Shown piece by piece: positions 1-64,000 of a stretch of DNA of 64,000 nucleotides (its first letter is position 1; every line of letters starts with the position of its first letter). A model generated the notes under the pieces. The model was given only the letters and a program-made list of their open reading frames with translations. It searched no databases and was not told where the DNA came from. Source of the stretch: Streptomyces atroolivaceus (GTDB taxonomy: Bacteria; Actinomycetota; Actinomycetes; Streptomycetales; Streptomycetaceae). The stretch is from positions 310,001-374,000 of the forward strand of contig NZ_JNXG01000004.1 of NCBI RefSeq assembly GCF_000717025.1, in the 5' to 3' direction. Made by a program: the position numbers and the translations under genes.

Positions 1-867
1 GTGGCGGACCACGGCAGCTTCAGCAAGGCGGCTGCGGTGCTCCGCCTCACTCCTTCCGCCGTCTCCCAGCACGTGGCGGTGTTGGAGCGCAGCCTCGGTG
101 CTCAGGTCGTGACGCGCAGCACCCGCGGGGTCATCCTCACCCGAGCCGGCCAGATCATGGTCGGGGCCGCCGAGTCCGTCGCAGCCGAGCTCGAACAGGC
201 GAGACAACAGGTCGACCGGCTCAGTACAGGGCGCGTACAGCTCACCGTCGCCACCTTCACCAGCGGCGGCAGGCACCTGCTGCCCGGCGCTCTCCCCCGG
301 CTCATGGCGAGCCATCCGAGCACCGTGCTCCACGTCAGGGAGGGAGAGCCCGAGGACACTCTGCCCCTCGTTCGCCAGGGTGCTGTCGACCTCGCACTCG
401 CCTACCACTTCGACGGTCCGCTGCCCGTCGGGCCGGGTCAGAGCTCCAGCCTGCGGTGGACCCCGGTCATGGAAGATCCCCTGCACGTCGTCATGCCTGA
501 GGGGCATCGACTGGCCGGCCACCGGTCGCTCGACATCGCCGAGCTGGCAGCCGAGCCCTGGGTGCTCGGCTGCCTCAAGACCGAGGCGTACCTGCGCCGT
601 TACGCCGAGCAGGCGGGCTTCGAACCGGATGTGCGCGGCACCACCACCGACTACTTCTTCGCGCGCTCGCTCGTCGCGGCGGGAATCGGGATCTCCCTGA
701 TCCCTTCCATCGCGCTCGTCCCGCCGGTGCCGGGTCTGCACACCGTCCCGGTCAAGCCCCCGGCTCCGGCCCGCCACATCGGCGTCGCCACGCTCGGCCG
801 CCACGACCACCCGCACGTCGCGACCTTCGTCGAGGCCCTCCGCGAGCAGGCGACGCTTCACACCTGA
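1..867 (+). CDS. LysR-family transcriptional regulator (5'-truncated)
   Basis: The reading frame is open from the first base and ends with TGA at 865-867. The visible 288 residues begin inside the winged helix-turn-helix: GSFSKAAAVLRLTPSAVSQH at about residues 5-24 is the LysR recognition region. Family members normally have some 10-20 more residues before it, so the GTG at position 1 is an internal Val and the true start lies outside the window. Residues from about 75 to the end form the LysR substrate-binding (effector) domain. LysR regulators commonly act on a divergent neighbour, which would lie to the left and is not visible. The ligand cannot be inferred. Confidence 0.9.
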   Translation: MADHGSFSKAAAVLRLTPSAVSQHVAVLERSLGAQVVTRSTRGVILTRAGQIMVGAAESVAAELEQARQQVDRLSTGRVQLTVATFTSGGRHLLPGALPRLMASHPSTVLHVREGEPEDTLPLVRQGAVDLALAYHFDGPLPVGPGQSSSLRWTPVMEDPLHVVMPEGHRLAGHRSLDIAELAAEPWVLGCLKTEAYLRRYAEQAGFEPDVRGTTTDYFFARSLVAAGIGISLIPSIALVPPVPGLHTVPVKPPAPARHIGVATLGRHDHPHVATFVEALREQATLHT

Positions 868-1089
868 GGGCGGCGGATCCGTCGTCCGGAAACCGGAACG
901 GGTCCCTCATGAGGTCCGAGCTGTGGTGCGTGACCACCCGGGCTGAAGCGCCCTCTCCCAGTCGTGGCTGTCGAGGCAGTGGCGTGCACGGTCACGGACG
1001 CACAAGCTACGAGCTCGTCCACCGAAACGCCACCGGCCGGCGGCAGCCGCCCGTGCGCCGCCCCCTACAGACCTGTCCGTCGGGGGTGG

Positions 1090-1299
1090 TCAGCTCCCGC
1101 ATGCGTACGTCACGAAGGCTTCCCAGGTGGCGGGGGTGAAGCCGAGGCGGGGGCCGGGCAGGTCCTTGGAGTCGCGCACGTGTACGGCGCCGGGTGTGGT
1201 CGCGATCTCGACGCACTCGTTGCTGTTGCTGCTGTCGCTGTAGCTGCTCTTGAACCACTCAAGCTCCGTGGATTCTCCGGCGGAGGGTTTGTGGGTCAT
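1090..1299 (-). CDS. DUF397 domain protein
   Basis: This 69-residue protein contains the DUF397 signature W-(F/R)-K-S-S-x-S near the start (ELEWFKSSYSDSSNSNECVE) and the typical VHVRDSKD segment followed by a conserved aromatic end. The ATG at 1299 is preferred over the longer frame because it overlaps the stop of the upstream XRE gene as ATGA (1296-1299), a sign of translational coupling. DUF397 proteins of Streptomyces are usually encoded beside DUF5753/XRE regulators and a small anti-sigma-like ATPase, exactly as here. Some such sets affect development and antibiotic production. The biochemical role is unknown. Confidence 0.9.
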   Translation of the reverse strand: MTHKPSAGESTELEWFKSSYSDSSNSNECVEIATTPGAVHVRDSKDLPGPRLGFTPATWEAFVTYACGS

Positions 1300-2174
1300 G
1301 TCTCTCCTAGCACTTGCTCGATGAAGGCCAGTGACTCCCGGGGCGTGAGAGCCTGAGCCCGGATGATGCCACACCGGAGTTCGATGATCCGGAGGTGCTT
1401 CGGGTCCGCGATCGGGCGGCTTCCGAAGTCCCCTTCGGAGCGCCCCACGGCCGAGCCGTCCCCGAACTTCAGCACCTGCATCTCCCCTCCCATACCGGCA
1501 TGGTCATCGCGTGCGGTCGGCATGACCTGGATCTCGACATTGCGAAACTGCCCAAGTTGCAGCAGGCGTTGGAGCTGCCGGCGCAGGACCATTCTGCCCC
1601 CGAGGTGGCGTCGCAGAGTCACCTCTTCCTGGACAAAACTGAGCTCAGGCGCAGGTGAACGATTGAAGATGGACTGACGGGCGACGCGAGCGGCCACCAG
1701 CCTTTCCACCTCGTCCGGTGAGAATGCAGGCCGCCGCATCCCGAACAATGCCCGCGCATATTCCTCCGTCTGCAACAAGCCGTGGAAGTTATGGCTGCCG
1801 TAGGCCGAGAGCTCTACAGCCCGTGCCTCCAGCTTCGCCAACTCTCGAATCTTCCTCGGATACCGGGCCTCAGCCATTTCCTTCTTGAACATGGCTAGCT
1901 TGCCGCCTGCTCCCAGCACCGTGTCCGCCTTGTCGAGGAATTCAGGCCGGGGGATACGCCTTCCGCCCTCCACCTTGTAGACCAGGTCCTCCCCGTACCC
2001 GATTGCAGCCCCGAACTCACCGGCCCGCATGCCTGCCGCCTCCCGCCAGGCCTTGATCTGGCGGCCCACGGAGGCGACCACCGCCGCTCCCGGCTCGTCG
2101 TCGGGATCGACCTCCCAGCCGGGCTCGTCCGTTCCGTCGTTCCCGCGTGCCGTACCAGCCTCATCCACGCTCAT
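1296..2174 (-). CDS. XRE-family regulator with DUF5753 domain
   Basis: A 292-residue cytoplasmic DNA-binding protein. An N-terminal helix-turn-helix of the XRE/Cro type lies at about residues 33-90 (IKAWREAAGMRAGEFGAAIG, then a second helix ending GRRIPRPEFL). The rest is the DUF5753 domain, with its usual LLQTEEYARA and LGQFRNVEIQVMP segments. This is the standard architecture of the abundant Streptomyces regulators paired with DUF397 partners; the downstream partner overlaps by 4 bp. The gene diverges from an ATP-binding protein at 2339. The 164-bp gap contains four GGACA repeats that could be its operator. Family known, target not known. Confidence 0.92.
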   Translation of the reverse strand: MSVDEAGTARGNDGTDEPGWEVDPDDEPGAAVVASVGRQIKAWREAAGMRAGEFGAAIGYGEDLVYKVEGGRRIPRPEFLDKADTVLGAGGKLAMFKKEMAEARYPRKIRELAKLEARAVELSAYGSHNFHGLLQTEEYARALFGMRRPAFSPDEVERLVAARVARQSIFNRSPAPELSFVQEEVTLRRHLGGRMVLRRQLQRLLQLGQFRNVEIQVMPTARDDHAGMGGEMQVLKFGDGSAVGRSEGDFGSRPIADPKHLRIIELRCGIIRAQALTPRESLAFIEQVLGET

Positions 2175-2241
2175 TCGTGCCCCACTTCTGACGCATCAGC
2201 CGTTCTTGCACCAACCTCTGTGATCCCCCGCGAGTCACCCA

Positions 2242-2276
2242 GGACAGTCGGGACAGCACTGGACAAGGCCGGGACA
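2242..2276. promoter_or_regulatory. Four GGACA repeats in a divergent promoter region
   Basis: GGACA occurs at 2242-2246, 2251-2255, 2261-2265 and 2272-2276, all in the same orientation. Start-to-start spacings are 9, 10 and 11 bp, close to one helical turn. They lie between the XRE regulator (start 2174) and the ATP-binding protein (start 2339). Such phasing fits cooperative binding of a regulator along one face of the DNA, with the adjacent XRE protein the obvious candidate. Binding is inferred, not shown. Confidence 0.4.
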
Positions 2277-2338
2277 ATCACCGTACGTAACCGGCCTGCT
2301 GCTCCTCACGGTAAGCAAGAAGGGCCACGCTGAGTGAC

Positions 2339-2776
2339 GTGACCGAAGAAATCACTCGAACCGAACATTCCGCTCCGACGCGGCAGTTCACCGTGCTGCT
2401 CTCGCCCACCCGCCGGGGCGCCAGGCTCGCCCGTCTGCTCGCCACCGCACACCTGGGTGAGTGGGGGCTGCCCACGGAGCCGGCGGTGAACGTCGTGGCC
2501 GAACTGGCTGCGAACGCGGCCGTGCACGGCCGCGTATCAGGCCGGGACTTCAGGCTGGACCTCATGGTCCACCGCGATGCGCTCCTCCGTATCGAGGTCA
2601 CCGACACCCGGGGCGAGCGCCTGCCTCCTGCGCCCGGAGCCGTCGATGTGCCCGCCGGTGACGCGGAGTCGGGGCGCGGTCTGCTGATCGTCGAGGCGCT
2701 TGCGGACCGCTGGGGCATCGATGTCGGGACTGCCCCGCGCAAGACGGTCTGGGCCGAACTCGACCTCGTGCGGTGA
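2339..2776 (+). CDS. Anti-sigma-factor-like ATP-binding protein (HATPase_c_2)
   Basis: This 145-residue protein has a GHKL-type ATPase fold. The N box is ELAANAAVHG at about residues 60-69, the G1 box is near DTRGERLPP, and the G2 box is SGRGLLIVEALADRW near the C-terminus. These are the hallmarks of the small single-domain ATPases related to SpoIIAB/RsbW that Streptomyces encodes in large numbers, often beside XRE-DUF5753 and DUF397 genes as here. The GTG start at 2339 has no strong ribosome-binding site, so the exact start is uncertain. Whether it is a Ser/Thr kinase of an anti-anti-sigma factor cannot be told from sequence. Confidence 0.88.
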   Translation: MTEEITRTEHSAPTRQFTVLLSPTRRGARLARLLATAHLGEWGLPTEPAVNVVAELAANAAVHGRVSGRDFRLDLMVHRDALLRIEVTDTRGERLPPAPGAVDVPAGDAESGRGLLIVEALADRWGIDVGTAPRKTVWAELDLVR

Positions 2777-2782
2777 CCGACG

Positions 2783-2814
2783 CCACCGGGTCGCGGGGTT
2801 CCACGACCCGGTGG
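2783..2814 (+). terminator. Hairpin terminator after the ATPase gene
   Basis: A perfect 11-bp stem (CCACCGGGTCG at 2783-2793, complement at 2804-2814) with a 10-nt loop begins 7 nt after the stop codon. There is no U-tract, which is usual in Streptomyces. Confidence 0.75.
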
Positions 2815-3057
2815 GCCGTGACGCGGTGGCCCGCGATGTCCAAAAGCCTTTAAAGAACCAGGGAAACAACCCTTCCCCACCCCACCCGCCCTCATGCCCG
2901 TTTCGTCACTCACTCGGGTGACATAACGCAACTGAGCTGGATTTGGCACGTGTTGCCGGGCATATGCTCGCCCCGACCGCCACAGACATGCGACGGCCCC
3001 CGACGGGACTGGCATCCCGATCGAGGGCCTGACCACCGAGGAAGTAGAGGCTTCCCG

Positions 3058-3945
3058 ATGGGTACCCAGCAGATTACCGCGCCCCCGTGCGTCAAGCCCG
3101 GTGCATCCGGCGTGATCCACAGCAACGTCCGGCACACCGCAGGTTTCACCGTCATCGGCAATCACCTGGCCCAGCACCGGGGCCTCTCCCTCGTCGCGGT
3201 CGGCCTGGCCGTGCACATCCAGTCGCTGCCGGCCGGAGCGAAGATCGGCATCAAGCGTCTCGCCGAACGCTTCCCGGAGAGCGAGACCCGCATCGCTGCC
3301 GCCCTGCGGGAGCTGGGGGCGGCCGGTTACCTGCACCGCAGCCGTGTGCGCCTCGCCGACGGCCGCATTGTGACGCGTACGGTCTCGTACAACCAACCAG
3401 GCGCGGATGCTCCCGCAACAACGGCCGCTCAACCTCGGTCCGCGCGAAGCACGGCCGTGCCCGCGCCGGTGATCGCGGCGAGGCCGCCACTGACGGCGCC
3501 TCCCGAACCCGCGCCGCCGCCCGCCGCCGTGGTCGTACCGTCACCTACCGCCCGTACAGCGTCTCCAGCACCGCTCCCGCAACCGCAGGCCCTTACCCCG
3601 GAGCTTCAGAGCGTGGCTGCCGCGCTGCTCTCCAACCTGCGACGTCACGCGCCCCAACTCCTCCTGTCCGAGGAGGACATCCGGACTCTCGTGCCAGGAA
3701 TCGTCACCTGGCTCGAACGAGATGCCCACGCCGACACCATCCGGCACGCGCTCACCACCGACCTCCCCGTCCCTCTCACAACCCTTCTGCCGCCGCCGCT
3801 GCCCGGCACGCACGAACTGGAGGCCGCGCGCCCTCGAGTGATCGTCATCCCGCTGCAGAACTGCGACCGCTGCGACCGCGCGTTCCGCTCGCGGCACCCC
3901 GGCCACTGCCGCGACTGCCGCACCGACCTGCCCACAGCCGCCTGA
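3058..3945 (+). CDS. Helix-turn-helix protein with C-terminal zinc ribbon
   Basis: A 295-residue protein. The ATG at 3058 is chosen because homology-like sequence begins there and an AG-rich site precedes it; the upstream in-frame extension is low-complexity. Residues about 25-110 look like a winged-helix domain with replication-initiator-like character (VGLAVHIQSLPAGAKIGIKR, then ALRELGAAGYLHRSRVRLAD, a typical wing). Residues 120-200 are an Ala/Pro-rich linker. The C-terminus has a Cys4 motif (C269, C272, C284, C287) that should bind zinc. It is followed after 16 bp by the PD-(D/E)XK-like gene, so the two may be cotranscribed. Function unknown. Confidence 0.8.
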   Translation: MGTQQITAPPCVKPGASGVIHSNVRHTAGFTVIGNHLAQHRGLSLVAVGLAVHIQSLPAGAKIGIKRLAERFPESETRIAAALRELGAAGYLHRSRVRLADGRIVTRTVSYNQPGADAPATTAAQPRSARSTAVPAPVIAARPPLTAPPEPAPPPAAVVVPSPTARTASPAPLPQPQALTPELQSVAAALLSNLRRHAPQLLLSEEDIRTLVPGIVTWLERDAHADTIRHALTTDLPVPLTTLLPPPLPGTHELEAARPRVIVIPLQNCDRCDRAFRSRHPGHCRDCRTDLPTAA

Positions 3946-3961
3946 GCCCGAACGGAAACCC

Positions 3962-4849
3962 ATGGTCAGCGCACCGCACGAAGCGATGCACCGCGTCTTC
4001 CAGGAATATCCCAGCCTTCTTTCCGGGCTCTCCGACGTCCTCGGGCTCGAACTGCCGCCCGTCGCTTCGGCAGAGCTTCTGACCGTCGACCTCACTGAAA
4101 CCGAACCGCTCGAACGTCGCGTCGACACCCTCCTGCGTATCAGGACGGAGAACGACGGCCCCTTTCTCCTCGTCGTCGAAGCCCAGGGCAAGCAGGATCC
4201 TGGCAAAACAGTCAGCTGGCCGTACTACGTCACGTACCTCAACAACAAGTACCGGCTCCCCGTCCTGCTCCTCGTGATCTGCCAGGACCACGCGACCGCC
4301 GCATGGGCGGCCCGTCCTCTCACCATCGGCCTGCCCCAGTGGCCGACCGTGACCACGCGCCCCCTCGTGGCGGGCCCGCACAACATGCCCATCATCACCA
4401 ACGTGGCGGAAGCCCGCAAAGACCTGGCGTTCGCCACCCTTTCGGCGATCACACACGCTGACAATCCGGGCGTCGATGCGATACTGAAGACGATGTCCGT
4501 CGCCCTGCGTGACGCACCGGAATCGCTCGTCGAACCACTCGTCGAATTCATCGCACAAGGGCTGGGGAACCGCCCCGCCGCGCAACAGCGGAGGAACCTG
4601 GTGGCCGTGGATCTCTCCTTCTACACCTCGCCGCTCTCAGAGGAAATCCGGGACGAAGGCCGAGTTGAGAACCGCGCCGAGGATGTTCTGCTCATTCTCA
4701 GCGCACGCAGTGTGGACATCACTGACGCCACCCGTGAGAAGGTCACCAGCTGCGGTGACCTGGAAGTGCTCCGCCGCTGGTTGGTGCGGGCAGCGTTCGT
4801 CACCACCTCCGACGAGATCTTCGACGAGGAGACCGCCGCCGATCGGTGA
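3962..4849 (+). CDS. PD-(D/E)XK (Rpn/YhgA-like) family protein
   Basis: A 295-residue protein with an N-terminal nuclease-like core. D55 in RRVDTLLRI, then E73 and Q75 in LLVVEAQGK, match the D...E-x-Q pattern of Rpn/YhgA-type PD-(D/E)XK proteins, which are often linked to recombination or transposon-like activity. The C-terminal 85 residues (from about 213) hold SFYTSPLSEEIRDEGR and a predicted helical tail. That tail is repeated in the next gene. The ATG start lies 16 bp after the preceding stop. The core assignment is inferred from motif spacing and I did not verify all fold elements. Nuclease activity is not established. Confidence 0.7.
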   Translation: MVSAPHEAMHRVFQEYPSLLSGLSDVLGLELPPVASAELLTVDLTETEPLERRVDTLLRIRTENDGPFLLVVEAQGKQDPGKTVSWPYYVTYLNNKYRLPVLLLVICQDHATAAWAARPLTIGLPQWPTVTTRPLVAGPHNMPIITNVAEARKDLAFATLSAITHADNPGVDAILKTMSVALRDAPESLVEPLVEFIAQGLGNRPAAQQRRNLVAVDLSFYTSPLSEEIRDEGRVENRAEDVLLILSARSVDITDATREKVTSCGDLEVLRRWLVRAAFVTTSDEIFDEETAADR

Positions 4850-4920
4850 CGTCGTTCCCGTGTCGTGCCCCTGTTCGGCGCACCGACACGGGCCTCGCCC
4901 GCACGACATGGGAGGTACTG

Positions 4921-5166
4921 GTGGCCGATCTCTCCTTCTATATCTCGCCCCTGTCCGAGGAGATTCGCGAGGAGGGCCGCGTTCAGGGCCGCGCCGAGTC
5001 CATCCTGCTCCTCCTCGGCGCGCGTGGTATCGACGTCCCCGACGCCACCCGCGAGAAGATCACCGCCTGTGGTGACCCGGAACAGCTGCGCCAGTGGCTC
5101 AGGGCTGCCGCCCACGTCACCTCCGCCGAGGAGATCTTCCGCGAGGAGACCTCCGCAAGCGGGTGA
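4921..5166 (+). CDS. Duplicated C-terminal segment of the Rpn-like protein
   Basis: This 81-residue frame is a clear paralogue of the last part of the preceding protein: SFYISPLSEEIREEGRVQGR aligns with SFYTSPLSEEIRDEGRVENR, and similarity continues to the stop (EEIFREET against DEIFDEET). It has no nuclease core. A good ribosome-binding site (GGAGG, 4911-4915) lies 5 nt before the GTG at 4921, but that GGAGG is inherited from the coding sequence of the parent, which reads GGAGG at the same place. A longer frame from GTG 4846 overlaps the parent stop as GTGA. It could be a functional small protein or a decaying duplicate. Confidence 0.55.
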   Translation: MADLSFYISPLSEEIREEGRVQGRAESILLLLGARGIDVPDATREKITACGDPEQLRQWLRAAAHVTSAEEIFREETSASG

Positions 5167-5195
5167 CGGCAGGTGTGCCGGACCCGCCGTTCACG

Positions 5196-5792
5196 TCAGA
5201 CCAGCAGCGCGGCGGCCTGATCGCGTGCCTCGCGCAGCCAGGATTCGCGTGCCTCGTCGGAGGAGTCGGTGACGGTACGGAAGACGACCCGGCGTACGTC
5301 GGTGACTCCCACGTACGGCAGGACACATGCCGACCAGATCTTGTCCAGCGGATCCCCGAACTCGATTTCCTCGCGGTCGGCGGGAGTGTCGGAGGTGTTC
5401 AGGACGAGGGCGCGGCCGGCCTTCAGCAGCCCCTCGGGTTCTCCGTCCGACGCGGCCAGCTTGTAGGCGACGCCGGGCATCAGCACCCGCTGCACCCACC
5501 CGGTGAGGACGGCGGGTGGCATCCCCCACCAGTTGGGGTGGATGAACACCATGGCATCGAGGGTGGCCACCTCCGCCCGGTGCAACGACAGTTGCCCATC
5601 AGGGGAGTCCGAGGCGGCCCGGACCGTCTCCGTCTCGTCGGCGGACAGCCCGGGGGTGAATCCCTCCGCGCAGAGATCGTGCGCGATCACGTCGCTCCCG
5701 CGGTCGCGCAGCTCTTGCACCACGGCGTCGAAGACCGCGTGGTTGAAGCTGCCGGGCCGTGGGTGTGCGAGGTAGACCCCGGTACGCGACAT
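5196..5792 (-). CDS. NAD(P)H-dependent oxidoreductase, flavodoxin-2 fold
   Basis: A 198-residue cytosolic flavoenzyme of the quinone-reductase/azoreductase type (KefF/MdaB-like). The N-terminal GVYLAHPRPGSFNHAVFDAV provides the first beta strand and FMN-phosphate loop. FIHPNWWGMPPAVLTGWVQR at about 80-99 is the conserved HPxWW(G/S)xP...W motif of the family. It probably transfers electrons from NAD(P)H to quinones or similar acceptors. A ribosome-binding site (GGGGAGATGGC) precedes the ATG at 5792. It is transcribed divergently from the amylase region across a 560-bp gap. The physiological substrate is unknown. Confidence 0.9.
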   Translation of the reverse strand: MSRTGVYLAHPRPGSFNHAVFDAVVQELRDRGSDVIAHDLCAEGFTPGLSADETETVRAASDSPDGQLSLHRAEVATLDAMVFIHPNWWGMPPAVLTGWVQRVLMPGVAYKLAASDGEPEGLLKAGRALVLNTSDTPADREEIEFGDPLDKIWSACVLPYVGVTDVRRVVFRTVTDSSDEARESWLREARDQAAALLV

Positions 5793-5961
5793 GCCATCTC
5801 CCCAAGGACGTTGTTGCAGTCGTCAGCCTTGGGGTCATGGAGGAGCCCCCGCCCGGCCGCCCATCATGACCGGTGAGGAACCGCGGGGAGAAGCCGGCCG
5901 GTGGGGCCGGGCCGAGCCGCGGGTGACGCGGCCGGTGGACAGGACAGCCCGGCCGCGCACA

Positions 5962-6022
5962 GGAGAGGCCCCGGAGTCGGCCCAGGCTTGGGCCGGCGGG
6001 GAAGCGACTCCGGGGCCTCTCC
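5962..6022. terminator. Nested 18-bp inverted repeat (terminator or cruciform)
   Basis: A perfect 18-bp stem (GGAGAGGCCCCGGAGTCG at 5962-5979 with its complement at 6005-6022) encloses a 25-nt loop. That loop itself contains GCCCA/TGGGC (5980-5984 and 5989-5993). More GC-rich self-complementary sequence follows to about 6090. It lies in a 559-bp gap with no gene, upstream of both flanking genes, so ordinary termination of either is not required. It may insulate the amylase promoter from readthrough, or mark a lost gene. Confidence 0.6.
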
Positions 6023-6121
6023 TTGGCGTGACCGGCCCGGCCGGCCGGGCGCGTGGGGCCGGCGTACCGGCCCCCGGCCGGCCGGGCCGGAGTCGGGATG
6101 AACCTAACAGCCGCGCAATAT

Positions 6122-6264
6122 CTTGCGTAAGGCCTTGCAGGAAGAAATCTCCGAGATTTCGTGGATGTGAGCGGGATGTTATCGCGTCGTGTCCAGGGGG
6201 TTGACCTGCGCAGGTCAGGCTCGTACGGTCTGCCGCACATGGGGTTTTGCATCCTTGCTGCAAG
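6122..6264 (+). promoter_or_regulatory. CTTGC motifs around the amylase promoter
   Basis: CTTGC occurs at 6122-6126 and, as CTTGCAG, at 6134-6140. An inverted repeat CTTGC-T-GCAAG lies at 6254-6264, about 20-30 bp downstream of the expected transcription start. As I recall, TTGCAG/CTTGC-like elements in Streptomyces amylase promoters are targets of the LacI-family maltose regulator (MalR/Reg1), which represses in the absence of maltodextrins. Assignment here is by resemblance only. Confidence 0.4.
6201..6229 (+). promoter_or_regulatory. Putative amylase promoter with overlapping palindrome
   Basis: TTGACC (6201-6206), a 17-bp spacer and TACGGT (6224-6229) make a good housekeeping-sigma promoter about 120 bp upstream of the amylase start. 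A perfect 14-bp palindrome, GACCTGCGCAGGTC (6203-6216), overlaps the -35 element and the upstream half of the spacer, where a bound repressor would block RNA polymerase. Confidence 0.6.
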
Positions 6265-6351
6265 AACCTTCATGAGCCTTGAGGGCACGGCGCGTTGCCA
6301 CGTGAGGCTGCTCCGCCATCCCCGCACTTCCCCCACCGCAGGAGGAAAGTC

Positions 6352-8076
6352 ATGGCACGCAGACCCCTGTCTGGCGCGCTCGCCCTCGCCATGGGCGCCG
6401 CTGTCCTCGCCATCCCCACCGGGCTCGGCACCGCCGGGACCGCCCAGGCCGCACCGCCCGGCGAGAAGGACGTCACCGCGGTGATGTTCGAGTGGAAGTT
6501 CACCTCCGTGGCCAAGGCCTGTACCGACAGCCTCGGGCCGGCCGGCTACGGGTACGTCCAGGTCTCACCGCCCCAGGAACACATCCAGGGTGCGCAGTGG
6601 TGGACCTCCTACCAGCCCGTCAGCTACAAGATCGCCGGACGCCTCGGTGACCGAACCGCCTTCGCGAACATGGTCAGCACCTGTCACAGCGCGGGCGTCA
6701 AGGTCGTAGCCGACTCGGTCGTCAACCACATGTCAGCCGGTTCGGGCACCGGCACGGGCGGCTCCTCGTACACCAAGTACGACTACCCGGGGCTCTACTC
6801 GGTCAACGACATGAACGACTGCCAGACGCAGATCGGCAACAACTACGGCGACCGGGGCAACGTCCAGAACTGCGAACTGGTCGGTCTGGCCGACCTGGAC
6901 ACCGGCGAGGACTACGTACGCGGCAGGATCGCCGGGTACCTCAACGACCTGCTCTCCCTCGGCGTCGACGGCTTCCGTATAGACGCCGCCAAGCACATGC
7001 CGGCCGCAGACCTCGCGAACATCAAGTCCCGGCTCAGCAACACCGGGGTGTACTGGAAGCACGAGGCGATCCACGGAGCCGGCGAGGCCGTCTCGCCCTC
7101 CGAGTACCTCGGCAGCGGCGACGTCCAGGAGTTCCGCTACGGCCGCAGCCTCAAGCAGGTCTTCAACAACGAGAACCTCGCCAACCTCCGGAACTTCGGC
7201 GAGGGCTGGGGCTTCATGGAGTCCGGCAGGTCCGCCGTCTTCGTCGACAACCACGACACCGAGCGCGGCGGCGACACCCTGAACTACAAGGACGGGTCGA
7301 AGTACACCCTGGCCAGTGTCTTCATGCTGGCCCATCCCTACGGCTCCCCGGACGTCCACTCCGGCTACGAGTTCAGCAGCCACGACGCCGGCCCGCCCAA
7401 CGGCGGCCAGGTGAACGCCTGCTACAGCGACGGCTGGAAGTGCCAGCACGCCTGGCGCGAGATCTCCTCCATGGTCGGCTTCCGCAACGCCGCCCGCGGC
7501 CAGGCCGTCTCGAACTGGTGGGACAACGGCGGTGACCAGATCGCCTTCGGCCGGGGCTCCAAGGCGTACGTCGCCCTCAACCACGAGGGCTCCTCGCTGA
7601 CCCGTACGTTCCAGACGTCGCTGCCCGCCGGTGACTACTGCGACGTCCAGTCCGGCAAGGGCGTCACCGTGAACGGCTCCGGGCAGTTCACCGCCACCCT
7701 CGGCTCCGGCACCGCCGTCGCGCTGCACGTCAACGCCCGTACCTGCTCCGGGGGCGGCAACCCCGACCCGGGAACCGGCCAGTCCGGCGCCTCCTTCGGC
7801 GTCAACGCCACCACCCAGCTCGGCCAGGACATCCACGTCACCGGCAACCAGGCCGCGCTCGGCAACTGGGCGGCCGGCAGCGCGCTGAAGCTCGACCCGG
7901 CGACCTACCCCGTCTGGAAGCTCGACGTCGCCCTGCCGGCCGGCACCACGTTCGCGTACAAGTACCTCCGCAAGGACGCGAGCGGCAACGTCACCTGGGA
8001 GAGCGGCGCCAACCGCACCGCCACCGTGCCGTCCTCCGGAAAGGTCGCGCTGACCGCCGACGTCTGGCGCAGCTGA
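6352..8076 (+). CDS. Secreted alpha-amylase (GH13) with starch-binding domain
   Basis: A 574-residue extracellular endo-amylase. The ATG at 6352 follows GGAGGAAAGTC. A signal peptide (ARR, hydrophobic stretch, cleavage near TAQAAP) covers about the first 32 residues. The GH13 barrel shows all key elements: VADSVVNH (region I), [12 protein letters not shown] with nucleophile D211 (region II), acid/base E238 in WKHEAI, and FVDNHDTER with D302 (region IV). After a Gly/Pro linker near residues 465-475, a C-terminal CBM20-type domain ([18 protein letters not shown]) binds raw starch. A hairpin separates it from the amylopullulanase gene. It supplies maltodextrins with that enzyme; expression is probably maltose-induced. 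Confidence 0.96.
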
Positions 8077-8090
8077 CCCGCACCGGCCAC

Positions 8091-8125
8091 CGGGCCGGGG
8101 GCGCGCGTGACGCGCCCCCGGCCCG
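8091..8125 (+). terminator. Hairpin between amylase and amylopullulanase genes
   Basis: A perfect 15-bp stem (CGGGCCGGGGGCGCG at 8091-8105, complement at 8111-8125) with a 5-nt loop starts 14 nt after the amylase stop and ends 26 nt before the next ribosome-binding site. It may terminate or attenuate readthrough. Confidence 0.7.
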
Positions 8126-8166
8126 CGCCTCCGAACCCACACCCGAAAGCCGAGGAGTACCCGCCC

Positions 8167-11100
8167 GTGTCCCGAACCACCCTCCGGCGGGGAGCCGTCG
8201 CCGCACTGTGCGCGGCGCTGCTCCCCGTCGTACCGGCGGCCTCCGCGTCCGCCGCGCCCAGACCTCCGTCACCGCCCTCGGACGCGAAACTCGCGAAGGA
8301 GCCGGCCCGGCACGACCTGACCCGCGAGCAGTTCTACTTCGTGCTGCCCGACCGGTTCGCGAACGGCGACACCTCCAACGACCGGGGCGGGCTGACCGGC
8401 TCGCGGCTGGAGACCGGCTACGACCCCACGGACAAGGGGTTCTACCAGGGCGGCGACCTCAAGGGCCTCACCCAGCGGCTCGACTACATCAAGGGCCTCG
8501 GCACCACCGCGATCTGGCTCGCCCCGATCTTCAAGAACCGGCCCGTCCAGGGCACCGGTGACAACGCCTCGGCCGGCTACCACGGCTACTGGATCACCGA
8601 CTTCACCCAGGTCGACCCCCACTTCGGGACCAACGCCGACCTCACGAAGCTGATCGACAAGGCCCACGGCAAGGGCATGAAGGTCTTCTTCGACGTCATC
8701 ACCAACCACACGGCCGACACCGTCGACTACGCCGAGAAGAAGTACGGCTACAAACCCAAGGGCGCCTTCCCGTACCTCGACAGGACCGGCCGTCCCTTCG
8801 ACGACACCCGGGGCGTCGAGGAGGTGGACGCCGGCTCCTTCCCGTACACCCCGCAGAACACGGGGAAGAAGGTCCCGTCCTGGCTCAACGACAGCACGAT
8901 GTACCACAACAGGGGTGACTCGACCTACGCGGGCGAGTCCACCGAGTACGGCGACTTCTCCGGCCTCGACGACCTGTGGACCGAGCGCCCCGAGGTCGTC
9001 TCCGGCATGGAGAAGATCTACGAGAAGTGGGTCCGCGACTTCGACATCGACGGCTTCCGCATCGACACCGTCAAGCACGTCGACCTCGACTTCTGGACCC
9101 AGTGGGCGACCGCGCTCGACGGATACGCGGCGAAGCGGGGCCGCGACGACTTCTTCATGTTCGGCGAGGTCTACTCCGCCGACACGGCGATCACCTCGCC
9201 CTACGTGACACGGGGCAGGCTCGACGCCACGCTCGACTTCCCCTTCCAGGAAGCCGCCCGGCAGTACGCCTCCCAGGGTGCGCCGGCCTCGAAGCTCGCC
9301 GCGGTCTACGGTGACGACTACCGCTACACCACCGACAAGGCCAACGCCTACGAGCAGGTGACCTTCCTCGGCAACCACGACATGGGCCGGATCGGCGCCT
9401 TCCTGAAGCAGGACAACCCGAAGGCCGGCGACGCCGAGCTGCTGGACCGTGCCCGCCTCGCCAACGAACTGATGTTCCTCGGCCGCGGCAACCCGGTGAT
9501 CTACTACGGCGACGAACAGGGCTACACCGGAGCGGGCGGCGACAAGGACGCCCGTCAGACGCTGTTCGCCTCGAAGACCGCCGACTACCTCGACGACGAC
9601 CAGCTGGGCACCGACCGCACGCACGCCTCCGACGCGTACGACACGGAGCACCCGCTCTACCGGTCCGTCTCTGCCCTGTCGAAGCTCACCCGGGAACACC
9701 CGGCCCTGCGCGACGGCGTGCAGACCGAGCGCTACGCCAAGGACTCCGTCCACGCCTTCTCGCGTACGGACACCAAGCGCCCGTACGAGTACGTCGTCGC
9801 CGCCAACAACGCCACCGAGGCGAAGACCGTCGAGATCACCACCGAGTCGGCCGGCATGAACTTCCGCACGCTGTACGGCGGTTCCGGCAGCGTCCGCAGT
9901 GGATCGGACAAGACCGCCGAGGTCACCGTGCCCGCGCTGTCCAGCGTCGTGCTCCGCGCCGACAAGCCGCTCGGCGCCCCCGCCGCGAAGCCGTCGGTCA
10001 CCCTGAAGGCCCCGGCCGCCGGAGCCACCGGCACCGTCGAGATCAGCGCCGACGTGGACGGCGGAGACCTGAACCGCGTCGTCTTCGCCGCGCAGACCGG
10101 CAACGGCAAGTGGACCACCCTCGGCTCCGCCGACCACGCCCCGTACAAGGTCACCCAGCACCTGGACGACTCGGTGAAGGCCGGGACCCCGCTGCGGTAC
10201 AAGGCCGTGGTGATCGACCGCGCCGGACGTACCGCGAGCGCCCTCGCCTCCACGACCGCCGGCCAGGCGCCGCCCGCCCCGAAGCCCGTCGCCGTCGAGC
10301 GTGACCACGCCGTCGTCCACTACAAGCGCGCGGACGGCGACTACGAGGGCTGGCAGCTGAAGTCCGGGGACAAGAAGGCCGACTTCATCGGCCGGGACGC
10401 CTACGGCGCCTTCGCCTGGATCGACCTGGAGGAGGGCGCCTCCTCCGTCCCGTACACGGTCGAGAAGGACGGGACCGCCGACGGCCCCGAGCGCACCGTC
10501 GACCTCGCCAGGACCGGCCAGGTCTGGATCGAGCAGGGCAAGGACGAGCAGGCCACCGAGGCTCCCGAGACCCCGCCGCAGGACACCACCAAGGCCGTCC
10601 TGCACTACCACCGCGCCGACGGTGACTACGACGGCTGGGGCCTGCACACCTGGACCGGTGCCGCCGCCCCCACGGACTGGGCCAAGCCCCTGCGGCCCGT
10701 GAAGACCGACGCCTACGGGGTGACCTTCGAGGTCCCCCTCACCGACGGCGCCACCTCGCTCAGCTACATCCTCCACAAGGGCGACGAGAAGGACCTCCCC
10801 AGCGACCAGTCCCTGGACATCGCGTCGCACGGGCACGAGGTCTGGATGCTCGGCGGGAAGCCCGGCTACCTGCTGCCGCAGGCCGGAGGCGTGCCGACGC
10901 CCGACCTCACCAAGGCCGAGGCCCAGTGGATCGACGCGAACACCGTCGTCTGGAAGGTGAAGGCCACCGACGCCACCAGCCAGCAGCTCGTGTACGCGAA
11001 GAACGGCGGCATCTCCGTCGTCGACGGGGCGCTCTCCGACGAGGGACAGTGGCTCCGGCTCGGCGCCACGGAACTGACCGACACGCAGAAGGCGAAGTAC

Positions 11101-13473
11101 CCGCACCTGAAGGACTATCCGGCCTTCACCGTCGACACCCGCGACCGGGACAGGGTCCGTGAGTCACTGCGCGGCCAGCTGATCGCCACCCAGCGCGCCG
11201 CCAACGGCGCCCTGCTCGCCGCGACCGGCGTGCAGACCGCGGGCATCCTGGACGAGCTGTACGGGAAGGCCGCGAGCGGCGCCGCCCTCGGCCCCGTCTT
11301 CCGCAAGGGAAGCCCGACGCTCTCCGTCTGGGCGCCCACCGCCCGTACCGTCTCCCTCGAACTCGACGGGAAGACACTCCCGATGCGGCGCGACGACCGC
11401 ACCGGCGTCTGGTCGGTCACCGGGAAGAAGTCCTGGACGGGCAAGCCCTACCGGTACTCCGTCCAGGTCTGGGCGCCCACCGTCCAGAAGCTGGTCACCA
11501 ACAAGGTGACCGACCCCTACTCCACCGCCCTGACCACCGACTCCGCCCGCAGCCTCGTCGTCGACCTCGACGACCCGAAGCTGGCCCCGCGCGGCTGGTC
11601 CGGCCTGCGGAAGCCCGCCGCGACCCCGCTGCGGGACGCCCAGATCCAGGAACTGCACGTCCGCGACTTCTCGGTCACGGACACCACGTCGAAGCACCCC
11701 GGCGAGTACCTCGCCTTCACCGACGCCCGCTCCGACGGGATGAAGCACCTCAAGGAGCTCGCGGACTCCGGCACCAGCTACGTGCACCTGCTGCCCGCCT
11801 TCGACATCGGGACCATCCCCGAGAAGAAGTCCGACCGGCAGCAGCCGGCCTGCGACCTGTCCGTCTACGCCCCCGACTCCGAGGAGCAGCAGGCCTGCGT
11901 CTCGAAGGCCGCCGCCAAGGACGCCTTCAACTGGGGGTACGACCCCCTGCACTACACGGTCCCCGAGGGCAGCTACGCCTCCGACCCCGACGGCACGAAG
12001 CGCACCGTCGAGTTCCGGCAGATGGTCCAGGGGCTCAACGGCGCCGGGCTGCGGACCGTCATGGACGTCGTCTACAACCACACCGTCGCCTCCGGGCAGG
12101 ACGACAAGTCCGTCCTCGACAAGATCGTGCCCGGCTACTACCAGCGGCTCCTGGAGGACGGCACCGTCGCCACCTCGACCTGCTGCGCCAACACCGCGCC
12201 CGAGAACACCATGATGGGCAAGCTCGTCGTGGACTCGGTCGTCACCTGGGCGAAGGAGTACAAGGTCGACGGCTTCCGCTTCGACCTGATGGGGCACCAC
12301 CCCAAGGCCAACATCCTCGCGGTCCGCAATGCCCTCGACGAGCTGACCGTCGCCGAGGACGGCGTCGACGGGAAGAAGATCATCCTGTACGGCGAGGGCT
12401 GGAACTTCGGTGAGATCGCCGACGACGCCCGCTTCGTCCAGGCCACCCAGAAGAACATGGCCGGCACGGGCATCGCCACCTTCTCCGACCGGGCCCGTGA
12501 CGCCGTGCGCGGCGGCGGCCCCTTCGACGAGGACCCCGGTGTCCAGGGCTTCGCCTCCGGTCTCTACACCGACCCCAACACCTCGGCCGCCAACGGCACC
12601 GAGGCCGAACAGAAGGCCCGGCTGCTCCACTACCAGGACCTGATCAAGGTCGGACTCACCGGAAACCTCGCCGACTACACCTTCACCGACACCCAGGGCC
12701 GTACGGTCAAGGGCTCGGCCGTCGACTACAACGGGGCCCCCGCCGGATACGCGGCGGCGCCCGGTGACGCCCTCGCCTACGCCGACGCCCACGACAACGA
12801 GACCCTCTACGACGCCCTCGCCTTCAAGCTGCCGGCGGACACCACGGCAGCCGACCGGGCGCGCATGCAGGTCGTGGCGATGGCGACCGCCGTGCTCTCG
12901 CAGGGGCCGGCGCTCTCCCAGGCCGGCACCGACCTGCTGCGCTCCAAGTCGCTGGACCGCAACTCCTACGACAGCGGTGACTGGTTCAACGCACTGCACT
13001 GGGACTGCCGCAAGGGCAACGGCTTCGGCCGGGGGCTGCCGCCCGCCGCCGACAACCAGGACAAGTGGTCCTACGGCAAGCCGCTGCTGGCCTCCGCCGC
13101 GCTGAACCCCGGGTGTGCGCAGATCACGGGCGCGTCCGCCGCCTACCAGGACCTGCTCACCATCCGCACCACCGAGAAGGACTTCGGCCTCGCCACCGCC
13201 GAGCAGGTGCAGGACACCCTGTCCTTCCCGCTCTCCGGCAAGGAGGAGACCCCCGGGGTGATCACCATGCGCCTGGGCGAGCTGGTCGTCGTCATGAACG
13301 CCACGCCGGGTACGCGGAGTCAGGACATCCCCGAGCTGGCCGGGAAGGCGTACGCGCTGCACCCCGTCCAGGCGGATGGAGCGGACGCCGTGGTCAAGAG
13401 GTCCGCGTACGAAGGGAAGTCGGGCAGCTTCACCGTGCCGGGACGCACGGTGGCCGTCTTCTCCCAGCGCTGA
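8167..13473 (+). CDS. Secreted bifunctional amylopullulanase (two GH13 domains)
   Basis: A 1768-residue extracellular protein. GTG 8167 is chosen because GAGGAG (8152-8157) precedes it and a signal peptide (SRTTLRRG, hydrophobic core, ASASAAP) follows. Domain order: an alpha-amylase-type GH13 at about 45-610, with D300 in DGFRID, E334 in FGEVYS and D405 in LGNHDMGR; an Ig/Fn-like segment; two CBM41-type repeats ([15 protein letters not shown] and [18 protein letters not shown]); an N2-like domain; and a C-terminal pullulanase GH13 with D1373 in [12 protein letters not shown]1410 in YGEGWN and D1543 in AHDNETLYD. Both triads are intact, so it should cut alpha-1,4 and alpha-1,6 bonds in starch or glycogen. 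Confidence 0.95.
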
Positions 13474-13490
13474 CGCCTCCGTCCCCGCGG

Positions 13491-13537
13491 CCGGTCTCCG
13501 GCTCCGTGCCCTCGTCGGCCCGGAGCCCGGGGACCGG
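13491..13537 (+). terminator. Imperfect hairpin after the amylopullulanase gene
   Basis: Left arm 13491-13506 pairs with right arm 13521-13537 (CGGAGCCCGGGGACCGG) with one bulge and one mismatch around a 14-nt loop, 18 nt after the stop codon. Confidence 0.5.
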
Positions 13538-13594
13538 CCGGTCCGCGTCGTGGGTGCGTCTCTTGTGCGTGCGGCCCGATCAGGCGAAGCTGAA

Positions 13595-13624
13595 GCCGTA
13601 CACGTGCTTGCACGCCGTACACGT
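13595..13624 (+). promoter_or_regulatory. 11-bp direct repeat upstream of the tautomerase gene
   Basis: GCCGTACACGT occurs at 13595-13605 and again at 13614-13624, 19 bp apart start to start. A 10-bp palindrome ACGTATACGT (13621-13630) overlaps the second copy. The site ends about 30 bp before the ATG of the tautomerase gene, a good position for an operator. The neighbouring TetR protein is a candidate ligand. Confidence 0.4.
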
Positions 13625-13657
13625 ATACGTACTGGTACCCGCAATCAGGAGCGCTTG

Positions 13658-14008
13658 ATGCCGCAGATCACCGTCGACTACTCCGCCGAGCTCGACGACA
13701 GCTTCGACCGCCGCGGCTTCGCGCTGGCCCTGCACCCGCTGGTCGCCGAGACCGTGTCGACCAAGGTCCCCGCCTGCAAGACCCGGTTCCGCCGGGCCGA
13801 GGACTCCGTCGTCGGTGACGCCGCGACGGGCGACTCCCTCGTGAACGTCTCGATCGCGATGCTTCCGGGCCGGACCCCCGAGACCAAGGCGCGGCTGACG
13901 GAAGCCGTCCTGGAGCTGCTGGCCGGCCACCTGAAGCCCGTCGAGGGCCTCACCGTGCACGCCTCGGCCGAGGTCCGCGACCTGGACGCGTCCTACCGCA
14001 AGAACTGA
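13658..14008 (+). CDS. 5-carboxymethyl-2-hydroxymuconate isomerase-like tautomerase
   Basis: A 116-residue cytosolic protein of the tautomerase superfamily. Pro2 directly after the initiator Met (MPQITVDYSAEL) is the expected catalytic base once Met is removed, and the length fits the CHMI (HpaF) subgroup. CHMI acts in the homoprotocatechuate branch of 4-hydroxyphenylacetate degradation, but no other genes of that pathway are visible, so the substrate here is uncertain. The ATG at 13658 follows AGGAG by 7 nt. The last 16 bp overlap the tail of the convergent TetR gene. Confidence 0.8.
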   Translation: MPQITVDYSAELDDSFDRRGFALALHPLVAETVSTKVPACKTRFRRAEDSVVGDAATGDSLVNVSIAMLPGRTPETKARLTEAVLELLAGHLKPVEGLTVHASAEVRDLDASYRKN

Positions 14009-14727
14009 GGCAGCCGCTGCGACGGGACGGCCGGTGCGGCGGGTGCCAGGACCGACAGCCTGGTGAGCAGTTCACCCAGCGGGCCGTCCGACGGCTCCTG
14101 CGCGAAGACCCGCAGCATGATTCCGGCCATCTCCTGGTCGTACGCGGCGCTCACCGACGCCAGGGCCGCGAAGTCGTGCACCAGCTGCAACTCCAGCTCG
14201 GCACGCGGAACGTGCTTCCCGTCGAGCCAGAGCAGCGCCGTCGACTCGGCCAGTGAAACCCAGGACCGCACGACGAGCTCCAGCCGGGCGGGCGGGGACG
14301 GGACGCCCAGATGCGCGATGATCTGCTCGTAGGCCGCCTGCCGCACTCCGTCGACCAGGGCGTTGGCCGTGGACGAACCGCCTGCCGGGCCGCCCCGCAT
14401 CAACGCGGAGAAGCCCTGACCGTGCTCCTCGACGAAGTCGAAGAACCGGTGCATCACCCGGATCAGCCGTGCGCCGAGCGGCCCTTCGTGCGCCTCCAGG
14501 AAGCGGCGGGACAGCTCGTCGGCGGCCCGCTTCAGCGCCGCTTCGTACAGGCTGCGCTTCCCCGGGAAGTAGTGGTAGACGAGCGGGCGCGAGATGCCGG
14601 CGGCCGCCGCGATCTCGTCGATCGACACCTCGTCGGGCGAACGGTGACTGAACAACTCCAGTGCGACGCCGATCAACTGGGCCCTGCGCTCGTCGACACC
14701 CATCCGGCGCCGCACCCCGGTCGTCAT
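13993..14727 (-). CDS. TetR-family transcriptional regulator
   Basis: A 244-residue regulator. The N-terminal TetR DNA-binding domain is complete: VALELFSHRSPDEVSIDEIA, then AGISRPLVYHYFPGKRSLYE with the hallmark YxYFPGK helix. The remainder (about 75-244) is a variable ligand-binding domain. ATG 14727 is used; ATG 14703, eight codons later (MGVDERR), is an equally plausible start because neither has a strong ribosome-binding site. Tail-to-tail overlap of 16 bp with the tautomerase gene means both transcripts are antisense at their ends. Target and ligand unknown. Confidence 0.9.
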   Translation of the reverse strand: MTTGVRRRMGVDERRAQLIGVALELFSHRSPDEVSIDEIAAAAGISRPLVYHYFPGKRSLYEAALKRAADELSRRFLEAHEGPLGARLIRVMHRFFDFVEEHGQGFSALMRGGPAGGSSTANALVDGVRQAAYEQIIAHLGVPSPPARLELVVRSWVSLAESTALLWLDGKHVPRAELELQLVHDFAALASVSAAYDQEMAGIMLRVFAQEPSDGPLGELLTRLSVLAPAAPAVPSQRLPQFLR

Positions 14728-14791
14728 GAAGGACAGCCTAACCGGGCAGGCCAGGCGGCCCTCCGTCGCACTCCCGCCGCCGGCCCCTGGC

Positions 14792-16711
14792 TCAGCGCAG
14801 CGCGCTCACCCGGCTGCCGTCCGTCAGCACCCCGTCGAGGCGGGGCCGGTCGCCCTCCCCGGCCGGCAGCGCCAGCAGCCGTCCGTCCACCCGGCCCTGG
14901 ACGCCTCCGCTCGCGGTGAGGGAGGCGAACTGCCGTGAGCCCGCCGCCAGTACGTACCACCGCCCGCCGCCCGACCTCCACAGCACGCCGGCCAGCACCA
15001 GCGGTCTGCGAATCCCGCAGTCCGGGGAGTCCTCGGCACGTGCCGCGACCGCCCCGGGGGCCCCGGCTCCGCCCGACAGCTCCGGAGGGGCCTGGAACTG
15101 TGCCAGCACCCTGCTGCCCGTACCCCGCCAGGTGTCCGCCCTGGTGCAGAACCACAGGGCGTGCCCCCCGCCCTCCGGCAGCCGTTGCCTGGCGTACCGC
15201 CAGGAGTTGACCGACCGGACACCGTTGGACCGGACCGCCGGCAGGAGACAGGCGGTGCGCGCCCAGCTCTCCCGCTCGGCCCGCCCCGACACGTCGTGCG
15301 GAGCGGACGGCGCGCCGGAGGTGAGACGCACCGGAGTGAGCTCACCGAGGTCCGCCATCAGGCGCGCCGCCGTGCCGTCCCGCAACTCCAGGACCTGCCA
15401 GGAACGGCAGTCCGCCCCACCGTCCGCCTCCGGTTCCGTGAGCGGATCCGTCACACCGTGACGGTCGCGGCGCAACGGCCGTGCCGCTTCACGGGGTGCG
15501 AGCAGGTCACGTATGCCGGCCTCCCGTATCCACGGCGCGGTCAGATAGCGGATCCGGCCGGCGCGGCGCTGCACCACCAGCGCGCCCGCCGCCACCGCGT
15601 CCGCGCCGTCCACCCGGGCGAAGTCCAGCGCGGCGCCCCCGGACGGATCAGCGTTGCGCGGCTCGGCGTAGCGCACGACACGCAGGCCGTCGTGGAGCAG
15701 CACCACCGCGGCCGCGTCGACCTCACCCGCGTACAGCAGCTGCGGCGGTCCCGTCGGCGGGCCGTCGGGCGTCCCGGGCGTCGAGGACGAGACCACCGCC
15801 GGGCCGGGGCGCGCCCACGCGGCGAGGGCACGGCCCAGGAGGCGGTTGTCCCTGGTCCGGTCTCCGCGTGTGGGCCACACGGTGAAGTCCCTGCGCGTGG
15901 AGACCCGCCAGAGCCTGTCGGGCACCCGCCGCAACGCGGCCGGGTCGAGGGCCTGCTGGGCGGTGTGGTGGCGTGAGTAGGGCGGCGCGGAAGCGGCGCG
16001 CGGTCCGCCCAGACCGTCCCCCGGCAGCAGGAGCAGCGTCCCGCAGACCAGGAGCGCGCCGACGCCGGCCAGGAGGGTGCGCCCGCCCCTCCGGCGCCGG
16101 GCCGGATCGGCCGGCCTGACCTGCAGGGAACACGGGTCGAACTCGGGCGAGGCCAGCAGGGCGTGGGGTGCGGTCAGCGCACCGGCCTCCAGCAGCGCCG
16201 CCCGCGGATCCGTGACGCCCGCCGCGTCGAGAACACGGCACACCTCGGCGTCGTCGAGCCCTTCGAGCCCTCGAAGTACATGTGCGGCCCGGCACGGCCC
16301 GGACACCTCGGCCAGGGCCTGCTCCAGAGCCAGCTCGTCCGCGCCGCAGGCGCGCGGAAGCAGCCGCAGCCCCCATACCTGGGGGACCAGTGGCGGGAAC
16401 TGGGCCCGCCGAGGCAGGGCGAACCGGAGCAGCGGCAGGCCCGTCTCCAGTGCGGAACGCAGCACCCGGAGCCGCACACAGGCATACGCGCGGCCCGGGT
16501 CCGCGTCCTGCGGGCCGGCCAGAGCCCGCTGGGCCAGCCAGTGGGCCGACAGCACCCGGCGGTTGCGGCCGAGCGAGGGCGCCAGCACGAGATACGCGAT
16601 CCGCGCCAGCCGGACGTAGTGCTCGGCGGGCGCCGCCTCGGCACGCAGCCCGGCGGCCCGCTCCGCGTACGGGCGGCCGGCGGACGGCGGTACTGCTCGC
16701 AGAGGGGACAT
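14792..16711 (-). CDS. Large membrane-anchored protein of unknown function
   Basis: A 639-residue protein I do not recognise. The N-terminal 205 residues are cytoplasmic-looking and helical (LARIAYLVLAPSLGRNRRVL; EGLDDAEVCRVLDAAGV), faintly like the sigma-factor-like N-termini of some Streptomyces membrane proteins. A single transmembrane segment follows at about 217-237 (TLLAGVGALLVCGTLLLLPG), after an Arg-rich RRRRGGR, placing the C-terminal 400 residues outside. That part contains W-x-V and Cys residues (C at TACLLPAV, WFCTRADTW and DCGIRRPLV) that may form disulfides. It lies 64 bp upstream of the TetR gene and diverges from a lipoprotein gene. Confidence 0.75.
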   Translation of the reverse strand: MSPLRAVPPSAGRPYAERAAGLRAEAAPAEHYVRLARIAYLVLAPSLGRNRRVLSAHWLAQRALAGPQDADPGRAYACVRLRVLRSALETGLPLLRFALPRRAQFPPLVPQVWGLRLLPRACGADELALEQALAEVSGPCRAAHVLRGLEGLDDAEVCRVLDAAGVTDPRAALLEAGALTAPHALLASPEFDPCSLQVRPADPARRRRGGRTLLAGVGALLVCGTLLLLPGDGLGGPRAASAPPYSRHHTAQQALDPAALRRVPDRLWRVSTRRDFTVWPTRGDRTRDNRLLGRALAAWARPGPAVVSSSTPGTPDGPPTGPPQLLYAGEVDAAAVVLLHDGLRVVRYAEPRNADPSGGAALDFARVDGADAVAAGALVVQRRAGRIRYLTAPWIREAGIRDLLAPREAARPLRRDRHGVTDPLTEPEADGGADCRSWQVLELRDGTAARLMADLGELTPVRLTSGAPSAPHDVSGRAERESWARTACLLPAVRSNGVRSVNSWRYARQRLPEGGGHALWFCTRADTWRGTGSRVLAQFQAPPELSGGAGAPGAVAARAEDSPDCGIRRPLVLAGVLWRSGGGRWYVLAAGSRQFASLTASGGVQGRVDGRLLALPAGEGDRPRLDGVLTDGSRVSALR

Positions 16712-16818
16712 GTTCAGCTGAACGAGCGAATGGTGCGATGGTCACTCCGGCGCACGCGACCCGGGGCGGGTTGTGCGATTCGCCCGCGCGAGCCGGAGCG
16801 CCGGGGCACGATGGCCGG

Positions 16819-17295
16819 ATGGTGGAGCTGCTGGAGTGGCGACGAGGACGGGCCCGCCGGGCATCCGCGGCCGTGCTGACGGGGCTCGCCCTGCTCACCG
16901 CGTGCGGCGGGGGAGCGGACGGCGACGACAAGCCCGCCGTGCCCCCCACCGCGAGCGGGACCCTGGAGCAGCTCGCCTCGAAGGCGCACTGCGAGCCGGA
17001 CGTGCAGACGGACGCGCAGGAGCTCAGGAGGGCCAACTGCACGACCGAAGACGGGCGTTACGTCCTGGCCACCTTCGCCACCGACCGAGGGCAACGGGAG
17101 TGGATCAACGAGGCCAACGACTACGGCGGGTCGTACCTGGTCGGCCGGAAGTGGGTCGCGGTCGGTGACGCGGACGTGGTCGCGGCGCTGCGCGGCCGGC
17201 TCGGGGGGACGGTGGAGACCGCCTCGCCGCACCACTCGGGGAACAGTGGCGGTGGGGGGAGCGAGGAAGGGCACTCCGGTCACCACAAGAGCTGA
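16819..17295 (+). CDS. Small lipoprotein of unknown function
   Basis: A 158-residue predicted lipoprotein. After an Arg-rich start (MVELLEWRRGRARRAS) a hydrophobic stretch ends in the lipobox LLTAC, with C33 the lipidated residue. The mature part contains two Cys residues (AHCEPDV and RANCTTED) and ends in a Gly/Ser/His-rich tail, HSGHHKS. ATG 16819 or GTG 16822 could start it; no strong ribosome-binding site is visible. It is divergent from the membrane protein gene at 16711, sharing a 107-bp promoter region. The two exported proteins may act together, but this is inference. Confidence 0.75.
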   Translation: MVELLEWRRGRARRASAAVLTGLALLTACGGGADGDDKPAVPPTASGTLEQLASKAHCEPDVQTDAQELRRANCTTEDGRYVLATFATDRGQREWINEANDYGGSYLVGRKWVAVGDADVVAALRGRLGGTVETASPHHSGNSGGGGSEEGHSGHHKS

Positions 17296-17339
17296 CCGCG
17301 CAGGTTCAAGGGGCGGACGACGCCGCCGGGGCCGCCGCG

Positions 17340-18863
17340 TCAGCGGCACTTACGTCCGCCGTTGATGCAGCTCACCACCTTCCTCATCAGCTTGTCGTCG
17401 AACACGTTGATGAAGTCACCGTGGTCGGTGACGGGCTTGTGCAGCTGCTCCGGGAAGGAGTCGACCGCGAAGCCGGGGCCCGGAGGGACGTCGTACACGA
17501 TGCGCTGGACCAGCTGCGGAATGGCCCTGAAGCCGTCCGGGCACCGCCCGTCGTCCTCGGCGAAGGCCACATGGGTGCGATGGTTGGCGCTGTCGGTGTT
17601 CTGTCCGTCCCAGCAGCTCTGGAAGGCGAAGGAGCGCACCACCTGGCTGCCCTCCGGACAGATCGGATACCTGTCCCGCAGCTGCCTGTCCTCGAATCCG
17701 GTGCAGCTCCAGGACGCGTTGGCGTTGGCATCGCCATTGGTGAACGCCTTGGCGTCCCCGGTGATGATCCGCAGGAAGCGCGGCATGGCCGTGACCTTCC
17801 CGGCGGGGGACCCGACGAACCGCAGCGTGACCTGGGACGGGGTCTGGATCTCCCCGGTGTTCTGGTCCTTGCCGCCGCCGTCCGCGTCCACGTCGTTCTC
17901 GTCCTGGCCGTTCTGCAGGCGGAGCACGGGCCAGTAGTACGTCGACCTGTCGCCCTGGTTCCGGCAGGTCGTCTCCCCGCCCGCCAGGTCGTCGTCACCG
18001 GAGAAGGCGTCGGTGGCCTGGTTGCCGACGTAATCGTGCATGTGGTGGGCGCCGTTGCCCACCCCGGGTGCGGCGATGACGTTGTCCGGGTTGAACTTGC
18101 CGTTCTCGTTGCGGCCGCAGTCGGTGGTGAACGTTCCGCGGGATGCGCCCCGCCGGTTGCGGGGCCGGTCGGCATCGGGCCGGACGGACCGGATGTCGAC
18201 GAAGTCGGATGCCTCGGGGCCGTTGCCCTCCTGGCCCTGGCCGCCGTCCTGGTCCCCTTCTCCCTGACCGCCGTCCTGCCCCTGGTCCGCGCCCTCGCCG
18301 GGGTCCTGCCCGCCGTCACCGTCCCCGGAACCGCCGTCACCGTCACCGCCGGGCGCGCCCTCCTGGCCGCCGCCCCGGCCATCGGCGTCGTCGGCACGCA
18401 GGCTGCATCCCGCCAGCCCCTCCAGGCCCTGCGGCCGGTCGCCGTCCGCGCGCTCGACGGCGATCCCGATCCGGTCGAGACTGGCCGCCCGCTTGGCCCG
18501 CAGCGGACCGAGCACCGCGTTCTCGGCGAGAGCCGGATCCCGGGCGATCCGCTCCTTGCGGTCCGCGAACTGCCGGTACGCGTCGGTGATCTGCGTGTCC
18601 ATGGCGGCCAGTTCGCGGTCGACCTCCGGCCGGGCCCCGTCCGGTACACCGGGGAGGGAGATCCCGGCGTCCGGGCAGTCGATCGTGGACAGCTGTCGGG
18701 CCGCGGTCCGGGCCTGCCCCGGAGGCGAACCGGACCCGCCCTCTCCGGCGCTCGCGTAGACGTTGACGGCAACCAGCCCGCCTCCGCCCAGAATCAGCGC
18801 GGCCGCGGCGGCGATGGCCCGGTTGGCCGGTGTCGAACGTTTCTTGCGCGATTTGCGTCCCAT
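17340..18863 (-). CDS. DUF1996 domain exported protein
   Basis: A 507-residue protein with an N-terminal RKSRKKR basic patch and one hydrophobic segment (AIAAAAALILGGGGLVAVNVY) that anchors or exports it. Residues about 45-145 are a helical region. A Gly/Asp/Gln-rich linker (about 150-205) follows. The C-terminal 290 residues are a DUF1996 domain, with GTFTTDCGRNENGKFNPDN, HHMHDYVGNQ and THVAFAEDDGRCPDGF. DUF1996 is found in secreted actinobacterial and fungal proteins, often in wall or biomass-degrading contexts; no activity is assigned. GGAGGAGTTCC lies before the ATG. A 20-bp-phased direct repeat lies about 85 bp upstream. Confidence 0.88.
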   Translation of the reverse strand: MGRKSRKKRSTPANRAIAAAAALILGGGGLVAVNVYASAGEGGSGSPPGQARTAARQLSTIDCPDAGISLPGVPDGARPEVDRELAAMDTQITDAYRQFADRKERIARDPALAENAVLGPLRAKRAASLDRIGIAVERADGDRPQGLEGLAGCSLRADDADGRGGGQEGAPGGDGDGGSGDGDGGQDPGEGADQGQDGGQGEGDQDGGQGQEGNGPEASDFVDIRSVRPDADRPRNRRGASRGTFTTDCGRNENGKFNPDNVIAAPGVGNGAHHMHDYVGNQATDAFSGDDDLAGGETTCRNQGDRSTYYWPVLRLQNGQDENDVDADGGGKDQNTGEIQTPSQVTLRFVGSPAGKVTAMPRFLRIITGDAKAFTNGDANANASWSCTGFEDRQLRDRYPICPEGSQVVRSFAFQSCWDGQNTDSANHRTHVAFAEDDGRCPDGFRAIPQLVQRIVYDVPPGPGFAVDSFPEQLHKPVTDHGDFINVFDDKLMRKVVSCINGGRKCR

Positions 18864-18947
18864 GGAACTCCTCCGCTTCGGTGCTTCGAGTCAGAAGCGT
18901 GACGTCCCATACGGACCGCTGGTCGCGCTCGTTCAATCCGCTGCGGA

Positions 18948-18985
18948 ATCCGTGCGGGCACATCAGCATCCGTGCGGGCGCATCA
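18948..18985 (-). promoter_or_regulatory. 18-bp direct repeat upstream of the DUF1996 gene
   Basis: ATCCGTGCGGGCACATCA (18948-18965) recurs at 18968-18985 with one mismatch, a 20-bp period (two helical turns). It lies 85 bp before the DUF1996 start and may be a tandem operator, though a recent short duplication explains it equally well. Confidence 0.35.
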
Positions 18986-19025
18986 CGCCGGAAGGACGTC
19001 CGCGGGTGCTCCCGTCATGCGGGGG

Positions 19026-19058
19026 CCGGCGTCGGCATCGTGCAGGCGCCGACGCCGG
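19026..19058 (-). terminator. Hairpin terminator of the first two-component operon
   Basis: A perfect 11-bp stem (CCGGCGTCGGC at 19026-19036, complement at 19048-19058), 11-nt loop, 25 nt beyond the response-regulator stop. Confidence 0.7.
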
Positions 19059-19082
19059 GAACCACGGGGAACGGGCCGGCCG

Positions 19083-19730
19083 TCAGCCCCGGTCGAGGTA
19101 GGCGAGGACCGCGAGCACGCGGCGGTTGTCGTCGTCCGACACCGGCAGGCCGAGCTTGCTGAAGATGTTCGAGGTGTGCTTGGCCACCGCCCGCTCCGTG
19201 ACCACCATCTGCGAAGCGATCGCCACGTTCGAACGGCCCTGCGCCATCAGCTCCATGACCTCACGCTCCCGGGGCGTCAGGCCGCCCATCGGCGCGTCGG
19301 CCGAGCGCCGGGACAGCAGCTGCTGGATGACCTGCGGGTCCATCGCCGTACCGCCTGCGGCGACCCTGCGTACCGCGTCGATGAACTGGTCGGCGTCGAA
19401 CACCCGGTCCTTCAGCAGGTAGCCGATGCCGCCGTTGCCGTCGGCCAGCAGTTCCCGGGCGTACAGCTGCTCCACGTGCTGCGACAGTACGAGCACCGGG
19501 AGCCCGGGCCTGTCGCGGCGGGCGGCCAGCGCGCACTGCAGGCCCTCGTCCGTGTGGGACGGCGGGAGCCGGACGTCGACGACGGCGACGTCCGGCTCCA
19601 ACTCGGCCAGGGCCTTGGTCAGTTCCGGCCCGGTCTCGACAGCCGCCGCGATCTCGAAATCGTAGGCTTCGAGCATGCGCACGAGGCCGTCGCGGAGCAG
19701 GAAGAGATCTTCGGCTAGGACAACGCGCAA
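19083..19730 (-). CDS. NarL/LuxR-type response regulator
   Basis: A 215-residue response regulator. The receiver domain has the acidic pair E7/D8, phospho-acceptor D52 in VAVVDVRLPPS and the conserved Lys in GYLLKDRV. The C-terminal LuxR helix-turn-helix begins LTPREREVMELMAQGRSN. The start codon is TTG at 19730, preceded by GGAGATCCC; the frame overlaps the end of the kinase gene by 16 bp, so the two are translationally coupled. It should be phosphorylated by that kinase. The regulon is unknown. Confidence 0.93.
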   Translation of the reverse strand: MRVVLAEDLFLLRDGLVRMLEAYDFEIAAAVETGPELTKALAELEPDVAVVDVRLPPSHTDEGLQCALAARRDRPGLPVLVLSQHVEQLYARELLADGNGGIGYLLKDRVFDADQFIDAVRRVAAGGTAMDPQVIQQLLSRRSADAPMGGLTPREREVMELMAQGRSNVAIASQMVVTERAVAKHTSNIFSKLGLPVSDDDNRRVLAVLAYLDRG

Positions 19731-20983
19731 GGGATCTCCATGGTCACCATGGTGGGGCCGCCCGCAGGGCTGCTGACGGCCAGTACGCCGTCGAATGTAC
19801 CCAGTCGGCGTTCGATCCCGCTCAGTCCCGAACCGCTTCCGGCCGCGGCGCCGCCCTTGCCGTTGTCCGTGACGGAGATCCGCAGCATGCCTTCGGCATG
19901 GTGCATGTCCACCCAGATGCGGTCGGCGTCCGCGTGCTTCACCACGTTCGTCAGGGCCTCACTGACGGCGAAGTACGCCGCCGACTCGACCGGCGCCTCG
20001 GCACGGCCCGTGAGTTCCACGGTCACCTCGGACGTGATCGGCATCCGCAGCGACAGCGCCTTCACCGCGTCCCCTAGCCCGCGTTCGGCGAGCACCGGCG
20101 GGTGGATTCCCCGTACGAGGTCACGCAGCTCGGTCAGAGCCTCCGCGGAGGACGCACGGGCCGTCGCCAGCAGCTTCTTCGCCTGCGCCGGGTCCTTCTC
20201 GATGAGGGCCTCGATGGTGCCGAGGTTCATGCCCATCGCGACCAGCCGCGCCTGTGCCCCGTCGTGCAGATCCCGCTCGATGCGCCGCAGTTCCGACGCG
20301 GCCGTGTCCACGGCCTCGTGGCGGGTCTCGGTGAGCCGGTCGATGCGCTGCGCGAGCTCCTCCTGGGTGGGTGCCAGCGCCGACCGGGCGAGGACGAAGT
20401 GCAGCCGCAGCAGGGGCTGGCTCGCCCACAGCCCGACGACGAAGAGCACGATGCCGAGTGCCGCGGCCGCCAGGCCCGTCGCCTGGCTGTCGACCGGCAC
20501 GAAGGTGTACCAGTACGTGCTGTCCTCGAACACCCGCCACAGCCCCGCCGCCAGGACGAGTCCCTCCAGCGGGTAGATCATCAAGGCGAAGGTGAAGACC
20601 AGCAGCACGAAGCCCGCCGTCATGTCGAGCAGCAGCCACCGCAGGTCCCGCCAGGTCGCGGGGTCCTTCAGCAGGAGCGTCGTGCGCTCGACCTGCCCGG
20701 TGAACCCGGCGCGCACGTCCTTCGGGAACGGCCGGTAGTAGGCGGGGATCCGGACGTCCGACCAGGTCGCCGCGAGCCGCCTGCGCTGATCGGCGTGCTT
20801 GCGCACGGCTTCCATGACCCACGGTGTGGTGACCAGGCCGATGCCGAGGAGGATGAAGGTGATCGAAAGCACCGACAGGACGAAGAGGGTGACGGAGCCC
20901 GCGATGCACGCGAAGGAGAGGACGAACGCCCGCCCGCCGGTGAGCATCGCGGTCCGGACCCGGGACTGTGCCGGTTGCTTCAT
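19715..20983 (-). CDS. Sensor histidine kinase (HisKA_3)
   Basis: A 422-residue membrane kinase. ATG 20983 is chosen because GAGGGGAG lies 5 nt before it. The N-terminus has paired hydrophobic segments at about 18-55 and again at about 115-190, of the DUF4118-free, sensor-domain type common in Streptomyces, with no large extracellular loop. The dimerisation/phosphorylation helix is ELRRIERDLHDGAQARLVAM, where the His of DLHDG is phosphorylated. The HATPase domain has EALTNVVKHA (N box) and DNGKGG (G1), plus SGLSGIERR (G2). It pairs with the overlapping response regulator. The signal is unknown, but lack of a periplasmic domain suggests membrane sensing. Confidence 0.93.
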   Translation of the reverse strand: MKQPAQSRVRTAMLTGGRAFVLSFACIAGSVTLFVLSVLSITFILLGIGLVTTPWVMEAVRKHADQRRRLAATWSDVRIPAYYRPFPKDVRAGFTGQVERTTLLLKDPATWRDLRWLLLDMTAGFVLLVFTFALMIYPLEGLVLAAGLWRVFEDSTYWYTFVPVDSQATGLAAAALGIVLFVVGLWASQPLLRLHFVLARSALAPTQEELAQRIDRLTETRHEAVDTAASELRRIERDLHDGAQARLVAMGMNLGTIEALIEKDPAQAKKLLATARASSAEALTELRDLVRGIHPPVLAERGLGDAVKALSLRMPITSEVTVELTGRAEAPVESAAYFAVSEALTNVVKHADADRIWVDMHHAEGMLRISVTDNGKGGAAAGSGSGLSGIERRLGTFDGVLAVSSPAGGPTMVTMEIPCALS

Positions 20984-21110
20984 CGTGTCTCCCCTCACCG
21001 GACCCCCGTCGGATCCCGTTCTACGCCCAGTCTCGCCTGTGGAGGGGGACGGATGTCAGCCGTTCCGCCACCCGACGGGGGGTGTACCTGGCACCACCAC
21101 CGGAACGGCG

Positions 21111-21142
21111 GGGAGGCCCCGGGACCGGTCCCGGGGCCTCCC
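21111..21142 (-). terminator. 32-bp perfect palindrome downstream of winged-helix gene
   Basis: GGGAGGCCCCGGGACC (21111-21126) is followed at once by its exact complement (21127-21142), with no loop bases between. It starts 18 nt past the stop of the winged-helix regulator and most likely terminates its transcript. Confidence 0.7.
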
Positions 21143-21159
21143 GTGCGAGCGGTGGGTGA

Positions 21160-21786
21160 TCAGGGCACGTACTTGTAGCCCACGCGCCGGACGGTCTGGA
21201 TCGACCGGCGGTGTTCGGCACCCAGCTTGCGGCGCAGCCGGGCCACATGGACATCGACGGTGCGCCCGTCGCCCACGTGTCCGTAGCCCCAGACCGTCGT
21301 CACCAGCTGATCGCGGGTGTGCACCCGGTGCGGGTGCGCCACCAGGTGCGCCAGCAGCTCGAATTCGAGGTACGTGAGGTCCAGGGTGACGCCGGCGACG
21401 GCGGCGGTGCGCCGCGTGGCGTCGATCTCCACGGGCCCGTCCGCGGGGGCCGTCACCGGCTCGGGCACGGACTCCCGGTGCTGGGCGGAGGCCACGGCCC
21501 CGGCCAGGGCCGGCTGCTGGTCGGCGGGCACGAGCACCAGGTACCCGACCATCGGCGGCCGGCCCGGCAGCGCAGGCAGGGTGTGCTGGGGCGCGGGCAG
21601 CCAGGTGGCGCCCGGCGGCAGGAAGCCGGCCACGTCCGCGAGCTCGACGACCTCGTCACGGTCGACGGCACGCAGCCGGTGGCGGTTGGGGGACAGGGTG
21701 TGACGGGCGGTGGTGGTGGCCGCAGCGGGCACCGCGGACGCCGCGGTGGCGGCGGACGCGGTGGAGAAGGTACGGGTGTTCGCCAT
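21160..21786 (-). CDS. Orphan winged-helix (OmpR-type) transcriptional regulator
   Basis: A 208-residue regulator with a C-terminal OmpR/PhoB winged helix (about 113-208): LDLTYLEFELLAHLVAHPHR, TRDQLVTTVWGYGH and VDVHVARLRRKLG are the standard helices, ending in RRVGYKYVP. The N-terminal 110 residues lack the receiver acidic residues and phospho-Asp, so it is not a normal two-component regulator. They contain an Ala/Thr-rich start and a short beta-like segment (PPMVGYLVLVPADQ). It lies next to glnII, separated by a small upstream frame. A link to nitrogen control is possible, but only by position. Confidence 0.88.
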   Translation of the reverse strand: MANTRTFSTASAATAASAVPAAATTTARHTLSPNRHRLRAVDRDEVVELADVAGFLPPGATWLPAPQHTLPALPGRPPMVGYLVLVPADQQPALAGAVASAQHRESVPEPVTAPADGPVEIDATRRTAAVAGVTLDLTYLEFELLAHLVAHPHRVHTRDQLVTTVWGYGHVGDGRTVDVHVARLRRKLGAEHRRSIQTVRRVGYKYVP

Positions 21787-21864
21787 GGGGGTCAGCTCTT
21801 TCGCGCGAGGAGTCGTCGAGGACGTACGTCGTGCGCGCGGGCCGAAGGCCGGGATGAGGCGGCT

Positions 21865-21984
21865 TTAGAGGGCCTGCGCGTTCCACGCGCGGCAACACAC
21901 CCGGTCGAAGTCATGGTGCTGACGAGAGGGCCAGAACGGCTCGAGGTCGCTGCGACCCGACGCGGTGTACTGGAAGCTGGCCAT
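21865..21984 (-). CDS. Possible 39-residue leader peptide
   Basis: A short frame between glnII and the winged-helix gene, on the same strand as both and ending 78 bp before the latter. Its end, SRQHHDFDRVCCRAWNAQAL, resembles actinobacterial leader peptides of the H-x-D-x-x-R-V...C-R type that are used for cysteine-sensitive control. Two adjacent Cys codons lie 9 codons before the stop. The ribosome-binding site is weak and the start (ATG 21984) is uncertain. It may instead be a chance frame. Confidence 0.4.
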   Translation of the reverse strand: MASFQYTASGRSDLEPFWPSRQHHDFDRVCCRAWNAQAL

Positions 21985-22125
21985 GGCCCCATTGAAGCAG
22001 AGATCGGCCCCGCGCAGCAGGGCTCTCCCACCTGTCGGTACGGACCGCCGTGTCAGGTTCCTCACGGACCCCTCCCGCACCGGCCGTTGCCGTCGGCTCG
22101 CGGTCGTGTGGACGCCCGGGCACGC

Positions 22126-22157
22126 CGAAGGGGCGCCCGTGAGCGGGCGCCCCTTCG
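22126..22157 (-). terminator. glnII: Hairpin terminator of glnII
   Basis: A perfect 14-bp stem (CGAAGGGGCGCCCG at 22126-22139, complement at 22144-22157) with a 4-nt loop, 18 nt beyond the glnII stop. Confidence 0.85.
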
Positions 22158-22175
22158 TGCCGAGCCGGTGACGGA

Positions 22176-23219
22176 TCAGACCTGGCCGGCCTTCTCCAGA
22201 GCGGTGCAGCAGGTGTCGACGATCAGCCGCGTGACCACGTACGGGTCGACGTTGGCGTTCGGGCGGCGGTCCTCGATGTAGCCCTTCTGGTCCTGCTCGA
22301 CCTGCCACGGGATACGCACCGAGGCGCCGCGGTTGGAGACACCGTAGCTGTACTCGTTCCACGGGGCGGTCTCGTGCAGACCGGTCAGGCGGTCGTCGAT
22401 GCCCGCGCCGTAGTTCTTGACGTGGTCCATCGGCTTCGAGCCCTCACCGAGCGACTCGGCCGCGGTGATGATCGCCTCGTAGCCCTCGCGCATGGCCTTG
22501 GTGGAGAAGTTGGTGTGCGCACCCGCGCCGTTCCAGTCGCCCTTGACCGGCTTCGGGTCCAGGGTCGCGGAGACGTCGAAGTCCTCGGCGGTGCGGTACA
22601 GCAGCCAACGGGCGATCCACAGGTGGTCGGAGACCTCCAGCGGGGAGACCGGGCCGACCTGGAACTCCCACTGGCCGGGCATGACCTCGGCGTTGATGCC
22701 GGAGATGGCGAGGCCCGCCTTCAGGCAGTTGTCCAGGTGCTTCTCGACGATGTCGCGGCCGAAGATCTCGTCGGAGCCGACGCCGCAGTAGTAGCCGCCC
22801 TGCGCGGCCGGGAAGCCGCCCTCGGGGAAGCCGAGCGGACGGTGTCCGTCGAAGAAGGTGTACTCCTGCTCGATGCCGAAGATCGGCTCCTGGCCCGCGA
22901 ACTGCTCGGCGACGGGGCGCAGCGAGGCGCGGGTGTTGGACTCGTGCGGAGTCATGTCGATGTTGAAGACCTCGCACAGGACGAGGATGTCGTCGCCGCC
23001 GCGGATCGGGTCCGGACACGTGAAGACCGGCTTCAGGACCCGGTCGGAGGCGTGACCCTCGGCCTGGTTGGTGCTCGAACCGTCGAAGCCCCAGATGGGC
23101 AGATCCGCCACGTCCTGCGCGGGGCTTCCGGCCATGATCTTCGTCTTGGAACGAAGCTTGGCGGTCGGCTCGGTGCCGTCGATCCAGATGTACTCAGCCT
23201 TGAACGTCACGGACGCCAT
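22176..23219 (-). CDS. glnII: Glutamine synthetase type II
   Basis: A 347-residue eukaryote-type (GSII) glutamine synthetase that makes glutamine from glutamate, ammonia and ATP in the cytosol. GSII features are clear: KAEYIWIDGTEPTAKLRSKT at the start, LPIWGFDGSSTNQAEG, FGIEQEYTFFDG (metal-binding Glu residues), PGQWEFQVGP, and NGAGAHTNFSTKAMR. It lacks the Tyr adenylylation site of GSI, as expected. The ATG at 23219 and the family length agree. A GlnR box upstream (23266-23303) indicates activation under nitrogen limitation. Streptomyces keep both GSI (glnA, also in this window) and GSII. Confidence 0.97.
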   Translation of the reverse strand: MASVTFKAEYIWIDGTEPTAKLRSKTKIMAGSPAQDVADLPIWGFDGSSTNQAEGHASDRVLKPVFTCPDPIRGGDDILVLCEVFNIDMTPHESNTRASLRPVAEQFAGQEPIFGIEQEYTFFDGHRPLGFPEGGFPAAQGGYYCGVGSDEIFGRDIVEKHLDNCLKAGLAISGINAEVMPGQWEFQVGPVSPLEVSDHLWIARWLLYRTAEDFDVSATLDPKPVKGDWNGAGAHTNFSTKAMREGYEAIITAAESLGEGSKPMDHVKNYGAGIDDRLTGLHETAPWNEYSYGVSNRGASVRIPWQVEQDQKGYIEDRRPNANVDPYVVTRLIVDTCCTALEKAGQV

Positions 23220-23265
23220 CCTTTGCGGGTGCTGCGGTCTATGGTGCGCAGCTTCGCAAGGTGCG

Positions 23266-23303
23266 ATTTCCCGACCGTTGCCCGAATGTGAACCCCGTGT
23301 TAC
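23266..23303 (-). promoter_or_regulatory. GlnR box upstream of glnII
   Basis: Read toward glnII: GTAAC, 6 nt, TTCAC, 6 nt, GCAAC, 6 nt, GAAAT. This matches the GlnR a/b-site pattern gTnAC-n6-GaAAC-n6-GtnAC-n6-GAAAc in spacing throughout. Three of the four sites match closely; the second is weak. A possible -10 element (CATAGA, 23238-23243) lies 22 bp downstream. GlnR is the OmpR-family nitrogen activator of actinomycetes and glnII is a known target. Confidence 0.75.
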
Positions 23304-23414
23304 CGAGGTTTCCCGAGGGTGTCGGACGGCAGGTCCACACCGCCCGGGGCCGTCTCACCCTGCGGCGCACCGGATACGTTCCGCGCCGGAGGGCCGGTCC
23401 GGCAGACTGGCCCC

Positions 23415-24335
23415 ATGACCGCACACGCTGCTTCCGGACCGCTCCGGGTCGGCCTCGTCGGGGCGGGCCCCTGGGCGCGCCTGACCCACGCCCCCGCCCT
23501 CGCCGCCCACCCCGGTGCCGTACTGAGCGGCGTGTGGGGCCGCCGGCGGGAAGCGGCGGACGCCCTCGCCGCCGCCCACGGCACCGAGGCGTACACGGGT
23601 GAAGCGGGCATCGACGCGCTCCTGGCCACCAGTGACGCGGTGGCGTTCGCCGTACCGCCGGACATCCAGGCGCCCCTCGCCGTGCGTGCCGCGGACGCCG
23701 GGTGCCACCTCCTGCTGGACAAGCCGGTCGCCACCACCGTGGCCGGCGCGCGCGAGGTCGCCGACGCGGCCGAGCGGGCCGAAGTGGCCTCCGTGGTCTT
23801 CTGCACGCTGCGGTTCGCCGAGGGCACAGCCGGGTGGATCGCCGAGCAGGCCGCGGCGGGCGGCTGGTTCACGGCACGCGCCCTGTGGGTCGGCGCGCTG
23901 TTCGCCCCGGGGTCGGACAACGAGTTCGCCGCCTCGCCCTGGCGCCGGGAGAAGGGCGGCCTGTGGGACGTGGGCCCGCACGCGCTCTCGGTCCTGATCC
24001 CGGTCCTGGGTGACGTGACGGAGGTCGTCGCGGCCCGTGGCCCGGCCGACACCACGCATCTGCTGCTACGCCACAGCTCCGGCGCGTCGAGCACGGTGAC
24101 GCTCGCCCTGGACGCGCCGGAGGGCGCCGTCGGGACCGAGGTCGAATTCCGGGGCGAGCGGGGTGTGTCCACCCTGCCCGCCGGAGGCGGCGACGCCCTC
24201 GGCGCCTTCCGGACGGCCGTGGACGCGCTGGCCCACGCGGCGCGTACGGGCAGGGCGCACCCCTGCGACGTACGGTTCGGGCTGCGGCTCACCGAGGTCC
24301 TCGCTCAGGCGGAGGCGGGGCTGGGGCGGACCTGA
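23415..24335 (+). CDS. Gfo/Idh/MocA-family oxidoreductase
   Basis: A 306-residue NAD(P)-dependent dehydrogenase. The Rossmann motif RVGLVGAGPWARLTHAPAL is at residues 10-28, and HLLLDKPVATTVAGAREV supplies the family EKP-like motif (here DKP) with its conserved Lys. The C-terminal domain (about 120-300) forms the substrate sheet, with KGGLWDVGPHALSVL. Members oxidise sugars, inositols or related polyols; the substrate cannot be read. ATG 23415 begins the conserved part, and the upstream in-frame extension overlaps the glnII promoter region, so it is discounted. It is divergent from glnII, sharing a 195-bp region. Confidence 0.9.
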   Translation: MTAHAASGPLRVGLVGAGPWARLTHAPALAAHPGAVLSGVWGRRREAADALAAAHGTEAYTGEAGIDALLATSDAVAFAVPPDIQAPLAVRAADAGCHLLLDKPVATTVAGAREVADAAERAEVASVVFCTLRFAEGTAGWIAEQAAAGGWFTARALWVGALFAPGSDNEFAASPWRREKGGLWDVGPHALSVLIPVLGDVTEVVAARGPADTTHLLLRHSSGASSTVTLALDAPEGAVGTEVEFRGERGVSTLPAGGGDALGAFRTAVDALAHAARTGRAHPCDVRFGLRLTEVLAQAEAGLGRT

Positions 24336-24364
24336 CCGCGGGCGCCGGCGCGGCCCGGGCCTCC

Positions 24365-24724
24365 CTACCGCCCCAGCGCGTCCCTGACCGCCTCGTCCGT
24401 CCGGGCCACCACGGCAGAGCCGTCCTGCGCGGTGATGATCGGGCGCTGGATCAGCTTCGGACGGGCGGCCAGCGCCGTGATCCACCGCTCGCGCGAACCC
24501 GCGTCCCTCGCCCACTCCTTGAGCCCGAGCTCCTTGGCCTCCGGCTCCTGGGTCCGGGTGATGTCCCACGGCTCGAGCCCGAGACGGTCGAGCACGGCCC
24601 GGATCTCCTCGGGTGACGGTACGTCCTCCAGGTAGCGGCGGACCGTGTATTCGGCACCCTCCGCGTCGAGCACGCTCAACGCGCTGCGGCACTTGGAACA
24701 AGCGGGATTGATCCAGATCTCCAT
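24365..24724 (-). CDS. ArsC/Spx-family thioredoxin-fold protein
   Basis: A 119-residue protein of the ArsC/Spx/YffB family. CSKCRSALSVLD at residues 9-20 gives the active-site Cys9 with a second Cys at position 12. The IIT and RP segments (LIQRPIITAQDGSAVV) match the Arg-Pro substrate region of glutaredoxin-linked arsenate reductases. No ars operon genes are nearby, so arsenate reduction is not certain. It could be a redox regulator of the YffB/Spx type. It converges on the oxidoreductase gene with a 29-bp gap. Confidence 0.88.
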   Translation of the reverse strand: MEIWINPACSKCRSALSVLDAEGAEYTVRRYLEDVPSPEEIRAVLDRLGLEPWDITRTQEPEAKELGLKEWARDAGSRERWITALAARPKLIQRPIITAQDGSAVVARTDEAVRDALGR

Positions 24725-24843
24725 GGGGCCCAGGGTACGGGAGGGATCCGCGAAAACGCCTCTGGCCAGGGGCGATTGTCAGTGGGGGGCAGTAAAATGG
24801 AGGGAGTTCGTGAGGGTTCCACCACCGTGCCAGGAGGTTGCCG

Positions 24844-25113
24844 ATGGCCGTTGCCACAGTCACGACCGAGCCGCTCCACAAGCCGCTGCGGAAGAAGCCG
24901 CTCCCCGCAGGGCGGCCCCGCGAGTGGTACGTCTCCCACAACCGCCGCCTGAAGGCCATGCGCCTGGCGATCGCACTGCTCGACGCGGGGGTGTACCAGC
25001 CGTCGAGCGCCGACAACGCCCGCATCCGCGCGGCGGCGGAACGCCTTGCCATCCACCCGCCGTCCGACGCCACCTGCCGCATGGTCCGTGCTCTGATCCG
25101 CCACGGCCGCTGA
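24844..25113 (+). CDS. Conserved small basic protein, function unknown
   Basis: An 89-residue basic protein (RKKPLPAGRPREWYVSHNRR; LKAMRLAIALLDAGVYQPS). AGGAGG at 24832-24837 sits 6 nt before ATG 24844, an excellent initiation site, and a TAAAAT -10-like element lies at 24793-24798. No known domain is recognised; the Arg/Lys-rich N-terminus and helical body would allow nucleic-acid binding. A strong hairpin follows 7 nt after the stop, so it is probably transcribed alone. Confidence 0.8.
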   Translation: MAVATVTTEPLHKPLRKKPLPAGRPREWYVSHNRRLKAMRLAIALLDAGVYQPSSADNARIRAAAERLAIHPPSDATCRMVRALIRHGR

Positions 25114-25120
25114 CCCGGTG

Positions 25121-25151
25121 CCTGTGCCCCCGGAGGAGCCGGGGGCACAGG
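25121..25151 (+). terminator. Hairpin terminator
   Basis: A perfect 13-bp stem (CCTGTGCCCCCGG at 25121-25133, complement at 25139-25151) with a 5-nt loop, 7 nt after the stop of the small basic protein. Confidence 0.85.
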
Positions 25152-25194
25152 TCCGGTTCCCCTGCCGTGCGGGGCGGGTGCGAGACTGCACGCC

Positions 25195-26001
25195 ATGTCT
25201 CCCGCCGACCTGACCCTCGCGTGCTGGCGCGCCCTGGACACGGCCGCCGCCACGCGCTGCGCGGAGGACGCCGCCCGCCGGGCGGGCGGCCGGCTCCTGG
25301 GGCTGGACACGTCCGCGCACCCGGGCGGTGTCCGGCACCGTGCGGTGATCGAGCGGGCCGGTGAGCGGTACGCCCTCGTCCCCGGCGGAGAGGTGACCGT
25401 CGGCTTCGACGTGGACGCCTGGCAGCCGCTTCCCGAGCAGCTCGGCTCCTACCGCGAGGAGAGCCTCGCCGGAGGCTTCGGGTTCGAGCCGGACCCGCGC
25501 GCGCGTCTCGCTCAGGTGATGACCCCGCCGCGCACGGTCACCCTGCCCACCGTGCTCATGGCGGTCGAGCCCAGGAGGCTCCCCGAAATCCCCTCCCTGG
25601 TCCCCGCGTTGCTCGCCGGGGAGGGCCTGCGGCTGCCCAGCCCGGACGAGTGGGAGCACGCCTGCGGAGCAGGTGCCGGCACGCTGTTCCGCTGGGGTGA
25701 CGGCTTCCCGGCGGACTCGTCCCCCTACGGTGGCGGCACGGGCCCGCACCACCCGCACAACGCCTTCGGGCTGCACATCGCATTCGACGTCTACGACTCC
25801 GCCGAGATGACCTCCGACCCCGGTTCCGTATACGGCGGCGACGGGGGAGAGGCGGTCTGCGGCGGGTACGGAACCCTGCTCGAATGGCTGCCGCTGGCCA
25901 CGGCCAACCGCAACCCGTCCACGGCCGCATTCCTCGACGGGCCGGAGGGCGAGGACGTGTTCGAGGACTTCAACGCGCGCCCCGTCATCGATCTGGACTG
26001 A
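25195..26001 (+). CDS. FGE-sulfatase (SUMF1/EgtB-like) fold protein
   Basis: A 268-residue protein. LRLPSPDEWEHACGAGAG followed by FRWGD at about residues 144-167 is the signature RLPTExEWE...WGD core of the formylglycine-generating-enzyme fold, shared by FGE, EgtB/OvoA and PvdO-like proteins. The upstream part (VPGGEVTVGFDVDAW) matches the usual GGxxxxG entry strand. The copper-binding Cys pair of true FGE and the His triad of EgtB are not obvious, so activity is uncertain. ATG 25195 fits the conserved region. It lies 141 bp before the oxygenase-methyltransferase-acyltransferase genes on the same strand. Confidence 0.75.
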   Translation: MSPADLTLACWRALDTAAATRCAEDAARRAGGRLLGLDTSAHPGGVRHRAVIERAGERYALVPGGEVTVGFDVDAWQPLPEQLGSYREESLAGGFGFEPDPRARLAQVMTPPRTVTLPTVLMAVEPRRLPEIPSLVPALLAGEGLRLPSPDEWEHACGAGAGTLFRWGDGFPADSSPYGGGTGPHHPHNAFGLHIAFDVYDSAEMTSDPGSVYGGDGGEAVCGGYGTLLEWLPLATANRNPSTAAFLDGPEGEDVFEDFNARPVIDLD

Positions 26002-26084
26002 CCGGAGACGGCCGGAATGGGCCCTGACCACCGCCCGCGCGGTCCGGAAGTGTGTCGTGTCACAGACAACACGGCCGGGGCTGT

Positions 26085-26113
26085 GGGAACTTCACCTGGT
26101 TACTCGTCAGTTG
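26085..26113 (+). promoter_or_regulatory. Possible ECF-type promoter before the oxygenase operon
   Basis: GGGAAC (26085-26090), 19 bp, then GTTG (26110-26113), resembling the GGAAT/GGAAC-n18/19-GTT elements of SigR-type and related ECF promoters. It lies about 30 bp before the start codon of the oxygenase gene. Only a sequence resemblance. Confidence 0.35.
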
Positions 26114-26142
26114 AGTCACCGACGTGCGCGTGGAGAGGTCGA

Positions 26143-27012
26143 ATGAGCACTCTGCAAGCCATCACGCTCGACCAGGTGGTCGACACGGAGCACTACCCGC
26201 TGTCGGACCCCGGAAGCACCGACGCCCGCGCCGTGGTGGCCCGGGCGAGGCAGGAACTGGCCGAGGCCGGCTGCACCGTTCTGCCGGACTTCATCCGGCC
26301 CTCGCTCCACGAGGTCCTGCGACAGGAGTGCGCCGCCATCGCCCCGCAGGCGTACTTCGACGTGGAGACGGTCAACGTCTACAACACCGATGTGGACGCG
26401 GACCTGCCCGAAGACCACCCCGGCCGTCGCACCTTCGAGCGTGGCAACGCCTTCGTCGCCCGCGACCGCATCCCCGGGGCCTCCCTGATCAGCAGGCTCT
26501 ACGCCCACGAGTCGTTCCAGCGCTTCGTCGCCGACTGCTTCGGACTGCCGCGCCTGCACGAGCTCGCCGATCCGCTCTCCGGCCTCGTACTCAACGTCGT
26601 ACGGCCGGGCATGGAGCACCCCTGGCACTTCGACACCAACGAGTACACGGTCAGCATGCTGACCCAGGAAGCGCAGGAGGGCGGCCTGTTCGAGTACTGC
26701 CCGAACATCAGGACCGCCGCCGACGAGCGCTTCGACGACGTGCGGGACGTCCTGGACGGCCGCGGCACACGGCGGCCGGAGCGGCTGCCACTGCGGCCGG
26801 GCGACCTGCAGCTGTTCAAGGGCCGCTACTCGCTGCACCGGGTCAGCCCCGTCCGGGGCGGCCTCGCACGCCACAGCGCGATCTTCGCCTACAGCGAGCG
26901 TCCCGGAGTCGTCGGGAGCGTGGCGCGCACCCGGCAGCTCTTCGGCCGCGTACTGCCGGAACACCTGGCCGCCGAAGGCCGGGCCGTACGGGGGGACCGG
27001 CTCCTGGACTAG
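26143..27012 (+). CDS. Fe(II)/2-oxoglutarate-dependent oxygenase (BesD/HalD/ArpA-like)
   Basis: A 289-residue non-haem iron oxygenase. ATG 26143 follows GGAGAGG. The double-stranded beta helix carries the iron-binding H162-x-D164 (HPWHFDTNEYTVSML) and H232 (SLHRVSPV), with R243 (LARHSAIFAY) for 2-oxoglutarate. GGLFEYCPNIR after the HxD is typical of the family that contains amino-acid halogenases of the BesD type; those have Gly instead of Asp, so the Asp here points to hydroxylation, not halogenation. It starts a three-gene unit, with the methyltransferase 53 bp downstream. The substrate is unknown; free or modified amino acids are usual in the family. Confidence 0.88.
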   Translation: MSTLQAITLDQVVDTEHYPLSDPGSTDARAVVARARQELAEAGCTVLPDFIRPSLHEVLRQECAAIAPQAYFDVETVNVYNTDVDADLPEDHPGRRTFERGNAFVARDRIPGASLISRLYAHESFQRFVADCFGLPRLHELADPLSGLVLNVVRPGMEHPWHFDTNEYTVSMLTQEAQEGGLFEYCPNIRTAADERFDDVRDVLDGRGTRRPERLPLRPGDLQLFKGRYSLHRVSPVRGGLARHSAIFAYSERPGVVGSVARTRQLFGRVLPEHLAAEGRAVRGDRLLD

Positions 27013-27065
27013 GCCCCGGTGAACGGTTCCAGGCACTGCCACGCGCCCCACCGAGGAGAATCCCC

Positions 27066-27872
27066 TTGCGTCTCGACGCGTCCGGAAAAGTCTCGCTGGA
27101 CCACATCTACACCGCACCCGACCCACGCACGTACTTCCAGGTGCTCCGCCCGCTCGGCTACTGCGTCCCCCAGCTGGCCAAGCCCTACTTCGACAAGCTG
27201 ATCAAGGAGTACAGGGAGACGGAGCACGTGGCCGTGCCCAGCGTGCTGGACATCGGCTGCTCCTACGGGATCAACGCCGCCCTGCTCAAGTACGACGCCA
27301 CGATGGACGAGCTGTACGCACGCTACGACGGCAGCGGCCCGGCGACCCGCGCCGGGCTGCTGGAGCGTGACCAGGACCTCTCCCGCTCCCGCAGCCCCGC
27401 GCACGCCCTGCGCTTCACCGGCCTGGACGCCTCCGCCGAAGCCCTGGCCTACGCGCACGAGGCCGGATTCCTCGACGCCACCGTCAACGCCGACCTCGAG
27501 GCGAACGACCCCACGCCCGCGCAGCGCGACCGGCTCGCCGGGACGGACCTGGTGATCTCGACGGGCTGCATCGGCTACGTCACCGAGCGCACCCTCACCC
27601 GCGTCGTCCGCGCGCAGGACGGACGCCTCCCCTGGATGGCGCACTTCGTGCTGCGGATGTTCCCCTTCGACCCCGTCGAGGACGCCCTGGCGGAGCTGGG
27701 CTACCGGACTGCCAGGGTCGACGAGGTCTTCAAGCAGCGGCGCTTCGCCGGACCGCAGGAACAACAGGGCGTCCTGGACAGCCTGGCCGCGGCCGGCGTG
27801 GACGGGAGCGGGCTGGAGGAGGCCGGCTGGCTCTACGCTCAGCTCTACCTCTCCAGGCCGCAGCACCGGTAG
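27066..27872 (+). CDS. Class I SAM-dependent methyltransferase
   Basis: A 268-residue cytosolic enzyme. TTG 27066 is chosen because GAGGAG (27053-27058) lies 7 nt before it and the conserved region begins there. Motif I is SVLDIGCSYGINAALL at about residues 59-74. A second Rossmann acidic position lies in RFTGLDASAEALAYA, and the post-motif DLVISTGCIGYV corresponds to the substrate side. It belongs to a family I know only as uncharacterised methyltransferases. Position between an oxygenase and a choline/carnitine acyltransferase suggests it N-methylates an amine or amino acid, which is inference. Confidence 0.85.
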   Translation: MRLDASGKVSLDHIYTAPDPRTYFQVLRPLGYCVPQLAKPYFDKLIKEYRETEHVAVPSVLDIGCSYGINAALLKYDATMDELYARYDGSGPATRAGLLERDQDLSRSRSPAHALRFTGLDASAEALAYAHEAGFLDATVNADLEANDPTPAQRDRLAGTDLVISTGCIGYVTERTLTRVVRAQDGRLPWMAHFVLRMFPFDPVEDALAELGYRTARVDEVFKQRRFAGPQEQQGVLDSLAAAGVDGSGLEEAGWLYAQLYLSRPQHR

Positions 27873-27923
27873 ACCGCCCCCCTCCGCCCACCGACTCACC
27901 GACTCACCGAGAAGAGAGCCGCA

Positions 27924-29735
27924 TTGAACGTCAGTCAGGAAGCAGCGTCCGGAGCCACCTTCGCCCGTGAGAGCAGCCTTCCGCGCGTGCCGCTGCCTAC
28001 GCTCGAAGCCAGTTGCGAACGGTTCCTCGCCTGGTGCGCGCCCCTGCTGACCGTTGAGGAGCGGGCAGCGACGGAGGCCGAGGTCGCCGCCTTCCTGCGG
28101 CCCGGCGGCCCCGGCCGGACCCTGCACGCGGCGCTGGCGGAGTACGACGCCACGGACGGCGTGCACAGCTGGCTCGACACCTTCTGGCCGTACCGCTACC
28201 TCGGGCGCCGGGACCGGATCGCGCTCAACGCCAACTTCTTCTTCCTGTTCCAGGACACCAGCCAGGGGCAGCTCGACCGGGCGGCCGGGCTCGTCGCGGG
28301 CGCTCTGGACTACAAGCGGCAGCTCGACGAGGGGCTGATCGCGCCGGTGGAGCAGCGTGGCGTGCCCCAGTCGATGGTGCAGAACAAGTACCTCTTCTCC
28401 ACGACCCGTATCCCCGGGGTGCCGCTGGACACCGTGCGCACCCCGTACAGCGAGCAGGCGCCCGGCCCGTCCACGGCCCGGCACATCGTGGTGTTCTTCC
28501 GGGGCACCATGTTCCGGCTGGACGTGCTCGGTACCGACGGCGTCCCGCACAGCCTCGACGAGATCGAGGCCGGGCTGCGTGCCGTCACCAAGGCCGACGT
28601 CCACACGGCCGAGGAGGACAGGGCCGGCCACCTCACCACCCTGGCGCGGGCCGAATGGGCGGCCACCCGCGCGGCCCTCGTCGAGGGCCACCCCGGCAAC
28701 GCCCGGACACTGGACGACATCGAGACCGCCCTCTTCTGCGTCTGCCTGGAGGACTTCGCACCCGAGGACACCCAGGCCGCCTGTGACGAGCTGCTCCACG
28801 GGGACCGCGGCAACCGCTGGTTCGACAAGGCCGTCTCCTTCGTCGTGTACGCGGACGGCCGGGCCGGCATCAACGTCGAGCACTGCGAGCTGGACGGGAC
28901 GACCATCCTCAGCTTCACCGACGCGCTGCTCGGCACTTCGCCGGAGGAGCACTCCCGCCGGTCCGGAGCGCGTTCCCAGGGCGAGCCGGTGCCGCACCCC
29001 CTGGCCTTCGAGCTGGACGCGTCCCTGCGCTCGCGGGTGCGTTCCGCAGCCGAGGAGTTCGCCGCGTACGGGAGGGACACCGCCACCCGCACCGTGTCGT
29101 TCGACGACTTCGGCAGCACGGCCGCCAAGGCGCTCGGAGTGTCCCCGGACGCCTTCGTCCAGGCCGCGTACCAGCTCGCCCACCAGCGGGCCAAGGGCCA
29201 CCTGGGAGCCACGTACGAGTCGATCGCCACCCGCCAGTACCGGCACGGCCGCACCGAGGCCATGCGCGTCGTCACCCCCGAGATGCCGGCCTTCGTCGCG
29301 GCGATGGACGACCCCGCAGCCGACCGCGACACCCGTCGCGCCGCCTTCCGGGCCGCCGCCGCGGCCCATGTGGCGCGGGCGAAGGAGTGCCAGGCGGGCG
29401 AGGCCCCCGAGCAGCACCTCTGGGAACTGGAACTGATCCAGCGCCGCCGCGGCGACGAACTCGGCGTGCGTGAACAGCCCGCGCTGTACCGCTCCCCGGG
29501 CTGGCTCACCATGCGGGACGACTACCTGAGCACGAGCTCGGCGCCGTCCGAGAACATCCAGTACTTCGGCTTCGGCTCCACGAGCAGCCGCTGCATCGGC
29601 GTCGCCTACGTCCTGCTGCCGGACCGCTTCAACCTCTACCTGAGCACCCCGCGCGCGGTGGCGGACCAGATGCACGCCTTCGCGGAACACCTCCACGAGG
29701 CGGTCGCGGAGCTGCGCGGACTGCTGGCGGACTGA
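27924..29735 (+). CDS. Choline/carnitine O-acyltransferase family protein
   Basis: A 603-residue protein, the normal length for the carnitine/choline acyltransferase family, which is mainly eukaryotic. Catalytic H320 lies in GINVEHCELDG, matching the family N-x-EH-x-x-DG motif. The C-terminal YLSTSSAPSENIQ supplies the STS carnitine/choline-binding motif, followed by FGFGSTSS. TTG 27924 follows GAGAAGAGAG. The reaction is transfer of an acyl group from CoA to the hydroxyl of a quaternary ammonium alcohol; acceptor and acyl chain are not known here. It ends the putative operon and faces glnA across a strong terminator. Bacterial members are uncommon. Confidence 0.88.
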   Translation: MNVSQEAASGATFARESSLPRVPLPTLEASCERFLAWCAPLLTVEERAATEAEVAAFLRPGGPGRTLHAALAEYDATDGVHSWLDTFWPYRYLGRRDRIALNANFFFLFQDTSQGQLDRAAGLVAGALDYKRQLDEGLIAPVEQRGVPQSMVQNKYLFSTTRIPGVPLDTVRTPYSEQAPGPSTARHIVVFFRGTMFRLDVLGTDGVPHSLDEIEAGLRAVTKADVHTAEEDRAGHLTTLARAEWAATRAALVEGHPGNARTLDDIETALFCVCLEDFAPEDTQAACDELLHGDRGNRWFDKAVSFVVYADGRAGINVEHCELDGTTILSFTDALLGTSPEEHSRRSGARSQGEPVPHPLAFELDASLRSRVRSAAEEFAAYGRDTATRTVSFDDFGSTAAKALGVSPDAFVQAAYQLAHQRAKGHLGATYESIATRQYRHGRTEAMRVVTPEMPAFVAAMDDPAADRDTRRAAFRAAAAAHVARAKECQAGEAPEQHLWELELIQRRRGDELGVREQPALYRSPGWLTMRDDYLSTSSAPSENIQYFGFGSTSSRCIGVAYVLLPDRFNLYLSTPRAVADQMHAFAEHLHEAVAELRGLLAD

Positions 29736-29763
29736 CCCGCGCACCGCGGATCCTGGGCACGTC

Positions 29764-29802
29764 GAAGGGCCGCCGCCCCAAGGTCTGGGGCGGCGGCCCT
29801 TC
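29764..29802. terminator. Bidirectional terminator between the acyltransferase and glnA
   Basis: A perfect 17-bp stem (GAAGGGCCGCCGCCCCA at 29764-29780, complement at 29786-29802) with a 5-nt loop, lying between two converging genes and about 30 nt from each stop. Confidence 0.88.
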
Positions 29803-29834
29803 CGGCCGCGGGGGAGCCAGGGCTCCCGGACCGG

Positions 29835-31244
29835 CTAGAGGTCGAAGTACAGCTCGAACTCGTGCGGGTGCGGGCGCAGCTGGATCGGGGCGATCTCGTT
29901 GGTGCGCTTGTAGTCGATCCACGTCTCGATCAGGTCGGGCGTGAAGACGCCGCCGGCCTGGAGGTACTCGTGGTCGGCCTCGAGCGCTTCGAGCACCGCC
30001 GGGAGCGAGGTCGGGACCTGCTGGACGCCCGCGTGCTCCTCGGGGGCCAGCTCGTAGAGGTCCTTGTCGATCGGCTCCGGGGGCTCGATCTTGTTCTTGA
30101 CGCCGTCCAGGCCGGCCATCAGCAGGGCCGAGAACGCCAGGTACGGGTTCGAGGACGGGTCGGGGGCGCGGAACTCGACGCGCTTCGCCTTCGGGTTGGA
30201 GCCCGTGATCGGGATACGCATCGCGGCGGAGCGGTTGCGCTGCGAGTACACCATGTTGACCGGGGCCTCGAAGCCGGGGACCAGGCGGTGGTAGGAGTTC
30301 ACCGTGGGGTTGGTGAAGGCCAGCAGCGACGGGGCGTGCTTCAGGATGCCGCCGATGTAGTAGCGCGCCATGTCCGAGAGGCCCGCGTAGCCCTGCTCGT
30401 CGTAGAACAGCGGGGAGCCGCCGGACCACAGGGACTGGTGGACGTGCATGCCCGAGCCGTTGTCGCCGAAGATCGGCTTCGGCATGAAGGTCGCGGTCTT
30501 GCCGTTGCGCCAGGCGACGTTCTTCACGATGTACTTGAAGAGCATCAGGTCGTCGGCCGCGGCGAGCAGCGTGTTGAACTTGTAGTTGATCTCGGCCTGG
30601 CCCGCGGTGCCGACCTCGTGGTGCTGGCGCTCGACCTGGAGGCCGTTCTTGTCCAGCTCCATGGAGATCTCGGCGCGCAGGTCGGCGAAGTGGTCGACCG
30701 GCGGGGTCGGGAAGTAGCCGCCCTTGTAGCGGACCTTGTAACCACGGTTGTTCTCGACCGCACCGGTGTTCCAGGCGCCGGCCTCGGAGTCGATGTGGTA
30801 GAAGCTCTCGTTCGCCGACGTCTGGAAGCGGACGTTGTCGAAGACGTAGAACTCGGCCTCGGGGCCGAAGTACGCGGTGTCGGCGATGCCGGTCGAGGCG
30901 AGGTAGGCCTCGGCCTTCTTGGCCACGTTCCGGGGGTCACGGCTGTACTGCTCGCCGGTGATCGGGTCGTGGATGAAGAAGTTGATGTTCACGGTCTTGT
31001 CGCGGCGGAACGGGTCGACCCGGGCCGTCGTCAGGTCCGCGCGGAGCGCCATGTCGGACTCGTGGATGGCCTGGAAGCCGCGGATCGACGAGCCGTCGAA
31101 AGCCAGTTCCTCGGCCGGGTCGAAGGACGCCGCCGGGATCGTGAAGTGCTGCATCACACCCGGCAGGTCGCAGAACCGGACGTCGACGAACTTGACGTCG
31201 TTGTCGGCGATGTACTTCTGGACTTCGTCGGCGTTCTGGAACAT
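29835..31244 (-). CDS. glnA: Glutamine synthetase type I
   Basis: A 469-residue GSI, the standard length. ATG 31244 is preceded by AGGAGGAGTTGG, and a longer upstream frame is rejected on homology. Features: [35 protein letters not shown] (metal site), [26 protein letters not shown], and [20 protein letters not shown]. The adenylylation Tyr is present: Y397 in [11 protein letters not shown], so activity can be regulated by GlnE. It assimilates ammonia in the cytosol. A GlnR box lies upstream (31344-31381). Confidence 0.98.
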
Positions 31245-31327
31245 CCAACTCCTCCTACTCCCGACCCGGGAAAGGGCGGGGTTGCAGCTCGTTTGTGTGG
31301 CCAGTGCGGTGGCACACGCTGGACCCG

Positions 31328-31381
31328 ACCATAGGCAGACGGGATTTCTCCAGCATGACCCATTTGTTTCGCACAAGTTAA
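31328..31381 (-). promoter_or_regulatory. GlnR box and -10 element of glnA
   Basis: Read toward glnA: TTAAC, n6, GAAAC, n6, GTCAT, n6, GAAAT (31381-31344), a near-consensus GlnR a/b-site pair. A -10 element TATGGT (31333-31328) follows after 10 bp, and there is no good -35, as expected for an activator-dependent promoter whose -35 area is covered by the regulator. Confidence 0.82.
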
Positions 31382-31466
31382 CCAGGGTGCCTGTGAGCGG
31401 CACCTCGACGACGTGTTCGGTGCCCCGCCCGGCCTGGTGCAAGCACGGGCGCAGTACCGTGGACGG

Positions 31467-31934
31467 GTGGACAACAGGCAAGCAATCGGATCGTGGCTCT
31501 CGGGGCCGCGCGCGGCGGCCGAGCAGATGGGCGCCGACTTCGGTTACCGGGGCGAGCGCCTCGGTCTGCCCCAGGAAGGCCCGGGGTCCGTGGCCCCGCT
31601 CGGCCGGCGCTTCGGGGCCCTCTTCATCGACTGGGCCGTGAGCATGGTGATCGCATACGGACTGCTCGCTCGCGGTGACCAGCAGGCGGCCGGGAACTGG
31701 GCGCTCGCCGTCTTTCTCGTCATGAGCCTGCTGACGGTCGGAACCGTCGGCTCCACTCCCGGCAAGCGTCTCCTGGGGCTCCGCGTCATCGGTGAGGACG
31801 GCGGACGGCTCGGTGTCGTGCGGGTCGTGGTCCGGAGCGTGCTGCTCCTCCTCGTGATTCCCGCCCTCGTCTGGGACCGCGACAGCCGCGGCCTCCACGA
31901 CCGGCTGGCCCGCGCCGTCCAGGTCCGTAGCTGA
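31467..31934 (+). CDS. RDD-family membrane protein
   Basis: A 155-residue protein. GTG 31467 starts the conserved part ([13 protein letters not shown]). Three hydrophobic segments are visible: [32 protein letters not shown] and [28 protein letters not shown] and the later [17 protein letters not shown] give the conserved R, D, D residues for which the RDD family is named. These are small inner-membrane proteins, possibly transporters; function not established. It is divergent from glnA and ends in a 35-bp tandem duplication that includes its stop codon. Confidence 0.85.
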
Positions 31935-31998
31935 GACGCCCTCCGCAGCCGGGGCACCCGGAGAGCTGAGACGCCCTCCGCAGCCGGGGCACCCGGAG
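31929..31998. repeat. 35-bp tandem duplication across the end of the RDD gene
   Basis: Two exact 35-bp copies, 31929-31963 and 31964-31998, beginning AGCTGAGACGCC. The first contains the TGA stop of the RDD gene (31932-31934). Identity of the copies implies a recent slippage or unequal recombination event. Confidence 0.9.
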
Positions 31999-32006
31999 AG
32001 ACGAAG

Positions 32007-32045
32007 AGAGCGGCCCCGGACGAGTGTGTCGTCCGGGGCCGCTCT
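32007..32045. terminator. Bidirectional terminator between RDD and DUF4191 genes
   Basis: A perfect 17-bp stem (AGAGCGGCCCCGGACGA at 32007-32023, complement at 32029-32045) with a 5-nt loop between convergent genes. Confidence 0.88.
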
Positions 32046-32061
32046 CATGGCAGGTGCTCGG

Positions 32062-32769
32062 TCAGCGCATCTTTCCGCCGCGCGGCATCCGCATGCCCTT
32101 CGGCATCGGGCCCTTGGGCAGCGGCATGTTGCTCATCAGGTCGCCCATCGCCCGGAGACGGTCGTTGGCCGCGGTCACCTGCGGGCCGGTGAGGACCCGC
32201 GGAAGCTTCAGCATCGTGGTGCGCACCTTCTTCAGCGGCACCTGGCCCTCGCCGTCGCCGACGATGATGTCGTGCACCGGTACGTCGATGACGATGCGGG
32301 CCATCCGCCTCTTCTCGGCCGCCAGCAGGCTCTTCACCCGGTTCGGGTTGCCCTCCGCCACCAGGACGATGCCCGCCTTGCCGACCGCCCGGTGGACGAC
32401 GTCCTGGCTGCGGTTCATCGCGACGGCCGGGGTCGTGGTCCATCCGCGGCCCACCCGGTCCAGCACCGCCGCCGCCGCGCCCGGCTGGCCCTCCATCTGA
32501 CCGAAGGCCGCGCGCTCGGCACGCCGTCCGAAGATGATCGCCATCGCCAGGAAAGCCAGGACGAAGCCCAGGATGCCCGCGTAGACCGGGTGACCGATCA
32601 GGAAGCCGATGGCGAGGAGGACACCGAAGGTGATGATTCCCACACCCGCGACGACAAGACCCACCTTGGGGTCCGACCGCCTGGTCATCTTGTAGGTCAG
32701 GGCGATCTGCTTGAGCCGCCCTGCGTTCTCGGCGCTGTCCGCGCCTTCAGTGTTTGCCTTCCTCGCCAT
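32062..32769 (-). CDS. DUF4191 membrane protein
   Basis: A 235-residue actinobacterial DUF4191 protein. Two transmembrane segments lie at about 36-58 and 62-80 ([38 protein letters not shown]), forming a hairpin. The cytoplasmic C-terminal part has [40 protein letters not shown] and ends basic, Met/Pro/Lys-rich ([19 protein letters not shown]). The gene lies beside lipoate genes in Streptomyces generally. Function unknown. Confidence 0.88.
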
Positions 32770-32799
32770 GTACCGAAGTTTACGTGGCCCGGGAGTGAC

Positions 32800-33000
32800 C
32801 TAGGAACGGTGGTCGGCCACGGCCTTCAGCACATGTTCCGCCTCGACCCGGTCCTGCGCCCTGCGGCGGTCCTCGAGGACCGCCGTCCAGGCGTTGCGAC
32901 GGGCGGTGCGCTGGCCGCTGCTCATCAGCAGTGACTCGACCGCGCGGAGTGCGGTGGTGACGGTCGGGATGGCGTTGGCTCGTACCGGTGCGGCCTGCAT
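32800..33000 (-). CDS. Small SCO2195-like protein (candidate GlnR target)
   Basis: A 66-residue soluble helical protein (ALRAVESLLMSSGQRTARRN; DRRRAQDRVEAEHVLKAVAD). ATG 33000 is preferred over the longer frame because GAGGGGG precedes it and the conserved part begins there. Its sequence and its place next to lipA match what I recall of SCO2195 of S. coelicolor, a small gene reported to be controlled by GlnR. The upstream region holds possible GlnR half sites (33117-33156). It may be a small effector of nitrogen metabolism. Biochemical role unknown. Confidence 0.72.
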   Translation of the reverse strand: MQAAPVRANAIPTVTTALRAVESLLMSSGQRTARRNAWTAVLEDRRRAQDRVEAEHVLKAVADHRS

Positions 33001-33116
33001 GGCGGGTGTTCCCCCTCGGAGCGGATGCGCGCGCCCGGCGCGCACTGGGTAGCGGGAAGCAATGACGACGGCGGCCGCGGGAGCCACCGTGCATGTACCT
33101 AGGGTCACTGCTTGGT

Positions 33117-33156
33117 GTTACCAGTGCATGACCGGTCGGTCAAACACCAATGAAAC
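33117..33156 (-). promoter_or_regulatory. Candidate GlnR half sites upstream of the SCO2195-like gene
   Basis: On the plus strand, GTTAC (33117-33121), ATGAC (33128-33132) and GTCAA (33139-33143) are 11 bp apart, and CAAAC (33141-33145) and GAAAC (33152-33156) are also 11 bp apart. The periodicity is that of GlnR sites, but order and phase are less clean than at glnA and glnII. Confidence 0.35.
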
Positions 33157-33180
33157 TCTGATTTCGGCGCCGCGCACGCC

Positions 33181-33230
33181 GACGCGGCCCATACGGGCCC
33201 CCGACCTGCGGGAGACGTAAGGGCCGCGTC
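33181..33230 (-). terminator. Hairpin downstream of lipA
   Basis: A perfect 10-bp stem (GACGCGGCCC at 33181-33190, complement at 33221-33230) with a 30-nt loop, about 40 nt past the lipA stop and before the promoter of the small gene. Confidence 0.55.
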
Positions 33231-33270
33231 GTTGCGGCTACTACTGCTCAGTATTCTCTTGTGCGCCGAT

Positions 33271-34239
33271 TCACACGGCCGGCGCGGTCGCGGCGGTCGC
33301 GCCGCGGCGTTCCATCGCCTGCTGGAAGAGACGTCCCGCGCGGTACGAGGAGCGCACCAGCGGCCCCGACATGACGCCGGAGTAACCGATCGCGTCGGCC
33401 TCGTCCTTCAGCTCCACGAACTCATGCGGCTTCACCCAGCGCTCGACCGGGTGGTGCCGCGCGGAGGGCCGCAGGTACTGCGTGATCGTGATGAGCTCGC
33501 AACCCGCGTCGTGCAGGTCCTGGAGTGCCTCGCTGACCTCCTCGCGGGTCTCGCCCATGCCGAGGATCAGGTTGGACTTCGTCACCAGGCCGGCCTCCCG
33601 GGCCCGCGTGATGACCTCGAGGGAGCGCTCGTAACGGAAACCGGGCCGGATCCGCTTGAAGATCCGCGGCACCGTCTCGACGTTGTGCGCGAGTACCTGC
33701 GGGCGCGAGGAGAAGACCTCGGCGAGCTGAGCGGGCTCCGCGTTGAAGTCGGGGATGAGCAGCTCCACCTTCGTGGCGCCGCCCTCCCGCCCCGCGGTCT
33801 GGGCGTGGATCTGGCGCACGGTCTCGGCGTACAGCCACGCGCCGCCGTCCTCCAGGTCGTCGCGCGCGACGCCGGTGATCGTGGCGTAGTTCAGGTCCAT
33901 CGTCACGACGGACTCGCCCACGCGGCGGGGCTCGTCACGGTCCAGCGCCTGCGGCTTCCCCGTGTCGATCTGGCAGAAGTCACAGCGCCGGGTGCACTGG
34001 TCGCCGCCGATGAGGAACGTCGCCTCGCGGTCTTCCCAGCATTCGTAGATGTTCGGACAGCCGGCCTCCTGGCACACGGTGTGCAGACCCTCGCCCTTCA
34101 CGAGCGCCTGCATCTTCGTGTACTCGGGGCCCATCTTCGCCCGGGTTTTGATCCACTCGGGCTTGCGCTCGATGGGGGTCTGGCTGTTTCGGACCTCCAG
34201 GCGCAGCATCTTGCGCCCGTCGGGTGCGACACCGGACAC
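33271..34239 (-). CDS. lipA: Lipoyl synthase
   Basis: A 322-residue radical SAM enzyme that inserts two sulfurs into protein-bound octanoyl groups to make lipoyl cofactor. The auxiliary cluster ligands are C56, C61 and C67 ([12 protein letters not shown]); the SAM-cluster ligands are C82, C86 and C89 (CTRRCDFC). The family end RSSYRAG is present. GTG 34239 (SGVAPDGRK) is chosen because family members start there and AGGGG precedes it; the longer frame is discounted. lipB lies just upstream on the same strand, so the two form a lipoate operon or regulon. The E2 proteins at 45.6 kb are the substrates. Confidence 0.96.
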
Positions 34240-34369
34240 TCCGGCACCCCTTTGCTTTCGCTGCATTGGATTCTTCGGCGAACACCAGGGTACGCCCGTG
34301 GTTAGAACGGTCTTACGTATGGCCAACCTGTGGCCGACAGGCCCTATTCCGACGGGCCCGCGCGGGGCC

Positions 34370-35188
34370 TCAGGCGGGGGCCGCGGCCCGCGGGGGCTCC
34401 GGGGCCCCGACGGTGCGGGGCGCGAGCTCCGCGTTCTCCAGGACGTCCCTCAGGTGCTTCTCCACGACCGGGAGGACCTCGGCGATCGTGATCTCGCGTC
34501 CCAGCTCGTTCGAGAGCGAGGTCACGCCCGCGTCCCGGATGCCGCACGGCACGATCCTGTCGAACCAGGTGTTGTCCGGGTTCACGTTCAGCGCGAAGCC
34601 GTGCATGGTCACGCCCTTGGCGACCCGGATGCCGATCGCGGCCAGCTTGCGGTCCTCGCGGCGCTGGCCGGCGTTGGACGGCGCGTACTCGGGGCCGTTC
34701 AGCCGGGGGTCGAACTCCTCGTCGTGCAGGCGGGGGTCGAAGTCGAGGGAGAGCCCGCCGAGCGCGGGGCGGTCCCCGACCGGGTCGCCGAGCACCCAGA
34801 CACCGCTGCGGCCCTCGACCCGGCTGGTCTCCACGCCGAACTCCGCGGCCGCACCGATCAGCGCGTCCTCGAGACGACGGACATGGGCGACCACATCCAC
34901 CGGGCGGGGCAGCTTCAGGATCGGGTAGCCGACGAGCTGTCCCGGTCCGTGCCAGGTGATCTTCCCGCCGCGGTCGACGTCGACGACGGGGGTGCCGTCC
35001 AGCGGGCGTTCGCTCTCCGTGGTGCGGCGCCCCGCCGTGTAGACGGGCGGGTGCTCGAGGAGCAGGCAGGTGTCGGGGACGGCGTCCTCGAACCGGGCGG
35101 CGTGCACCTCACGCTGCTTCTGCCAGGCCTCCTGGTAGTCGACCCGTTCCTCACCGAATCCCAGACGGACGAACCGCAGCTCACTCAC
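34370..35188 (-). CDS. lipB: Octanoyl-[ACP]:protein N-octanoyltransferase
   Basis: A 272-residue enzyme that moves octanoyl from acyl carrier protein to the lipoyl-domain Lys. The catalytic dyad is C215 ([11 protein letters not shown]) and K181 ([14 protein letters not shown]). [10 protein letters not shown] and [15 protein letters not shown] are the conserved substrate-binding segments. Actinobacterial members carry an insertion before the Lys, seen here at about 136-178 ([18 protein letters not shown]). The gene lies 130 bp upstream of lipA on the same strand. The C-terminus is Ala/Pro-rich. Confidence 0.96.
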
Positions 35189-35424
35189 TCGGGTGCCTCC
35201 CTACTCGCGGTGCCGGAGGGCCGGGGGGTTTCCCCGGAGCCGCGTCACCATGCATGTGCGCCCTCAGCCACTGTACGACCGCTCCGGAACACGGGATCCG
35301 GCAGGCTGCGCGCGGGCGGATTCCCGTCAGCGATCCGACAATCCTCACACGATCGGATGAATGTGGAGCGAAGGTCGTCGGCGCCACCGCCGGGGCGGTT
35401 AAGTTCGCGCCGTTCCATAACGGG

Positions 35425-35470
35425 CCCGCCCGCTCCCGATCGTGGGAGAGCCCGTAAGGGCTGCCCGCCC
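35425..35470. other. Gap between lipB and the NsdA-like gene with two small hairpins
   Basis: The 311-bp gap (35189-35499) separates divergent lipB and the regulator gene. I see no gene in it. Two adjacent short stems lie at 35433-35448 (CTCCC/GGGAG) and 35449-35462 (AGCCC/GGGCT) in the probable 5' leader of the regulator. No clear promoter is visible to me. Confidence 0.4.
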
Positions 35471-35499
35471 GGCGCCGAAGGCAGGAGACCTTACAGCTG

Positions 35500-37128
35500 A
35501 TGTCGGAACGACCTCCGCAGCGCACCCCGAACCGACGGCTCGCTGCCCTCATCGCGGAGGCAGGGTTCTCCCATGCGGGCCTGGCCCGCCGGGTGGACCA
35601 GCTCGGCCTCGAACACGGGCTCGACCTGCGATACGACAAGACCTCGGTCACCCGCTGGCTGCGTGGCCAGCAGCCCCGGGGCACCACCCCCGCGCTGATC
35701 GCCGAGGTCTTCACCAGACGTCTCGGGCGCCGGCTCACCGCGCAGGACCTGGGTCTGGACGCGTGTGCGCCCGTCTACGCCGGCCTGGAGTTCGCGGCCA
35801 CGCCCGCGGAAGCCGTCGACATCGTCAGCGGGCTGTGGCGCAAGGACTCGGGCAGCCACGCGGAGCTGCGCAAGATCGCGTTCACACCCGCCGGACTGGT
35901 CGTCCCCAGCCGGGACTGGCTCATCGGACGGGCCGACGAACGGGTCGGCCGGGGCGCACCGCCGGACCGCGCCGTCGGCACCACGGCCCTGCCCGCCCCG
36001 CGCACGTCCGCCGAGCCCCACGTGGCCAGGGCCCCGCACGGCCTCCACCAGGCCAACGGGGCCGGCACACTGCGGGCGCCCGGCGCCCCAGGAGCGACGC
36101 ACGGAGCGGGCCTCCCGGGAGTCCGGGCCGGCGGCATCCGTGGGCCCGGCTCCTCCCGCCCGCCCGCCCCCGCGGCACCGCCCCCGGGCGTCCCTCGCCA
36201 GCGGCAGACCGACCGTGGCACCGGGCAGCGGGTCGGCAGCGGTGACGTCGCCGCCCTGCGCTCGGTGTGCGAGCTCTTCCGCACGCTGGACAACGCCTAC
36301 GGCGGAGGCCACGCCAGGCAGGCCCTCGTCCGGTACCTGGAACACGAGGCCGAGCCCATGCTCCGCGGCAGCTACGGCGAGGCGCTGGGCCGCCGGCTGT
36401 TCTCCGCAGCGGCCGACCTGACCCGGCTGGCCGGATGGACCTCGTACGACATCGCGGCACACGGCCTCGCCCAGCGCTACTTCGTCCAGGCGCTGCGGCT
36501 CGCCCAGGCGGCCGGGGACCGGGCGTACGGGGCGTTCGTCCTGATCACGATGAGCAGGCAGGCGGTCTACCTCGGCCACGGCAGGGAGGCCGTCCAGCTC
36601 GCACGCGTCGCCCACCAGGGCATCGGCTCCTCCGCGCCGCCCGTCGTCATGGCCCTGCTGCACGCGGTCGAGGCCCGCGGACACGGCGTCCTCGGCGAGA
36701 CCAGGGCCTGTGTCGCCGCCCTCGTACGGGCGGAACGCGCGCTCGGGGCCTCGCGTCCCGGGGACGACGTGCCGCACTGGGCCCGTTACTTCGACGAGGC
36801 CCAGCTGGCCGACGAGTTCGCCCACTGCCACCGCGACCTGCAGCAGTACCGCGTGGCCGCCCAGCACGCCGAGCGGTCACTCCAGCTGCGCGCACCGGCG
36901 TACGCCCGGAGCAGACTCTTCTGCCGGGTGGTGCTGGCCTGCTCCCGGCTCGGGCTGGGCGAGCTGGACCAGGCGTGCCTGCTGGGCGCGGAAGCGGCCC
37001 AGCAGGCGGTGGAGATGCGTTCGGTGCGCGCGACGGAGTACGTACGGGAGTTCGAGCACCGCCTGGAGCCGTACAGGGACGCCGTCGCCGTGCGGGGATA
37101 CCGCGACCGGGTCGCCGCGCTGGGCTGA
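35500..37128 (+). CDS. NsdA-like TPR-containing regulator
   Basis: A 542-residue Streptomyces regulator. Residues 10-90 are helical and XRE-like (RRLAALIAEAGFSHAGLARR; YDKTSVTRWLRGQQPRGTTP). A disordered Ala/Pro/Gly linker runs from about 150 to 240. The C-terminal 290 residues are tetratricopeptide-like (LRSVCELFRTLDNAYGGGHA; EALGRRLFSAAADLTRLAGW). This layout is that of NsdA, a pleiotropic negative regulator of sporulation and antibiotic synthesis in S. coelicolor; this is a paralogue, not proved to act likewise. ATG 35500 follows AGGAG (about 13 nt upstream). Confidence 0.85.
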   Translation: MSERPPQRTPNRRLAALIAEAGFSHAGLARRVDQLGLEHGLDLRYDKTSVTRWLRGQQPRGTTPALIAEVFTRRLGRRLTAQDLGLDACAPVYAGLEFAATPAEAVDIVSGLWRKDSGSHAELRKIAFTPAGLVVPSRDWLIGRADERVGRGAPPDRAVGTTALPAPRTSAEPHVARAPHGLHQANGAGTLRAPGAPGATHGAGLPGVRAGGIRGPGSSRPPAPAAPPPGVPRQRQTDRGTGQRVGSGDVAALRSVCELFRTLDNAYGGGHARQALVRYLEHEAEPMLRGSYGEALGRRLFSAAADLTRLAGWTSYDIAAHGLAQRYFVQALRLAQAAGDRAYGAFVLITMSRQAVYLGHGREAVQLARVAHQGIGSSAPPVVMALLHAVEARGHGVLGETRACVAALVRAERALGASRPGDDVPHWARYFDEAQLADEFAHCHRDLQQYRVAAQHAERSLQLRAPAYARSRLFCRVVLACSRLGLGELDQACLLGAEAAQQAVEMRSVRATEYVREFEHRLEPYRDAVAVRGYRDRVAALG

Positions 37129-37140
37129 CCCGGGACACTT

Positions 37141-37170
37141 CGTCCGGCCGGGCCGGGCCCGGCCGGGACG
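37141..37170. terminator. Bidirectional hairpin between the regulator and oxidoreductase genes
   Basis: Stem of 5 plus 7 bp with one bulged base (left 37141-37152, right 37158-37170) and a 5-nt loop, in the 48-bp gap between two converging genes. Confidence 0.6.
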
Positions 37171-37176
37171 GGAGGG

Positions 37177-38496
37177 CTACGCGGCGGCGGGCAGCTCCGT
37201 CCCGTCCGCCTGTCCTGGGCGCACCCCCAGGTCCGTGAGGATCGCCGAGGCGGCGCGCCTGCCCGAGCGCAGTGCTCCCTGGACCGTGCTGGTGTCCCGG
37301 TGGTCGCCGCACACGTACAGCCCGGCGAGCAGCCGGACCGGCCGCCGGGGGTCGTGCGGCGGCGGCATGGCGGGGACGGCCTCCGGGTCGTGACGGGCGG
37401 CCAGCAGCTCCCAGTCGTCGGTGGGAGTGCCGTACAGCGCGGCGAGGTGCGCGCGCACCTCGCCGTCGAGGTCCCGCGGAGGAGGGCCGAACACCGTGGA
37501 GGTGATCAGGGCCCTGCCGCGCGGGGCACGCGAGGGGTCGACCTCGCTCATCACGGCGGTGTGGGCGACCGGCCCCGAGCGGTCCGCGTCCAGCAGCAGA
37601 CGGCCTCCGGTCGTCGGCGCCGACGCCTCCGGGGCGGTGTGGTGCAGCACGGTCGCCGGGTGGAACGACGGCATCCGCAGGCCCGGCAGCAGTTCGGCGG
37701 CGGCTCCGGCGCCGGTGGCCAGCAGGAGCGAACGGCAGCCGAGCTCGCCGTGCTCCTTGGTGCGTACGGAGCTGATGTCGGCGGCCGTCACATGGACCCC
37801 GGTGCGTACGGTCCCGGGCGGCAGGGCGGCCGCCAGCAGCTCCGGCAGCGTCGCGGACCCGCGCGAGGGCACACAGAGGCGGCCGCGCGCGTAGTCCCGG
37901 AGGGTGAGGTCGGCCACGCGGCTCGACGTGCCGAGCCCGGGGTCGCCGAGCAGCGCCGAGAGCAGGGGGCGCAGGAATCCGTTGACGACCCGTGGTGAGA
38001 GGCCGCGCGCCGACAGCGCCCCGAGCGCGGCCTGGTCGGGCCGGGCCAGGATCCGGGACTCCGGAGTGGTGGCGAGGCGGGCCAGCCAGGCACCGAGCCT
38101 GGCCTGTTCGATGGCCCCGCCCAAGGGCGCGCGAGGGGCGCTCGACCGGGAGCGCACAGCGCGAAGTGCGCCCCTCGCGCTCCGCACGTCCCCGGCGCGG
38201 TACTGCCGCCCCCCGCTGTGGACGAGCACCCCTGGGGCGAAGTCCCGCAGCACCAGTTTGTCGAGCCCCGGGGTGGTCCTCAGCTCCGGATACGCGGAAC
38301 TGAACAGCGGATTCAGATGATCGAGCCGGAACCCGTCCACCTCGTGGGTGGACATCCGGCCGCCGACGTGCGCGGCGGCCTCCAGGACGCTGACGTCCAC
38401 TCCCGCGCTGATCAGCTGGTGGGCCGCCGACAGGCCGGCGATCCCGGCCCCGATGATGACCACATCCGCGTGGTCTGCTGTGTCTGCCCTGAGCAC
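37177..38496 (-). CDS. FAD-dependent amine-oxidase-like oxidoreductase
   Basis: A 439-residue flavoprotein. GTG 38496 follows GGGGAGGGGCAC and begins just before the FAD motif VVIIGAGIAGLSAAHQL (GxGxxG, about residues 12-28), with the acidic ribose ligand in SVLEAAAHVGGRMST. The C-terminal FAD motif is LAGLYVCGDHRDTSTVQGAL. The family includes amine oxidases, desaturases and protoporphyrinogen-oxidase-like proteins. The much longer open frame upstream is a GC artefact. The substrate is unknown. The N-terminal 90 residues match the Pfam amino-oxidase layout best. Confidence 0.88.
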   Translation of the reverse strand: MLRADTADHADVVIIGAGIAGLSAAHQLISAGVDVSVLEAAAHVGGRMSTHEVDGFRLDHLNPLFSSAYPELRTTPGLDKLVLRDFAPGVLVHSGGRQYRAGDVRSARGALRAVRSRSSAPRAPLGGAIEQARLGAWLARLATTPESRILARPDQAALGALSARGLSPRVVNGFLRPLLSALLGDPGLGTSSRVADLTLRDYARGRLCVPSRGSATLPELLAAALPPGTVRTGVHVTAADISSVRTKEHGELGCRSLLLATGAGAAAELLPGLRMPSFHPATVLHHTAPEASAPTTGGRLLLDADRSGPVAHTAVMSEVDPSRAPRGRALITSTVFGPPPRDLDGEVRAHLAALYGTPTDDWELLAARHDPEAVPAMPPPHDPRRPVRLLAGLYVCGDHRDTSTVQGALRSGRRAASAILTDLGVRPGQADGTELPAAA

Positions 38497-38681
38497 GTGC
38501 CCCTCCCCGAGTCGGTGCGACTGTGGGGGGCTATTGCCCCCGACAGGCCCCCGGAATGCCCGAGTTCGGGTCGAGGCTAGGCGGATGGCCGAGACAGGCG
38601 CAGTCGCGCGCACCCCGGGCACCGGAGCACGGGGTCGCACGGCGGCCCGGCGCCGGGGCCTCCGGGCAGGCCAGGCCGCCG

Positions 38682-39581
38682 TCAGCGCAGTGCGGCGCGG
38701 ATGGCGTCGTCGATCCCGGGGAAGGCGAACGCGAAGCCCGAGTCGAGAAGTTGGCCGGGCAGCACCCGCTGGCTGACCAGGACGTCCCCCGCGAATTCCC
38801 CGAGCGCGGCCTTCAGCGCGGGCGCCGGCGCGGTGAACAGGGTGGGGCGCCGCAGCACCCGCCCCATCGCGGCCGTCACCTGGCCGTTGGTCACGGGGGA
38901 GGGGCCCGTCAGATTCACCGGACCGGACAGCGTCTCCGTGTCCAGGATGTGCCGGAGCGCCGCGATGTGGTCGTGCAGCGCGATGAAGCTCCAGTACTGC
39001 CGGCCGTTGCCCATCCGCCCGCCGAGCCCCGCCTTGAACAGCGGGAAGAGCCGCCCCCAGGCCCCGCCCCGCCGGGACACGACCAGACCGGTCCGGGCGT
39101 GGACCGTGCGCACGCCCGCCTCCTCGGCGGGAGCGGTGGCCTCCTCCCACTCCACGCACACGGACGGCAGGAAGCCCTCGCCGGGCGGTGCGCCCTCGTC
39201 GACGGCGCGGTCGCCGGTGTCCCCGTAGTAGCCGACGGCGGACCCGGACAGCAGCACCTTCGGCGGGGTGTCCAGGGAGGCCACCGCCTCGGCGACGGCC
39301 GCCGTGCCGAGCACCCGGCTGTCACGGATCTCCCGCTTGTACGCCTCGGTCCACCGATGGTCCCCGACCCCGGCGCCGGCGAGGTGGACGACCGCGTCGC
39401 AGCCGGCCAGGCCCGCCACATCGACGTACTGGCGCTTCGGGTCCCACTCCACCTCGTCGCCGGTGGCGGCCGGGCGGCGCACGAGACGCACCACCTCGTG
39501 CCCGTCGGCGCGCAGCGAGCGCACGAGCGCCGCTCCGATGAGTCCGGTCGATCCGCTGACGGCGATTCGGGAGTGCGGCAT
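38682..39581 (-). CDS. TIGR01777-family NAD-dependent epimerase/dehydratase
   Basis: A 299-residue short-chain-dehydrogenase-like protein. ATG 39581 precedes RIAVSGSTGLIGAALVRSL, the nucleotide-binding motif. VVHLAGAGVG and the GSAVGYYGD segment with its Tyr are family marks, and the C-terminal DUF1731 part is PALKAALGEFAGDVLVSQRVLPGQL. Such proteins are widely conserved, including relatives of YfcH and SulA-like epimerases, but few have known substrates. It is divergent from an acetyltransferase gene across 81 bp. Confidence 0.9.
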   Translation of the reverse strand: MPHSRIAVSGSTGLIGAALVRSLRADGHEVVRLVRRPAATGDEVEWDPKRQYVDVAGLAGCDAVVHLAGAGVGDHRWTEAYKREIRDSRVLGTAAVAEAVASLDTPPKVLLSGSAVGYYGDTGDRAVDEGAPPGEGFLPSVCVEWEEATAPAEEAGVRTVHARTGLVVSRRGGAWGRLFPLFKAGLGGRMGNGRQYWSFIALHDHIAALRHILDTETLSGPVNLTGPSPVTNGQVTAAMGRVLRRPTLFTAPAPALKAALGEFAGDVLVSQRVLPGQLLDSGFAFAFPGIDDAIRAALR

Positions 39582-39662
39582 GCCGCCCATCCTGCCCCAT
39601 GAGACCCCGGTCACGCGGAAACGGAGGCGGGGAAACAGGCCGCGCGTGGCACAGTGGCGCGC

Positions 39663-40190
39663 ATGTCCGCACCGCAGCTACGGTCCCTCCGCCCCGTCCG
39701 TCCCGCCGTGCCCGAGGACGAGACCGCCCTCGGCGAGCTCGACCGGGCCACCTGGTCGACCCTCCACGCCGTGCAGCCGAGGCCGCAGCCGCCCTACGGG
39801 CCCTTCTTCGACGACCGGCACCCGCCCGGGGAGTTCCTGGTCGCCGAGGCCGTCACGGGCGCGGGCCCGGTGCGTGCGGCCGGCTACCTCCGGCTGGGCC
39901 GTCCCACCCCGCTCGCCTGCAACTCCCACGTCCGCCAGATACAGGGCCTCGCCGTGGCCGACTGGGCGCGGCGCCACGGCGTCGCGCGGGCGCTGCTGCG
40001 CGCCTCGTACGCCGAGGCGCGGCGGCAGGGCGCCGGACGGCTCACCCTGCGCGTGCTCGGCCACAACGACGCCGCGCGGGCGCTCTACGCGTCTGAGGGC
40101 TTCGCGGTCGAGGGCGTCCTGCCCGGGGAGTTCCTCCTGGGCGGACGGTACGTCGACGACGTCCTGATGGGCCGTTCGCTGACGGCCTGA
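39663..40190 (+). CDS. GNAT-family N-acetyltransferase
   Basis: A 175-residue acetyltransferase. Motif A, the acetyl-CoA loop, is IQGLAVADWARRHGVARALL (Q/RxxGxG/A-like: R-R-H-G-V-A). Motif B is LTLRVLGHNDAARALYASEGF, with the Tyr expected as general acid. The rest matches the GNAT fold. It uses acetyl-CoA to acetylate an amine; the target is not known. The ATG at 39663 begins the conserved part; GTG 39654 is a minor alternative. Confidence 0.88.
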   Translation: MSAPQLRSLRPVRPAVPEDETALGELDRATWSTLHAVQPRPQPPYGPFFDDRHPPGEFLVAEAVTGAGPVRAAGYLRLGRPTPLACNSHVRQIQGLAVADWARRHGVARALLRASYAEARRQGAGRLTLRVLGHNDAARALYASEGFAVEGVLPGEFLLGGRYVDDVLMGRSLTA

Positions 40191-40225
40191 AATCGGCCCT
40201 GGACCGGGTGCCCGCCGCCCGTGGC

Positions 40226-40747
40226 TCAGACAGGACCGAAGCGTTCCCAGAGCGCGGGGTAACGCTCCGCCAGTGCCGCGTCGTCGTCGAAGCCGAAGGG
40301 CGTGCCCACCGGTTCCGCCGGCTGCGGCGGCAGCCCGAGGTCGGGGGTGACCACGCCGGTGAGCTGCTCGTAGGCCTCGTCGGCGGCGTAGCCGAGGTCC
40401 TCGCCGTTCCCGTCGAGCTCCTCGTCGAAGTCCTCCAGCAGCTCGGCCAGGCCGTCAGGATCGTGCACCGCGCCTTCGAAGACCTCCCGGCCCTGTGCGA
40501 TCAGCCAGCAGCGGAAGTCGTCGAACGCGTCGTCACCCGCCCCGCCGAGCAGCACGGCCGCCGCGCCCCACAGGTCCCAGCGGTACGCGCGGTTGTAGCG
40601 GGCCTCGAAATGCCTGGCGAAGTCCAGCACGGAGTCGGGATCGAGCTGCACCAGCCGTTCGACGAGCAGGTCGGCGTGGTCCTCGGGGTCGCCCTCGGCG
40701 GCCTCGCGGGTGCTGTCGATGATCTCCCAGAACTCCGTCTCGTCCAT
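40226..40747 (-). CDS. DUF4240 domain protein
   Basis: A 173-residue acidic cytosolic protein. DETEFWEIIDSTREAAEGDP at the start and YRWDLWGAAAVLLGGAGDD with DFRCWLIAQGREVFE in the middle are the DUF4240 signature. The family is widespread in actinobacteria and sometimes found near toxin-antitoxin or SUKH-type loci; no activity is known. It follows the WYL regulator on the same strand, 83 bp away, and may be cotranscribed. Confidence 0.9.
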   Translation of the reverse strand: MDETEFWEIIDSTREAAEGDPEDHADLLVERLVQLDPDSVLDFARHFEARYNRAYRWDLWGAAAVLLGGAGDDAFDDFRCWLIAQGREVFEGAVHDPDGLAELLEDFDEELDGNGEDLGYAADEAYEQLTGVVTPDLGLPPQPAEPVGTPFGFDDDAALAERYPALWERFGPV

Positions 40748-40830
40748 CACGGGTCCAGCATCTGCCCCGACGGCGGGCGACGCACGCCCAGACACCGAAA
40801 TGAAGCCTTCGGCATCACTTCCGGGCCACT

Positions 40831-41799
40831 TCAGTGATAGAGGTCGCGCAGTCGTTCGGCGGTATCGGCAAAACGTTCGCGCAGGGAGGCGGGGGCGAGG
40901 ACCTCGACGTCGGCGCCGAGGGTCAGCAACTGGCTGTACGCCACCTCCTCGGACTCGACCGGCAGGACGACCGTGCGCCGGCCGTTCCCGTCCGGGTCCG
41001 GGGCCCCGGCCAGTGCCTCGTCGGCGGCGGCCCGGTCCACGACGTGCGCCAGCCGCCGTACGCCCTCCTCCGACAGCCGCACGGTCACCTCGGTGCGCAG
41101 GATGGACCGGGCGAACTGCGCGGCCCGCTCCTCCCAGAAGCGCGGCAGGTCGAAGTCCTCGTCCCGTACGAAGCGGGTCTCCGTGACGGCGATGCCGGTG
41201 AACCGGTCGATCCGGTACACCCGGAAGTCGTCCCCGGCGCGGGCGCACAGGTACCAGACCCCCGCCTTCAGGACGAGTCCGTACGGCGCCAGCTCCCGCT
41301 CCACCTCGCCCGACGGCCGGCGGCGGTAGCGGGCCCGCAGCAGGCGGTCGTCCCAGACGGCCTCCGCGACGGCGGGCAGCAGTCCGGGGGCGACCGGGTC
41401 GTGGTACCAGCCGGGGGCGTCCAGGTGGAAGCGCTGGGCGGCGGTGTGCGAGGCGTCCCGGAGCGAGGGGAGCAGGGCTGCCGAGACCTTGAGCCGGGCG
41501 GCCGAAGCGGCGTCGTCGAGCCCCATCTCGCGCAGGGCGGTGGGCAGCCCGGACAGGAAGAGGGCCTCGGCCTCGTGACGGGCCAGCCCGGTGAGCCGCG
41601 TGCGGTAGCCGCCCACGAGGCGGTAGCCCCCGGCCCGGCCGCGGTCGGCGTACACCGGCACGCCCGCCTCGGAGAGCGCCTGGGCGTCCCGGGTCACGGT
41701 GCGCTCCGACACCTCCAGCTCGCCGGCCAGTTCGGCGGCGGTCATGGAGGGCCGGGACTGCAGGAGCAGCACCATCTTGATCAGCCGGGCAGCACGCAT
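40831..41799 (-). CDS. WYL-domain (YafY-like) transcriptional regulator
   Basis: A 322-residue regulator. The N-terminal winged helix (RAARLIKMVLLLQSRPSMTA; LEVSERTVTRDAQALSEAGV) is of the HTH_11/DeoR-like type. Residues about 130-215 hold the WYL domain, with RELAPYGLVLKAGVWYLCAR giving the W-Y-L triad and RIDRFTGIAVTETRF following. The C-terminal WCX extension is RTEVTVRLSEEGVRRLAHVV. WYL domains bind ligands or nucleic-acid ends; the target is unknown. ATG 41799 (MRAARLIKM) is chosen over the longer frame. Confidence 0.92.
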   Translation of the reverse strand: MRAARLIKMVLLLQSRPSMTAAELAGELEVSERTVTRDAQALSEAGVPVYADRGRAGGYRLVGGYRTRLTGLARHEAEALFLSGLPTALREMGLDDAASAARLKVSAALLPSLRDASHTAAQRFHLDAPGWYHDPVAPGLLPAVAEAVWDDRLLRARYRRRPSGEVERELAPYGLVLKAGVWYLCARAGDDFRVYRIDRFTGIAVTETRFVRDEDFDLPRFWEERAAQFARSILRTEVTVRLSEEGVRRLAHVVDRAAADEALAGAPDPDGNGRRTVVLPVESEEVAYSQLLTLGADVEVLAPASLRERFADTAERLRDLYH

Positions 41800-41828
41800 C
41801 CGACCATTGTGCGGCGGGCCCGGCGAGT

Positions 41829-41873
41829 ACGGCGTGGGCGGGTACCGGGCGAACCGGTAGCCGCCCACGCCGT
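41829..41873 (-). terminator. Two-part hairpin terminator of aceE
   Basis: An outer 13-bp stem (ACGGCGTGGGCGG, 41829-41841; complement 41861-41873) encloses an inner 6-bp stem (TACCGG 41843-41848, CCGGTA 41854-41859). It ends 5 nt after the aceE stop. Confidence 0.8.
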
Positions 41874-41877
41874 GGAC

Positions 41878-44547
41878 TCACATCCCGTACTTCTCCCGGG
41901 CCTCCTTGACCTTCGAGGCCGGGATCTCGCCGCGGCGGGCCAGCTGGGCCAGCGCGGCGACGGCGACGGACCGGGCGTCGACGCCGAAGTGGCGGCGCGC
42001 CCCCTCGCGGGTGTCGGAGAGGCCGAAGCCGTCCGTGCCGAGCGAGGACCAGTCCTGCTCGACCCACTGGCTGATCTGGTCCGGGACCGCACGCATCCAG
42101 TCGCTGACCGCGAGGACCGGGCCCGGTGCGCCGGAGAGCGCCTGGGTCACGTACGGCACGCGCTCCTCGCCGCGGAGCAGCGCCTCGTCGGACTCCAGCG
42201 CGTCACGGCGCAGCTCGCCCCACGAGGTGGCGGACCAGACGTCGGCCGTGACACCCCAGTCGGCGGCCAGCAGCTCCTGGGCCTCCAGGGCCCAGTGGAT
42301 CGCCGTACCGGAACCGATCAGCTGGAGGCGCGGCGCGTCCGCCTCGGCGGGCGTGCCCTCCTTGAAGCGGTACAGGCCCTTGACGATGCCCTCCTCGACG
42401 CCCTCGGGCATCGCGGGCTGCTGCTTCGGCTCGTTGTAGACCGTCAGGTAGTAGAAGACGTCCTCGGCGTCCGGGCCGTACATCCGGCGCAGACCGTCCT
42501 TGACGATCACCGCGATCTCGTACGCGAACGCCGGGTCGTAGTTGAGCGACGCCGGGTTCGTGGACGCGATCAGGTGGGAGTGGCCGTCCGCGTGCTGGAG
42601 GCCCTCACCCGTCAGGGTCGTACGGCCGGCCGTGGCGCCGACGATGAAGCCCTTGCCGAGCTGGTCGGCGAGCTGCCACATCTGGTCGCCGGTCCGCTGC
42701 CAGCCGAACATCGAGTAGAAGATGTAGAACGGGATCATCGTCTCGCCGTGCGTCGCGTACGACGAGGCGGCGGCGATGAAGTCGGCCATGGCCCCGGCCT
42801 CGGTGATCCCCTCGTTGAGGATCTGGCCGTCCTTGGCCTCCTTGTAGTACATCAGCTGGTCGCGGTCGACCGGCTCGTACGTCTGGCCGAGCGGGGAGTA
42901 GATGCCGGCCGAGGGGAACAGCGACTCCATACCGAAGGTACGGGCCTCGTCCGGGACGATCGGGACCCAGCGCCTGCCGGTCTCCTTGTCCCGCATCAGG
43001 TCCTTCACCAGGCGGACGAACGCCATGGTGGTGGCCATCTCCTGCTTGCCGGACCCCTTGTACAGGGCCTTGAAGGCGCGCTCCTCCGGCTGCGGCAGCG
43101 CCACCGTGTGCACCCGGCGGGCGGGTGCCGGACCGCCGAGGGCGGCACGGCGCTCCTGGAGGTAGCGGACCTCGGGGGAGTCGGCGCCCGGGTGGCCGTA
43201 GGGAACCAGCCCGTCCTCGAAGGCGCTGTCCGGGATCGGGAGGCCGAGCAGCTCGCGCATGCCCTTGAACTCGTCGATCGACAGCTTCTTCATCTGGTGG
43301 TTGGCGTTCTTGGACTCGAAGCCCTTGCCGAGCGTGTAGCCCTTGACCGTCTGGGCCAGGATCACGGTCGGCGCGCCCTTGTGCTCGACGGCCGCGCGGT
43401 AGGCCGCGTACACCTTGCGGGCCTCGTGGCCGCCGCGGGAGCTGTAGAAACACTCGGCGATCTTCGCGTCGCTCAGCAGCTTCGCCAGCTCGGCGAGCGC
43501 GGGCTCGGAGCCGAAGAAGTGCTCGCGGATGTAGGCCACGTCGCGCGTCGCGTACGTCTGGAACTGCGCGTCCGGGACCTCACGGAGCCGGCGGATCAGC
43601 GCACCGGTGGTGTCGAGCTGGAACAGCTCGTCCCAGGCGTTGCCCCAGAGCGTCTTGATGACGTTCCAGCCCGCACCGCGGAACGCGCCCTCCAGCTCCT
43701 GGACCACGCGGAAGTTGGCGCGGACCGGGCCGTCGAGACGCTGCAGGTTGCAGTTGATGACGAAGGTCAGGTTGTCCAGCTGCTCACGGGCCGCGAGGGC
43801 GAGGGCGGCGGTCGACTCGGGCTCGTCCATCTCGCCGTCGCCCAGGAAGGCCCAGACGTGCGAGTTCGACGTGTCCTTGATGCTGCGGTTGGTCAGATAG
43901 CGGTTGAAGCGCGCCTGGTAGATCGCCGAGAGCGGGCCGAGACCCATCGACACCGTGGGGAACTCCCACAGCCAGGGCAGCCGCCGCGGGTGGGGGTAGG
44001 ACGGCAGGCCGTTGCCCCCCGACTCCTGGCGGAAGTTGTCGAGCTGCTGCTCGCTGAGGCGGCCGTCGAGGAAGGCGCGGGCGTAGATGCCGGGCGAGGC
44101 GTGGCCCTGGATGTAGAGCTGGTCGCCGGAGCCGTCACCTTCCTTGCCGCGGAAGAAGTGGTTGAAGCCGGTCTCGTACAGCCATGCCGCCGAGGCGAAC
44201 GTGGCGATGTGGCCTCCGACGCCGTACCGGGCGCCACGGGTGACCATCGCGGCCGCGTTCCAGCGGTTCCACGCGGTGATCTTCGATTCCATCTCCAGGT
44301 CGCCGTCGAACTCGGGCTCGGCGGAGGTGGGGATGGTGTTGACGTAATCGCTCTCCAGCAGCTTGGGCAGCGCGATACCGGCGCCCTCCGCGTGCTGGAG
44401 CGAACGCCGCATCAGGTACGCGGCGCGGTGCGGGCCCGCTGCCTTGGTGACGGCGTCCAGGGAGGCCGCCCATTCGGCGGTCTCCTCGGGGTCGCGGTCC
44501 GGGAGCTGGTCGAGCTCGCTCGGAAGCTTTGCTACGGGGTCGGTCAT
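41878..44547 (-). CDS. aceE: Pyruvate dehydrogenase E1 component, homodimeric
   Basis: An 889-residue homodimer-type E1 (alpha and beta fused), like AceE of actinobacteria. It decarboxylates pyruvate with thiamine diphosphate and acetylates the E2 lipoyl group. The ThDP motif runs from G236-D-G238 (FLGDGEMDE) to N267 (FVINCN). The C-terminal [13 protein letters not shown] and HADGHSHLI segments are conserved. ATG 44547 gives the expected length; the upstream in-frame extension is not used. It is next to a GntR regulator (44818) and ends in a strong hairpin. No E2 is adjacent, so it pairs with the sucB-like E2 at 45.6 kb or another elsewhere. Confidence 0.97.
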
Positions 44548-44650
44548 GATCGCCGCCTTCCGGAGTGGAGGGGGGTGGAGAAGGCCCTGACTGGCAGGAC
44601 AGGGCGATCGGGCCGGTGGGCCCGCGACTGAACTGTAAGTCGCCGATCGA

Positions 44651-44660
44651 TGATCGATCA
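44651..44660. promoter_or_regulatory. Palindrome in the aceE upstream region
   Basis: TGATCGATCA (44651-44660) is a perfect 10-bp palindrome about 105 bp before the aceE start and within the 270-bp gap to the GntR gene. A symmetric site next to a dimeric regulator gene suggests an operator, possibly for that GntR protein. Confidence 0.35.
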
Positions 44661-44817
44661 AAGGGTGAAGGGCAAAACTTCTCGATATGAAGAAAAGTGG
44701 CATGCGGTGCCGCGAAAGAGGGCACGGAGTGACGGGATCAAGGGGGCGAAACGGGCGCTGACCTGCACGGTGGAGCGCCCGGTGACGCAGATGGGCGCGT
44801 CTGCCCGAGGGTCGCTC

Positions 44818-45441
44818 TCAGGCGCGCGGCGCGCACCCGAGGACGTGCTCCTTCACCATCACCGCGATCTGCGGGTCCCGCCGCAGGAACGCCTCGATGA
44901 GGGCCTCGTGCTCCTCCGCGTACGACTTCTGCACGGTGCCCAGCCAGCGGATCGACAGGGCGGTGAACACCTCGATGCCCAGGCCCTCCCAGGTGTGCAG
45001 CAGGACGGCGTTCCCGGCGGCCCGCACCATCTCCCGGTGGAAGGCCACGGTGTGCCGCACCTGCGCCTCGCCGTCGGCCAGCCGGTCCGCCTCGTACAGT
45101 GCCGCCACGTGCGGGGCGAGTGCCGAGCAGTCCTCGGCGAGCGCGGGGGCCGCCAGCTCCGCCGCGATCTGCTCGAGCCCGGCCCGTACGGGGTAGCTCT
45201 CCTCCAGATCGGCCGCGGTGAGATTGCGTACCCGGACGCCCTTGTTGGGCGCCGACTCGATCAGCCGCAGTGTCTCCAGCTCCCGCAGCGCCTCCCGTAC
45301 GGGCGTCTGGCTGACCTCCAGCTCGGTCGCGATACGGCGCTCCACGATCCGCTCACCCGGCTTCCAGCGCCCGCTGACTATCCCTTCCACGATGTGCTCG
45401 CGGATCTGCTCGCGCAGCGAGTGGACGACGGGCGGGGTCAT
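44818..45441 (-). CDS. GntR-family regulator (FadR/FCD subfamily)
   Basis: A 207-residue regulator. The N-terminal winged helix (EHIVEGIVSGRWKPGERIVE; ELEVSQTPVREALRELETLR) is the GntR type. The C-terminal helical FCD domain has the metal/ligand His residues in HREMVRAAGN and the EEHEALIEAF segment. AAGGAG lies before the ATG. It sits directly upstream of aceE on the same strand, so control of pyruvate dehydrogenase, perhaps in response to a carboxylate such as pyruvate or lactate, is a reasonable guess. Confidence 0.92.
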   Translation of the reverse strand: MTPPVVHSLREQIREHIVEGIVSGRWKPGERIVERRIATELEVSQTPVREALRELETLRLIESAPNKGVRVRNLTAADLEESYPVRAGLEQIAAELAAPALAEDCSALAPHVAALYEADRLADGEAQVRHTVAFHREMVRAAGNAVLLHTWEGLGIEVFTALSIRWLGTVQKSYAEEHEALIEAFLRRDPQIAVMVKEHVLGCAPRA

Positions 45442-45521
45442 GAGTGGCTCCTTCGGGGCGAACCGGTGCTGCCTGCGCCGACACGGCGGCCGGATACGAC
45501 CGGTGGTGCCTAGACAATACG

Positions 45522-45562
45522 GCGGCGCCCCCGTCCGGAAGTGTTCCGGACGGGGGCGCCGC
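45522..45562 (-). terminator. Terminator of the lpdA-sucB operon
   Basis: A perfect 19-bp stem (GCGGCGCCCCCGTCCGGAA at 45522-45540, complement at 45544-45562) with a 3-nt loop, 27 nt past the sucB stop. Confidence 0.92.
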
Positions 45563-45589
45563 TGGTGAGGCTGGTTACAGCTGTACGGC

Positions 45590-47392
45590 TCAGAGACCGA
45601 GCTCGACCTCGAACTCGCCCGCCTCGAGGATCGCCTTGACCGTGGTCAGGTAACGGGCGGCGTCCGCGCCGTCCACCAGACGGTGGTCGTAGGAGAGCGA
45701 GAGGTAGGTCATGTCGCGGACGCCGATGACGGTGCCCTCGGCGGTCTCGATGACCGCCGGACGCTTGACCGTGGCACCGATGCCCAGGATGGCCGCCTGG
45801 TTCGGCGGCACGATGACCGTGTCGAACAGCGCACCGCGCGAACCGGTGTTGCTGACGGTGAAGGTCGCGCCGGACATGTCGTCCGGGGTGAGGCCGCCAC
45901 CGCGGGCCTTGCCGGCCAGCTCGGCGGTCTTCTTCGCGATACCGGCGATGTTCAGGTCGCCCGCACCCTTGATGACCGGGGTCATCAGACCCTTCTCGGC
46001 GTCCACGGCGATGCCGATGTTCTCCGAGTCGAAGTACGTGATGGTGCCCTCGTCCTCGTTGATCCGGGCGTTGACGACCGGGTGGGCCTTCAGCGCCTGG
46101 GCCGCCGCCTTCACGAAGAACGGCATCGGGGACAGCTTGACGCCCTCACGGGCGGCGAAGGACTCCTTCGCCTGGTTGCGCAGCTTCATCAGCCTGGTGA
46201 TGTCGACCTCGAGGACCGAGGTCAGCTGGGCCTGCGAGTGCAGGGCCTTCATCATGTTGTCGCCGATGACCTTGCGCATGCGGGTCATCTTGACCGTCTG
46301 ACCGCGCAGCGGGGACGCCTCGACCTTCGGCGCGGCCTTGGCCGCGGGAGCGGCGGCGGCCGGAGCCGGAGCGGCTGCGGCGGCCTTGGCGGCCTCCGCG
46401 GCGGCGACGACGTCCTGCTTGCGGATGCGGCCACCGACGCCGGTGCCCTTCACCGCGCCCAGGTCGACGCCGTTCTCGGAGGCGAGCTTGCGGACCAGCG
46501 GCGTGACGTACGCGCCGTCGTCACCGGCGGACGCGGCCGGAGCGGCCGGAGCCGGAGCGGCGGGGGCCGGGGCGGCAGCCGGTGCCGGTGCGGCAGGGGC
46601 GGGAGCCGGGGCGGCCGGAGCCGGCGCCGGGGCAGCCGGAGCCTCTGCCGGAGCCGGCGCCGGGGCAGCCGGAGCCTCTGCCGGAGCCGGGGCGGCCTCC
46701 GCCGGGGCGGCCTCCGCCGGAGCGGCGGCCGGGGCCGGGGCGGCCTCCGCCGGGGCGGAACCCGGAGCACCGATGACGGCGAGCTTGGCGCCCACCTCGG
46801 CGGTCTCGTCCTCGCCCACGACGATCTCCAGGAGAACGCCGGCGACCGGCGCGGGGATCTCGGTGTCGACCTTGTCGGTGGAGACCTCGAGCAGGGGCTC
46901 GTCCTCCGCGACCTCCTCGCCGACCTCCTTCAGCCAGCGGGTGACGGTGCCCTCGGTGACGCTCTCACCGAGCGCGGGGAGGGTGACGTCGGTGCCGGAG
47001 GCGCCACCGGCCGGAGCGGCGGCGGGCGCCTCCTCGGCGGGTGCTTCGGCGGCGGGCGCCTCCGCGGCGGGCGCTTCGGCGGCGGGCGCCGGGGCCTCCT
47101 CGGCCGGTGCGGCCTCGGGCTCGGCGGCCGGAGCCGCGGCCTCGGACGCGCCCGAGCCGTCGTCGATGACGGCCAGCTCGGCGCCGACCTCGACGGTCTC
47201 GTCCTCGGCGACCTTGATCGACGAGAGAACGCCGGAGGCGGGCGCGGGGATCTCGGTGTCGACCTTGTCGGTCGAGACCTCGAGCAGCGGCTCGTCGGCC
47301 TCGACGCGCTCGCCCTCGGCCTTCAGCCAACGGGTGACAGTGCCCTCGGTGACGCTCTCGCCGAGCGCCGGAAGGGTTACGGAAACCGACAT
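45590..47392 (-). CDS. sucB: 2-oxoacid dehydrogenase E2 (dihydrolipoyl acyltransferase)
   Basis: A 600-residue E2 with two N-terminal lipoyl domains; lipoylated Lys43 and Lys174 sit in identical TDKVDTEIP motifs. Long Ala/Pro/Glu linkers join them and a peripheral-subunit-binding domain ([20 protein letters not shown]). The acyltransferase core has catalytic H570 and D574 in SYDHRLVDG. Annotated as SucB in many Streptomyces, but actinobacterial E2 can serve both pyruvate and 2-oxoglutarate dehydrogenase, so I keep the acyl specificity open. AAGGAG precedes the ATG. It lies 56 bp after lpdA, with which it is probably cotranscribed. Confidence 0.95.
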
Positions 47393-47448
47393 GGTTTCAG
47401 TTGCTCCTTACAAATGTGCGGAAGTGGTCGGTCGTCCCCGGGACTGGA

Positions 47449-48837
47449 TCAGTCGTGGGAGTGGAGAGGCTTGCCGGCCAGGGCCAGGTGGGCCTCGCCC
47501 ATCGCCTCGTTCTGCGTCGGGTGGGCGTGGATGAGCTGCGCGACCTCGGCCGGCAGCGCCTCCCAGTTGTAGATCAGCTGGGCTTCGCCGACCTGCTCGC
47601 CCATACGGTCACCGACCATGTGGACGCCGACCACGGCGCCGTCCTTGACCTGGACGAGCTTGATCTCGCCCGCGGTCTTCAGGATCTTGCTCTTGCCGTT
47701 GCCCGCGAGGTTGTACTTGAGGGCGACGACCTTGTCCGCACCGTAGATCTCCTTGGCCTTGGCCTCGGTGATGCCGACGGAGGCGACCTCGGGGTGGCAG
47801 TACGTCACCTTCGGCACGCCGTCGTAGTCGACCGGCACGGTCTTGAGGCCGGCCAGCCGCTCCGCGACCAGGATGCCCTCGGCGAAGCCGACGTGCGCCA
47901 GCTGGAGGGTCGGGACCAGGTCGCCGACGGCCGAGATGGTCGGGACGTTGGTCTGCATGTACTCGTCGACGAGGACGTAGCCGCGGTCCATCGCGACACC
48001 CGCCTCCTCGTAGCCCAGACCCTGCGAGACCGGGCCGCGGCCGATCGCGACCAGCAGCACCTCCGCCTCGAAGGTCTTGCCGTCGGCGAGGGTCACCCGC
48101 ACGCCGTCCTGCGTGTACTCGGCCTTGTCGAAGAAGGTGCCGAGGTTGAACTTGATGCCGCGCTTGCGGAAAGCGCGCTCAAGAAGCTTGGAGCTGTTCT
48201 CGTCCTCGACCGGGACCAGGTGCTTCAGACCCTCGACGATGGTGACCTCGGTCCCGAAGGACTTCCACGCCGACGCGAACTCGACGCCGATGACGCCGCC
48301 GCCCAGGACGATCGCGGACTTCGGGACGCGGTCCAGCTTCAGCGCGTGGTCCGAGGAGATGATCCGGTTGCCGTCGATCTCCAGGCCGGGCAGCGACTTC
48401 GGCACGGAGCCGGTCGCCAGCAGCACGTGGCGGCCCTGGACACGCTGGCCGTTGACGTCCACCGAGGTGGCCGACGAAAGGCGGCCCTCACCCTCGATGT
48501 AGTGCACCTTGCGCGAGGCGATGAGACCTTGCAGACCCTTGTACAGGCCCGAGATCACGTCGTCCTTGTACTTGTGGACGGCCTCCATGTCGATGCCCTC
48601 GAAGGTGGCCTTCACGCCGAACTGCTCGGCCTCGCGGGCCTGGTCGGCGATCTCGCCGGCGTGCAGCAGCGCCTTCGTGGGGATACAGCCGTTGTGCAGG
48701 CAGGTGCCGCCGACCTTGCCCTTCTCGATCAGTGCGACGTCCAGGCCCAGCTGAGCTCCGCGCAGGGCCGCGGCGTAACCGCCGCTACCACCGCCGAGGA
48801 TCACTAGGTCGAAAACGGTGCTGGCGTCGTTCGCCAC
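47449..48837 (-). CDS. lpdA: Dihydrolipoyl dehydrogenase (E3)
   Basis: A 462-residue flavoenzyme that reoxidises dihydrolipoyl groups on E2 with NAD. GTG 48837 follows GGAGG by 7 nt. The FAD motif is VILGGGSGGYAAAL (12-25); the redox-active disulfide is C46/C51 in GGTCLHNGCIP; the NAD motif is IVLGGGVIGVEFAS; and the catalytic His439-Glu444 pair is in HAHPTQNE. It is upstream of sucB in the same direction. Standard length and complete. Confidence 0.97.
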   Translation of the reverse strand: MANDASTVFDLVILGGGSGGYAAALRGAQLGLDVALIEKGKVGGTCLHNGCIPTKALLHAGEIADQAREAEQFGVKATFEGIDMEAVHKYKDDVISGLYKGLQGLIASRKVHYIEGEGRLSSATSVDVNGQRVQGRHVLLATGSVPKSLPGLEIDGNRIISSDHALKLDRVPKSAIVLGGGVIGVEFASAWKSFGTEVTIVEGLKHLVPVEDENSSKLLERAFRKRGIKFNLGTFFDKAEYTQDGVRVTLADGKTFEAEVLLVAIGRGPVSQGLGYEEAGVAMDRGYVLVDEYMQTNVPTISAVGDLVPTLQLAHVGFAEGILVAERLAGLKTVPVDYDGVPKVTYCHPEVASVGITEAKAKEIYGADKVVALKYNLAGNGKSKILKTAGEIKLVQVKDGAVVGVHMVGDRMGEQVGEAQLIYNWEALPAEVAQLIHAHPTQNEAMGEAHLALAGKPLHSHD

Positions 48838-49179
48838 GTCACGTCCTCCATGCATGTGCGCCGTATGCCGGGCCCCGTCGCTGGGGTGTGACCGGCCGGT
48901 CGGCTGGTGTGCGGCCGCTTGCGTTATTCGGCCCTGTGGTGGGGGCCCTGTCCTGCCGAGAACCCATCTTCGCACTTGTTGAGGGCGGACGGGACGCTGG
49001 CCCCTGCTCCGGGCCGGACGAAGATCCGGCCCGGCCGGTTACCGATCCGTACAGATGTCCGGAAAAATGCCGGTCGGAGCCACCCGGGTGAACACCCGCG
49101 GCCCCGGACGTATGCCCGGGGCCGCGTGCGCCGCGAGCGAACCCCGCGTGAGGGATCCGCGCGGACGCCTGCTCAGGCC
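48838..49179. other. Gap between lpdA and pepA
   Basis: A 342-bp gap between the lpdA start and the pepA stop, genes on the same strand. It must hold the lpdA-sucB promoter, but I see no clear consensus. A pepA terminator lies at 49097-49126. No credible small gene was found. Confidence 0.5.
49097..49126 (-). terminator. Hairpin terminator of pepA
   Basis: A perfect 11-bp stem (CGCGGCCCCGG at 49097-49107, complement at 49116-49126), 8-nt loop, 54 nt beyond the pepA stop. Confidence 0.75.
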
Positions 49180-50727
49180 TCAGCCGAGGTCGCCGGCCGC
49201 GGTGCGCTCCGCGAGCCGCACCAGTGTGCGGACCGCCGAGCCGGTGCCGCCCTTGGGCGTGTAGCCGTACGGCGCGCCCTCGTGGAAGGCCGGGCCCGCG
49301 ATGTCCAGGTGCGCCCAGGCGATGCCCTCGCCCACGAACTCCTGGAGGAACAGACCGGCCACGAGGCCGCCGCCCATCCGCTCACCCATGTTGGCGATGT
49401 CCGCGGTCGGGGAGTCCATGCCCTTGCGCAGGTCGGCGGGGAGCGGCATCGGCCAGGAGGCCTCGCCGACCTCCTCGGCGATCTCGTGGATCGACGTACG
49501 GAACGCGTCGTCGTTGGCCATCACGCCGAAGGTGCGGTTGCCCAGGGCCAGGACCATCGCGCCCGTCAGGGTCGCCACGTCGACGATCGCGTCCGGCTTC
49601 TCCTCGGAGGCGCGGGTCAGGGCGTCGGCGAGCACGAGCCGGCCCTCGGCGTCGGTGTTCAGCACCTCGACGGTCTTGCCGCTGTACATGCGCAGCACGT
49701 CGCCGGGGCGGGTGGCGTTGCCGGAAGGCATGTTCTCGGCCAGGGCCAGCCAGCCGGTGACGTTGACCCGGAGGCCGAGGCGGGAGGCGGAGACGACGGC
49801 GGCGAACACGGCGGCGGCACCGCTCATGTCGCACTTCATCGTCTCGTTGTGGCCCGCCGGCTTGAGGGAGATGCCGCCCGAGTCGTAGGTGATGCCCTTG
49901 CCGACCAGGGCGAGCGTCTTCTCCGCCTTGGGGTGGGTGTAGGAGAGCCTGACCAGCCGCGGGCCGTGGGTGGAGCCCTGGCCGACGCCGAGCAGGCCGC
50001 CGAAGCCGCCCTTGACGAGCGCCTTCTCGTCCAGGACCTGCACCTTGATGCCGTGCTCCTTGCCGGCGGCGCTGGCCACGGCGGCGAAGGACTCGGGGTA
50101 CAGGTCGTTCGGCGGGGTGTTGACCAGGTCGCGGGCCCGGTTGATCTCCTCCGTGACCGCGACGGCGCGCTCGGCGGCCGCCTTGAAGGCCTTGTCACGC
50201 GGCTTGCCGCCGAGCAGGACGACCTCGCCGAGGGGGAGCTTCGCGTCGTTCCCGCCGGCCTTGGCCCCCTTGGGGGCGAGCCTGTTCTCGCCGCCCTGGT
50301 AGGCGGTGAAGGCGTAGGCACCCAGCAGGGCGCCCTCCGCGACGGCCCCGGCGTCCTCGGCGGACTCCGTCGGCAGCGCGAAACCGGCCTTCTTCGAACC
50401 CTTCAGCGCGCGCCCGGCGCTGCCCGCGGCCCGGCGCAGTGACTCCGCGTCGTACGCGTCGTCCTTCGCGGGGACCGGACCGAGCCCGACCGCGATGACG
50501 ACCGGGACCTTGAGGCCGGAGGGGGCGGGGAGCTTGGTCACTTCGCCCTCGGCACCGGAGGCGCCGAGGGTCTCCAGGACGGTGGCGAGCTTTCCGTCGA
50601 ACGCCTTGTCCACGGCCTCGGCGCCCGGTGCGACGACCGGCCCCTTGGCTCCCTTGGCGAGGCCGACGACGAGTGCGTCGGCGCGCAGCGTCGCCGCACC
50701 TGAGGTGCTGAGAGTGAGAGCAGTCAC
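49180..50727 (-). CDS. pepA: Leucyl aminopeptidase (M17)
   Basis: A 515-residue cytosolic aminopeptidase that removes N-terminal residues from peptides using two metal ions. The M17 signature NTDAEGRLVLADAL is present, with upstream metal and catalytic parts in VGKGITYDSGGISLKPAG and MKCDMSGAAAVF. The N-terminal 170 residues are the variable macro-like domain. GTG 50727 is chosen because the conserved region starts there, though its ribosome-binding site is weak. Hexameric in the family. Confidence 0.95.
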   Translation of the reverse strand: MTALTLSTSGAATLRADALVVGLAKGAKGPVVAPGAEAVDKAFDGKLATVLETLGASGAEGEVTKLPAPSGLKVPVVIAVGLGPVPAKDDAYDAESLRRAAGSAGRALKGSKKAGFALPTESAEDAGAVAEGALLGAYAFTAYQGGENRLAPKGAKAGGNDAKLPLGEVVLLGGKPRDKAFKAAAERAVAVTEEINRARDLVNTPPNDLYPESFAAVASAAGKEHGIKVQVLDEKALVKGGFGGLLGVGQGSTHGPRLVRLSYTHPKAEKTLALVGKGITYDSGGISLKPAGHNETMKCDMSGAAAVFAAVVSASRLGLRVNVTGWLALAENMPSGNATRPGDVLRMYSGKTVEVLNTDAEGRLVLADALTRASEEKPDAIVDVATLTGAMVLALGNRTFGVMANDDAFRTSIHEIAEEVGEASWPMPLPADLRKGMDSPTADIANMGERMGGGLVAGLFLQEFVGEGIAWAHLDIAGPAFHEGAPYGYTPKGGTGSAVRTLVRLAERTAAGDLG

Positions 50728-50791
50728 GGTGGTGAATTCTCGCTTCCGTTGAGTTGTGTGCCGGTCTGTGTTGGTCGAGAGGGTGGCCGAC

Positions 50792-50835
50792 CGTGCCCGG
50801 CGCATCGCAGATGCCGCCGTGATGCGCCGGGCACG
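50792..50835 (-). terminator. Hairpin terminator of cobS
   Basis: A perfect 15-bp stem (CGTGCCCGGCGCATC at 50792-50806, complement at 50821-50835) with a 14-nt loop, 75 nt past the cobS stop and upstream of pepA. Confidence 0.75.
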
Positions 50836-50909
50836 AGCCTACGCGCGCCCGTGCTCCCGGTTCACGGGGGCGGGGCCGTCCGGGGAGGAGCGCCGCCGGT
50901 GCGGGTCCG

Positions 50910-51698
50910 CTAGCCCAGGGACAGCGACAGCGCCAGCAGGGCCACCGTGGCGGCCGTCTCCTCCACCGCGCCGAACACGTCGCCGGTCACTCCGCCGAAG
51001 CGCCGCACGCAGTGACGCAGCATCACCTGCGCGGCTCCGAGGCCGGCCAGGGCGGCGAGGGCGTGGTGCAGGGCGGCGCCGGATCCGCCCTGCAGCGCAC
51101 CGGCCGCCGCGCTGCAGGCGACCACCGCGCAGGCCACGGCCGCCGCGCCCCGGGGAGGGACGGTGCCCGCCACCGCCGCGCCGAGGCCCTCCGGCCTGGC
51201 CGGCGGGACGCCACGGCGCGAGGCCAGCGTGAGCGCGAGCCGGGCCGTGACGGCGGCGACGACGGTGCCCAGGGCGCCTTCGGCCCAGCCGCGGCCGTAC
51301 AGCTCGAAGAGCGCGGCGACCTGGGCCAGCAGCACGAACAGCAGGGTGATCACGCCGAACGGGCCGATGTCCGACTGCTTCATGATCCGCAGCGCGTCCT
51401 CGGCGGGCTTGGCGCTGCCGAGCCCGTCCGCGGTGTCCGCGAGCCCGTCCAGGTGCAGCCCACGGGTCAGTGCCGCGGGCAGCGCGGCGGAAGCGGCCGC
51501 CGCCAACAGGGGGCCGGACCCGCCGAGCAGGAACAGCACTCCGGGGAGGGCCGCGAGCAGCCCCACGGCGAGCCCGGCGAGCGGGGCGCACAGCATGCCG
51601 GCGCGGGCGGCCCCGCGGTCCCAGCGGGAGACGTGGACGGGGAGCGCGGTCAGAGTGCCGAAGGCGAATCGCAGGCCGTGGCTGTTCAGGGAGGTCAC
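50910..51698 (-). CDS. cobS: Adenosylcobinamide-GDP ribazoletransferase
   Basis: A 262-residue membrane enzyme joining adenosylcobinamide-GDP and alpha-ribazole (or its phosphate) in the last step of cobalamin assembly. Conserved LRFAFGTLTALPV opens the protein; HLDGLADTADGLGS holds the acidic Mg site; RRFGGVTGDVFGAVEE is the C-terminal signature. Five to six hydrophobic segments are visible. GTG 51698 is chosen as the family start, though the ribosome-binding site is poor. cobT and the cobU fusion lie upstream, but one opposite-strand gene intervenes. Confidence 0.94.
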   Translation of the reverse strand: MTSLNSHGLRFAFGTLTALPVHVSRWDRGAARAGMLCAPLAGLAVGLLAALPGVLFLLGGSGPLLAAAASAALPAALTRGLHLDGLADTADGLGSAKPAEDALRIMKQSDIGPFGVITLLFVLLAQVAALFELYGRGWAEGALGTVVAAVTARLALTLASRRGVPPARPEGLGAAVAGTVPPRGAAAVACAVVACSAAAGALQGGSGAALHHALAALAGLGAAQVMLRHCVRRFGGVTGDVFGAVEETAATVALLALSLSLG

Positions 51699-51785
51699 CG
51701 CGCGCAGGCTAGCCGGTGCGGCACCGCGCCGAAGCGGGCAAAGTGGCCCGAAAGCCGTACGGGCGGGTCCTCGGGTGGAGGTGGC

Positions 51786-52559
51786 ATGGGTCACTGGTTC
51801 CAGCAGAACATCGTCGAACCGGGCAAGCTCCCGCTCCTGCTCGCCCTGAGCGCCTTCGTGCTCACCTTCGCCGTCACCCGGATGATCACCCGGATGATCA
51901 GGGCCGGGAAGGGGCCGTTCCGCAACATCACGCCCGGCGGTGTGCACGTCCATCACGTGGTGCCCGGTGTGGTGCTGTCGGTGGTCGGCGGCTTCGGCGC
52001 GGTGGCGAGCGGTCATCACGGTCTCGCCGCGGGGATCTTCGCGGTGGTCTTCGGGGTGGGGGCCGGCCTGGTCCTCGACGAGTTCGCGCTGATCCTGCAC
52101 CTCGACGACGTGTACTGGACCGAGGAGGGCCGCCAGAGCGTGGAGGTGGTCGTCCTCACCGCCTCCCTGGTCCTGCTCGTGCTCGCCGGATTCTCACCGC
52201 TCGGCGTGGACGAGCTGAGCGGCGAGGAACAGCAGAGCAGGCTCGGCGTCGTCCTGACCTACCTCTTCAACTTCGGGCTCGTGCTGATCGCCCTGTTCAA
52301 GGGCAAGGCCCGGATGGCGGTGGTCGGCACCCTCATCCCGTTCATCGCGCTCATCGGCGCGATCCGGCTGGCCCGGCCCGCGTCGCTGTGGGCGAAGCGC
52401 TTCTACCGCCGGCGCCACCGGGCCCGCGCCAGGGCGGTGCTGAGGGCCTATCACCACGACGTCCGCTGGGCGGGCCCCCGGCGCAGGTTCCAGGACCTGA
52501 TCGGCGGGGCCCCGGACAGGACCCCGCTGCCGGGCCCGGGCCCCGGCGGGGAGACCTGA
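51786..52559 (+). CDS. Six-helix integral membrane protein, function unknown
   Basis: A 257-residue protein I do not recognise. Six hydrophobic segments are visible (starting LPLLLALSAFVLTFAVTRMI, then around 58-75, 79-100, 119-136, 154-172 and 178-197). TPGGVHVHHVVPG near residue 50 has a His-rich HVHH that could bind metal, and DEFALILHLDDVYW follows. The C-terminal 55 residues are Arg-rich and cytoplasmic (KRFYRRRHRARARAVL). ATG 51786 follows GGAGG by 4 nt. It interrupts the cob cluster on the opposite strand and nearly abuts cobT (4-bp gap). Confidence 0.8.
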   Translation: MGHWFQQNIVEPGKLPLLLALSAFVLTFAVTRMITRMIRAGKGPFRNITPGGVHVHHVVPGVVLSVVGGFGAVASGHHGLAAGIFAVVFGVGAGLVLDEFALILHLDDVYWTEEGRQSVEVVVLTASLVLLVLAGFSPLGVDELSGEEQQSRLGVVLTYLFNFGLVLIALFKGKARMAVVGTLIPFIALIGAIRLARPASLWAKRFYRRRHRARARAVLRAYHHDVRWAGPRRRFQDLIGGAPDRTPLPGPGPGGET

Positions 52560-52563
52560 GGGC

Positions 52564-53667
52564 TCAGGCAGTCGCCTCCGCGGGCTCCGCGTCCCCCGGA
52601 GGCTCCTCCGCATCCGCCACGGCGGCGTCCGGCGCACGCTCGGGGAGCTCCGCGGCCAGAGCGGCCGCGGCCTGGACGAGCGGCAGAGCCAGCAGGGCCC
52701 CGCTTCCCTCGCCCACGGTCACCCCATGGTCCAGCAGAGGGGTCAGGGCCATCCGGTCCAGCGCCTTCAGCTGCGCCGGCTCGCCGCTCACCTGCCCCGC
52801 CAGCCACCAGTCCGGCGCACGGAACGCCGCCCGCTGGGCCACCAGCGCGCAGGCCGCCGAGACCACTCCGTCCAGCACCACGGGCATCCGGCGCACCGCG
52901 CTCTGCAGCAGGAATCCCGTCATGGCGGCCAGGTCCGCACCGCCCACGGCCGCCAGCAGCTCCAACTGGTCGCCGAGTACCGGCCGGGCCCGCCGCAGCG
53001 CGTCCCGGATCGCCGCGCACTTGCGCATCCACGCCAGGTCGTCGATGCCCGCGCCACCGCGCCCGGTCACCACCGAGGCGTCCGTGCCGCACAGGGCCGC
53101 GATCAGCGTCGACGCCGCCGTCGTACCGCCGACACTCAGGTCACCCAGCACCACGAGGTCCGTGCCGGAGTCGGCCTCCTCGTCGGCGATGCGCATACCG
53201 AGCCGCACGGCCTCCTCGGCCTCCTCGGGCGTCAGGGCGTCCTCGACGTCGATCCGGCCGCTGCCGCGCCGCACCCGGTGGCGTACGACGGCGTCGGGCA
53301 GCAGCTCCGGATCGCAGTCCAGACCCGCGTCCACGATCCGCACCGGCACGGAGAAGCGGCGGGCCAGCACGGCGACGGGGCTCGCACCGTCCAGCGCCGC
53401 CCGGACGAGCTCGTGGGCGGTCCCGGCAGCCCGGCCGGAGACCTCCAGCTCCGCCACCCCGTGGTCGCCGGCGAACAGGACGACGCGTGGCTGCTCGATC
53501 GCCTTGACGGGCACCGACTGCTGGGCGGCCGACAGCCATTCACCCAGCTCGTCGAGCCGGCCGAGCGCGCCGACGGGAACGGTCAGCCGCTCGCGTCGTT
53601 CCTCGGCGTCACGCCGCACGCCCCCGTCGGGGCGTTCGATCAGGTCGGAGAAGTCGTCCAGATTCAC
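52564..53667 (-). CDS. cobT: Nicotinate-nucleotide-dimethylbenzimidazole phosphoribosyltransferase
   Basis: A 367-residue enzyme that makes alpha-ribazole phosphate from dimethylbenzimidazole and nicotinate mononucleotide, the lower ligand of cobalamin. Conserved segments are VVLFAGDHGVAE, VLGDLSVGGTTAAST and the C-terminal DHGVTVGEGSGALLAL with the catalytic-type E320. GTG 53667 follows GAGGC. The C-terminal tail is acidic/Ala-rich (EEPPGDAEPAE), beyond the family core. It lies between the cobU fusion and cobS in direction of transcription. Confidence 0.94.
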   Translation of the reverse strand: MNLDDFSDLIERPDGGVRRDAEERRERLTVPVGALGRLDELGEWLSAAQQSVPVKAIEQPRVVLFAGDHGVAELEVSGRAAGTAHELVRAALDGASPVAVLARRFSVPVRIVDAGLDCDPELLPDAVVRHRVRRGSGRIDVEDALTPEEAEEAVRLGMRIADEEADSGTDLVVLGDLSVGGTTAASTLIAALCGTDASVVTGRGGAGIDDLAWMRKCAAIRDALRRARPVLGDQLELLAAVGGADLAAMTGFLLQSAVRRMPVVLDGVVSAACALVAQRAAFRAPDWWLAGQVSGEPAQLKALDRMALTPLLDHGVTVGEGSGALLALPLVQAAAALAAELPERAPDAAVADAEEPPGDAEPAEATA

Positions 53668-53815
53668 GGGGGTCTGCCTCGCGGGTCGGCGCTGGGTGGG
53701 CCGGAACCCGCCGGAGGGCTCCTGTGCGGAACAGTACCCGGCACTCCCTCCCGCATCCCTGGTGCGCACCCCCCGGCCCGGCCCCGCAGCACCAGGGCCC
53801 GCACCCGCCCCCGCC

Positions 53816-55018
53816 TCAGCCCCGCAGCACCAGCGCCTGCCCCGCCACCACCAGCAGCACCTGCTCGCACTCGGCGGCGAACGCCGCGTTCAACCGGCCC
53901 AGTTCGTCCCGGAAACGCCGCCCCGAGGCCGTCGCGGGAACCACGCCCGAGCCGGTCTCGTTGGTCACGGCGACGACCGTACGACGTGTCCCGCGTACCG
54001 CGCGGACCAGCTCGGCGACCCGTTCGCGCAGCTTCTCCTCCCCGCCGTCCGCCCACCTGCCGTCGTCCCACGCCTCGACCCGGTCCATCGCGTCCGTCAG
54101 CCACAGCGACAGACAGTCGATCAGCAGCGGCGGGCCGTCCTCCGCCAGCAGACCCGCCAGTTCGCAGGTCTCCTCGGTGCGCCACGCGGCCGGCCTGCGC
54201 TCCCGGTGCAGCCCGATCCGGGCCGCCCACTCGGCGTCCCCCTCGCGGTGGCCGCCCGTAGCCACGTACACCACCTCGGGAAAGGTCTCCAGGCGCTGCT
54301 CCGCCTCCACCGACTTCCCCGACCGGGCCCCGCCCGTGACCAGGGTGCGCCGGGGCACCTCGGCCACCGCGTGGTACGCGCCCACCGGCAGCGTCGTCCC
54401 GTCCGGAACCGCTCGCGCCCCGCCGGCCGCGAGCCGGCGGTCGAGCTCGTCACCGGGCGGCGCGTCGTGGTCCAGGTGGACGGCGATCACCTCGGTGGTG
54501 GCCACGACGGCCTCGACGGCGCGCAGCCGGGCCACCGCGTCGGGCCGCGTGATCACGTCGCACACGACCATGTCGTACGGCTCCGCCACCCGGTCGGCCA
54601 GACCGGCGGGGGAGGCCCCGGGCGGCAGGTAGAGCAGGCGCTCACCCTCCGGCGACGTCACCTCGTAACCCGTACCGGGTGCGTCCATCGCCACGGCCCG
54701 GACCCGGTGCCCGCTGATCAGCGTCAGCTCCTGGCCGTCCGGGACCCGCCCGGCGGGCGGGAGCGAGGCGGGCAGCTCCACCGCGGGCCCGTCGTGAGGG
54801 TGGGTCAGCAGCACCTGCCGCACGGCGGCGAGCGAGTGACCCGCGCGGGCGGCGGCGAACACGGCGCCCGGGGTGAGGTCCAGCAGCAGCGCGTCGTCCA
54901 CGAGCAGCGCGGTCGCGGCGCGCGCCCCCACGCCGCGGGAGGACGCGCAGACGGCGCAGGGGCAGTCGGGCCGCGGCAGCCCGTCGGGGGCTCCGGTGCC
55001 GAGCAGTGTCAGTTCCAC
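53816..55018 (-). CDS. cobU: CobU (adenosylcobinamide kinase/guanylyltransferase) fused to MBL-like domain
   Basis: A 400-residue fusion. Residues 222-400 are CobU: P-loop 229-236 in TLVTGGARSGKSVEAE, then YVATGGHREGDAEW and a C-terminal VTNETGSGVVPATASGRRFRD. It phosphorylates adenosylcobinamide and transfers GMP. Residues 1-215 resemble PhnP/metallo-beta-lactamase folds: LTLLGTGAPDGLPRPDCPC, a Cys cluster (C19, C21, C24), and LLTHPHDGPAVEL where HxHxDH is expected. The metal motif is incomplete (H73-P-H75-D76, no second His pair), so enzymatic activity of that part is doubtful. GTG 55018 follows GGAGG by 8 nt. The fusion is known in other streptomycetes to my recollection. Confidence 0.85.
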   Translation of the reverse strand: MELTLLGTGAPDGLPRPDCPCAVCASSRGVGARAATALLVDDALLLDLTPGAVFAAARAGHSLAAVRQVLLTHPHDGPAVELPASLPPAGRVPDGQELTLISGHRVRAVAMDAPGTGYEVTSPEGERLLYLPPGASPAGLADRVAEPYDMVVCDVITRPDAVARLRAVEAVVATTEVIAVHLDHDAPPGDELDRRLAAGGARAVPDGTTLPVGAYHAVAEVPRRTLVTGGARSGKSVEAEQRLETFPEVVYVATGGHREGDAEWAARIGLHRERRPAAWRTEETCELAGLLAEDGPPLLIDCLSLWLTDAMDRVEAWDDGRWADGGEEKLRERVAELVRAVRGTRRTVVAVTNETGSGVVPATASGRRFRDELGRLNAAFAAECEQVLLVVAGQALVLRG

Positions 55019-55104
55019 GCTCTGATCCTCCCGTGTCCATGTACCACCTGCGCGCCCGGGACACCCACTAGTCTTCGGGGAGCAACGTGACCCAGGAGGC
55101 GGAC

Positions 55105-55308
55105 ATGGCGTGGACGTGGCGGTTCGAGAAGTCCGACGGTACGGAGACGGAGCCGGCGCTGCAGCCGGAGGAGTTCACGACCCAGGGCGACGCGGAGTCC
55201 TGGATCGGTGAGTTCTGGAAGGAACTCCTCGAAGGCGGCGCGGACCAGGTGACGCTCTTCGAGGACACGACGAAGATCTACGGCCCGATGAGCCTCCAGG
55301 CCGACTGA
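55105..55308 (+). CDS. Small conserved acidic protein
   Basis: A 67-residue acidic protein (AWTWRFEKSDGTETEPALQP; WIGEFWKELLEGGADQVTLF). AGGAGG (55094-55099) lies 5 nt before ATG 55105, so the longer frame from 55087 is not used. Family conserved in streptomycetes as far as I recall; function unknown. It is divergent from cobU and ends before a hairpin. Confidence 0.8.
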   Translation: MAWTWRFEKSDGTETEPALQPEEFTTQGDAESWIGEFWKELLEGGADQVTLFEDTTKIYGPMSLQAD

Positions 55309-55318
55309 GGCCCGTCGG

Positions 55319-55346
55319 CCCGCCCGGGCCCCGGCGCCCGGGCGGG
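55319..55346. terminator. Bidirectional hairpin between the small acidic gene and the protease gene
   Basis: A perfect 11-bp stem (CCCGCCCGGGC at 55319-55329, complement at 55336-55346) with a 6-nt loop between converging genes. Confidence 0.75.
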
Positions 55347-55394
55347 TCCTCCTCGCCCGCCGGGCCGCGCGGCCGTTCCGCCGCCGACCGGCTC

Positions 55395-56468
55395 TCAGAT
55401 CTCGCCCAGGGTGACCTCGGCGGTCTTCGCCGCGTCCCCCCGCGTGTACGTCACCCTGATCCTCTGGCCCGGCCTGTCGTCCGCCAGGGCCTCCGAGAGC
55501 GAGGTGATCGTCGTGACCGGGGTGTCGCCGATCCGGGTGATGACGTCCCCGACGCGCATGCCCGCCTCATCCGCGGCCCCGCCCTCCTGGGCGCTGACGA
55601 TCGCGACGCCGGCGGGCTGGTACCGGTCGTCGACGACGGTGCGGCCCGTGATGTCCAGCGCCGCCCGGCCCGAGTCGGTGACCTTTCCTGACTCGATGAT
55701 CTGGTCGGCCACCGTCCGCACCATCGAGACCGGGATGGCGAAACCGATCCCGGGCGCCGCGCTGCCGCCCAGCTGGGGATCGGTGGCCGCGAGGGTCGGG
55801 ACACCGATCACCTCGCTGTCGAGGTTCACCAGCGCCCCGCCGCTGTTGCCCGGGTTGATGGCCGCCGAGGTCTGCACCATGTCGGCGAGCGTCGCCCCCG
55901 TACCGCCGCCCGAGCCGCTCTCGCTGACGGTCCGGCCCACGGCCGAGACGATGCCCTGGGTGACGCTGCTGGACAGGCCGAGCGGTGAGCCCATCGCCAG
56001 GACGATCTGACCCACCTCGACCTCGTCGGTGTCGCCGAACTCCGCGGCCCGCAGACCGTCGGGGACGTCGTCGAGCCTGACGACGGCCAGGTCCTGCTCC
56101 GGATAGGAGGAGACCAGGGACGCCTTGAGCACCTTCTCGCCGGTGGCGACGCTGACGTCGAAGCTCTTCTCGTCGCCCACGACGTGGGCGTTCGTGACGA
56201 TGTGGCCCTTGTCGTCGTAGACGATGCCCGAGCCGAGGCCCTCCCCGGCGCCGATCTGCACGACGGAGGGGAGCACGTCCTTGATGACCGCCCGGTACTG
56301 ATCCTCCAGGTCCCCGGCGGCCCGGGGCACCGCCTGCTGCCGGACCGGTGCGGAGGACGGGGCGGGGCCCGGCCCGGCGCAGCCGCCCGCCAGGGCGATC
56401 GCGCAGGCACCGGCGGCCAGGGGCGTGAGCGAGCGGCGTGCCCGGCTGCGGGGATGGGTTGCGTCCAT
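55395..56468 (-). CDS. HtrA-like trypsin-fold serine protease lipoprotein with PDZ domain
   Basis: A 357-residue exported protease. A lipobox at LAGGC (C30) follows a hydrophobic signal. The catalytic triad is H95 (VTNAHVVG), D126 (EQDLAVVRL) and S209 (PGNSGGALV). A C-terminal PDZ domain (about 270-357; VAIVSAQEGGAADEAGMRVG) recognises substrates. Members degrade or refold damaged envelope proteins. ATG 56468 starts the signal peptide. It acts outside the membrane. Regulation by envelope stress is plausible but not visible. Confidence 0.94.
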   Translation of the reverse strand: MDATHPRSRARRSLTPLAAGACAIALAGGCAGPGPAPSSAPVRQQAVPRAAGDLEDQYRAVIKDVLPSVVQIGAGEGLGSGIVYDDKGHIVTNAHVVGDEKSFDVSVATGEKVLKASLVSSYPEQDLAVVRLDDVPDGLRAAEFGDTDEVEVGQIVLAMGSPLGLSSSVTQGIVSAVGRTVSESGSGGGTGATLADMVQTSAAINPGNSGGALVNLDSEVIGVPTLAATDPQLGGSAAPGIGFAIPVSMVRTVADQIIESGKVTDSGRAALDITGRTVVDDRYQPAGVAIVSAQEGGAADEAGMRVGDVITRIGDTPVTTITSLSEALADDRPGQRIRVTYTRGDAAKTAEVTLGEI

Positions 56469-56541
56469 GCCCGGAGTATCGCCAGGGCCGCCCCCGGCGG
56501 CCCGTGCTGGTGGGCCGATCAGGCGTACGCCGCCGGAGGCG

Positions 56542-57309
56542 TCAGCCGCGTACCCCGCACAGGTGCAGCAGCGCCGCGATCCCGCGGTACGGATCGGTGC
56601 GCCCGGCCCGGTCCTCGGCGGCGAAGACCCGGGCCAGCTCCTCGGGACCGGGCAGCCCCGCCTCGTTGCTCACGTTGTCCGTGAAGACCCGTACGCCGTA
56701 CCAGGCGTGCAGCGGGGCGGCGATCCCCGCGAGTGTGGCCCGCAGGGCCTCGAGCCGGTCCGCCCGGACGTCGAGACCGAGCCTGTTCGTGTACGTGTCC
56801 GTGTCGAACGCGGCCAGGGCCGCGCCGAAGTCGCCCGCCGTCCCCGGCCGCATCGCGAGCGCGTCCGCGTTCCGTACGAGCAGCGACAGCAGACCGCCGG
56901 GCGCCAGCATGCGGGCCAGGCCGGCCAGCATCGGGTCCGGCTCCGGGACGTACATCAGCACCCCGTGGCAGAGCACCACGTCGAAGCTGCCGGGCAGGAA
57001 GTGGACCCCGGTGTCCCGGCCGTCGCCCTCGATGAGGCGCACCCGCTCGCGGATGCCCTCGGGCTCGGCGGCGAGGGACTCCCGGGCGGTGTCCAGCATC
57101 GCGCCGTCGGACTCCAGGCCGGTCACGGAGTGCCCGGCCCGCGCCAGGCGCAGTGCCTGCGTGCCCTGGCCCATGCCGACGTCGAGCACCCGCAGCCGCT
57201 GCCCCACGGGGAAGCGGGCGGCTATCTGCTCGTCGAGCTGCCGGGCGACGAGCTCCTGGCGGACCGTGTTGCGCAGGCCGCCGAGCCCGTCCAGCCACTG
57301 GGAGGACAC
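56542..57309 (-). CDS. SAM-dependent methyltransferase (CmoM/SmtA-like)
   Basis: A 255-residue methyltransferase. Motif I is RVLDVGMGQGTQALRLARAG at about 40-59; GLESDGAMLD gives the acidic ribose ligand; SFDVVLCHGVLMYV is motif II/post. The N-terminus, WLDGLGGLRNTVRQELVARQL, is that of the SmtA/CmoM-like group. CmoM methylates tRNA wobble 5-carboxymethoxyuridine in Escherichia coli, but that role here is only inferred from family. GTG 57309 start. It lies 26 bp after the DUF3043 gene on the same strand and may be in one operon. Confidence 0.85.
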   Translation of the reverse strand: MSSQWLDGLGGLRNTVRQELVARQLDEQIAARFPVGQRLRVLDVGMGQGTQALRLARAGHSVTGLESDGAMLDTARESLAAEPEGIRERVRLIEGDGRDTGVHFLPGSFDVVLCHGVLMYVPEPDPMLAGLARMLAPGGLLSLLVRNADALAMRPGTAGDFGAALAAFDTDTYTNRLGLDVRADRLEALRATLAGIAAPLHAWYGVRVFTDNVSNEAGLPGPEELARVFAAEDRAGRTDPYRGIAALLHLCGVRG

Positions 57310-57335
57310 CCCCGTGAAGCCGGGGGTCTCCGTGC

Positions 57336-57935
57336 TCAGGGCCGCTCTCCCCGCTTGACCTGCGGCTTGGGCAGACGCAGTCGGCGCATCTGGAGCGTAC
57401 GCATCAGGCCGTAGGCCACCGCGCCGCGCTTGGGAGTGTCCGGGAAGCGCTGGGCCAGCTGCTTCTTGAGGCGGAACCCGAGGCCGATGGAGTCGACGAC
57501 GATCAGCACGATCACGCCGAGCCAGAGCAGCAGCGAGATGTTCTGGATGTTCTGGACCTGGATGACGCTGAGGATCAGGATGACCACCGCGAGCGGAAGG
57601 AAATACTCCGCGATGCAGAAGCGCGAGTCCACGAAGTCACGGACGAAGCGCCGCACCGGCCCCTTGTCACGCACCGGCAGGTAGCGCTCGTCGCCCGATG
57701 CGAGCGCCTCCCGCTGCCGGGCCATGTCGGCCCGGCGCGCTTCGCGCTGGCGCTTGGCGGCCTCCTTGCGGTCTGTCGGCGCGCCGCTGGAGGCACGTCG
57801 GCGCTGCGTCTGGGCCTCGCTGCGCTTGGGGGTGGGGCGACCCTTGGGAGCCTGGGGGTCGCGGGGCGTCTTGGAGAGGTCCGCCGTCACCTTGCCGGTG
57901 GGGGCCTTCTCTTCCTTGGAGCGGCTACGGAACAC
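57336..57935 (-). CDS. DUF3043 membrane protein
   Basis: A 199-residue protein. The basic, Lys/Arg-rich N-terminal 90 residues (RSKEEKAPTGKVTADLSKTP; RREAKRQREARRADMARQRE-like) are followed by PVRDKGPVRRFVRDFVDSR, the conserved DUF3043 core, and two transmembrane segments at about 110-131 and 136-157. The C-terminus is basic (MRRLRLPKPQVKRG). GTG 57935 starts it; the site is weak. Common in actinobacteria; unknown role, perhaps in envelope biology given its PspA neighbour. Divergent from pspA. Confidence 0.88.
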   Translation of the reverse strand: MFRSRSKEEKAPTGKVTADLSKTPRDPQAPKGRPTPKRSEAQTQRRRASSGAPTDRKEAAKRQREARRADMARQREALASGDERYLPVRDKGPVRRFVRDFVDSRFCIAEYFLPLAVVILILSVIQVQNIQNISLLLWLGVIVLIVVDSIGLGFRLKKQLAQRFPDTPKRGAVAYGLMRTLQMRRLRLPKPQVKRGERP

Positions 57936-58218
57936 AAAACCCAAGGGTACGGGGTCGGCCGGGACTACCGGAGACCGGCCGGGAACGATCCGGCAACGGC
58001 CTGCGCCCTGAAAAGTGTTCCGACAGGGGCAGAACGGACGTTGCCGACGCATCCCTGATGTTCGTCTACTCCCTGCGCGGGAGCGGCCGCCGGCGTCAGT
58101 CGTCCTTGCGGAGGAGCACATCCGTGCTCGAACAGTGCGGTAATGGAGACAGGGCCCGTACTGTGGGTTCTGTTGGAGTGCTGGAGCTCAGTCCGTCAGA
58201 AGGGGGCGCGCGAAGCCC
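57936..58218. other. Divergent promoter region between DUF3043 and pspA genes
   Basis: 283 bp with no credible gene. It must hold the promoters for both genes. I see no confident -10/-35 pair; a GAACAGTGCGGTAATGG stretch (from about 58132) is the only promoter-like element, which I do not call. Confidence 0.4.
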
Positions 58219-59013
58219 ATGAGCGGTGTCATGAAGCGTATGGGAATGATCTTCCGCGCGAAGGCAAACAAGGCCCTTGACCGGGCCGAGGATCCGCGCG
58301 AGACCCTCGATTACTCGTACCAGAAGCAGCTGGAGCTGCTCCAGAAGGTACGCCGCGGCGTCGCCGACGTGGCGACCTCGCGCAAGAGGCTGGAGCTGCA
58401 GCTGAATCAGCTGCAGGGGCAGTCGTCGAAGCTGGAGGACCAGGGCCGCAAGGCTCTCGCGCTCGGCCGCGAGGACCTGGCCCGCGAGGCGCTGTCGAGG
58501 CGCGCCGCCCTTCAGCAGCAGGTCACGGACCTGGAGACGCAGCACCAGACGCTGCAGGGTGAGGAGGAGAAGCTCACTCTCGCGGCCCAGCGTCTGCAGG
58601 CCAAGGTCGATGCCTTCCGGACGAAGAAGGAGACCATCAAGGCCACCTACACCGCGGCCCAGGCCCAGACCCGGATCGGCGAGGCCTTCTCGGGCATCTC
58701 CGAGGAGATGGGCGACGTCGGCCTGGCGATCCAGCGGGCCGAGGACAAGACCCAGCAGCTCCAGGCCCGCGCGGGCGCCATCGACGAACTGCTGGCCTCC
58801 GGGGCCCTCGACGACGCCTCCGGCACGGCGAAGGACGACATCGCCGCCGAGCTGGACCGGATCTCCGGTGGTACGGATGTGGAACTGGAGCTGCAGCGCA
58901 TGAAGGCCGAGCTGGCCGGGGGTTCCGCCGGGCAGCAGCAGGCCATCGAGGGCGGCGCCGAGGACGCGGCACCGCAGCAGCAGCAGTCTCCGCACAGGTT
59001 CGACAAGCAGTGA
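58219..59013 (+). CDS. pspA: PspA/IM30-family membrane-stress protein
   Basis: A 264-residue coiled-coil peripheral membrane protein that stabilises the cytoplasmic membrane under stress. It opens with the amphipathic helix GVMKRMGMIFRAKANKAL, followed by DPRETLDYSYQKQLELLQKV and long heptad-rich helices (GREDLAREALSRRAALQQQV; TLQGEEEKLTLAAQRLQAKV). The C-terminus is Gln-rich and disordered, longer than in enterobacterial PspA. ATG 58219 used; ATG 58231 is another possibility. The next gene, PspAA-like, starts 10 bp after its stop, so they form an operon. Confidence 0.93.
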   Translation: MSGVMKRMGMIFRAKANKALDRAEDPRETLDYSYQKQLELLQKVRRGVADVATSRKRLELQLNQLQGQSSKLEDQGRKALALGREDLAREALSRRAALQQQVTDLETQHQTLQGEEEKLTLAAQRLQAKVDAFRTKKETIKATYTAAQAQTRIGEAFSGISEEMGDVGLAIQRAEDKTQQLQARAGAIDELLASGALDDASGTAKDDIAAELDRISGGTDVELELQRMKAELAGGSAGQQQAIEGGAEDAAPQQQQSPHRFDKQ

Positions 59014-59023
59014 GGGCGGCGTC

Positions 59024-59302
59024 ATGATCGTACGGATCATGGGGGAGGGCCAGGTCGTACTGGCCGACAGTCATGTCGCCGAGCTGAACAAGCTCGACGA
59101 CATACTCCTCGCGGAGATGGAGAGCGGTGACGGACCAGGCTTCCGCACCACGCTCCACGCGCTTCTGGACAAGGTGCGCGAGCTCGGCTCGCCGCTCCCC
59201 GACGACTCCCTGGAGCCGTCCGAACTGATCCTGCCGGCACCCGACGCCACCCTCGAAGAGGTGCGCTCCATGCTCCGCGACGACGGGCTGATCCCCGGCT
59301 GA
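59024..59302 (+). CDS. PspAA-domain protein
   Basis: A 92-residue soluble protein starting VRIMGEGQVVLADSHVAELN, with a later EMESGDGPGFRTTLHALLDK; this matches the PspAA family described by comparative genomics as the usual partner of PspA in actinobacteria and archaea. GAGGGCGGC precedes the ATG and only 10 bp separate it from pspA. Its exact role is not known; it likely regulates or bridges PspA. A two-component system follows after a terminator. Confidence 0.85.
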   Translation: MIVRIMGEGQVVLADSHVAELNKLDDILLAEMESGDGPGFRTTLHALLDKVRELGSPLPDDSLEPSELILPAPDATLEEVRSMLRDDGLIPG

Positions 59303-59322
59303 CCGGCCACCTCCGCACTCCG

Positions 59323-59360
59323 ACGACGCCCCGCCCGGCCCGCCCGGCGCGGGGCGTCGT
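59323..59360 (+). terminator. Terminator of the pspA operon
   Basis: A perfect 12-bp stem (ACGACGCCCCGC at 59323-59334, complement at 59349-59360) with a 14-nt loop, 20 nt after the PspAA stop. Confidence 0.8.
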
Positions 59361-59440
59361 GCTGTCCCGCCCCGTGCCGTGACGACGTCCGGAGACCGTA
59401 CGGACCGCCGAACCGGCGGCAGGCCGTACCGTGGTCCGAC

Positions 59441-60706
59441 GTGACCACCCTCGGAACCGGGTTCGCGCGCGCCCGACGCTGGCTGCGCGGCCATCCCCTC
59501 GCCTTCGACGGTGGCCTCGCCGCGGCCGTGCTCGTCTGCATGGTCTGCGCGTCGTTCGCCGAGCCGAATCCGGGCCACGGGCCGGTCTTCGGAGTCCGGA
59601 CACCCGGCCCGTCCAGCGTGCTGCTGATGGTGCTCGGGGCCGGGGCGCTCGTCCTGCGCCGCCGCGAGCCCATGGCGGTGCTCGCCGTCACCGGGCTGCT
59701 GTCCGCCGCCGAGTTCGCCCTGACGGATCCTCCCGCCCCCGTCGTGATGAGCGCGGTCATCGCGCTCTTCACCGTCGCGGCCAGCACCGACCGCCCCACC
59801 ACCTGGCGGGTCGGCCTGCTGACCATGGGCGTGCTGACCGTGACCGCGATGGTGGCCGGCACGACGCCCTGGTACAGCCAGGAGAACCTCGGCGTCCTCG
59901 CCTGGACGGGGCTGGCCGGGGCCGCCGGCGACGCGGTCCGCAGCAGACGCGCGTTCATCGACGCGATCAGGGAACGGGCCGAACGCGCGGAGCGCACCCG
60001 CGAGGAGGAGGCCCGCCGCAGGGTGGCCGAGGAGCGGCTGAGGATCGCCCGGGACCTGCACGACGTCGTCGCCCACCACATCGCCCTGGTCAACGTCCAG
60101 GCCGGGGTCGCGGCGCACGTCATGGACAAGCGCCCCGACCAGGCGAAGGAGGCACTCGCCCACGTGCGGGAAGCCAGCCGCTCCGCCCTCAACGAGCTGC
60201 GGACCACGGTCGGGCTGCTGCGCCAGTCCGGCGACCCGGAGGCGCCCACGGAACCCGCGCCGGGGCTCGCCGTCCTCGACACCCTGGTCGACACCTTCCG
60301 TAACGCCGGGCTCCCCGTCGAGGTGGCCTGCACCGACCCCGACAGGCCGCTGCCCGCGGCGGTCGACCTCGCGGCCTACCGGATCATCCAGGAAGCCCTG
60401 ACCAACGTGCGCAAACACGCGGGTGCCGGTGCCAGGGCCGAGGTGAGCGTCGTACGGGTCGGGCGGACCGTGGAGGTCACCGTGCTCGACGACGGCCGGG
60501 GGGCGGATCCCCGGCCGCCGTCGGCCGACGGCGGCCGGCACGGTCTGATCGGCATGCGCGAACGCGTCACCGCACTCGGCGGCAGGCTCACGGCAGGGCC
60601 CCGTTACGGAGGCGGATTCAGGGTGCATGCGATCCTGCCCGTCGAGTCCCGCACACACGCTCCGGAAGTACCGGGCGCGGCGGGGACGACGGGGGGATGC
60701 GCGTGA
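59441..60706 (+). CDS. Sensor histidine kinase (HisKA_3)
   Basis: A 421-residue membrane kinase with an N-terminal membrane domain (hydrophobic segments at about 22-40, 57-75, 80-95, 99-118 and 122-142). The phospho-acceptor His is in IARDLHDVVAHHIALV. The HATPase part has EALTNVRKHA (N box), DDGRGADPR (G1) and GLIGMRERV (G2). GTG 59441 start. Its frame overlaps the response regulator gene by 10 bp. Location after pspA suggests a cell-envelope signal, an inference. Confidence 0.94.
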   Translation: MTTLGTGFARARRWLRGHPLAFDGGLAAAVLVCMVCASFAEPNPGHGPVFGVRTPGPSSVLLMVLGAGALVLRRREPMAVLAVTGLLSAAEFALTDPPAPVVMSAVIALFTVAASTDRPTTWRVGLLTMGVLTVTAMVAGTTPWYSQENLGVLAWTGLAGAAGDAVRSRRAFIDAIRERAERAERTREEEARRRVAEERLRIARDLHDVVAHHIALVNVQAGVAAHVMDKRPDQAKEALAHVREASRSALNELRTTVGLLRQSGDPEAPTEPAPGLAVLDTLVDTFRNAGLPVEVACTDPDRPLPAAVDLAAYRIIQEALTNVRKHAGAGARAEVSVVRVGRTVEVTVLDDGRGADPRPPSADGGRHGLIGMRERVTALGGRLTAGPRYGGGFRVHAILPVESRTHAPEVPGAAGTTGGCA

Positions 60707-61392
60707 CGCCCATCAAGGTGCTGCTCGCCGACGACCAGGCGTTGCTGCGCAGCGCGTTCCGGGTGCTGGTCGACTCCGAGCCCGACATGCGGGTCGTCGG
60801 TGAGGCCGCCGACGGGGCGGAGGCCGTGGCCCTGGCCCGTTCGACGCTCGCCGACGTGGTGCTGATGGACATCCGGATGCCGGGCACCGACGGGCTCGCC
60901 GCCACCCGGATGATCAGCGCCGACCCGGACCTGGCGGGCGTGCGGATCGTCATGCTCACCACCTTCGAGGTGGACGAGTACGTCGTCCAGTCCCTCCGCG
61001 CCGGCGCCTCCGGCTTCCTGGGCAAGGGGGCGGAACCGGACGAACTGCTCAACGCCATCCGGGTCGCCGCCGCCGGTGAGGCGCTGCTCTCCCCGGCCGC
61101 GACCAAGGGCCTCATCGCCAGCTTCCTCGCCCAGCCGGGCAGCGCCGGGGAGGGACCCGAGGGCGCGGCGTACTCCGAGCGCCTCGCCGCGCTCACGGGG
61201 CGCGAGCGAGAGGTGCTCGTCCAGGTGGCGGGCGGGCACTCCAACGACCAGATCGCCGACCGGCTCGTCGTCAGCCCGCTCACCGTGAAGACCCATGTGA
61301 ACCGGGCGATGGCGAAGCTCGGCGCACGGGACCGGGCCCAATTGGTCGTCATTGCCTACGAATCGGGCCTGGTCCGCCCCAGGGTGGAGTGA
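60697..61392 (+). CDS. NarL/LuxR-type response regulator
   Basis: A 231-residue regulator. The receiver has D12/D13 (LLADDQALL), phospho-acceptor D58 (VVLMDIRMPG) and GFLGKGAE carrying the conserved Lys. The LuxR helix-turn-helix starts LTGREREVLVQVAGGHSNDQ. ATG 60697 overlaps the kinase gene by 10 bp; GTG 60703 is a possible alternative. It is the cognate partner of the kinase. Confidence 0.94.
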   Translation: MRVTPIKVLLADDQALLRSAFRVLVDSEPDMRVVGEAADGAEAVALARSTLADVVLMDIRMPGTDGLAATRMISADPDLAGVRIVMLTTFEVDEYVVQSLRAGASGFLGKGAEPDELLNAIRVAAAGEALLSPAATKGLIASFLAQPGSAGEGPEGAAYSERLAALTGREREVLVQVAGGHSNDQIADRLVVSPLTVKTHVNRAMAKLGARDRAQLVVIAYESGLVRPRVE

Positions 61393-61599
61393 CGGGTGTA
61401 GTCCCGGCTACTCCAGCTGCGGTATGCGCGAGATAAGAAAGCAACCCGGGGACCGACGATCTCGCGCACGGAACCGGCGATCGTATAGGTGGCGGGCTGT
61501 GTCCCCTGTGATCACCGAAGCGAGCTCCGCAGTGAGCGCCGACGTGGGCACCGAGCAGCCGCCCATCTGCCGCGTAAGCCACAGAAGAGAGACCCACCC

Positions 61600-64000
61600 A
61601 TGTCCTGGCTGTCCAGATTCAGCCTCGCGCAACGGGCCCTGATCGGGCTGATCTCGATCGTCGCGCTCGTTTTCGGAGCGATAGCGATCCCGCAGCTCAA
61701 GCAGCAGCTGCTGCCCACCATCGAACTGCCGATGGTTTCGGTGCTGGCGCCCTACCAGGGTGCGTCCCCCGACGTGGTCGAGAAGCAGGTCGTAGAACCC
61801 CTCGAGGACGCCATCAAGGCCGTCGACGGGGTCGAGGGTGTCACGTCGACCGCCAGCGAGGGAAGCGCCGTCATCATGGCGACCTTCGACTTCGGCGACG
61901 AGGGCACGAAGCAGCTCGTCGCCGACATCCAGCAGGCCGTCAACCGTGCCCGCATCCAGCTTCCCGAGGATGTGGACCCGCAGGTCATCGCCGGTTCCAC
62001 CGACGACATCCCGACCGTCGTCCTCGCCGTCACCTCCGACAAGGACCAGCAGGCGCTCGCCGACGAGCTGGACCGCACGGTCGTTCCCGCCCTCGAGGAC
62101 ATCGAGGGTGTCGGCCAGGTCGCCGTCGACGGAGTGCAGGACCTCCAGGTCGCCGTCGTACCCGACGACAGGAAGCTCGCCGCGGCCGGCATGAACGCCG
62201 GTTCGCTGGCCCAGGCCCTCCAGGCAGGCGGCGCCACCGTCCCGGCCGGTTCCTTCTCCGAGGCGGGCAAGAGCCGCACCATCCAGGTGGGCGGCCCCTT
62301 CACCTCGCTCCAGCAGATCGAGGACCTGAAGGTCTCCGCGGCGGACCCGGCGTCGGGCAAGCCGGGGAAGCCGGTCCGTGTGGGTGACGTCGCCACGGTG
62401 AAGCAGGAGCCCGCCACCGCGGTCTCCATCACGCGTACGAACGGCAAGCCGAGCCTCGCCGTCATGGCGACGATGGACAAGGACGGCAGCGCCGTCGCCA
62501 TCTCCGACGCGGTCCAGGACAAGCTGCCGGACCTGCGCGAGGACCTCGGCGCGGACGCGGAGCTGACCGTCGTGTCCGACCAGGGCCCCGCCGTCTCCAA
62601 GGCGATCTCCGGCCTGACCACGGAGGGCGCGCTCGGCCTGCTCTTCGCGGTCGTCGTGATCCTGGTGTTCCTCGCGTCGATCCGCTCGACGCTGGTCACC
62701 GCGGTCTCCATCCCGCTCTCCGTGGTCCTCGCGCTGATCGTGCTCTGGACCCGTGACCTGTCGCTGAACATGCTGACCCTCGGCGCGCTGACCATCGCGA
62801 TCGGCCGCGTCGTCGACGACTCGATCGTGGTCCTGGAGAACATCAAGCGGCACCTCGGCTACGGCGAGGAGCGCCAGTCGGCGATCATCACCGCGGTCAA
62901 GGAGGTGGCCGGCGCGGTCACCTCGTCCACGCTCACCACCGTCGCGGTGTTCCTGCCCATCGGTCTGGTCGGAGGCATGGTCGGCCAGCTCTTCGGTTCG
63001 TTCTCCCTCACGGTCACAGCGGCCCTGCTGGCCTCCCTGCTGGTCTCGCTGACCGTGGTTCCGGTCCTCTCGTACTGGTTCCTGCGGGCCCCCAAGGGCA
63101 CCGACACCGACCCGGACGAGGCGCGCCGCAAGGCCGAGGAGAAGGAAGCCGCCAGCCGGCTCCAGCGGATCTACGTCCCGGTGCTGCGCTTCGCGACCCG
63201 CCGCCGCGTGACCAGCATCGTCATCGCGCTCGTGGTCCTGTTCGGCACCTTCGGCATGGCACCCCTGCTGAAGACGAACTTCTTCGACCAGGGCGAGCAG
63301 GAAGTCCTCTCCATCAAGCAGGAGCTGACTCCGGGCACCAGCCTGGCCGCCGCCGACGAGGCCGCGCAGAAGGTCGAGAAGGTCCTCGCCGGCGACGACG
63401 GCGTCGAGGACTACCAGGTCACCGTCGGCTCCTCCGGCTTCATGGCGGCCTTCGGCGGCGGTACGGGTGCCAACCAGGCCTCCTACCAGGTCACCCTCAA
63501 GGACGCGGCGGACTTCGACGCCACCCAGGACCGGATCGACGAGGCCCTGGGCAAGCTCGACGGCATCGGCGACACCACGATCGCCGCGGGTGACGGCTTC
63601 GGCAGCCAGGACCTGAGCGTCGTGGTCAAGGCCGCCGACGCGGACGTCCTGAAGAAGGCGTCCGAAGCGGTACGGGGCGAGGTCGCCGAGCTCGAGGACG
63701 TCACCGATGTCCAGAGCGACCTGGCCCAGAGCGTCCCGCGCATCTCGGTCAAGGCCAACGACAAGGCGGCCGACGCCGGATTCAACCAGACGACGCTCGG
63801 TGCGGCGGTCGCCGGCGCGGTGCGCGGCACCCCGTCCGGCAAGGCGATCATGGACGACACCGAGCGTGACGTCGTCATCAGGTCCTCGCGCCCGGCCACC
63901 ACCATGGCCGAGCTGAAGGCGCTGCCGCTCGGCCCCGTGAAGCTCGGCGACATCGCCGACGTGGAACTGGTCCCCGGCCCGGTCACGATGACCCGGATCG
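61600..64000 (+). CDS. RND-family transporter permease (3'-truncated)
   Basis: The frame opens at ATG 61600 and runs off the window, 800 residues visible of a family that is usually about 1030-1100. The start MSWLSRFSLAQRALIGLISI is a typical HAE1/AcrB-like first helix. The first periplasmic-type loop (about 35-335) holds the porter-domain sequences, and TM4 has DD in IGRVVDDSIVVLENIKRHLG, the expected proton-relay Asp pair. A second half begins near residue 540 with RRRVTSIVIALVVLFGTFGM. It should export lipids, drugs or other amphiphiles by proton antiport. No adaptor gene is visible upstream. Confidence 0.92.
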   Translation, partial: MSWLSRFSLAQRALIGLISIVALVFGAIAIPQLKQQLLPTIELPMVSVLAPYQGASPDVVEKQVVEPLEDAIKAVDGVEGVTSTASEGSAVIMATFDFGDEGTKQLVADIQQAVNRARIQLPEDVDPQVIAGSTDDIPTVVLAVTSDKDQQALADELDRTVVPALEDIEGVGQVAVDGVQDLQVAVVPDDRKLAAAGMNAGSLAQALQAGGATVPAGSFSEAGKSRTIQVGGPFTSLQQIEDLKVSAADPASGKPGKPVRVGDVATVKQEPATAVSITRTNGKPSLAVMATMDKDGSAVAISDAVQDKLPDLREDLGADAELTVVSDQGPAVSKAISGLTTEGALGLLFAVVVILVFLASIRSTLVTAVSIPLSVVLALIVLWTRDLSLNMLTLGALTIAIGRVVDDSIVVLENIKRHLGYGEERQSAIITAVKEVAGAVTSSTLTTVAVFLPIGLVGGMVGQLFGSFSLTVTAALLASLLVSLTVVPVLSYWFLRAPKGTDTDPDEARRKAEEKEAASRLQRIYVPVLRFATRRRVTSIVIALVVLFGTFGMAPLLKTNFFDQGEQEVLSIKQELTPGTSLAAADEAAQKVEKVLAGDDGVEDYQVTVGSSGFMAAFGGGTGANQASYQVTLKDAADFDATQDRIDEALGKLDGIGDTTIAAGDGFGSQDLSVVVKAADADVLKKASEAVRGEVAELEDVTDVQSDLAQSVPRISVKANDKAADAGFNQTTLGAAVAGAVRGTPSGKAIMDDTERDVVIRSSRPATTMAELKALPLGPVKLGDIADVELVPGPVTMTRI

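Follow-up and report, generated by a model that had tools for sequence, protein, structure and literature searches.

A conserved oxygenase, methyltransferase and carnitine-type acyltransferase gene unit in actinobacteria, possibly directed at a carnitine-like acyl ester

Eukaryotes are the best-known source of carnitine acyltransferases. Their carnitine biosynthesis combines S-adenosylmethionine (SAM)-dependent methylation with 2-oxoglutarate (2OG)-dependent hydroxylation, and these acyltransferases act on the carnitine so made. According to the abstract of PMC8085414, prokaryotes have not been observed to synthesise carnitine. The window analysed here, a stretch of 64,000 nucleotides from Streptomyces atroolivaceus, holds genes for an oxygenase (OXY), a methyltransferase (MT) and a choline/carnitine-type acyltransferase (CAT), which raises the question of whether the three form a pathway and, if so, what it would make. 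The identities and close spacing of these genes, all on the forward strand, were confirmed as originally predicted (Table 1).

Table 1. Positions of the three genes and of the adjoining inverted repeat in the window
Feature	Position	Strand	Remarks
OXY, Fe(II)/2-oxoglutarate oxygenase, HalD/BesD fold family	26143..27012	+	289 aa, ATG start
MT, class I SAM-dependent methyltransferase	27066..27872	+	268 aa, TTG start
CAT, choline/carnitine O-acyltransferase	27924..29735	+	603 aa, TTG start
Perfect 17-bp inverted repeat, arms 29764-29780 and 29786-29802	29764..29802	.	3' of CAT

The TTG start codon of MT lies directly 3' of the stretch GAGGAGAA. A search of the whole genome returned a single gene of the acyltransferase family PF00755, a single OXY and a single MT match, and none of the three proteins matched an NCBIfam model at E 0.01. 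The inverted repeat sits between CAT and a convergent gene, by eye a glutamine synthetase, and is likely to mark the end of the three-gene unit; scans for T-run terminators and promoter-like elements found none.

Conservation of the three genes as a unit

A one-genome-per-species collection was scanned for relatives of CAT, giving 269 stretches, of which the best 80 are the basis of all locus counts. The trio was mapped in these by tblastn, and neighbouring genes by a simple gene finder, which overlooked MT in the window, where an overlapping reading frame won, and so may miss genes. Among the best 80 of 269, 79 have OXY next to CAT on its upstream side, the lone exception (L070) being a contig that starts 71 bases before CAT, and MT lies between the two in 68, one of which (L006) is disrupted. 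The genera represented include Streptomyces, Actinomadura, Nocardia, Saccharopolyspora, Amycolatopsis and Frankia. The MT-CAT gap has a median of -4 bp over 69 pairs, the window's own included, and is negative in 36, although these values are approximate, as starts were chosen by script. Two of the 36 are fusions, with MT and CAT in one uninterrupted reading frame, in S. specialis (L048, 902 aa) and Candidatus Frankia californiensis (L052, 904 aa). Pairwise protein distances of OXY, MT and CAT correlate at ~0.90-0.92 over 66 loci, as co-inheritance predicts, the trio proteins being compared only among themselves.

When neighbours within 10 kb were clustered across the 80 loci, no other family kept the same position from genus to genus. 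The most widespread, by eye a Ser/Thr kinase family, was seen at 30 loci (6 in Streptomyces and 24 in other genera), on either strand and at shifting positions; a few other large families, an ABC ATPase and an AMP-ligase-like protein among them, recur in 6-13 loci, and the remaining families listed are confined either to Streptomyces loci or to non-Streptomyces loci. Flanking genes are also common to loci within one genus. Two reading frames upstream of OXY were excluded from the unit because they are rare or restricted: an FGE-like gene (25195-26001), present at 4/80 loci, and an 89-aa ORF (24844-25113), found at Streptomyces loci only. The product of the former matches the formylglycine-generating-enzyme domain only weakly, scoring 18.6 bits where the cut-off is 23.3.

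Co-occurrence was followed in two genome samples, both including the source genome. Of 148 genomes sampled from the class, 13 carry PF00755, 12 OXY and 13 MT, the OXY and MT searches scoring at most 16-17 candidates per genome; CAT adjoins OXY in all 12 OXY genomes, with MT between them in 11. Among 121 Streptomyces genomes PF00755 was found in 16, one of these CATs being divergent and 15 scoring >500 bits, all 15 of which have an OXY-type HalD match alongside and 12 an MT orthologue between. OXY and trio-type CAT hence coincide in every carrier (12/12 and 15/15), while distribution of the trio in the genus is patchy (15/121). No PF00755 or PF23169 match was found in 14 control genomes. Partial sets consist of divergent CATs without OXY (G081 and G225), a distant MT alone (G131), and an MT orthologue with no OXY or CAT match (G265). 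The original prediction had taken the three genes for one functional unit and named gene-neighbourhood conservation as its check; the trio passed that comparison, and the unit is strongly supported by cross-genus conservation, co-occurrence, spacing and the MT-CAT fusions.

Active sites of the oxygenase and the acyltransferase

OXY scores 53.6 bits with the Pfam HalD family (PF23169), whose cut-off is 26, and matches no other Pfam family at E 0.01. Its modelled fold is that of the solved HalD/BesD members, and structure comparison places it nearest to enzymes for lysine and ornithine; among PDB chain sequences, a single-sequence search returned nothing at E 0.001, and the best profile match had an E of 0.019. 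Within this family of radical halogenases and a BesD-like lysine hydroxylase, OXY proteins of the trio stand apart, scoring only 52-54 bits against PF23169 where non-trio Streptomyces members score 137-339. The iron triad (H162, D164, H232) and the 2OG-binding R243 are invariant in 80/80 aligned OXY proteins, and the motifs named in the original prediction, for CAT as well as OXY, proved correct. As OXY carries the hydroxylase-type HxD in all 80, instead of the halogenase HxG that lacks the carboxylate ligand, a HalD-type halogenase is ruled out. Separately, HalD-family proteins with HxG occur at two loci (L107 and L109, in Streptomyces genomes G192 and G213), and are candidate radical halogenases.

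PMC13244439 assigns residues of BesD-type enzymes to substrate binding, an Arg and a His contacting the carboxylate and acidic residues the ammonium group. OXY keeps the former (Arg in 77/80, His in 80/80; a Trp named in the same text was unmapped), whereas the two mappable ammonium-binding acids, of three in that text, are replaced by S/A in 80/80 and by T in 79/80. An Asn near succinate is replaced as well, and each of these changes holds for at least 79 of the 80 rows. Read with the published roles, these residues suggest a carboxylate-bearing substrate for OXY. Hydroxylation of free lysine or ornithine in the manner of BesD is downgraded, because the two ammonium-binding acids are missing.

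CAT matches PF00755 (Carn_acyltransf) over model positions 1-574 of 574, with 540.7 bits. The catalytic H320 and S536-T537-S538 are invariant in all 82 rows of an alignment that counts the window's own gene twice, once as locus L001, and whose columns were read against carnitine acetyltransferase (1nm8, 1t7q) and carnitine palmitoyltransferase 2 (CPT2) entries. All 82 rows also retain the Tyr, Thr and Phe of the carnitine site, this Phe presumably being the aromatic residue at the trimethylammonium site. In all 82 rows position 497 is Gln, where carnitine acetyltransferase and two divergent actinobacterial CATs have Arg. We take this Arg to bind the carboxylate of carnitine in carnitine acetyltransferase, and its absence makes ordinary carnitine an unlikely acceptor; these residues point instead to a carnitine-like acceptor, other than carnitine, that differs around the carboxylate. 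The invariant F548 replaces Met of carnitine acetyltransferase and Gly of CPT2 in what is presumably the gate of the acyl tunnel, where a bulky Phe should close the tunnel to long chains, so that CAT would move a short acyl chain of acetyl or propionyl size. CAT shares with carnitine acetyltransferase, CPT2 and choline acetyltransferase the full-length domain with its catalytic His and STS motif, as well as the Tyr/Thr/Phe columns, and differs from them in the Gln substitution, in being bacterial, and in its genomic tie to an oxygenase and a methyltransferase.

Loss and paralogues of the methyltransferase

MT gives sub-threshold matches to a pair of Pfam methyltransferase models, and is predicted to adopt the class I SAM methyltransferase fold (model pLDDT 90.8). 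The structural matches listed for the model are mostly SAM methyltransferases, at moderate Foldseek TM-scores; the top two are C-methyltransferases, with the N-methyltransferase TylM1 tied, and a search of PDB chain sequences with MT gave no significant relative. In the pathway proposed below, MT would act on nitrogen.

MT is absent from 11 of 79 informative loci, ten in Streptomyces and one in Amycolatopsis. A search of the 11 OXY-CAT gaps found a short MT remnant in one (L027, E 6e-4). Genome G017, which keeps one OXY, one MT and two CATs, carries an MT remnant at its OXY-CAT locus (E 1e-5) and has its intact MT beside the second CAT elsewhere. Because such remnants persist at OXY-CAT loci, MT was lost secondarily, at least in L027 and G017.

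Paralogues ~40-46% identical to MT were found in 10/10 of the MT-less Streptomyces and, at E 0.001, in 0/1 Amycolatopsis. In the genus sample they occur in 3/3 MT-less genomes, 1/12 with the complete trio and 23/106 without the trio; the link to MT loss has a naive p of about 0.01, which is confounded by relatedness. That a paralogue replaces the missing MT is only a hint, since paralogues are also present in those 23 trio-less genomes, relatedness confounds the comparison, and the four inspected paralogues sit at loci without OXY or CAT. This methyltransferase family was found in 27/121 sampled Streptomyces (for example L131:8100-8963, L132:7673-8539, L133:8090-8782 and L134:7599-8465); the L131 and L134 members lie in a conserved block with genes that, by eye, are xanthine-dehydrogenase-like.

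A candidate pathway and its rivals

The gene identities, intact catalytic residues, conserved unit and MT-CAT fusions are established; the substrate, product, step order and biological role given below are proposals. The reading we prefer, to which we give an even chance, is that OXY, MT and CAT constitute a self-contained pathway whose carnitine-like end product is a hydroxylated, N-methylated amino acid or betaine esterified with a short acyl chain. A small starting substrate would carry a carboxylate and an amine; MT would methylate the amine towards a betaine, OXY would hydroxylate a nearby C-H, and CAT would transfer a short acyl group, of acetyl or propionyl size, from CoA to the new hydroxyl. 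The resulting ester would be carnitine-like, but probably not derived from carnitine itself. Two observations slightly favour an order in which MT acts first: OXY and CAT persist together after MT loss, and OXY lacks the two ammonium-binding acids. The acylated carnitine-like compound originally proposed fits the amino-acid-oxidising fold family and carboxylate binders of OXY, and the carnitine-site residues of CAT but one; its simplest form sits less well with the lack in CAT of the Arg that we assume to hold the carboxylate, and with the 11 loci from which MT is missing.

Synthesis of true carnitine would take exactly three steps from 4-aminobutyrate to acylcarnitines, with MT trimethylating it to gamma-butyrobetaine, OXY producing carnitine and CAT acylating it. 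The retained carboxylate binders and lost ammonium-binding acids of OXY would suit a trimethylammonium substrate, and Y, T and F of the carnitine site are retained in CAT, but Gln stands in 82/82 rows for the Arg presumed to bind the carnitine carboxylate, while two divergent actinobacterial CATs retain it. OXY, moreover, matches HalD alone in Pfam (E 0.01), whereas the eukaryotic carnitine-pathway hydroxylases, including butyrobetaine hydroxylase, belong to what we take to be a Pfam family of their own, of TauD type. We consider this route decidedly unlikely. Another scheme begins with hydroxylation of free lysine or ornithine by OXY, after which MT would add three methyl groups to the distal amine and CAT would esterify the hydroxyl; one such product is an acyl 4-hydroxy-trimethylornithine, in effect carnitine with an added alpha-amino carbon. 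The nearest solved structures to OXY and the gene order OXY-MT-CAT agree with it, and a carboxylate farther from the hydroxyl would explain the Arg loss in CAT; yet the replaced acids and Asn of OXY (79 or 80 of 80) speak against such a substrate, and MT, as the middle step, would break the chain wherever it is lost, as at 11 loci. This scheme, too, appears unlikely.

A further alternative, which we regard as doubtful, is that the hydroxylated compound acylated by CAT is something other than a quaternary amine, with MT as an optional tailoring O- or C-methyltransferase. The absence of MT from 11/79 informative loci accords with this, and its two best structural matches are C-methyltransferases, albeit with TylM1 tied. 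Against this stand the Phe at the presumed trimethylammonium site in 82/82 CAT rows, the MT-CAT fusions and overlaps, the intact MT that G017 retains beside its second CAT despite a remnant at the OXY-CAT locus, and the MT paralogue elsewhere in 10/10 checked MT-less Streptomyces, although that paralogue also occurs in 23/106 trio-less genomes. It is highly improbable that the genes are unrelated neighbours held together by chance or shared ancestry: flanking genes are likewise common within one genus, but the trio alone keeps a fixed arrangement across genera, MT and CAT are fused in places, and OXY coincides with trio-type CAT in all carriers of both samples. The co-occurrence and fusions also lead us to reject an ordinary carnitine/choline acyltransferase with unrelated neighbours.

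The preferred pathway to a carnitine-like ester resembles eukaryotic carnitine biosynthesis, with its trimethyllysine and butyrobetaine hydroxylases, in combining SAM methylation with 2OG hydroxylation, and differs from it in that OXY belongs to another Pfam family and the unit has no aldolase or dehydrogenase. A literature search of open PMC papers found none that describes the trio in its title or the start of its abstract. A recurring trio that pairs CAT with likely acceptor-making enzymes would point to unrecognised acylated betaines in actinobacteria, and to new hydroxylase and acyltransferase specificities. A bolder proposal, speculative and rather unlikely, is that actinobacteria convert an amino acid into a carnitine surrogate of their own, which a dedicated short-chain acyltransferase loads. 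This would be a bacterial counterpart of the carnitine/acylcarnitine acyl buffer, for which de novo synthesis has been reported as unobserved in prokaryotes.

Of the two divergent CATs that occur without OXY, that of G081 (L130:3205-10204) has Arg at the carnitine-carboxylate column and adjoins, by eye, a peptide-type ABC transporter operon, possibly for carnitine-related uptake and use. In G225 (L135:4397-12169, with L135:16543-17412), a divergent carnitine-type acyltransferase lies in an apparent biosynthetic cluster, which by eye contains FAD-dependent halogenase-like, NRPS-like, class III aminotransferase and methyltransferase genes, with an MT paralogue ~5 kb downstream; this setting raises the possibility that CATs of bacteria contribute to more than a single natural-product route.
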